Shown here piece by piece: positions 1-21,270 of a stretch of 21,270 bases of DNA. Location: IMG/VR virus record IMGVR_UViG_3300024346_005248, positions 1-21,270 of that record, one strand, 5' to 3'. Position 1 is the first letter of the stretch. Each line of letters begins with the position of its first letter. Origin of the DNA: a virus. The notes under the pieces are model-generated. The model saw only the letters and a program-made list of their open reading frames with translations. It was not told where the DNA came from and made no database searches. Made by a program: the position numbers and the translations under genes.

Positions 1-2
1 GG

Positions 3-575
3 TTTAGTCATCTTATGGCTATTGCTCCCAATGCTTCTTCTTCCATTCTCATGGGGAATACTTCTCCTTCTATTGAACCTTATCGTGCCAATGCTTATCG
101 CCAAGACACTCTATCGGGTTCTCACTTGAACAAGAATCGCTATTTAGATAAGGTAGTGAATGATTATGTGGCGACAAACCCTAAAGCAGATGCACAAGAA
201 ATCTGGAGTTCGATTATTGCGAATGATGGTTCGGTTCAGCATCTCGATTGGATGGACGAATGGGCAAAAGATGTTTTCAAAACATCTATGGAAATTGACC
301 AGCGCTGGGTTGTACAACATGCCGCAGACAGGCAAGTATATGTAGATCAAGCGCAGTCACTGAATGTGTTCTTCAGACCAGATAGTCACATTAAGTATAT
401 TCACGCTGTTCACTTCCAAGCATGGAAACAAGGTTTGAAGACTATGTACTACTGCCGTTCTGATAAGATCGCTAAGGCAGACAAAGTCGCTAAGAAAATT
501 GAACGAGAAGTTATCAAAGAGATTAACCTACACGATTTAGCACAAGGGAATGATTGTTTAGCTTGTGAGGGATAA
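3..575 (+). CDS. nrdA: Ribonucleotide reductase class I, large (alpha) subunit, C-terminal part
   Basis: This is the C-terminal 190 residues or so of NrdA, which reduces ribonucleotides to deoxyribonucleotides with NrdB. The frame is open to the window edge: the codons before the first ATG (position 15) encode FSHL, so the gene starts outside the window and that ATG is internal. The motif MAIAPNASSSILMGNTSPS followed by IEP matches the family's MPSETSSQ...GIEP region. KTMYYCRS carries the paired tyrosines used for radical transfer. The tail CLACEG keeps a CxxC pair, as expected for the C-terminal cysteines re-reduced by thioredoxin or glutaredoxin. The stop overlaps the next start as TAATG, which implies translational coupling to the amidotransferase-like gene and nrdB. 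Identity is secure; the missing 5' part cannot be judged. Confidence 0.93.
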   Translation, partial: FSHLMAIAPNASSSILMGNTSPSIEPYRANAYRQDTLSGSHLNKNRYLDKVVNDYVATNPKADAQEIWSSIIANDGSVQHLDWMDEWAKDVFKTSMEIDQRWVVQHAADRQVYVDQAQSLNVFFRPDSHIKYIHAVHFQAWKQGLKTMYYCRSDKIAKADKVAKKIEREVIKEINLHDLAQGNDCLACEG

Positions 576-1222
576 TGAAGCCTACCATAGCGATTTATGT
601 GCAACACCCGTATGCATCGTCACAGTGTGCGAATGCTGTGATGAAGGCACTGGATGGTGAGTTTAGATTTAAATTCTTCACTAAACATGAACAGCTGGAC
701 GGATTCTTTGATGATGTCGATATGATATGTTTTCCTGGAGGGATGGGTGATGCTTCTAAATTTGATTCTATCCATCCCTCCACCATTGCTTCTGTTAAAC
801 AGAAAGTTCAAGCAGGTGTTCCATATCTTGGTATCTGTATGGGTGCTTATTGGGCAGGTTCCAACTATTTTGATATTATTGGCACTACAAATGCAGAACA
901 ATATATCACTAGACCAAACACAGATACTCGCAGACCCCACGCAAAATCATTGGATGTGACTTGGAACGGACATAAAACAAAAATGTTCTTTTACGATGGG
1001 TGCGCATTATTTGGTGGTGAATATGAAACTATTGCTACCTATGCTAATGGAGACGCAATGGCTATAGTAAAGGGAAACATTGGGCTAATTGGTTGTCATC
1101 CAGAAGCAGAAAAAGACTGGTACGATAGTTACAGCTGGATGAAAAAACAATGGAATGGTGGACATCAAAAGCTAATGTTAGCTTTTGTGAACAAAATTAG
1201 AAAAGAAAGTAGAAACGAATGA
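575..1222 (+). CDS. Class I glutamine amidotransferase-like protein (BPL_N-like)
   Basis: A 215-residue protein with the flavodoxin-like fold signature of class I glutamine amidotransferases. PGGMGDA (54-60) precedes a nucleophile elbow YLGICMGAYWAG with Cys88, and GCHPEAEKDW supplies His175 and Glu177, so a Cys-His-Glu triad appears complete. The overall pattern (PGG, GICMGA, HPE) recalls the N-terminal domain of biotin-protein-ligase-like proteins (BPL_N). No partner domain is fused, so the acceptor substrate is unknown. It lies between nrdA and nrdB with overlaps at both ends (TAATG upstream, 4 bases with nrdB), so it should be co-translated with ribonucleotide reductase. A role in nucleotide or DNA-base modification is conceivable but is inference. 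Fold assignment is fairly sure; function is not. Confidence 0.75.
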   Translation: MKPTIAIYVQHPYASSQCANAVMKALDGEFRFKFFTKHEQLDGFFDDVDMICFPGGMGDASKFDSIHPSTIASVKQKVQAGVPYLGICMGAYWAGSNYFDIIGTTNAEQYITRPNTDTRRPHAKSLDVTWNGHKTKMFFYDGCALFGGEYETIATYANGDAMAIVKGNIGLIGCHPEAEKDWYDSYSWMKKQWNGGHQKLMLAFVNKIRKESRNE

Positions 1223-2208
1223 TCAAAAAAGCCAACAACCTGACACATGAACGAACTTATTTTAAGCCGTTCAATTATCCATGGGCTTATGATGCATGGT
1301 TGAAGCATGAGCAGTCTCATTGGCTTCACACTGAAGTGCCTATGGCTGAAGACGTAAAAGACTGGAAGAAGAAGTTAACTCCTGAAGAAAAACAATACCT
1401 AACAAATATCTTCCGATTCTTCACGCAAGGTGATATTGACGTAGCAGGTGGTTATGTTAATAATTACCTTCCACATTTCCCTCAACCTGAAATCAGAATG
1501 ATGCTTCTTGGTTTTGCTGCACGTGAAAGTTTGCACATTGCTGCTTACTCTCACTTGATCGAAACTTTGGGTATGCCTGAGTCGACTTACAATGAGTTCT
1601 TGGAATACCAAGAAATGAGAGACAAGCATGACTATGTCACTGAGTTGTCTTCTCGTAATGGAACGATAGCATCAACTGCTGAACACATTGCTGTGTTCTC
1701 TGCATTCACTGAAGGTATGCAGTTGTTCTCTTCATTCATTATGTTGTTGAACTTTCCTCGTCATGGTCTCATGAAGGGTATGGGGCAGATCGTTACTTGG
1801 TCTATCGTTGATGAAACGATGCATGCTGAGAATATGATTCGCCTTTTCAAAGAGTTTGTCAAAGAGAATCCACAGATCTGGAATGACGAACTCAAAGGAA
1901 AGATATATACAATCGCCGAGAAGATGGTTGAACTTGAAGACAAGTTTATCGATCTATCTTTTGCAGATGCACATATGCGTGATTTAACAGCAGCTGAAGT
2001 TAAACAGTATATTCGTTATATCGCCGATCGTCGCTTGATCTCATTGGGTATGAAAGGTATCTTCAAAGTTAAGAAGAATCCACTACCATGGGTTGAGGAG
2101 ATGATCAATGCGCCAGTACATGGCAACTTCTTCGAGAATCGTGTAACAGATTACGCTAAAGGCGCACTGTCTGGTTCTTGGAATGACGTATGGGGAAAAG
2201 CAGCATGA
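1219..2208 (+). CDS. nrdB: Ribonucleotide reductase class I, small (beta) subunit
   Basis: The 329-residue beta subunit houses the diiron-tyrosyl radical cofactor that starts catalysis in NrdA. Expected ligands are present with family spacing: Asp72 (TQGDIDV), Glu103 and His106 (ARESLHIAAY), Glu165 (TEGMQLF), Glu199 and His202 (DETMHAEN). Tyr110 lies seven residues after Glu103, as the E. coli radical Tyr122 follows Glu115, so this looks like a tyrosyl-radical enzyme and not a tyrosine-less subclass. The C-terminus (SWNDVWGKAA) differs from the E. coli tail, as expected because that tail docks on the cognate NrdA. It overlaps the upstream gene by 4 bases (ATGA) and the following zinc-ribbon gene likewise. 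Activity needs iron, which fits the other iron genes in the window. Confidence 0.96.
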   Translation: MIKKANNLTHERTYFKPFNYPWAYDAWLKHEQSHWLHTEVPMAEDVKDWKKKLTPEEKQYLTNIFRFFTQGDIDVAGGYVNNYLPHFPQPEIRMMLLGFAARESLHIAAYSHLIETLGMPESTYNEFLEYQEMRDKHDYVTELSSRNGTIASTAEHIAVFSAFTEGMQLFSSFIMLLNFPRHGLMKGMGQIVTWSIVDETMHAENMIRLFKEFVKENPQIWNDELKGKIYTIAEKMVELEDKFIDLSFADAHMRDLTAAEVKQYIRYIADRRLISLGMKGIFKVKKNPLPWVEEMINAPVHGNFFENRVTDYAKGALSGSWNDVWGKAA

Positions 2209-2354
2209 TAACAAAACAATTTGAATGTCCTTCATGTGAAGCTGAAGGTAAGATTACAGTAAAGGGTGACGATTTTAAATTTGAAGATATCGTTTACTGT
2301 CCACTCTGTTCTGCAGACATCTATGAGGAAGAGGAACTAGATGAAGAAGAATGA
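2205..2354 (+). CDS. Small zinc-ribbon protein
   Basis: A 49-residue ORF whose ATG overlaps the nrdB stop (ATGA). It encodes two CxxC knuckles 20 residues apart, CPSC (residues 8-11) and CPLC (32-35), the classic spacing of a zinc ribbon, followed by a very acidic tail (EEEELDEEE). The 4-base overlap and the intact cysteine pattern support it as a real gene. Zinc ribbons of this size in phages often bind nucleic acid or RNA polymerase, but nothing here identifies a partner. Its place at the end of the nrd cassette could point to a redox or regulatory role for ribonucleotide reductase; that is speculation. Confidence 0.75.
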   Translation: MITKQFECPSCEAEGKITVKGDDFKFEDIVYCPLCSADIYEEEELDEEE

Positions 2355-2370
2355 GGGTTGGGACGATTAA

Positions 2371-2378
2371 CTAAATAG
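2371..2378 (+). promoter_or_regulatory. T4-type late promoter-like motif (CTAAATAG)
   Basis: CTAAATAG lies in the 30-base gap between the zinc-ribbon gene and the GIY-YIG gene and resembles the phage late -10 element TATAAATA. Using T4 geometry, transcription would begin near 2383, two bases before the ATG at 2385, which has no Shine-Dalgarno sequence. The mRNA would therefore be essentially leaderless. Confidence 0.45.
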
Positions 2379-2384
2379 TCCACT

Positions 2385-2810
2385 ATGTGGACATTTAATA
2401 ATCTAATCATTGAAGAGTTGCCTGAAGACTGCGTTGGCTTTGTTTATTTAATTACGAACAAAGCCAACAGTCGTATGTATATCGGGAAGAAATTAGCTAA
2501 GTTTTCTAAGACGACCTACAAAATGGTCACTCAGAAGAATGGAGTTAAGAAGCGAAAGAAGATCAAGTCGAAGATCGACTCTGATTGGCTGGACTATTAC
2601 GGTTCAAGTATCGAGCTAAATAAAGATGTAGAGTCTCTTGGGAAGGAAAACTTCACCCGAGAGATTTTGTTTTTCTGCAAATCTAAAGCAGAGTGTTCGT
2701 ATATTGAAGCAAGAGAACAATTCACAAGGAGAGTATTGGAATCAGACGACTACTATAATGGACAAATTTCCGTTAGAGTTCATGGTTCTCATATTAAGAA
2801 TAAATTATGA
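2385..2810 (+). CDS. GIY-YIG family putative endonuclease
   Basis: A 141-residue protein with an N-terminal GIY-YIG nuclease signature: GFVYLI (18-23) for the GIY strand and MYIGKK (31-36) for the YIG strand, followed by a basic stretch (KKRKKIKSK) and a C-terminal IEAREQF...DDYYNGQ segment. Short proteins of this layout are common in T4-like phages and are annotated as Seg-like or putative homing endonucleases. No separate DNA-binding domain is visible, so mobility cannot be assumed. No Shine-Dalgarno precedes the ATG and a late-promoter-like box sits 14 bases upstream. It overlaps the start of the next gene by 4 bases. Position next to the nrd genes is typical for phage homing endonucleases, but no intron or split gene is visible here. 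Confidence 0.75.
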   Translation: MWTFNNLIIEELPEDCVGFVYLITNKANSRMYIGKKLAKFSKTTYKMVTQKNGVKKRKKIKSKIDSDWLDYYGSSIELNKDVESLGKENFTREILFFCKSKAECSYIEAREQFTRRVLESDDYYNGQISVRVHGSHIKNKL

Positions 2811-3928
2811 CGTACTTACTATTAGTAGTAGCATTATCACTTTCAGCTGTAGCAGCATGGTATGCCATCGTTGGTTTGATGGCGATCTTTGCTGCAGCTG
2901 CAATTCCTATTGCTGTGATGGGTGGTCTTTTAGAAACATCTAAACTTGTTATTGCTTCTTGGTTATATCGTAACTGGAAAGAAATCCCAAAGCTGATGCG
3001 AGTGTACTTCACATTCTCATTGGTCGTGTTGATGATGTTAACTTCGATGGGTATTTTCGGTTTCTTAAGTAAGGCTCATTTGGATCAAGCTATACCTAGT
3101 GGCGATGTTGCTGCTAAGTTATCTTTAATAGATGAGAAAATAAAAACAGAAAAGGACAACATCAATGCAAGCCGTAAAGAACTTACTCAACTCGATGCTC
3201 AAGTGGATCAAACCATCAGTAGAACAACCGAAGCCAGTGGAGCAGAGCGAGCCATTGCCATCCGTAGAGGACAGCAAAAAGACAGAGCCAGAATCCTTAC
3301 CGAAATCGGTACAGCGCAAGCCAAAGTCGCCAAACTCAACGAAGAGCGTGCCCCAATCGCCAGCGAAGTCCGTAAAGTCGAAGCCGAAGTTGGACCAATC
3401 AAATACATCGCAGCCATCATCTACGAAGACAGCGCCAGCGAAGAAATCCTCGAAAAAGCAGTAAGAATTGTAACAATGATGATTGTTATTGTTTTCGACC
3501 CATTAGCTGTATTAATGTTGATTGCAGCTAACTGGTCATTGAAACATAACAACAAACCAAACTGGACAGAGTACTTCACTAAAAAGAGAGATGAAGAAAT
3601 AGACTTTCCAGAGGCTAAAGAAATAAAAGTTCAAGACGATATTAATATCGAAGATACATCAAAATATGTAGCAGATGTTGGAGAACCACCAACAGAAGAA
3701 GAACTTAACATTGAAGAAGAACCTTCTCCAACGGAGTGGTCTCCACAACTATATCAACGTATTAGACCAAAAGTAGACACAGAGTCAGACAAAGCTAAGT
3801 CTTTCTTAAACAAGGTTAACAATACTATCGGTGTTAAAACCATCGAACAAGAAGTTGAAGAAATTCAAGTCAATGACAAAGGTAAAGTTATTGAATATGA
3901 CTCTGCGGGTAGAAGGGTCACTCCATAA
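2807..3928 (+). CDS. Coiled-coil integral membrane protein (DUF4407-like layout)
   Basis: A 373-residue protein with hydrophobic segments at about 3-22, 22-42, 66-88 and 220-243. A charged coiled-coil-like region (about 102-200) lies between the third and fourth, and the C-terminal 130 residues are acidic and hydrophilic. This layout resembles DUF4407-type membrane proteins, but I cannot confirm membership. It opens a run of membrane and secreted proteins that reaches 8003. Codon use is odd: from about 3158 to 3464 the third position switches from the usual A/T to mostly C (GCC, ATC, GTC), then returns to A/T. That stretch coincides with an open second reading frame (3165-3464), which suggests overprinting. 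Function is unknown; envelope remodelling or a virion-membrane role are possibilities. Confidence 0.7.
   Translation: MTYLLLVVALSLSAVAAWYAIVGLMAIFAAAAIPIAVMGGLLETSKLVIASWLYRNWKEIPKLMRVYFTFSLVVLMMLTSMGIFGFLSKAHLDQAIPSGDVAAKLSLIDEKIKTEKDNINASRKELTQLDAQVDQTISRTTEASGAERAIAIRRGQQKDRARILTEIGTAQAKVAKLNEERAPIASEVRKVEAEVGPIKYIAAIIYEDSASEEILEKAVRIVTMMIVIVFDPLAVLMLIAANWSLKHNNKPNWTEYFTKKRDEEIDFPEAKEIKVQDDINIEDTSKYVADVGEPPTEEELNIEEEPSPTEWSPQLYQRIRPKVDTESDKAKSFLNKVNNTIGVKTIEQEVEEIQVNDKGKVIEYDSAGRRVTP
3165..3464 (+). CDS. Candidate overprinted gene: Pro/Ser/Lys-rich protein inside the coiled-coil gene
   Basis: A 99-residue ORF in the +1 frame of the membrane-protein gene, spanning that protein's residues 120-219, which is the coiled coil just before its last membrane segment. 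An AAAAGGA Shine-Dalgarno-like sequence sits 4 bases before its ATG. The product starts with an amphipathic stretch (NLLNSMLKWI) and then becomes a disordered, basic Pro/Ser/Lys/Thr-rich chain with recurring KS, PK and SP units. The host gene's codons take C at the third position only across this span, which places C at the second position of this frame and so encodes Pro, Ser, Thr and Ala. No signal peptide or lipobox cysteine is present, so it is not a standard Rz1 lipoprotein despite the similar nested layout. The alternative is a chance by-product of unusual codon use. Confidence 0.5.
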   Translation: MQAVKNLLNSMLKWIKPSVEQPKPVEQSEPLPSVEDSKKTEPESLPKSVQRKPKSPNSTKSVPQSPAKSVKSKPKLDQSNTSQPSSTKTAPAKKSSKKQ

Positions 3929-3940
3929 GAGTTGCAGATC

Positions 3941-3948
3941 CTAAATAA
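3941..3948 (+). promoter_or_regulatory. T4-type late promoter-like motif (CTAAATAA)
   Basis: CTAAATAA stands in the 74-base gap before the signal-peptide gene at 4003. T4 geometry predicts a start near 3953 and a 50-base leader ending in a Shine-Dalgarno-like AAAGGTAAG before the ATG. It is the natural late promoter for the two secreted proteins that follow. Confidence 0.5.
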
Positions 3949-4002
3949 AACTGGATTGAGATGTATCTTTGTAATGTAAATTAAATTTAAAAAGGTAAGA
4001 TA

Positions 4003-4476
4003 ATGAGCAAAAAGATCGCATTGGCGGTGCTTTTTGTTATGGCTACATCTACAGCGATGGCAGATCCCATCGTAACTGACTCGACTTCAAGAAGCACGAC
4101 AGACTCTAACTCTACTAGCACTACTACAGTTAAGTCCCCACCCCCAACTGCTGTTGCACCAGCAGTTACCGTTATCAACTCCGATGTTTGCGCAGTAGGT
4201 GTATCAGGCGCAGCACAAACTCAAATCTTAGGTATCAGCTTTGGTTCTACCATGATTGATAAAAACTGCGAACGATTAAAACTTGCTCGTGGTATTTACG
4301 ACATGGGCATGAAAGTTGCTGCAGTTTCCATTATGTGTCAAGATGAACGTGTATTCTCAGCAATGATGAATGCAGGAACTCCTTGCCCAGTTGATGGAAA
4401 AATCGGCGAGAATGCCAAAGAGATTTGGGCAGCAGATCCAAAGCGTCAGCCACAGAAAGTCAAGAGTCAGGACTAA
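4003..4476 (+). CDS. Secreted protein with N-terminal signal peptide, unknown function
   Basis: A 157-residue protein with a clear Sec signal peptide (MSKK, then IALAVLFVMATSTAMA, cleavage likely after AMA at residue 20). A Ser/Thr/Pro-rich linker (about 24-56) leads to a compact C-terminal domain with four cysteines (VCAVGVSG, NCERLKLAR, SIMCQDER, GTPCPVDGKIG). The NCERLKLARGIYDMGMKVAA segment looks like a conserved phage-associated domain whose role I do not know. The cysteines would form disulfides in the periplasm. It has a late-promoter-like box upstream, an AAAGGT ribosome site, and is followed after 3 bases by another signal-peptide gene, so the two are likely co-expressed late. Confidence 0.7.
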   Translation: MSKKIALAVLFVMATSTAMADPIVTDSTSRSTTDSNSTSTTTVKSPPPTAVAPAVTVINSDVCAVGVSGAAQTQILGISFGSTMIDKNCERLKLARGIYDMGMKVAAVSIMCQDERVFSAMMNAGTPCPVDGKIGENAKEIWAADPKRQPQKVKSQD

Positions 4477-4479
4477 CTT

Positions 4480-6117
4480 ATGAAGTTAGTTTCTGTTCTT
4501 GCTGTTGCAATTCTGACAGCAGGTCTTGGCACCTGCTCAGTCAAAGCGCAAACTCCAATGCAATCGCCAAACTTAATTGGTGCTCCATATAGCACTCCAA
4601 CAGGAACAACTGCATATACTGGGACTGGTGGTGGACTTTCTGGTGGTTCAACTCCTGGATATAATTCAACTACTAATACCATATATTTCGGTTATACTCA
4701 ATCGGCTGCAGCCTACACTTATGCGTTTAATGAAGCGTTGAGAAACAGTGGTATGACAATCCTTGGATATAACTACTCATGGAGTTATTTAAATCAAGGA
4801 CAAGCATCTGGTAATCTTACAGCTGCTGTAAATTTTGCTGGTACTAATGGAACTTCATTACATACAAAAAACTGGATACTTGGAACAACAACTGACTGGA
4901 CTAGTGTTAGTGGAACAGAAACATTTCCTAATAACGGAATGGCAGTAGCAAGTATTGCTAATTTCTCTTTAAGTTTTTCTGGTAAAGATTCTCGTTTTTG
5001 GGCAGGTTATTATGGACCACAAGTTAAAGATCCATCTTTATCTTTAAACTATACATTCGACCAATGTTCATCAAATCCACTATCAAGTCCAACATGTCCA
5101 GGTTATGCTGCAGCATATTTGACTCAACAATGTACTGCCAATCCACTGTATAATACTAGCTGTCCAGGTTATGCTGCAGCGTATCAAATCCAACAGTGCA
5201 CAATTAATCCGATATCTGATCCTAGTTGTCCAGGATACGCAACTGCTTATTTAAATTATCAGTGTTCTGTTAATCCTCTTTACAGCACTACATGTCCTGG
5301 ATACGCACAAGCGTACTTAGATGATCAATGTATCAAAGATTCTCTATTCAGTAAAGACTGTAAAGGATATGCTACTGCTTATGCTATAAAGTATTTGGTT
5401 CCAGGGATTGATTCAACAGTAGTAAATCAATCCCTATCAAATACTGCTGCAACAAAAGCAAACGATCCAGCCACTACAAAGGTAGCAGTCAACACTGTTA
5501 CAACAACTATTAATACCGATGGTTCAGTTTCTACAGGTGCTTCAGTCACTGGTGATACCAACGTAGATAAAGCAATTACTTCCAAAGCATCAACAACTAA
5601 TGTTACACCAACAGCAGTTCAGTTAGCACCACCTCCTCCACCACCTCAACAACAAATGGCGCAGGGTGAGCCAAGAGGTGGTAATAAACAAGAGGATAAA
5701 AAAGATGATGCTCCGAAAGGCACTGGAGGCAGTTCTCCGCCATCGAATATTAATACTGCTCAAGCGCCATCTGATAAACCAGCAGCGCCAACTGTTAGAC
5801 AAGCAATCCAAGAACGAAGAGAAGCAGCTGCCAAAGCCGAAGCAGTAGAAAAAGGTAAGAACCTTGCTGGTGAAATGGGCAAGGCATCAGACTTAGAAGC
5901 GCAAAAAGCAGTTCAGAATGTAGTTATCCAAGCAATGGGTTTTACTCCTGGATTTGATGTATATAGCAGACAGATGATAGTTCAACAACAGTTCTATCCA
6001 TCGGTATCAGTGTATAACAATCAAAAAAATATTGATAATCGTTACACAGCAAGAATGTTTGGTGGTACTGATAGACTCCATAATGAGATGGTGGAGAAAC
6101 AATATGAAGGTAGATAA
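4480..6117 (+). CDS. Large secreted protein with five 22-residue cysteine repeats
   Basis: A 545-residue exported protein. The N-terminus (MKLVSVLAVAILTAGLGTCSVKA) is a Sec signal peptide, with cleavage likely after VKA; the Cys at 19 is in a poor lipobox context (LGTC). A Gly/Thr/Ser-rich region to about 190 follows. Residues 194-303 hold five tandem 22-residue repeats with the pattern QC-x3-NPL-x4-CPGYA-x-AY, two cysteines each. Then come a Thr/Ala-rich stretch, a run of prolines (LAPPPPPPQQQ), a charged helical segment, and a well-formed C-terminal domain (MGFTPGFDVYSRQMI ... YNNQKNIDNRY) typical of a conserved module. Its stop overlaps the next start (TAATG). It could be a virion-associated adhesin or a periplasmic factor; the family role is unknown to me. 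Confidence 0.7.
   Translation: MKLVSVLAVAILTAGLGTCSVKAQTPMQSPNLIGAPYSTPTGTTAYTGTGGGLSGGSTPGYNSTTNTIYFGYTQSAAAYTYAFNEALRNSGMTILGYNYSWSYLNQGQASGNLTAAVNFAGTNGTSLHTKNWILGTTTDWTSVSGTETFPNNGMAVASIANFSLSFSGKDSRFWAGYYGPQVKDPSLSLNYTFDQCSSNPLSSPTCPGYAAAYLTQQCTANPLYNTSCPGYAAAYQIQQCTINPISDPSCPGYATAYLNYQCSVNPLYSTTCPGYAQAYLDDQCIKDSLFSKDCKGYATAYAIKYLVPGIDSTVVNQSLSNTAATKANDPATTKVAVNTVTTTINTDGSVSTGASVTGDTNVDKAITSKASTTNVTPTAVQLAPPPPPPQQQMAQGEPRGGNKQEDKKDDAPKGTGGSSPPSNINTAQAPSDKPAAPTVRQAIQERREAAAKAEAVEKGKNLAGEMGKASDLEAQKAVQNVVIQAMGFTPGFDVYSRQMIVQQQFYPSVSVYNNQKNIDNRYTARMFGGTDRLHNEMVEKQYEGR
5059..5388 (+). repeat. Five tandem 66-base protein-coding repeats
   Basis: Each unit encodes 22 residues of the form QC-x3-NPL-x4-CPGYA-x-AY. 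Units 1-4 are close at protein level; unit 5 has diverged (NPL to DSL, CPGYA to CKGYA). Synonymous differences between units are many, so the array is old and kept by selection on the protein, not a recent DNA duplication. Confidence 0.85.
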
Positions 6118-6893
6118 TGGATCCATTAACATTATTTGCTCTTGCTAATGGTGCAGTATCAGCTGTAAAGGCTGGATGTAAACTATACAAAGACATTAAA
6201 GGTGCAGCTGGAGATGTAAGAGAAGTTCTTAAAGATCTTGATGAACAGTTTCATAAATTACACCCAGCCGAAAAACCTGCAACTGTTGAACAGAGAAATG
6301 CTTTTATAAAAGAAAAGAATCGTGTTATCGATTTAAATAAAAAACAAGGCGAAACTGCTGGCATCTATACTGAAATTGGTGAACACCTCGGAACATACTA
6401 TGATAATTATCATAAGTGTATGACAATCTTTGAGGAAGAAGAAAGAAAAAGTAAAAGTGAGATTTACACAGGTAGTTCTAGTTTAGGTAAGCGAGCATTA
6501 CAAAGAGTTTTAATGAGAAAGCAATTAGAGCAAATGGGCACTGAATTGCGTGAAATTATGGTATATCAAAGTCCACCAGAACTTGGTGCACTACATACTG
6601 AAGTTGAAGAGATGATGGAGATTATGGGCAAGCAGCAAAAAGGTCTTATCCTAAAACAAATGAAACAACATGAGATTGATGAAAGAAAAAGAAAACAAAA
6701 ATCACATCAACTCCATGTCAATATGCTGATTGGTATTGGCGCATTGATAGTCTGTTGTAGTGTTGGTTTAACAATATCATATGTTGTAGAAGATAGGATT
6801 AAAAAGTATCCACAGTATGGTGATGGGTGGATACCAAAAAGTGAATTGCAAAGACAAAAAGAATCCCAGAAACAAACTTACGTAGGAAGATAA
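6117..6893 (+). CDS. Coiled-coil protein with one C-terminal membrane segment
   Basis: A 258-residue protein that starts with a short hydrophobic helix (MDPLTLFALANGAVSAVKAG), continues as a highly charged, largely helical region (about 30-195), and has one strong membrane segment at about 203-224 (NMLIGIGALIVCCSVGLTI). A short polar tail ends in TYVGR. It has no signal peptide, so most of the chain should lie on one side of the inner membrane. The start overlaps the stop of the repeat protein (TAATG) and the next gene begins 2 bases after its stop. I do not recognise a named family. The context is a run of membrane proteins, which suggests a shared envelope complex (inference). Confidence 0.6.
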   Translation: MDPLTLFALANGAVSAVKAGCKLYKDIKGAAGDVREVLKDLDEQFHKLHPAEKPATVEQRNAFIKEKNRVIDLNKKQGETAGIYTEIGEHLGTYYDNYHKCMTIFEEEERKSKSEIYTGSSSLGKRALQRVLMRKQLEQMGTELREIMVYQSPPELGALHTEVEEMMEIMGKQQKGLILKQMKQHEIDERKRKQKSHQLHVNMLIGIGALIVCCSVGLTISYVVEDRIKKYPQYGDGWIPKSELQRQKESQKQTYVGR

Positions 6894-6895
6894 AA

Positions 6896-7447
6896 ATGGC
6901 AGAAGAAATTAAAGACGTTAATGCTAAGATTGACGCAGCAGAAGAGGCAGTAAAGAAGTACGCAAGTAAAGATACAGTTATCAGCATCGGTGGATATGAG
7001 TTTACACCTGCTAAGTTGATGGTTGCATTTACTCTGGTATCCTCTATTCTTGGTGGTCTCTACGGTACGTTTGAAGTCTACAAAGACTATCAAGGTATGA
7101 AGAAGCGTATCACTGAGTACGTGGCTCCAGACTTATCAGAATTGAATAAGAAAATGGAAATCACTATGCAGAACTCTGAAAAGGCAGTTCAGTATACTCA
7201 AGACATCAAGAATGATCTTAAGCAAGACATTCGTCGTGTCGAAGGTGTAGCAGAAAGTGTTGAGCGTGCAGGTAAGCAGAACCAACGTGACACTGATCAA
7301 TCAGTACAAGCAGTCCGTGGTGAAATTCAAGCAGTTCGTTCTGAACTAAGATCTACCACTAAGGAAGTTGATCAGTCTCTAAAGAATATCGATCGTTCTG
7401 TTGATCAAAAGATTCAGAAAGCATTGGATAACCCATTAGCTAAATAA
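6896..7447 (+). CDS. Membrane-anchored coiled-coil protein
   Basis: A 183-residue protein. A charged N-terminal helix is followed by one membrane segment at about 40-60 (KLMVAFTLVSSILGGLYGTF). The rest (about 75-178) is a long heptad-like coiled coil rich in Glu, Lys, Gln and Val with repeated AVRGEIQAVRSEL and DQSLKNIDRSVDQ phrases. It resembles phage membrane proteins with a periplasmic or cytoplasmic stalk, but no named family is evident. The upstream stop is 2 bases before its ATG. Its own stop codon lies inside a CTAAATAA late-promoter-like box serving the next gene. Confidence 0.6.
   Translation: MAEEIKDVNAKIDAAEEAVKKYASKDTVISIGGYEFTPAKLMVAFTLVSSILGGLYGTFEVYKDYQGMKKRITEYVAPDLSELNKKMEITMQNSEKAVQYTQDIKNDLKQDIRRVEGVAESVERAGKQNQRDTDQSVQAVRGEIQAVRSELRSTTKEVDQSLKNIDRSVDQKIQKALDNPLAK
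7440..7447 (+). promoter_or_regulatory. T4-type late promoter-like motif overlapping a stop codon (CTAAATAA)
   Basis: CTAAATAA covers the stop of the preceding gene. T4 geometry puts the transcript start near 7452, so the RNA would begin at the AAGGAG ribosome site of the gene starting at 7464. The match could be coincidental because Lys-stop (AAATAA) creates most of it. Confidence 0.3.
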
Positions 7448-7463
7448 TTTGTAAGGAGTAAAG

Positions 7464-8003
7464 ATGACAGAAGAAGTAAAGAAAGTGCCAACACGTAGTG
7501 AACGTGAGGCAGCTATTAAAGATAAGGCTGGTTTAGTGATTGTTGTTATGGCTTTGTTATTAGCCGTCAATACTTACTTTGCAAATAGTTTCAGTGGTGC
7601 TGCAATGACTAACTTACTGAAGGCTTCCAACACTTATGGTTTCTTTCAATCTAAGTCTATCAAGCAAACAATTGCTGAAGGACAGCTAGAAGAAGCAAAA
7701 GCTAAAGGCGACAAAGATCGTGTAGAAAAGTTGCAGGCTAAGATTGATCGCTATGAATCCGATCCAAAATCTGGTGAGGGTAAGAAAGAATTGCTTGAAA
7801 AAGCCAGAGCACAAGAAGCTGCAAGAGATGAGGCTCGTGTTCACGCACCATGGGTAACTTTCTCTGGTATGTTGTTCCAACTTGCAATCGTTTTACTATC
7901 AGCTTCTATCATTGCAGTTGATATGCGTATGTACTATGCATCTTGGGGTGTTGGTGCGTTGGGTATATTGCTGTTATTCCAAGGAGTTTTCCTATGGATC
8001 TAA
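7464..8003 (+). CDS. DUF4337-like membrane protein
   Basis: A 179-residue protein with membrane segments at about 22-42 (AGLVIVVMALLLAVNTYF), 131-150 and 157-178. A charged soluble loop (about 60-125) contains SNTYGFFQSKSIKQTIAEGQ, which resembles the hallmark 'W-x-Y-x-Q-A-K-S-I-K' region of DUF4337 membrane proteins of bacteria. The function of that family is unknown. A strong AAGGAG ribosome site precedes the ATG. The gene for a 19-residue CxxC peptide overlaps its end. It closes the membrane-protein block. Confidence 0.65.
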   Translation: MTEEVKKVPTRSEREAAIKDKAGLVIVVMALLLAVNTYFANSFSGAAMTNLLKASNTYGFFQSKSIKQTIAEGQLEEAKAKGDKDRVEKLQAKIDRYESDPKSGEGKKELLEKARAQEAARDEARVHAPWVTFSGMLFQLAIVLLSASIIAVDMRMYYASWGVGALGILLLFQGVFLWI

Positions 8004-8053
8004 ATCAAGATGAGGGTTGCCCAGTCTGCGGAGGTAAGCACCCTAAGAAGTAA
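7994..8053 (+). CDS. 19-residue CxxC micropeptide
   Basis: An ORF of 19 codons plus stop, MDLNQDEGCPVCGGKHPKK, beginning inside the end of the DUF4337-like gene. An AAGGAG Shine-Dalgarno lies 8 bases upstream of its ATG, far better than chance. The CPVCGGKH core is a half zinc-knuckle that could bind metal as a dimer or with a partner. It ends directly at the palindrome and terminator. It is below the size normally annotated, so support is the ribosome site, the cysteine motif and the position. Confidence 0.5.
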   Translation: MDLNQDEGCPVCGGKHPKK

Positions 8054-8070
8054 GTAAGCACTTACTTACT
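8049..8070. repeat. Perfect 22-base palindrome
   Basis: AGTAAGTAAG, CA, CTTACTTACT: ten-base arms with a two-base centre, overlapping the micropeptide stop and lying just before the terminator hairpin. It may form a second hairpin that protects the mRNA 3' end, or serve as a protein-binding operator next to the following promoter. Confidence 0.6.
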
Positions 8071-8074
8071 AAAG

Positions 8075-8097
8075 ACCCCACCAAATGTGGGGTTTTT
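8075..8097 (+). terminator. Intrinsic terminator
   Basis: The stem ACCCCAC / GTGGGGT (7 pairs) with a CAAAT loop is followed by five T. It ends the late membrane-protein block just before a new promoter. Confidence 0.85.
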
Positions 8098-8108
8098 GCA
8101 TTTAATGC

Positions 8109-8137
8109 TTGACATTTATTTGACTTTAGGGCATAAT
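8109..8137 (+). promoter_or_regulatory. Sigma70-type (early) promoter
   Basis: TTGACA (8109-8114), a 17-base spacer and CATAAT (8132-8137). It follows the terminator and drives the small-gene operon starting at 8168, whose ATG has an AGGAG ribosome site. Confidence 0.8.
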
Positions 8138-8167
8138 AACTGTGTTAGGGTTGATTAGGAGTAAAAG

Positions 8168-8389
8168 ATGAGTAAGATGTCTGAATTGGCTATGTATGTT
8201 CCCTCGATTGAGAAGTTGCTCGATACGACTCATATGTCTTGTCAAGCAATTGCAGATCAATTGGATGTTCCAGTAGGGTACGTCAACTACGTGGTTGAGT
8301 CTCGCTGGCAGGAACTGACCAAACAACATGAAATGATGTCATACGCTGATGAGTGTTATGACGCTGATGCTGAACATTATGGAGCGTAA
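8168..8389 (+). CDS. Small HTH-like phage protein
   Basis: A 73-residue protein. The segment MSCQAIADQLDVPVGYVNYVVESRW reads like a helix-turn-helix (AIADQLDVPVGYVNYVV), followed by an acidic, tyrosine-rich tail. It is the first gene behind an early-type promoter, which fits a small DNA-binding regulator or host-takeover protein, but the HTH is inferred by eye only. The ATG has TTAGGAG 8 bases upstream. The MazG-like gene follows after one base. Confidence 0.55.
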   Translation: MSKMSELAMYVPSIEKLLDTTHMSCQAIADQLDVPVGYVNYVVESRWQELTKQHEMMSYADECYDADAEHYGA

Positions 8390-8390
8390 A

Positions 8391-8660
8391 ATGAGTAATG
8401 AACAAAATGAGATTATGCTTATCTGCCAAGAGGAATGCGCAGAAGTTACACAAGCAATTAGTAAGGTCTTCCGTTTTGGAATGGAATCAGACCACAATGG
8501 TCGATCTAATCGCCAACGTTTGACTGAAGAAGTCGGTGATCTTTTGTGTATGATTGAATTGATGATCGAACACAAGATTCTCGATGCAAAAGAAGTTGGT
8601 GAAGCTGGTTTGAAGAAGCGTGAGAAACTTTCCAAGTGGTCGTCTATTGGAGCTAAATAA
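8391..8660 (+). CDS. MazG-like nucleotide pyrophosphohydrolase
   Basis: An 89-residue protein with the MazG-type metal-binding pattern EExxE (Glu14, Glu15, Glu18 in QEECAEVTQ) and ExxD (Glu47, Asp50 in TEEVGDLL) on consecutive helices. Enzymes of this all-alpha NTP-PPase superfamily hydrolyse (d)NTPs or related nucleotides to monophosphates. The start at 8391 is chosen because GGAG lies upstream and the protein then begins cleanly with the family helix; an in-frame ATG at 8349 inside the upstream gene would add 14 unrelated residues. In phages such enzymes may clean the nucleotide pool or affect host signalling nucleotides; the substrate here is unknown. It overlaps the next gene at TAATG. 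Confidence 0.75.
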   Translation: MSNEQNEIMLICQEECAEVTQAISKVFRFGMESDHNGRSNRQRLTEEVGDLLCMIELMIEHKILDAKEVGEAGLKKREKLSKWSSIGAK

Positions 8661-8881
8661 TGATCCAGATCCAAAATCTGACCCCAGAGCAGGTTGAAAT
8701 GCTCGATGTAATGTGGGAACTTGATTCCTACGAAGATTATTGCAACTACCTAGATAGCCTTCCACTCGAAGAACGTCGCATGGCAGAGTCTCTGTCGCAG
8801 ATGGTTATTCTTGCAGAGATGGATGGGTTGCTTGGTGAGTGCGTAGAAGCGAAAGAAGTTTTACAAAAATTTGTCTTGTAA
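8660..8881 (+). CDS. Small acidic phage protein, unknown function
   Basis: A 73-residue acidic, helical protein (MIQIQNLTPEQVEMLDVMWEL at the start, ending in VLQKFVL). Its beginning resembles short conserved proteins found in many T4-like phages, with no known role. The start overlaps the MazG-like stop (TAATG), so translation is likely coupled. There are no cysteine motifs or membrane segments. Confidence 0.6.
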   Translation: MIQIQNLTPEQVEMLDVMWELDSYEDYCNYLDSLPLEERRMAESLSQMVILAEMDGLLGECVEAKEVLQKFVL

Positions 8882-8899
8882 GAGGATACCGTGTATAAT
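8871..8899 (+). promoter_or_regulatory. Sigma70-like promoter giving a possibly leaderless mRNA
   Basis: TTGTCT (8871-8876), 17 bases, then a perfect TATAAT (8894-8899). The expected start site, about seven bases beyond the -10, falls at or next to the ATG at 8906, which has no Shine-Dalgarno sequence. Confidence 0.55.
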
Positions 8900-8905
8900 A
8901 AACCC

Positions 8906-9046
8906 ATGAAGCCTAGAAACCTTGTTGCAAAGGATTTGAAGACTCCCAAGTACCGCATGCGTGTCGTGGAGTCTAAGGTTCATTACACACGCAAAACTAA
9001 ACACAAAGGAAATGTGAATGCAATATCCGCACAAAGTTTCTGTTAA
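8906..9046 (+). CDS. Small basic conserved phage protein
   Basis: A 46-residue, lysine/arginine-rich ORF beginning MKPRNLVAKDLKTPKYRMRV and containing YTRKTKHKG. The 'RN-x-VAKDL-x-TPKYR-x-RVV' phrase is typical of very small basic proteins that recur in T4-like phages, function unknown; nucleic-acid or ribosome binding is plausible from charge. No ribosome site precedes the ATG, but a TATAAT element ends seven bases upstream, suggesting a leaderless transcript. It overlaps the following gene by 29 bases in another frame. Confidence 0.6.
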   Translation: MKPRNLVAKDLKTPKYRMRVVESKVHYTRKTKHKGNVNAISAQSFC

Positions 9047-9209
9047 AGAAATACCTTATGCTTTGATCCAGACCACAATTTTGTCTGAAGTCGGTAAAGA
9101 TACATCGTCTAAAGAAATTTACTCTACTCCAGAGGAATTCTTGGCGTTATGGGAACCATTGGTTAATTATTATGAAAGAGTGAAAAATGCAAACAGTATT
9201 CAAAGCTGA
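9018..9209 (+). CDS. Small phage protein, unknown function
   Basis: A 63-residue protein (MQYPHKVSVKEIPYALIQTT at the start) with an AAAGGA ribosome site upstream. It overlaps the preceding basic-protein gene by 29 bases and the next gene by 23. It has no recognisable motif; a C-terminal helical stretch (PEEFLALWEPLVNYYERVKN) is the most structured part. Good initiation signal and tight packing support it as a real gene. Confidence 0.5.
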   Translation: MQYPHKVSVKEIPYALIQTTILSEVGKDTSSKEIYSTPEEFLALWEPLVNYYERVKNANSIQS

Positions 9210-9483
9210 AAAAGAATTCGAAGAATTTAAAACATGGACTCTAGGACTTCTACATGACCGAAATGCAAAAGATTTGCGCATTACTTTTACCAAACGAGAT
9301 GGCACTGAGCGAGAAATGTTTTGTACCCTCGTCGAAGCGTCCATCCCCCAAGAAAAGCAACCCAAAACCCAAACTGAAAGTAGCAGCACTACTGGATCCA
9401 CAGTTCGGGTCTTTGATACTGAAAAGCAAGAGTGGAGATCTTTCCGCTGGGATTCTGTAACTAAAGTGAGTTTTGAACTATGA
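9187..9483 (+). CDS. WYL_2-like (Sm/SH3 beta-barrel) phage protein
   Basis: A 98-residue protein. FTKRDGTEREMFCTLVEASIP followed by a Pro/Thr/Ser linker and VRVFDTEKQEWRSFRWDSV matches the pattern of the WYL_2 (formerly DUF2693) family, small Sm-like or SH3-fold proteins common in T4-like phages. The conserved 'ERxMxCTL' and 'WRSFRWDSV' phrases are the key evidence. The role is unknown; ligand or nucleic-acid sensing is proposed for related WYL domains. It overlaps the next gene by 4 bases (ATGA). Confidence 0.7.
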   Translation: MQTVFKAEKEFEEFKTWTLGLLHDRNAKDLRITFTKRDGTEREMFCTLVEASIPQEKQPKTQTESSSTTGSTVRVFDTEKQEWRSFRWDSVTKVSFEL

Positions 9484-9662
9484 AATATCTGCTTATAATT
9501 GCCATTGTCATCGCTGTAATTGTGCTTGCGCCATTTGCCACTATTTGGTCAATCAACACATTATTCGGTCTTACTATTCCGTTCACCTTTGACACTTGGT
9601 GCGCATCACTGATTCTTGGTGGTGTTGTTAGCGGACAATCATTCCTGTCATTTAAGAAATGA
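9480..9662 (+). CDS. Small two-segment membrane protein
   Basis: A 60-residue, very hydrophobic protein with membrane segments at about 2-25 (YLLIIAIVIAVIVLAPFATI) and 38-56. LFGLTIPFTFDTW between them resembles small membrane proteins of T4-like phages without known function. It overlaps its neighbours by 4 bases on each side (ATGA), so it is part of a translationally coupled series. Its size and layout would suit an early membrane-targeted factor such as a superinfection or holin-like protein, but nothing proves this. Confidence 0.6.
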   Translation: MKYLLIIAIVIAVIVLAPFATIWSINTLFGLTIPFTFDTWCASLILGGVVSGQSFLSFKK

Positions 9663-10489
9663 TTTTAGATTATCCTGCCTTCCAAGATGGCAGTTTCTGT
9701 AAAATCCGAGATCTCCAAGTTTCAATCTTGGATCTCGGGTTTATACATTCAGACGCCACATACGACGTTATCTCTATCAGAGATGGTGAGTTCGTTGATC
9801 TTGACTCACACCTAAATCGTTTTGCCAAGAGTTGCCATGGTTGGAGAATACCGCTAAAATATTCCAATGCAGATATTGAGGCTATCCTTCGAGTGTTGCT
9901 CGTTAAGATGCCACTTGATATTAGAGATTGTTTGGTTTGGATTTGCGCTACACGTGGTATTCCTTCTTCTGGAAACCCTCGAGATCTTCCATCGTGTGAA
10001 CCAAAATTCTACGCATACATTAAACCATACTTTGGTTTCAACAGTTTGAATACTGCTACAGTTTGCTTGGCGAAACAAAAGCGCAATGACTGTATCGATC
10101 AAACAATGAAGAACTTTGCGTGGAATGACTTGAACCTTGCGCAGTGGGAAGCAATTGATCGTGGTTATGATACTGCTTTGTTACTTGACCGACATTACAA
10201 TATTACTGAAGGTCCAGGTTTCAATGTAGGATTCATTAGCAAAGATGGATTCGTTTACGCACCACGATCTAATCGTCTGCAGGGAACATCGATGGAGAGA
10301 GTTAGAAAAGTTTGTGAAGCCAATGGTAAACAATTTTTCTATGCTGATATCTCTGAATTTACAGTAAGACATGAGATTGATGCTATGTTCCTCACATCAA
10401 CTGCTGGTACTGTTATTCCAGTGACTAAATTTGAAGATATGATATTTAAAGATAATGAGATATTATCGTGGTTACTGAGCAACATCTAA
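9659..10489 (+). CDS. Fold-type IV PLP aminotransferase (class IV, BCAT/ADC-lyase/D-AAT-like)
   Basis: A 276-residue enzyme of aminotransferase class IV. LGFIHSDATYDVISIRDGEF and HLNRF (51-55) form the usual N-terminal pattern. Lys151 in TMKNFAWNDL is the likely Schiff-base lysine. AIDRGYDTALLLD and NITEGPGFNVGF with Glu184 are the cofactor-contact motifs, and LQGTSMERVR matches the C-terminal phosphate-binding region. The subgroup cannot be settled by eye: it could be a branched-chain or D-amino-acid aminotransferase or aminodeoxychorismate lyase. The D-AAT/BCAT pattern fits better than PabC because of the 'RGYDTALLLD' phrase. Its end overlaps an alpha/beta hydrolase gene, hinting at a two-step pathway. 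The gene is an unusual metabolic addition for a phage. Confidence 0.8.
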   Translation: MILDYPAFQDGSFCKIRDLQVSILDLGFIHSDATYDVISIRDGEFVDLDSHLNRFAKSCHGWRIPLKYSNADIEAILRVLLVKMPLDIRDCLVWICATRGIPSSGNPRDLPSCEPKFYAYIKPYFGFNSLNTATVCLAKQKRNDCIDQTMKNFAWNDLNLAQWEAIDRGYDTALLLDRHYNITEGPGFNVGFISKDGFVYAPRSNRLQGTSMERVRKVCEANGKQFFYADISEFTVRHEIDAMFLTSTAGTVIPVTKFEDMIFKDNEILSWLLSNI

Positions 10490-11286
10490 AAGAAACTTTT
10501 ATTAAAACTTATACAGCAGATGAAAATAATCATCTGCTGTTTTTACTTCCAGGTCAGAGTTTATCTCCAAGAGTTTTCTGGGATTATCCTACTGATGAAG
10601 GTAGCCATGCACAGTGGTTATGTTCGCAGGGTATAGATGTTATAATGTTCGACCCAGTCGGTTATGGAAATAGTAAAGCATTTTATTCATATGATCGAAT
10701 TTGTTATGCTCGTCAAATTATAGAAGCCACTAAAGAGATTAAAAAGAATTATCAGAATAAAGTTATATTCGGTTTTTCTACTTCTACTGCGCCAGCATTA
10801 ATCGCTTCTCAGGAATATTTTAATAAAGTTATTATTCATAGTCCAGTTATTAGAAAAGACCCGAAGTATTTTGTACCACATGGAGAGGTTTTAGATGTAT
10901 CAATCGATAAACTAATTCAAAATAGAATTGGTAATATTAGTGATAAACTAATTCCAAAACCTAATCGAGTAGATGGGTGGAAAGAAAAGATACTATCTGT
11001 TATCGGTAAAACTGAATGGAAAGTTCCAGCTAAAGTTGTGCATGATGTTGGGAATTATTATCCAAAGCGTAATAATACTGGATTTAATCCAAACTCGGTT
11101 CCACCTATTTTAAGTATTATCGGTGAATATGATTATGAAATAACCACTGGTGGCTACGCATTATTTAAAGATTATTTCCCCAATATTAAAGAGGTTATTA
11201 TTCCTAATTCTACCCACTTCTCTATGTGGGAAAACGAGTACAAAATGACCCTACATACTGTAAGGGATTACGTTCAGGGGACTTGA
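10468..11286 (+). CDS. Alpha/beta hydrolase
   Basis: A 272-residue serine hydrolase of the alpha/beta fold. FLLPGQSLSPRVFWD gives the oxyanion strand, FDPVGYGNSKA the strand 4 loop, and FGFSTSTAPAL the nucleophile elbow with Ser104 (GFSTS in place of the canonical GxSxG). GEYDYE (Asp222) and NSTHFSMWEN (His250) complete the triad. The best start is the GTG at 10468, which overlaps the aminotransferase gene by 22 bases; no in-frame ATG lies near it. Substrate unknown. Base composition is more AT-rich, with many ATT/TTA codons, than the flanking phage genes, which may mean more recent acquisition. The tight overlap suggests it works with the aminotransferase. Confidence 0.75.
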   Translation: MVTEQHLKETFIKTYTADENNHLLFLLPGQSLSPRVFWDYPTDEGSHAQWLCSQGIDVIMFDPVGYGNSKAFYSYDRICYARQIIEATKEIKKNYQNKVIFGFSTSTAPALIASQEYFNKVIIHSPVIRKDPKYFVPHGEVLDVSIDKLIQNRIGNISDKLIPKPNRVDGWKEKILSVIGKTEWKVPAKVVHDVGNYYPKRNNTGFNPNSVPPILSIIGEYDYEITTGGYALFKDYFPNIKEVIIPNSTHFSMWENEYKMTLHTVRDYVQGT

Positions 11287-11311
11287 CAAATTTTCCGTTT
11301 TAGGGTATAAT
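11283..11311 (+). promoter_or_regulatory. Consensus sigma70 promoter
   Basis: TTGACA (11283-11288), exactly 17 bases, TATAAT (11306-11311): a full consensus match just before the 370-residue early protein gene. The ribosome site GGAGGT follows at 11323-11328; its AGGT can pair with ACCT four bases before the ATG, a small hairpin that could modulate initiation. Confidence 0.92.
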
Positions 11312-11338
11312 AGATACTGAAATGGAGGTAAAACACCT

Positions 11339-12451
11339 ATGGCTACAGTAACAAAACGTGCGAAAGCACATGCATCACTACGTAAGACTATCGATGAACC
11401 AATGGTTGATCAAGAGAACTACAACGTCTCTTTGACTAGCGCATTGGTTTGGTATCGTGACAACGTAGACGAAAAGAAAATTCGTAAATTTGCTCTTGAG
11501 TATTTTGCGAAACTTGGCAAGAAGAAAGAAGTTCTTGCTATCAATAAAGCAAACGACTATGATGTTCGCCAACTTGGCGTACTGTGTCGTCTTGTGTCAA
11601 ATGGAAATGCCCTCAGCGAAGATCACATGAAGACCATTGACAATATGGTAAATCATATCATCCGCAAAGAAGCACTGCCCACGAAAATTAAAGAAGACAA
11701 AACAGTCATAGTGCCAGTCGCATCAAATGTTATTTCAATTCAACAACGAATGGAAGAGAAAGCCCATGACTTGGCTGGCGAAATTGAAGGTGCGATTGAC
11801 GACTTTGTACTCAATGGTTGCAAGTCAGATTTCTCGACAAAGAATTATCTTCTGGCTAATCAGGTGGCTGGACCCATTGCTAAACGCATTGGAGAGTTCT
11901 TTATTAAAACTTCCGAAGAAATTAGGGAAGCCATTGCTGGAGATGATTCGCAAATTGTAGAAGGTTACTCACACCTAACCAAACGTGAACTGAAACGATT
12001 CGCTGACTTTGTTGATGGTATCATCTCTGACTGCCAACAACAAGTGCAGACTGCTAAGGCTAATCGTGCTCCACGCAAACGCAAAGCCCCACCAGCATCT
12101 AAGGTAGTTTCTAAAATGAAGTTTATGAAAGACTTCGCTGAACTCAACCTGAAGTCTTGCAAGCCAGAAGATATCTTGACATCTACTGAGTTGTGGGTGT
12201 ATAATACTAAGTATCGCAAGGTTACTGTGTATAAGTCTGATGGTGGTACTCTGTCTGTTAAGGGTACTACGATCCTCGGGTTCGATATTAAAGAATCAAA
12301 GACTATGACACTACGTAAGCCAGAAGAATTCTTCAAGGGACTTGCTATGGGTAAACGTGCTTTGAATGGTGCGTTTAAGAAATTGACAACAAAACCTTCT
12401 GCTCCAAATGGGCGAGTAAATGAAGAGTGTATTTTGCTGGGAGCATTTTAA
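11339..12451 (+). CDS. Conserved phage protein of unknown function (early, 370 residues)
   Basis: A 370-residue, lysine-rich protein. The N-terminal part (about 25-65) is helical with VSLTSALVWYRDNVDEKKIRK. The middle is long and helical, residues about 240-255 form a basic PRKRKAPPASK linker, and the C-terminal domain (about 255-365) holds KFMKDFAELNLKS and short beta-rich segments (ELWVYNTKYRKVTVYKSDGG). This layout resembles a large hypothetical protein found next to rnh in T4-like marine phages; function unknown to me. The full-consensus promoter and GGAGGT ribosome site predict very strong early expression. The basic linker suggests nucleic-acid contact. It overlaps the RNase H start at TAATG. 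Confidence 0.6.
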   Translation: MATVTKRAKAHASLRKTIDEPMVDQENYNVSLTSALVWYRDNVDEKKIRKFALEYFAKLGKKKEVLAINKANDYDVRQLGVLCRLVSNGNALSEDHMKTIDNMVNHIIRKEALPTKIKEDKTVIVPVASNVISIQQRMEEKAHDLAGEIEGAIDDFVLNGCKSDFSTKNYLLANQVAGPIAKRIGEFFIKTSEEIREAIAGDDSQIVEGYSHLTKRELKRFADFVDGIISDCQQQVQTAKANRAPRKRKAPPASKVVSKMKFMKDFAELNLKSCKPEDILTSTELWVYNTKYRKVTVYKSDGGTLSVKGTTILGFDIKESKTMTLRKPEEFFKGLAMGKRALNGAFKKLTTKPSAPNGRVNEECILLGAF

Positions 12452-13344
12452 TGATTCTAATTGATTATAGCCAAGTTGCGCTTAGCACTATTCTTACGTT
12501 CCAACGAGAACTAAAGGGTACTGAGTCTGAGGTAAAGAACCTTATTCGTCACGTAACTCTTTCCACAATCAAATCATACAAACGTAAGTATGGTAAGGAA
12601 TATGGAGAGATCGTAATCTGTTGCGATGGTCGTAAGTACTGGCGCAAAGAATACTTTGAGTTCTACAAAGCCTCTCGTAAAAAGAATCGTGATGCTTCTG
12701 ACTTGAATTGGAAACTGATCTTTGATACACTCACTGAGATGCGTGAAGACATTGCCAAGCATTTTCCATATCGAGTTATCCACGTAGATCGTGCCGAAGC
12801 AGATGACGTTATTGCTTGTATGACCAAATGGGTGCAAGAGAACCAATTAGTACAGGAAGGTCTTGTTGAAGAGTCACAGAAAGTTCTTATTCTTTCTTCC
12901 GACAAAGACTTCAAACAACTCCAATTGTACCCGAATGTTAGCCAGTGGTCTCCAATGCTGAAGAAATATCTGACTGCATCGAAGAAAGAAATCAAAGAAT
13001 TCATGATTGAACACATCGTGAAGGGTGACGCTGGTGATGGAATTCCAAACATCCTATCACAAGATAATGTATTTGTTCTTGGTGAACGTCAGAAGCCAGT
13101 ATCTTCTAAACGTCTCGCTGAGTTCATTGAATCAGGTTATGATGCTTGTCGCACAGATGATGAGAAACGCAACTGGAAACGCAACTCTGTTCTTGTGGCG
13201 TTTGAAAACATTCCACCAGATGTGAATGAAGAGATCATTGTTACCTACCTAAATACTAAACCCACAGGTGACAAGATGTCGATTATGAACTATTTAATCG
13301 AGAATCGTTGCCGTTTACTCCTAGATGAGATTGAGGAATTTTGA
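12451..13344 (+). CDS. rnh: RNase H / FEN-like 5'-3' exonuclease (T4 Rnh family)
   Basis: A 297-residue 5' nuclease that removes RNA primers during lagging-strand synthesis in T4-like phages. Acidic metal-binding motifs occur in order: LIDYSQ (Asp5), CCDGRKYWRKEYFEFYK (Asp59), DRAEADDVIA (Glu116, Asp118, Asp119), LSSDKDFKQL (Asp151, Asp153) and VKGDAGDGIPN (Asp193, Asp196, the helix-3-turn-helix region). The KYWRKEYFEFYKASRKK stretch parallels the T4 arch region. The start at 12451 is preferred (TAATG overlap, GGGAG upstream) over an in-frame ATG at 12427, because the protein then begins with the conserved MILIDYSQ strand. Length is close to T4's 305 residues. Confidence 0.9.
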   Translation: MILIDYSQVALSTILTFQRELKGTESEVKNLIRHVTLSTIKSYKRKYGKEYGEIVICCDGRKYWRKEYFEFYKASRKKNRDASDLNWKLIFDTLTEMREDIAKHFPYRVIHVDRAEADDVIACMTKWVQENQLVQEGLVEESQKVLILSSDKDFKQLQLYPNVSQWSPMLKKYLTASKKEIKEFMIEHIVKGDAGDGIPNILSQDNVFVLGERQKPVSSKRLAEFIESGYDACRTDDEKRNWKRNSVLVAFENIPPDVNEEIIVTYLNTKPTGDKMSIMNYLIENRCRLLLDEIEEF

Positions 13345-13787
13345 TGAGAAAATATGTAACAGAGGTTTTTGCAGATATTAACAAAGACCCTAAATCGATA
13401 GAACAGTATGTAAAAGACCCACTGTATAATGTATTGATCAAGAGCATTTGCGAACATGCTTTCGATCCAAGCAAGAAATGGCATCTACCAGAAGGAGAAC
13501 CGCCATTTAAAGTTGCTTCTGAACCAATGGGTATGACCCCAACCAATCTATATGGTGAACTGCGCAGACTCTACGTCTTCACTCGTGCGGATCTTAAGCC
13601 AACGAAACGTGAACAACTATTCATCTCTTTGCTCGAAGGTGTGCATCCAGATGAAGCTAAATTATTGTGCGCAATTAAAGACCAAACCCTACACAAACTT
13701 TATCCAAAGATAACTCGTAAGTTGGTCACTGACGCTGGCATTCTCCCACCTGTTGAGAAGAAAGCCAAAGAAAGTGGAACACCTTAA
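13344..13787 (+). CDS. DUF6433-like conserved phage protein
   Basis: A 147-residue protein starting MRKYVTEVFADINK. The phrases FDPSKKWHLPEGEPPFK, LYGELRRLYVFT and TKREQLFISLLEGVHPDEAKLL resemble the DUF6433 family of T4-like phages, usually near replication genes, function unknown. The ATG at 13344 overlaps the RNase H stop as TGATG; a TTG three bases earlier is less likely. A mainly alpha-helical soluble protein with a basic C-terminus (VEKKAKESGTP). Replication-associated by context. Confidence 0.65.
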   Translation: MRKYVTEVFADINKDPKSIEQYVKDPLYNVLIKSICEHAFDPSKKWHLPEGEPPFKVASEPMGMTPTNLYGELRRLYVFTRADLKPTKREQLFISLLEGVHPDEAKLLCAIKDQTLHKLYPKITRKLVTDAGILPPVEKKAKESGTP

Positions 13788-13986
13788 AGACGAAGACAGA
13801 GATTTCCTTCTTTTCCTCTTAAGTTTGGAAGAAGATGAGTTTAAGATGATGTTAGACTCAATGACTGATGAAGACGCAATGCGTGTTATGGTTATGATCC
13901 AACAAGCCAAGGATGAAATCTTTGATCAGTGGATAGAAGAGAATGGCACACCCCATGCAGATGAATTGTTGAGTAGGGTTAGATGA
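13774..13986 (+). CDS. Small acidic helical phage protein
   Basis: About 70 residues, very acidic and methionine-rich (DEDRDFLLFLLSLEEDEFKMML). The start is uncertain: GTG at 13774 gives a protein starting VEHLKDEDRD; a TTG at 13753 would add a basic heptapeptide. Neither has a good ribosome site, so coupling to the upstream gene, whose end it overlaps, is likely. Unknown function. It overlaps the next gene by 4 bases (ATGA). Confidence 0.55.
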   Translation: MEHLKDEDRDFLLFLLSLEEDEFKMMLDSMTDEDAMRVMVMIQQAKDEIFDQWIEENGTPHADELLSRVR

Positions 13987-14675
13987 ATCCGTACATAACA
14001 AAATTGGATCTCTCTTTGCCATTGGCTGAGGCTAGGATCAAGAGTATGTTCTCTGATATGCCTAAGTTTGCCAAACAAAGATTCCCTCATTGGAAGAAAG
14101 CTAAAATTGCTGCGCATAATGATCCAGATCTTTCAGCTGAGGATAGTCTATCTTTACTGGCACAGGAAGATACTGATTGGTTAAAACAGATTAATGCTTC
14201 TATTGTTGCTGCTTATGGTAAGGATACCTTAGTCTTCAATCAATATGATATTAGAGAACCGTATAAAGAGCAGTTCCTTAATATGTTACCTGTTGAAGTA
14301 AGAAACATATGTGGTACAGTTACAATTCAGTGGGCTAAGGGTGGAGACTATATTCAACCGCATAGAGATCATCATAGAAAATGTGGTTTGTTTTATGCCT
14401 TGTCTAAACCTGACTGCGAAACTCGATGGTATCAGAAGAAATTTGATTTTAAAGAATCTGATACTTTAAGGTTTGCTTTTCCAGATGATTTGGAAGTTGT
14501 GCATACAGAAATTATACAGAATGGTTCTTGGTATCTTTTTAACAATCAACCATTCCACTCGGTACACAGATTACCAAACGTGATTGCAAATAGAAAAACT
14601 TTTGTGATTGATTTTTATGATATGGACTATGATTCAGTATTGAAGGTTTGTAGTGGAACACTCATTGAGGCTTAA
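13983..14675 (+). CDS. 2OG-Fe(II) dioxygenase-like protein
   Basis: A 230-residue protein whose C-terminal half is a jelly-roll oxygenase. QPHRDHHRKCG supplies the HxD pair (His127, Asp129), FHSVHRL the distal His192, and ANRKTFVIDF Arg204 for the 2-oxoglutarate carboxylate. The pattern fits aspartyl/asparaginyl or prolyl hydroxylase-type 2OG-Fe(II) enzymes, which T4-like aquatic phages often carry with unknown substrates. The N-terminal 90 residues are helical and specific. It overlaps its upstream neighbour by 4 bases and the aldolase-family gene by 23. It needs Fe(II), oxygen and 2-oxoglutarate, linking it to host TCA and iron status. Confidence 0.75.
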   Translation: MNPYITKLDLSLPLAEARIKSMFSDMPKFAKQRFPHWKKAKIAAHNDPDLSAEDSLSLLAQEDTDWLKQINASIVAAYGKDTLVFNQYDIREPYKEQFLNMLPVEVRNICGTVTIQWAKGGDYIQPHRDHHRKCGLFYALSKPDCETRWYQKKFDFKESDTLRFAFPDDLEVVHTEIIQNGSWYLFNNQPFHSVHRLPNVIANRKTFVIDFYDMDYDSVLKVCSGTLIEA

Positions 14676-15369
14676 ACTCGCAGCAGTATTTCGAATAATT
14701 CATCACTATGGTTGGGATGATTTAATATTCACACATGCATCTGCACGAATCCCTGGAACAGATCATATACTAATTAACTCATATGGGCTTAGATTCGATG
14801 AGATTACTGCAAGCAATTTGTTGAGGATAGATCTTTCTGGAAATATAATTTCTGGTGATGGTACAGTTAATCCTGCTGGGTTAGTCATACATAGCACTAT
14901 CCATGGATATCGAGAAGACGCTGGCTGTGTAATTCATCTACATACTAAAGAAGGTATGGCAGTTTCAGCTGATAAGAATGGATTGTGGCCATGCACTCAA
15001 CGTGCATATAATTGTCTAAGAAGCCTTGCTTATCATGACTATTATGGAATAGTTGTTGATGAAAAAGAGAAACTTGCATTAAAAATAAATCTTGGAAATA
15101 AACGAAATTTGATTATGAGAAACCATGGTATACTTACCGTTGGTTCTTGTGTAGAAGAATCTATGGCATCGATGCGTGCACTTCAAGTCGCATGTGAAAC
15201 CCAAGTTCTAATCAATAGAGATAATGCTATTATGATTGGAAGTGATGTTATGGAAAGCGCACAACGAAAAGTCATGACTGGTTTGGTTGATAAAGAAAAA
15301 CCTTACATGTCGGCTTGGAATGCGATGTATAGATTAGTTGAACAAAAATACCCAGAGTTTAAATTATGA
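14653..15369 (+). CDS. Class II aldolase/adducin family protein
   Basis: A 238-residue protein of the AraD/FucA/adducin head-domain fold. GWDDLIFTHASARIPG, YGLRFDEITASNL, NPAGLVIH, CVIHLHTKEGMAVSA (His95, His97) and RNHGILTVG (His158) follow the family order, and the three histidines are the expected zinc ligands. The position of FucA Glu73 is occupied by the NPAG motif, as in the adducin-like branch, so classic aldolase chemistry is uncertain. The start is the GTG at 14653, with AAGG six bases upstream; it overlaps the oxygenase gene. The next gene overlaps it by 4 bases. A sugar-phosphate or methylthioribulose-type substrate is possible; nothing here decides. It is an uncommon metabolic gene for a phage. 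Confidence 0.75.
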   Translation: MEHSLRLKLAAVFRIIHHYGWDDLIFTHASARIPGTDHILINSYGLRFDEITASNLLRIDLSGNIISGDGTVNPAGLVIHSTIHGYREDAGCVIHLHTKEGMAVSADKNGLWPCTQRAYNCLRSLAYHDYYGIVVDEKEKLALKINLGNKRNLIMRNHGILTVGSCVEESMASMRALQVACETQVLINRDNAIMIGSDVMESAQRKVMTGLVDKEKPYMSAWNAMYRLVEQKYPEFKL

Positions 15370-15854
15370 AACAAAAATGGATTGACGCATTTATGGATAC
15401 AGCAACTAGGTTTGCTCAGCTTTCAAGTTCACGCAGATTGCATGTTGGTGCTGTAGTCGTTAAAGACGAACGTATCATCTCTATCGGTTACAATGGAACA
15501 CCTGCTGGTTGGGATAATAACTGTGAGCATACTGAATATGTTGGTAGTGACGAGCAAATCCCATCTCCAGATGAAATGAAACGATTGGGATTTACTGGTA
15601 CTGATAACGGGTGGTATCGTTTAAAAACTAAAGATGAGGTAATTCATGCTGAAGCGAATGCGATCTCTAAGTTGGCAAGATCGAACGACTCTGGTCTTGG
15701 TGGTGCTATGTTTATTACTCACGCTCCTTGTATGGATTGTGCCAAGCTGATTTTTGGAGCAGGTATAAATACCGTGTATTACCGTAATTCCTACCGTGAT
15801 ACAAATGGTATTGACTTTTTAACTAAGTGTAATATAGAGGTGAATAAAGTATGA
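15366..15854 (+). CDS. cd: dCMP deaminase
   Basis: A 162-residue zinc deaminase converting dCMP to dUMP for dTMP synthesis. Zinc and proton-shuttle residues are in VIHAEANAI (His94, Glu96) and HAPCMDCAKLI (Cys122, Cys125). RRLHVGAVVVKD and ISIGYNGTPAGWDNNCEH match phage dCMP deaminases, as does the insertion (about 60-90) before the HAE motif. It overlaps the upstream and downstream genes by 4 bases each. Together with NrdAB it feeds pyrimidine deoxynucleotide synthesis. Allosteric dCTP/dTTP control is known for T4 Cd; not assessable here. Confidence 0.93.
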   Translation: MKQKWIDAFMDTATRFAQLSSSRRLHVGAVVVKDERIISIGYNGTPAGWDNNCEHTEYVGSDEQIPSPDEMKRLGFTGTDNGWYRLKTKDEVIHAEANAISKLARSNDSGLGGAMFITHAPCMDCAKLIFGAGINTVYYRNSYRDTNGIDFLTKCNIEVNKV

Positions 15855-16726
15855 AGAAATTAGCAGCTGTATTGGCTATGTTGTGTATGAATGCGTTTGC
15901 TGGCGAAACTATCAAGATCTTATCACCTTATAGTCCAACTCATTCTGGCACACCAGCAATGTACAAGATTATCGATGAAGCTAACAAAGCGCAGAAGATC
16001 TATACCTTTGTGTTGGAGTTTCGTCCAGGTGGTAATCAGATGATTGCGCTTAAAGCCATGGACGCAAACAGTCTTGGTATCATCGCTCCTGCGTTTGTGG
16101 AGAACGTTGCTTCTGGTAAGTTGATTGAGGAAGACTACATTCCTATTCATGCCCTTGGTGATGCTTGCTGGGCAGTCATCACTAATGGACCAATCAGTGC
16201 CAACAAAGAACTAACAGTTGGTGGTGTTGGCTTTGGTAATGCTGCTCACATAACTGCGTTGGCTCTTGGTGAGAAGTATAAGTTCGGTGTCAGATACATT
16301 ATCTTTAAATCAAACAACGATGCGCTTGTGAACATGGCAGGTAACAACGGAATCTTTATGGTTATCGATCGTTATGAATCATATGAAGCCATGAAGACTA
16401 AGAATCCAAACTTACAAGCCTTTGCTGCTTCTTGTCCAACTCGACTACCAAATGCACCAAAGGTTAAGACGCTGAAGGAAATTGGTATCGATGCACCGTA
16501 TGTATTCAACATTACAGTGGCTCCAAAGTCAATGGATGAAACTCGTCGTAAAGCTATTGCTATCATCCTAAATGATGCACAAGCTAGAGTTGGTGCTGAT
16601 GAAATCTTCAAAGCGTCTGGAATGAAAGTTCCAAACGAATCTGCTGATCAGTTCTACACCAAGTCAGTCGCTACAGTTAGAAAACTCCAAGCCAAATACA
16701 GAGATGAAATTGAGAAATCAAAATGA
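15851..16726 (+). CDS. Periplasmic solute-binding protein, TctC/Bug-like
   Basis: A 291-residue exported protein. MKKLAAVLAMLCMNAFAG is a Sec signal peptide, cleaved probably after AFA (residue 17). The mature part resembles the TctC/Bug family of extracytoplasmic receptors: EFRPGGNQMIALKAM, GGVGFGNAAHITALALG, and LKEIGIDAPYVFNITVAPKSMDE in the usual order. It is shorter than typical family members (about 320) and lacks the standard N-terminal 'PGG' loop position, so its ligand may differ. No tctA/tctB membrane partners are nearby. A phage-made periplasmic receptor would have to use host transporters or act in sensing or binding. It overlaps the second oxygenase gene by 4 bases. Confidence 0.65.
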   Translation: MKKLAAVLAMLCMNAFAGETIKILSPYSPTHSGTPAMYKIIDEANKAQKIYTFVLEFRPGGNQMIALKAMDANSLGIIAPAFVENVASGKLIEEDYIPIHALGDACWAVITNGPISANKELTVGGVGFGNAAHITALALGEKYKFGVRYIIFKSNNDALVNMAGNNGIFMVIDRYESYEAMKTKNPNLQAFAASCPTRLPNAPKVKTLKEIGIDAPYVFNITVAPKSMDETRRKAIAIILNDAQARVGADEIFKASGMKVPNESADQFYTKSVATVRKLQAKYRDEIEKSK

Positions 16727-17265
16727 GTAAACATGAATGGTGGGCAACTCCAGTTTGGGAAGTTAAGACTGGCTTTGATTCCAAATTTAACAGTGAGTTG
16801 TTGAAAGAAATTTCATCAATCAAGCCAACTAATGGCTCATTCAATATTTGGGATTATCGCCTACCACACATCATTGAACTCGAGAGCTATATCTTAAAAA
16901 CTGTCAATGATTCTATGGTGGAGTATCTACCAGAATATATGCAGAGAAAGTTATCTCTATCGAGAGGATGGGTCAATAGAAACCCTCCAGGAAATGCTCT
17001 GGCGATACATAACCATGGCAGTGCGTTGCTAGCCTGTACATATTACCTAGCAACGTCACCAAATTGCGGTGACTTACTTTTGGTAGATCCACGTGGTGGT
17101 GCTAACTGGGGTTGGGAAAACGAGGGTGGAATCATCGGGGTTAAACACAAAAGAATTAGACCGATGGTTGGTAATTTGGTTTTCTTTCCAGCATGCCTAC
17201 TCCATTCGGTTGAGGCTAATAAATCTTACACCGCACGTGTCAGTCTTTCCACAAATGTTTATTGA
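16723..17265 (+). CDS. 2OG-Fe(II) oxygenase-like protein (TIGR02466-like)
   Basis: A 180-residue jelly-roll protein. RGWVNRNPPGNALAIHNHGS carries His96 and His98 where HxD/HxH is expected, CTYYLATSPNCGDLLLVDPRG follows, and FFPACLLHSVEANKSYTARVS gives the distal His161 and Arg172. The second ligand is His98 in place of the more common Asp, as in some TIGR02466-type phage proteins (HxH). The substrate is unknown; protein prolyl or nucleic-acid hydroxylation have been considered for relatives. Its sequence is unrelated outside the core to the oxygenase at 13983-14675, so the two were probably gained separately. Its stop codon directly precedes the late-type motif of iscU. Confidence 0.7.
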   Translation: MSKHEWWATPVWEVKTGFDSKFNSELLKEISSIKPTNGSFNIWDYRLPHIIELESYILKTVNDSMVEYLPEYMQRKLSLSRGWVNRNPPGNALAIHNHGSALLACTYYLATSPNCGDLLLVDPRGGANWGWENEGGIIGVKHKRIRPMVGNLVFFPACLLHSVEANKSYTARVSLSTNVY

Positions 17266-17273
17266 CTAAATAT
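17266..17273 (+). promoter_or_regulatory. T4-type late promoter-like motif for iscU (CTAAATAT)
   Basis: CTAAATAT occupies the only gap (13 bases) between the second oxygenase gene and iscU. With T4 geometry the transcript starts about at 17278, one base before the iscU ATG, which lacks a Shine-Dalgarno sequence. The same spacing is seen at 2371. Confidence 0.5.
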
Positions 17274-17278
17274 AACAT

Positions 17279-17671
17279 ATGGCATACTCAACTAAAGTTA
17301 TCGATCACTACGAGAACCCTCGTAATGTAGGATCCTTCGGTAAAGACGAAGAGGGAGTAGGCACAGGTATGGTTGGAGCACCAGCTTGCGGTGACGTGAT
17401 GAAGCTACAGATTAAGGTAGATGATAATGGTATTATTAGAGATGCTCGTTTCAAGACATATGGATGCGGTTCAGCAATCGCAAGTTCCAGTCTCGTCACT
17501 GAGATGGTTAAGGGTATGCACATTGACGATGCTAATAAACTTAAGAACTCTCAAATCGCTGAAGAACTAGCACTCCCACCAGTTAAAATTCACTGCTCAA
17601 TTCTAGCAGAAGACGCAATTAAGGCAGCTGTAAATGATTACCGTAACAGACACAGCAAAGCAAAAGATTAA
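17279..17671 (+). CDS. iscU: Fe-S cluster assembly scaffold IscU
   Basis: A 130-residue IscU, the scaffold on which [2Fe-2S]/[4Fe-4S] clusters are built. The sequence is strikingly like bacterial IscU (MAYSTKVIDHYENPRNVGSF; GMVGAPACGDVMKLQIKV). All functional residues keep E. coli numbering: Cys37, Asp39, Cys63, His105, Cys106, plus the LPPVK motif (99-103) that HscA recognises. It should therefore work with host IscS, HscA/HscB and ferredoxin, none of which is encoded here. A late-type motif precedes it and its end overlaps iscA by 38 bases in another frame. The high similarity suggests acquisition from a proteobacterial host and strong functional constraint. Confidence 0.96.
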   Translation: MAYSTKVIDHYENPRNVGSFGKDEEGVGTGMVGAPACGDVMKLQIKVDDNGIIRDARFKTYGCGSAIASSSLVTEMVKGMHIDDANKLKNSQIAEELALPPVKIHCSILAEDAIKAAVNDYRNRHSKAKD

Positions 17672-17960
17672 AAAACTTCTCGAGAAGCGTGGTAAGGGAG
17701 TTGGTATCCGCTTGGGTGTAAGGACTACTGGATGTAGTGGTTTAGCTTACACTTTGGAATTTGTAGATACTATCGAATACGAAGTGGGTGTGACCAATTA
17801 CGCCCAGCCAGAGTTCGCTGTTCTCGTTGACGCAAAGGCAGATGCCTACATGAGTGGTATGATAGTTGATTGGGTTCGTAATGGACTCAACGAAGGATTT
17901 GATTTTCAAAACCCAAACGAACGTGACCGATGTGGTTGCGGAGAAAGTTTCCGAGTATGA
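17634..17960 (+). CDS. iscA: A-type Fe-S carrier IscA
   Basis: A 108-residue A-type carrier that accepts Fe-S clusters (or iron) from IscU and passes them to apo-proteins. [20 protein letters not shown] (Cys34) and CGCGESFRV (Cys100, Cys102) match IscA closely, including the [20 protein letters not shown] tail. The ATG lies inside the end of iscU and the overlap is 38 bases, longer than the usual 1-4 here, so translation is coupled. The stop overlaps the ErpA-like gene (ATGA). Of the two A-type proteins in this cluster, this one is IscA by its 'RLGVRT' and 'GESF' phrases. Confidence 0.93.
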
Positions 17961-18259
17961 TTACACTAACAGAAAACGCAACAAATAAAATCCAAGATCT
18001 TCTTCTAGAAAACCAAGAAGACTATTTAAGAATTTCCGTCCAAGGCGGTGGTTGTTCTGGATTTACCTATGCATTCGTGTTCGATGATAAGCAAGAAGAT
18101 GATTTCGCTTTTGGGAAAGTCCTCGTCGACTCCATGAGTATTCAATACATGCAGGGAGCAACTCTTGACTATTTGGAAGACTTAATGGGTTCTCAGTTTA
18201 CGGTGCTAAATCCAAATGCTCAGTCCACCTGCGGTTGTGGCAGTTCATTCTCTGTATAA
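17957..18259 (+). CDS. erpA: A-type Fe-S carrier, ErpA-like
   Basis: A 100-residue A-type carrier. [19 protein letters not shown] (Cys33), [20 protein letters not shown] and [16 protein letters not shown] (Cys92, Cys94) match ErpA, which matures isoprenoid, respiratory and other essential Fe-S enzymes. The start at 17957 is chosen from the ATGA overlap with iscA; an upstream in-frame alternative at 17930 would add nine residues from iscA's frame-shifted end. The gene ends one base before the stop codon of the opposite-strand gene, leaving no room for a terminator. Two different A-type carriers plus IscU in one phage operon is unusual. Confidence 0.92.
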
Positions 18260-18796
18260 TTAAGCCACTCGTCTTTTAATAGAACTTATCGGAACGTGGT
18301 GGTAAGATACGTTAGTCTTGACCTCATGCTTCTCCCAGCAATGTGCGTCTGGTGAACAATTTTTATCGTCAAATCTCCCACAGATACCCTGCTCGCAAGA
18401 ATTGATGGTTTTTATAAAATTACCATTAACATCAAGTATATTGGCTTCAGTTCTAATATCATTCTCTTTAGCCCAATCTTTCTTATAACGTGTAATTCTT
18501 GATGTAGCTGCGTCAATGCTTGAGTATTCGTAGAAGTACGTGCGCCAGTAATCTTCTATGCCCTTTATTGATTTGAAGAATTTCCGTTTATAGTTGATTG
18601 CGTAACATCCATTAGATAACTGGTATCTTTCAACCGAAAGTAGAAGGTCGCCTTTGTAAATATGATGTGAGGTCTTTTCCTGCACTCTTTTATAAAAGTG
18701 CTTTAGTTCCTCTTCTAAATCATCAGGTAATATCTTCAAATCTTCGAAAAATAGATCTTCATTCTTATTGATATGGATTGATTCTAAGATATACAT
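18260..18796 (-). CDS. Tandem paralogue 2, cysteine-containing protein of unknown function
   Basis: A 178-residue protein, related to its upstream neighbour at both ends: MYILESIHINKNEDLFFED at the start, and EANILDVNGNFIKTINSC, then EQGICGRF, DKNCSPDAHC and YHHVPISSIKRRV at the end. Four cysteines (C-x4-C-x6-C-x5-C by eye) and paired histidines suggest a metal site or disulfides. The middle is poorly conserved between the copies. No signal peptide. The start overlaps the stop of paralogue 1 (TAATG), so the pair forms a two-gene minus-strand operon. It converges on erpA with zero spacing. I do not recognise the family. Confidence 0.65.
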   Translation of the reverse strand: MYILESIHINKNEDLFFEDLKILPDDLEEELKHFYKRVQEKTSHHIYKGDLLLSVERYQLSNGCYAINYKRKFFKSIKGIEDYWRTYFYEYSSIDAATSRITRYKKDWAKENDIRTEANILDVNGNFIKTINSCEQGICGRFDDKNCSPDAHCWEKHEVKTNVSYHHVPISSIKRRVA

Positions 18797-19359
18797 TATA
18801 CTTTCCTCTTGATAGAAGAAACTGGGACATGATGCAGGGAAACTTTTGATTTATTAAATACTTGGGATTCTGGATAGATTGTGGCGCATTTTTCAGATGG
18901 ATTACATTCTCCGAATCTAATACAAACTTGTTGTGTGCAAGAATTTATACATTTAATGAAGTTGCCGAGATTGTCTAGGATATTTGCTTCCATAAAAATA
19001 TTATTGGAAGTCATCCATTCTATTCGTTTTAGATTAAATTCTTCAGTATGTTTTTTATGTTTACCAGTTTCATTCCACTCGTGTTGCTGGTAGTTTAGAA
19101 ATAATTCTTTAAAGTACAATTCTGCATCAGATTGTTTTTTAAAGAAAGATTTCGTTGTAGTTTTTCTAAACGAACCATCTTGTAGTTGTTCTCGTTTAGC
19201 TGTAGATCTAACATCTTTTTTGTAGAATTTTTCTGAATGTAGTTCATTAAAGTTCTTATAAAATAATGCAAACTGACTTTCCATTAATGGGTCAGTGATT
19301 GTATCTTCAAAGAATAGATCCGCTTCTTTGTTAACGTGAATAATTTCCAAGATGTACAT
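18796..19359 (-). CDS. Tandem paralogue 1, cysteine-containing protein of unknown function
   Basis: A 187-residue protein, first gene of a minus-strand pair. It shares with paralogue 2 the N-terminal MYILEIIHVNKEADLFFED and the C-terminal MEANILDNLGNFIKCINSC, TQQVCIRF, ECNPSEKC and LHHVPVSSIKRKV. The central part differs and is about ten residues longer. Cysteine spacing in the C-terminal knuckle is similar but not identical. AGGAGA precedes the ATG by 9 bases, and an ATAAATA late-type motif lies just upstream, so expression is probably late. Unknown family; a small metal-binding or host-interaction module kept after gene duplication is a reasonable guess. Confidence 0.65.
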   Translation of the reverse strand: MYILEIIHVNKEADLFFEDTITDPLMESQFALFYKNFNELHSEKFYKKDVRSTAKREQLQDGSFRKTTTKSFFKKQSDAELYFKELFLNYQQHEWNETGKHKKHTEEFNLKRIEWMTSNNIFMEANILDNLGNFIKCINSCTQQVCIRFGECNPSEKCATIYPESQVFNKSKVSLHHVPVSSIKRKV

Positions 19360-19379
19360 AAATTTATATCTCCTGTTTG

Positions 19380-19386
19380 TATTTAT
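19380..19386 (-). promoter_or_regulatory. Late promoter-like motif (ATAAATA) on the minus strand
   Basis: Read on the minus strand, TAATAAATA (19388 to 19380) matches the T4 late -10 core. The predicted start near 19374 would make the RNA begin with the AGGAGA ribosome site of paralogue 1. Confidence 0.5.
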
Positions 19387-19411
19387 TACTCAAAAATATA
19401 TTTGAAAATAC

Positions 19412-19440
19412 TTGACGAAAACATCAATCTGAGCTAAAAT
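19412..19440 (+). promoter_or_regulatory. Sigma70-like promoter
   Basis: TTGACG (19412-19417), 17-base spacer, TAAAAT (19435-19440). It diverges from the minus-strand gene pair and points to the RNA/tRNA region. A CTAAATAG late-type motif lies just downstream at 19446-19453. Confidence 0.55.
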
Positions 19441-19445
19441 AATGT

Positions 19446-19453
19446 CTAAATAG
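19446..19453 (+). promoter_or_regulatory. T4-type late promoter-like motif (CTAAATAG)
   Basis: CTAAATAG in non-coding DNA, pointing to the small-RNA/tRNA region; predicted start near 19458. It would allow the region to be read late as well as early. Confidence 0.35.
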
Positions 19454-19493
19454 ATCGAGAAGCAAAGACCTTGCAGGGTGTAGGGTTTTGCGC

Positions 19494-19522
19494 TTGACTT
19501 TAACCACAAGGTATAGTAGAAT
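19494..19522 (+). promoter_or_regulatory. Sigma70-like promoter of the structured RNA
   Basis: TTGACT (19494-19499), exactly 17 bases, TAGAAT (19517-19522). The expected start, about seven bases on, is 19529, where a structured transcript or tiny ORF begins. Confidence 0.65.
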
Positions 19523-19528
19523 TCAATC

Positions 19529-19651
19529 ATGTTAAAAATATTGTCCAGAATGCATAAACAGCTACCGCTAAATTGCGGATGGACAAGCACACGCCCATCA
19601 TTTGTAGGCTATGCGATTGAGGATACGAAGGGTTTTGGTAAGAAGATGTAA
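19529..19651 (+). CDS. Possible 40-residue leader peptide within the structured RNA
   Basis: An ORF from ATG at the predicted transcript start to TAA (MLKILSRMHKQLPLNCGWTS at its start, basic overall). It has no Shine-Dalgarno, so it would be leaderless. Its last codons cover the first arm of the 12-base pairing that competes with the terminator, the arrangement of an attenuation leader peptide. It could equally be a chance ORF in a non-coding RNA. Confidence 0.25.
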   Translation: MLKILSRMHKQLPLNCGWTSTRPSFVGYAIEDTKGFGKKM

Positions 19652-19677
19652 GACGACTGATTAGGTCTCTTTACCAA

Positions 19678-19710
19678 AACCCTCGAAGATGTGAATCTCG
19701 AGGGTTTTTT
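19678..19710 (+). terminator. Intrinsic terminator (with competing hairpin)
   Basis: AACCCTCGA (19678-19686) pairs with TCGAGGGTT (19698-19706), followed by T to 19710. The 5' arm overlaps the arm that can pair with 19630-19641. Confidence 0.8.
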
Positions 19711-19715
19711 GTTTT

Positions 19716-19737
19716 AACCCCTCAATGTTTGAGGGTT
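19716..19737. terminator. Hairpin upstream of a promoter, terminator-like
   Basis: AACCC and TCAA pair with TTGA and GGGTT around a TGT loop, with one bulged C. No clear T-run follows on the plus strand, so termination is uncertain. A weaker GAAA-loop hairpin (CAC/GTG, about 19833-19842) holds the same place before the next promoter. Confidence 0.35.
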
Positions 19738-19751
19738 ATTAAAATGAAGTG

Positions 19752-19780
19752 TTGACTGAAGTGTGCATGTGATGTATACT
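19752..19780 (+). promoter_or_regulatory. Sigma70 promoter, module copy 1
   Basis: TTGACT (19752-19757), 17 bases, TATACT (19775-19780). The upstream TTATTAAAATGAAGTG is repeated in similar form before the next promoter. Confidence 0.75.
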
Positions 19781-19862
19781 TACGTCTCTTAGGTTGAGTT
19801 AGAAATTATTTTTGACTTGTCCTTAGAAACCCCACGAAAGTGAAGGTTACTAAAATTAGGTG

Positions 19863-19891
19863 TTGACTTTGCGTCTTAACTGATGTATAAT
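19863..19891 (+). promoter_or_regulatory. Sigma70 promoter of the tRNA operon, module copy 2
   Basis: TTGACT (19863-19868), 17 bases, a perfect TATAAT (19886-19891), with an AT-rich TTACTAAAATTAGGTG upstream. The predicted start near 19898 opens the leader that contains boxA and a hairpin before the first tRNA. Confidence 0.85.
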
Positions 19892-19927
19892 GAAAGACCT
19901 GCTGATCTTGATCTCTTGATTAGCGTT

Positions 19928-19944
19928 AGATCTTTAACAATCTG
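19928..19944 (+). promoter_or_regulatory. rrn-like boxA antitermination element
   Basis: GATCTTTAACAATCTG in the tRNA operon leader matches the core of bacterial rrn boxA (CTCTTTAACA), the NusB/S10 loading site. It sits about 30 bases after the predicted start and just before a terminator-like hairpin. Confidence 0.55.
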
Positions 19945-19959
19945 CGTACCATTTTTAAT

Positions 19960-20000
19960 GAGTCACTGGCGAAAGTTCGCTAGTAGCTAGTGACTCTTTT
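19960..20000 (+). terminator. Leader terminator or processing hairpin before the tRNAs
   Basis: An 11-pair stem, GAGTCACTGGC (19960-19970) with GCTAGTGACTC (19986-19996), then TTTT. A shorter alternative hairpin (GCGA/TCGC) lies in the loop. The T-tract is short, so it may be a regulated terminator or an RNase III-type processing stem. Confidence 0.55.
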
Positions 20001-20002
20001 GT

Positions 20003-20076
20003 TCCCGAGTAGTGTAGTGGTAACACACCAGACTTTGACTCTGTTATTGTAAGTTCGATTCTTACCTCGGGTGCCA
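20003..20076 (+). tRNA. trnQ: tRNA-Gln (anticodon UUG)
   Basis: Acceptor CCCGAG/CTCGGG with a weak first pair, D arm TAGTGTAGTGGTAACACA, anticodon loop CTTTGAC (UUG at 20035-20037), T stem GTAAG/CTTAC and an encoded CCA end. A weak first pair is typical of glutamine tRNAs. Confidence 0.9.
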
Positions 20077-20139
20077 AACAGAAATATACTTCCCCTCTAT
20101 CTGAGACGATGGAGACTTTGTTAGTGTGTTTCTGTTTGG
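20074..20139 (+). other. Structured spacer RNA after tRNA-Gln
   Basis: CCAAACAGAAA (20074-20084, including the tRNA CCA) pairs perfectly with TTTCTGTTTGG (20129-20139). Inside, CTCTATC and GATGGAG form a 7-pair hairpin. It could guide 3' processing or be a separate small RNA. Confidence 0.45.
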
Positions 20140-20163
20140 TAAGTTTAACAAAAGGAGAGTAGC

Positions 20164-20187
20164 ATGAAACGTTCAGGTAAACGTTAG
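20164..20187 (+). CDS. Minigene of seven codons with strong ribosome site
   Basis: MKRSGKR then TAG, preceded by AAAAGGAGAG and a 5-base spacer. The ribosome site is as good as any in the window, but the peptide is only 7 residues. Phage minigenes can act by titrating tRNAs or ribosomes; a chance match remains possible. Confidence 0.3.
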   Translation: MKRSGKR

Positions 20188-20200
20188 TGTCACTCAAGAT

Positions 20201-20332
20201 CCCGTATTGGTCTTGGGTTGGCACGTAAAATCGAAATAATTACGACAACCCACTCGTGGCGTTAATGGTAGCGTACATGACTCTTAATCATCGAGGTCTG
20301 AGTTCGAATCTCAGCGAGTGGACCAATACGGG
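20201..20332. repeat. 12-base inverted repeat flanking tRNA-Lys(CUU)
   Basis: CCCGTATTGGTC (20201-20212) and GACCAATACGGG (20321-20332) are exact reverse complements around the tRNA; the downstream arm includes its CCA and the first bases of the next tRNA. Confidence 0.7.
20250..20325 (+). tRNA. trnK: tRNA-Lys (anticodon CUU)
   Basis: Acceptor CCACTCG/CGAGTGG, anticodon stem ATGA/TCAT with loop CTCTTAA (CUU at 20283-20285), T stem CTGAG/CTCAG, encoded CCA. The outermost anticodon-stem pair is C-C and the D stem relies on G-U pairs, so it is slightly degenerate. Confidence 0.85.
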
Positions 20333-20404
20333 GGTATAACTTAACGGCTAAAGTACGTGGCTTTTAACCATGTAATCAGAGTTCGATTCTCTGTGCCCCT
20401 ACCA
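20330..20404 (+). tRNA. trnK: tRNA-Lys (anticodon UUU)
   Basis: Acceptor GGGGGTA/TGCCCCT (G-U closing pairs), anticodon loop CTTTTAA (UUU at 20363-20365), T stem CAGAG/CTCTG, encoded CCA. It begins 4 bases after the previous tRNA ends. Confidence 0.9.
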
Positions 20405-20416
20405 AGAATTCTTTGT

Positions 20417-20491
20417 GGAGTCATTAGTTTAGTGGCAAAACCACGGGTTGTGATTCCGTTATCACGAGTTCAATTCTCGTATGACTCCCCA
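20417..20491 (+). tRNA. trnH: tRNA-His (anticodon GUG)
   Basis: Eight-pair acceptor GGAGTCAT/ATGACTCC, including the G-1:C73 pair diagnostic of histidine tRNAs, loop TTGTGAT (GUG at 20450-20452), T stem ACGAG/CTCGT, encoded CCA. Flanks ATTCTTTG and CAAAGAAT can pair. Confidence 0.93.
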
Positions 20492-20501
20492 AAGAATTTT
20501 T

Positions 20502-20577
20502 GCCGAAGTAGCTCATCTGGTAGAGCACCTGTTTGAAGCACAGGGTGTGGTTGGTTCGAGTCCAATCTTCGGTACCA
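20502..20577 (+). tRNA. trnF: tRNA-Phe (anticodon GAA)
   Basis: Acceptor GCCGAAG/CTTCGGT, D stem GCTC/GAGC, anticodon stem CCTGT/ACAGG with loop TTGAAGC (GAA at 20535-20537), encoded CCA. Confidence 0.93.
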
Positions 20578-20582
20578 AATAT

Positions 20583-20657
20583 TCCCGATTAGCTCAGCGG
20601 TAGAGCACTCGCTTGATAAGCGATAGGTCAGTGATTCGAATTCACTATTGGGAACCA
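20583..20657 (+). tRNA. trnI: tRNA-Ile (anticodon GAU)
   Basis: Acceptor TCCCGAT/ATTGGGA, D stem GCTC/GAGC, loop TTGATAA (GAU at 20615-20617), T stem AGTGA/TCACT, encoded CCA. One mismatch closes the anticodon stem. Confidence 0.9.
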
Positions 20658-20849
20658 AGTTTTGTAAGTGTAGATGTTGAGAAAGCAGAACTTCGAAAAC
20701 TCTGTGAGAGGACGGTACAAGCCCGACCAAATGATAGCTACTCAAGTATCAACTATTACTACGTACCTCTATCCTGTCTGCAGCTTCAAAGAAAATACAG
20801 GTAGAATGGTTGCGATGAGTGAGGCGCAACTACTTACAAATTCAATAAT
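20658..20849. other. Spacer without a recognised gene
   Basis: 192 bases between tRNA-Ile and tRNA-Trp. I see no cloverleaf; small hairpins are present (GTTGCG/CGCAAC near 20808-20828 by eye). An open frame from 20674 runs on through tRNA-Trp and is not convincing as a gene. It could hold a decayed tRNA or homing-gene remnant. Confidence 0.4.
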
Positions 20850-20923
20850 ATCTCGATGGTGTAATGGCAGCATAGCAGTCTCCAAAACTGTTGGTCGGGG
20901 TTCGAGTCCCTGTCGGGATGCCA
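20850..20923 (+). tRNA. trnW: tRNA-Trp (anticodon CCA)
   Basis: Acceptor ATCTCGA/TCGGGAT, anticodon loop CTCCAAA (CCA at 20882-20884), T arm CGGGG-TTCGAGT-CCCTG, encoded CCA end. Confidence 0.92.
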
Positions 20924-20929
20924 AGTTTT

Positions 20930-21001
20930 ATGGTAAGGAAAGTAAAAGGAACATGGGCAAGTTATTGGCTAGACAATAACCAGATACCGTACCTGCCATA
21001 A
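20930..21001 (+). CDS. Possible 23-residue peptide between tRNAs
   Basis: MVRKVKGTWASYWL... ends IPYLP before TAA, a plausible basic/aromatic peptide, but no ribosome site precedes it. The same DNA forms a 7-pair hairpin (GTTATTG/CAATAAC) and a longer ATGGTAAGG/CCTGCCAT closing stem, so it may be RNA and not coding. Confidence 0.2.
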   Translation: MVRKVKGTWASYWLDNNQIPYLP

Positions 21002-21010
21002 ATTTATTTC

Positions 21011-21085
21011 GGTGATGTAGCACAGCGGTAGTGCATCTCCTTCATACGGAGCAGGTCGTTGGCTCGAATCCAACCATCACCACCA
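21011..21085 (+). tRNA. trnM: tRNA-Met, elongator type (anticodon CAU)
   Basis: Acceptor GGTGATG/CATCACC with a normal G1-C72 pair, hence not an initiator; D stem GCAC/GTGC; loop TTCATAC (CAU at 21043-21045); encoded CCA. A lysidine-modified Ile role cannot be excluded from sequence. Confidence 0.9.
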
Positions 21086-21091
21086 AGTTTT

Positions 21092-21154
21092 AGGATAGTT
21101 ACAGCAAATTACAATACATTTGACTTTTAATCAAAACCGTAAAAAGCTATCCTG
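21092..21154 (+). tRNA. Degenerate tRNA-Lys-like gene without T arm
   Basis: A perfect 7-pair acceptor AGGATAG (21092-21098) / CTATCCT (21147-21153) and a perfect anticodon arm TTTGA-CTTTTAA-TCAAA (UUU at 21126-21128). No D or T arm is evident and no CCA follows. It may be a decayed tRNA or a tRNA-like RNA. Confidence 0.45.
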
Positions 21155-21163
21155 TTGTTTTAT

Positions 21164-21238
21164 GCGCCTTTAGTAAAATGAATATTACACAACGCTACGA
21201 ACGTTGAATTGGGAGTTTGATTCTCTCAGGGCGTACCA
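21164..21238 (+). tRNA. trnR: tRNA-Arg (anticodon ACG)
   Basis: Acceptor GCGCCTT/AGGGCGT, D stem GTAA/TTAC, anticodon stem CAACG/CGTTG with loop CTACGAA (ACG at 21197-21199), T stem GGGAG/CTCTC, encoded CCA. The D loop lacks the usual GG, and A34 would need conversion to inosine by host TadA. Confidence 0.82.
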
Positions 21239-21244
21239 AATTAT

Positions 21245-21270
21245 GGAAGCGTGTCCGAGTGGTTTAAGGA
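21245..21270 (+). tRNA. Start of a class II tRNA, probably tRNA-Ser (cut by window edge)
   Basis: GGAAGCG then TGTCCGAGTGGTTTAAGGA is the acceptor 5' strand and D arm typical of serine (less likely leucine) tRNAs. The anticodon lies beyond the window. Confidence 0.6.

Follow-up and report, generated by a model that had tools for sequence, protein, structure and literature searches.

A nested gene family very probably overprinted in the +1 frame of a coiled-coil membrane-protein gene of phages

The classic case of a small gene embedded in another is the Rz/Rz1 pair of phage lambda, in which the entire Rz1 gene is read in the +1 frame of Rz, which encodes a coiled-coil protein of the inner membrane (PMC6139136); among annotated viral overlaps, 30% consist of one gene fully contained in another (PMC7017920). 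We analysed a stretch of viral DNA of 21,270 nucleotides (IMG/VR record IMGVR_UViG_3300024346_005248, positions 1 to 21,270; hereafter the window), in which a 99-codon frame, ORF2, is nested in the +1 frame of a gene for a coiled-coil membrane protein, here called the host gene. ORF2 resembles lambda Rz1 in being a small embedded +1 gene with a Pro-rich product (PMC6139136), but Rz1 is a lipoprotein with a signal sequence and lipobox, whereas the ORF2 product has neither, is basic and has a predicted amphipathic helix. As in overprinted viral genes generally, a de novo ORF in an older gene encodes a disordered product (PMC7017920, PMC8227390); unlike them, ORF2 has natural early-ending, broken and swapped states which expose the cost that overprinting places on host codons. 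Overprinted +1 embedding is a known kind of arrangement, and the ORF2 family itself, for which tblastn against INPHARED phages and searches of PHROGs, Pfam and PDB returned no match, is a new family; no description of it was found in a literature search confined to open-licence papers.

The host gene (2807..3928, plus strand) encodes a 373-residue four-helix coiled-coil membrane protein. Its AlphaFold model (pLDDT 74) combines a long coiled coil with four helices or parts of helices of transmembrane (TM) length, in a predicted layout of TM segments at residues ~2-27, 29-55 and 62-~90, a coiled coil at ~91-206, a further TM segment at ~212-248 and an acidic tail; the membrane topology used below is that suggested by this predicted structure. 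DUF4407 (PF14362) was matched weakly by 15 of 44 host homologues (best 7.9e-05); the window's own protein had no DUF4407 match and the Pfam gathering score was not reached; the likeness concerns the host gene only, through its relatives. Searches of PDB with the host protein by sequence and by fold returned only chance-level matches, mostly to coiled coils and ABC transporters, and the significant matches in a viral fold search were all to uncharacterised or unnamed proteins.

The window begins with the end of nrdA, followed by nrdB, a SegE-like GIY-YIG gene (2385..2810, plus strand; PF19835, 3.5e-32) and the host gene, the last two overlapping by ATGA. The SegE-like gene lies directly upstream of the host gene in all 80 first-scan loci. 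A glutamine-amidotransferase-like gene between nrdA and nrdB (575-1222) is absent from nearly all relatives. The protein encoded downstream at 4480-6117 is probably secreted and has QCxxNPLxxxxCPGYAxAY-type repeats; about a third of relatives have it close to the host gene. A phage-borne gene for a TctC-like periplasmic receptor (15851-16726; PF03401, 2.1e-07) has a class II aldolase gene (14653-15369) upstream, and an IscU-like gene followed by two overlapping IscA/ErpA-like genes (17279-18259) forms what we take, from the sequences, to be a set for Fe-S assembly carried by the phage. The minus strand carries two neighbouring genes, apparently paralogues, at 18260-19359, and nine tRNA genes (Gln, Lys x2, His, Phe, Ile, Trp, Met, Arg) lie at 20003-21238.

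ORF2 extends on the plus strand from an ATG at 3165 to a stop at 3462-3464 (3165..3464; 99 aa) and is preceded by a Shine-Dalgarno (SD)-like AAAAGGA (3150..3156, plus strand), whose AAGGA (3152-3156) leaves an 8-nt spacer to the ATG; the coordinates, frame, length and ribosome site given in the first-pass annotation of this DNA are confirmed. The product in the window is Pro/Ser/Lys-rich with a net charge of +12. Over 3224..3461 (plus strand) the host codons switch to endings in C, a pattern which would be imposed by ORF2 because the host third base is the ORF2 second base, where C specifies Pro, Ser, Thr or Ala. This is the strongest such stretch in the window, containing the highest ten C3 values (0.40-0.55) among 920 forty-codon windows of the window's genes. 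The switch had been described as exactly co-extensive with ORF2, which does not hold at its start: the first ~16 ORF2 codons, those of the helix (host residues 121-135), are not C-rich (0.13), and the switch begins near 3224. This late onset fits the same relationship, since second-position C encodes Pro, Ser, Thr and Ala. In most relatives ORF2 stops at host residue ~195-198; only the window's group and some others continue to residue 219, and the C-terminal extension (3396..3461, plus strand) occurs only in these long-ended relatives. The evidence from the single sequence is modest, a codon-permutation test placing ORF2 at 4/1000 and ORF2 being the lowest of 48 gene/frame permutation tests in the window (0.01).

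Searching IMG/VR with the host protein yielded 593 relatives, of which 80 loci were retained; a scan with the nested protein yielded 257 relatives, and further scans with divergent host homologues reached other clades. The ORF2 family is carried by at least 257 viral contigs, and in 224 of 224 loci matching the nested protein (partly redundant) the match lies solely in the host gene's +1 frame. Named phages contributed only distant homologues of the host gene, namely Pelagibacter phage Mosig (44%), Xanthomonas XacN1 and Salicola SCTP-2, together with Stenotrophomonas RAS14/CM1, Flavobacterium immuto and Microcystis Mel-JY01, and GTDB genomes, scanned with the host protein, contained no relative. 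The window's group includes contigs of up to 160-175 kb, a size which, with the presence of nrdA/nrdB, T4-type RNase H and SegE-like genes, suggests that these are large T4-like phages, and the group is widespread.

Of 92 distinct relatives, 89 keep the ORF2 frame open over host residues 120-195, against an expectation of ~4 stops per sequence and a P(open) of ~0.006 each when codons are drawn from the rest of the gene; across the 44 first-set representatives there are 0 stops in the frame versus ~175 expected. The start codon is ATG in 89 of the 92 and GTG in 1, and AAGGA with an 8-nt spacer precedes it in 88 of the 90 relatives that have a start codon. The Lys codon inside AAGGA is AAG in every one of the first 61, while elsewhere AAA is 2.6x commoner (AAA:AAG = 654:254). 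Host-synonymous change is reduced at residues 121-200 (O/E 0.43-0.72, p 0-0.02) relative to the remainder of the gene (1.0-1.35), and host amino-acid divergence is not lowered over the same stretch. Changes silent in the host but altering ORF2 are slow (dSN 0.257 versus 0.57-0.65 in control stretches), and those silent in both frames stay close to normal, with a dSS of 0.70 (controls 0.83-0.96) on few SS sites, 1.2 per pair, which also gives dSN/dSS (0.37) a wide interval (CI 0.17-1.45). An OLGenie-type dNN/dNS ratio did not separate the ORF2 stretch (0.62) from controls (0.49-0.87). Read from sequence, the comparison shows purifying selection maintaining the frame, start, SD and sequence of ORF2. 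The first-pass annotation had tentatively attributed the codon switch to selection on the second frame and proposed testing whether homologues keep that frame open with fewer host-synonymous changes; stop avoidance, synonymous constraint and conservation of start and SD strongly support the attribution.

The codon switch also co-varies with the extent of ORF2. At host residues 197-218 mean C3 is 0.11 (0.00-0.32) in 71 short-ended relatives, whose ORF2 ends at or before residue 202, and 0.52 (0.45-0.59) in 15 long-ended relatives including the window, whose ORF2 continues to 219-224. The two states require 3 changes on a tree built without these columns, and therefore amount to about three independent comparisons rather than 86. 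In three relatives with a broken frame, two of which lack the SD codon, C3 at residues 136-196 falls to 0.07-0.25 versus a mean of 0.40. The switch is likewise missing from a second type of coiled coil (L005:5001-6083, L168, L172-L175, L186, L238), in which all 8 members have an open +1 frame together with ATG and AAGGA, codon usage is ordinary (C3 0.15-0.19) and host-silent changes are not slowed. At the N-terminus these proteins are close to the window's group: L005 and L001 are 82% identical there and 55% in the coiled coil, which points to apparent exchange of the coiled-coil segment between phages. In a related marine control clade of Mosig type, 43 representatives carry 339 stops across the stretch, and synonymous variation does not dip at residues 121-170. 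Because the host gene occurs without ORF2 both in this clade and in jumbo phages, the host frame is the older of the two, and ORF2, never seen outside the host gene, is by this comparison born inside it.

We weighed the possibility that the +1 frame is open by chance and that the coiled coil has C-ending codons for another reason, such as translation speed, local composition or a recombined segment. The within-sequence evidence is modest, the relatives share ancestry and are not independent, and the coiled-coil segment does recombine, but the C-switch follows the end of ORF2, disappears in broken relatives and is missing from L005-type coiled coils, and the conserved start and SD codon, with the lack of stops, make this reading very improbable. 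An RNA structure or cis-regulatory element is in our estimate extremely unlikely as the source of the synonymous constraint: excess synonymous constraint by itself cannot discriminate such an element from a protein, but shuffled sequences fold at least as well as the RNA (z 0.48), Rfam has no match in the stretch, the constraint is even over ~230 nt, +1 stops are avoided and changes silent in both frames remain fast, albeit at few sites.

Ribosomes in the host frame might instead shift by +1 into ORF2 and make a TM-anchored fusion, since in about half of the relatives no stop interrupts the +1 frame between host residue ~105-109 and the ATG, and AAGGA could serve as a shift stimulator. Such a fusion is excluded in 38 of 90 relatives because an in-frame stop directly precedes the start codon, and the synonymous constraint begins at residue ~121, not 105; we give this route very little credence. 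A further alternative is an embedded spanin pair like Rz/Rz1. Besides the shared architecture of a Pro-rich product embedded at +1 in a membrane-anchored coiled-coil protein, the host homologue lies near glucosaminidase/GH108 genes in Mosig and near holin/chitinase in Flavobacterium phage immuto, and 4 of 44 host proteins weakly match an Rz-like PHROG. Against this, 37 of 39 ORF2 proteins have no Cys and there is no lipobox, as the first-pass annotation had already remarked in drawing the parallel, so ORF2 is not an Rz1 o-spanin; moreover, the host has four predicted TM helices in place of the one N-terminal TMD and periplasmic coiled coil of an i-spanin. The likeness stands for architecture only, and a spanin pair appears very improbable. 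We consider it very likely that ORF2 is a real protein-coding gene, whose translation we infer, overprinted on an older phage gene for a membrane protein, in its +1 frame. Ribosomes would enter at the internal AAGGA/ATG and not via a frameshift, and selection on the second position of ORF2 codons, which is the host third position, would force C-ending host codons.

An AlphaFold model of the ORF2 protein has one confident helix at residues 2-15 (pLDDT ~82) and is otherwise disordered. The amphipathic N-terminal helix assigned from this model together with the hydrophobic moment (3168..3215, plus strand; residues 2-17, QAVKNLLNSMLKWIKP) has a mean moment of 0.64, exceeding shuffles (p<0.05) in 39 of 39 proteins; under a synonymous null the mean is 0.44-0.53 (p 0.04-0.10). 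Much of the amphipathicity comes from host heptads read in +1, and the helix was accordingly rejected as proof of selection by itself. The tail is predicted to be basic, disordered and Pro/Ser/Lys-rich, and the mean net charge of ORF2 proteins is +10.6. The mean net charge of the host tail is -12 to -13 in ORF2-bearing groups and +5.5 in the Mosig clade. Our best guess at function, a tentative one, is that the ORF2 product is a peripheral inner-membrane partner of the host protein. It would be a cytosolic peripheral membrane protein with its amphipathic helix on the inner membrane, its basic disordered tail docking on the host-gene product translated from the same mRNA, at that protein's acidic cytoplasmic tail, and this docking would tune the host envelope protein, perhaps in lysis or superinfection. 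The tail pairing is kept as a hypothesis because host homologues in jumbo phages lacking ORF2 also have acidic tails (average charge -9), and a link to lysis is only hinted at by the neighbouring genes in two distant phages.

Flavobacterium phage immuto and eight metagenomic relatives have a +1 ORF of 64-75 aa in about the same place, unrelated in sequence to ORF2 (L085:2369-3514 and L321-L330; MKKMLxxMxxNLKExLAIxLLSVTQNLPQSK...), which is open and weakly constrained. Codon permutation gives p 0-0.018 in 9/9, with a synonymous O/E of ~0.7 and an increase in C3 from ~0.1 to 0.19-0.29. From these nine sequences, the homologous gene of Flavobacterium phages likely carries another +1 ORF; the data fit an independent birth as well as common ancestry with ORF2. 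Conceivably, though we rate it as rather unlikely, the coiled-coil membrane gene has been a repeated cradle for nested genes, in the window's T4-like group and in the Flavobacterium-phage group, with a coiled coil read in +1 being already amphipathic and then selected as a membrane-active partner of the host protein.

Nested frames are dropped by annotation pipelines, which is why PHROGs, Pfam and the phage records searched yielded no match to a family present in at least 257 viral contigs. Intact, early-ending, broken and swapped ORF2 alleles make the price of overprinting on host codons directly readable, and as a set they allow gene birth by overprinting to be traced. The link to the coiled coil suggests a possible general route to amphipathic de novo peptides.
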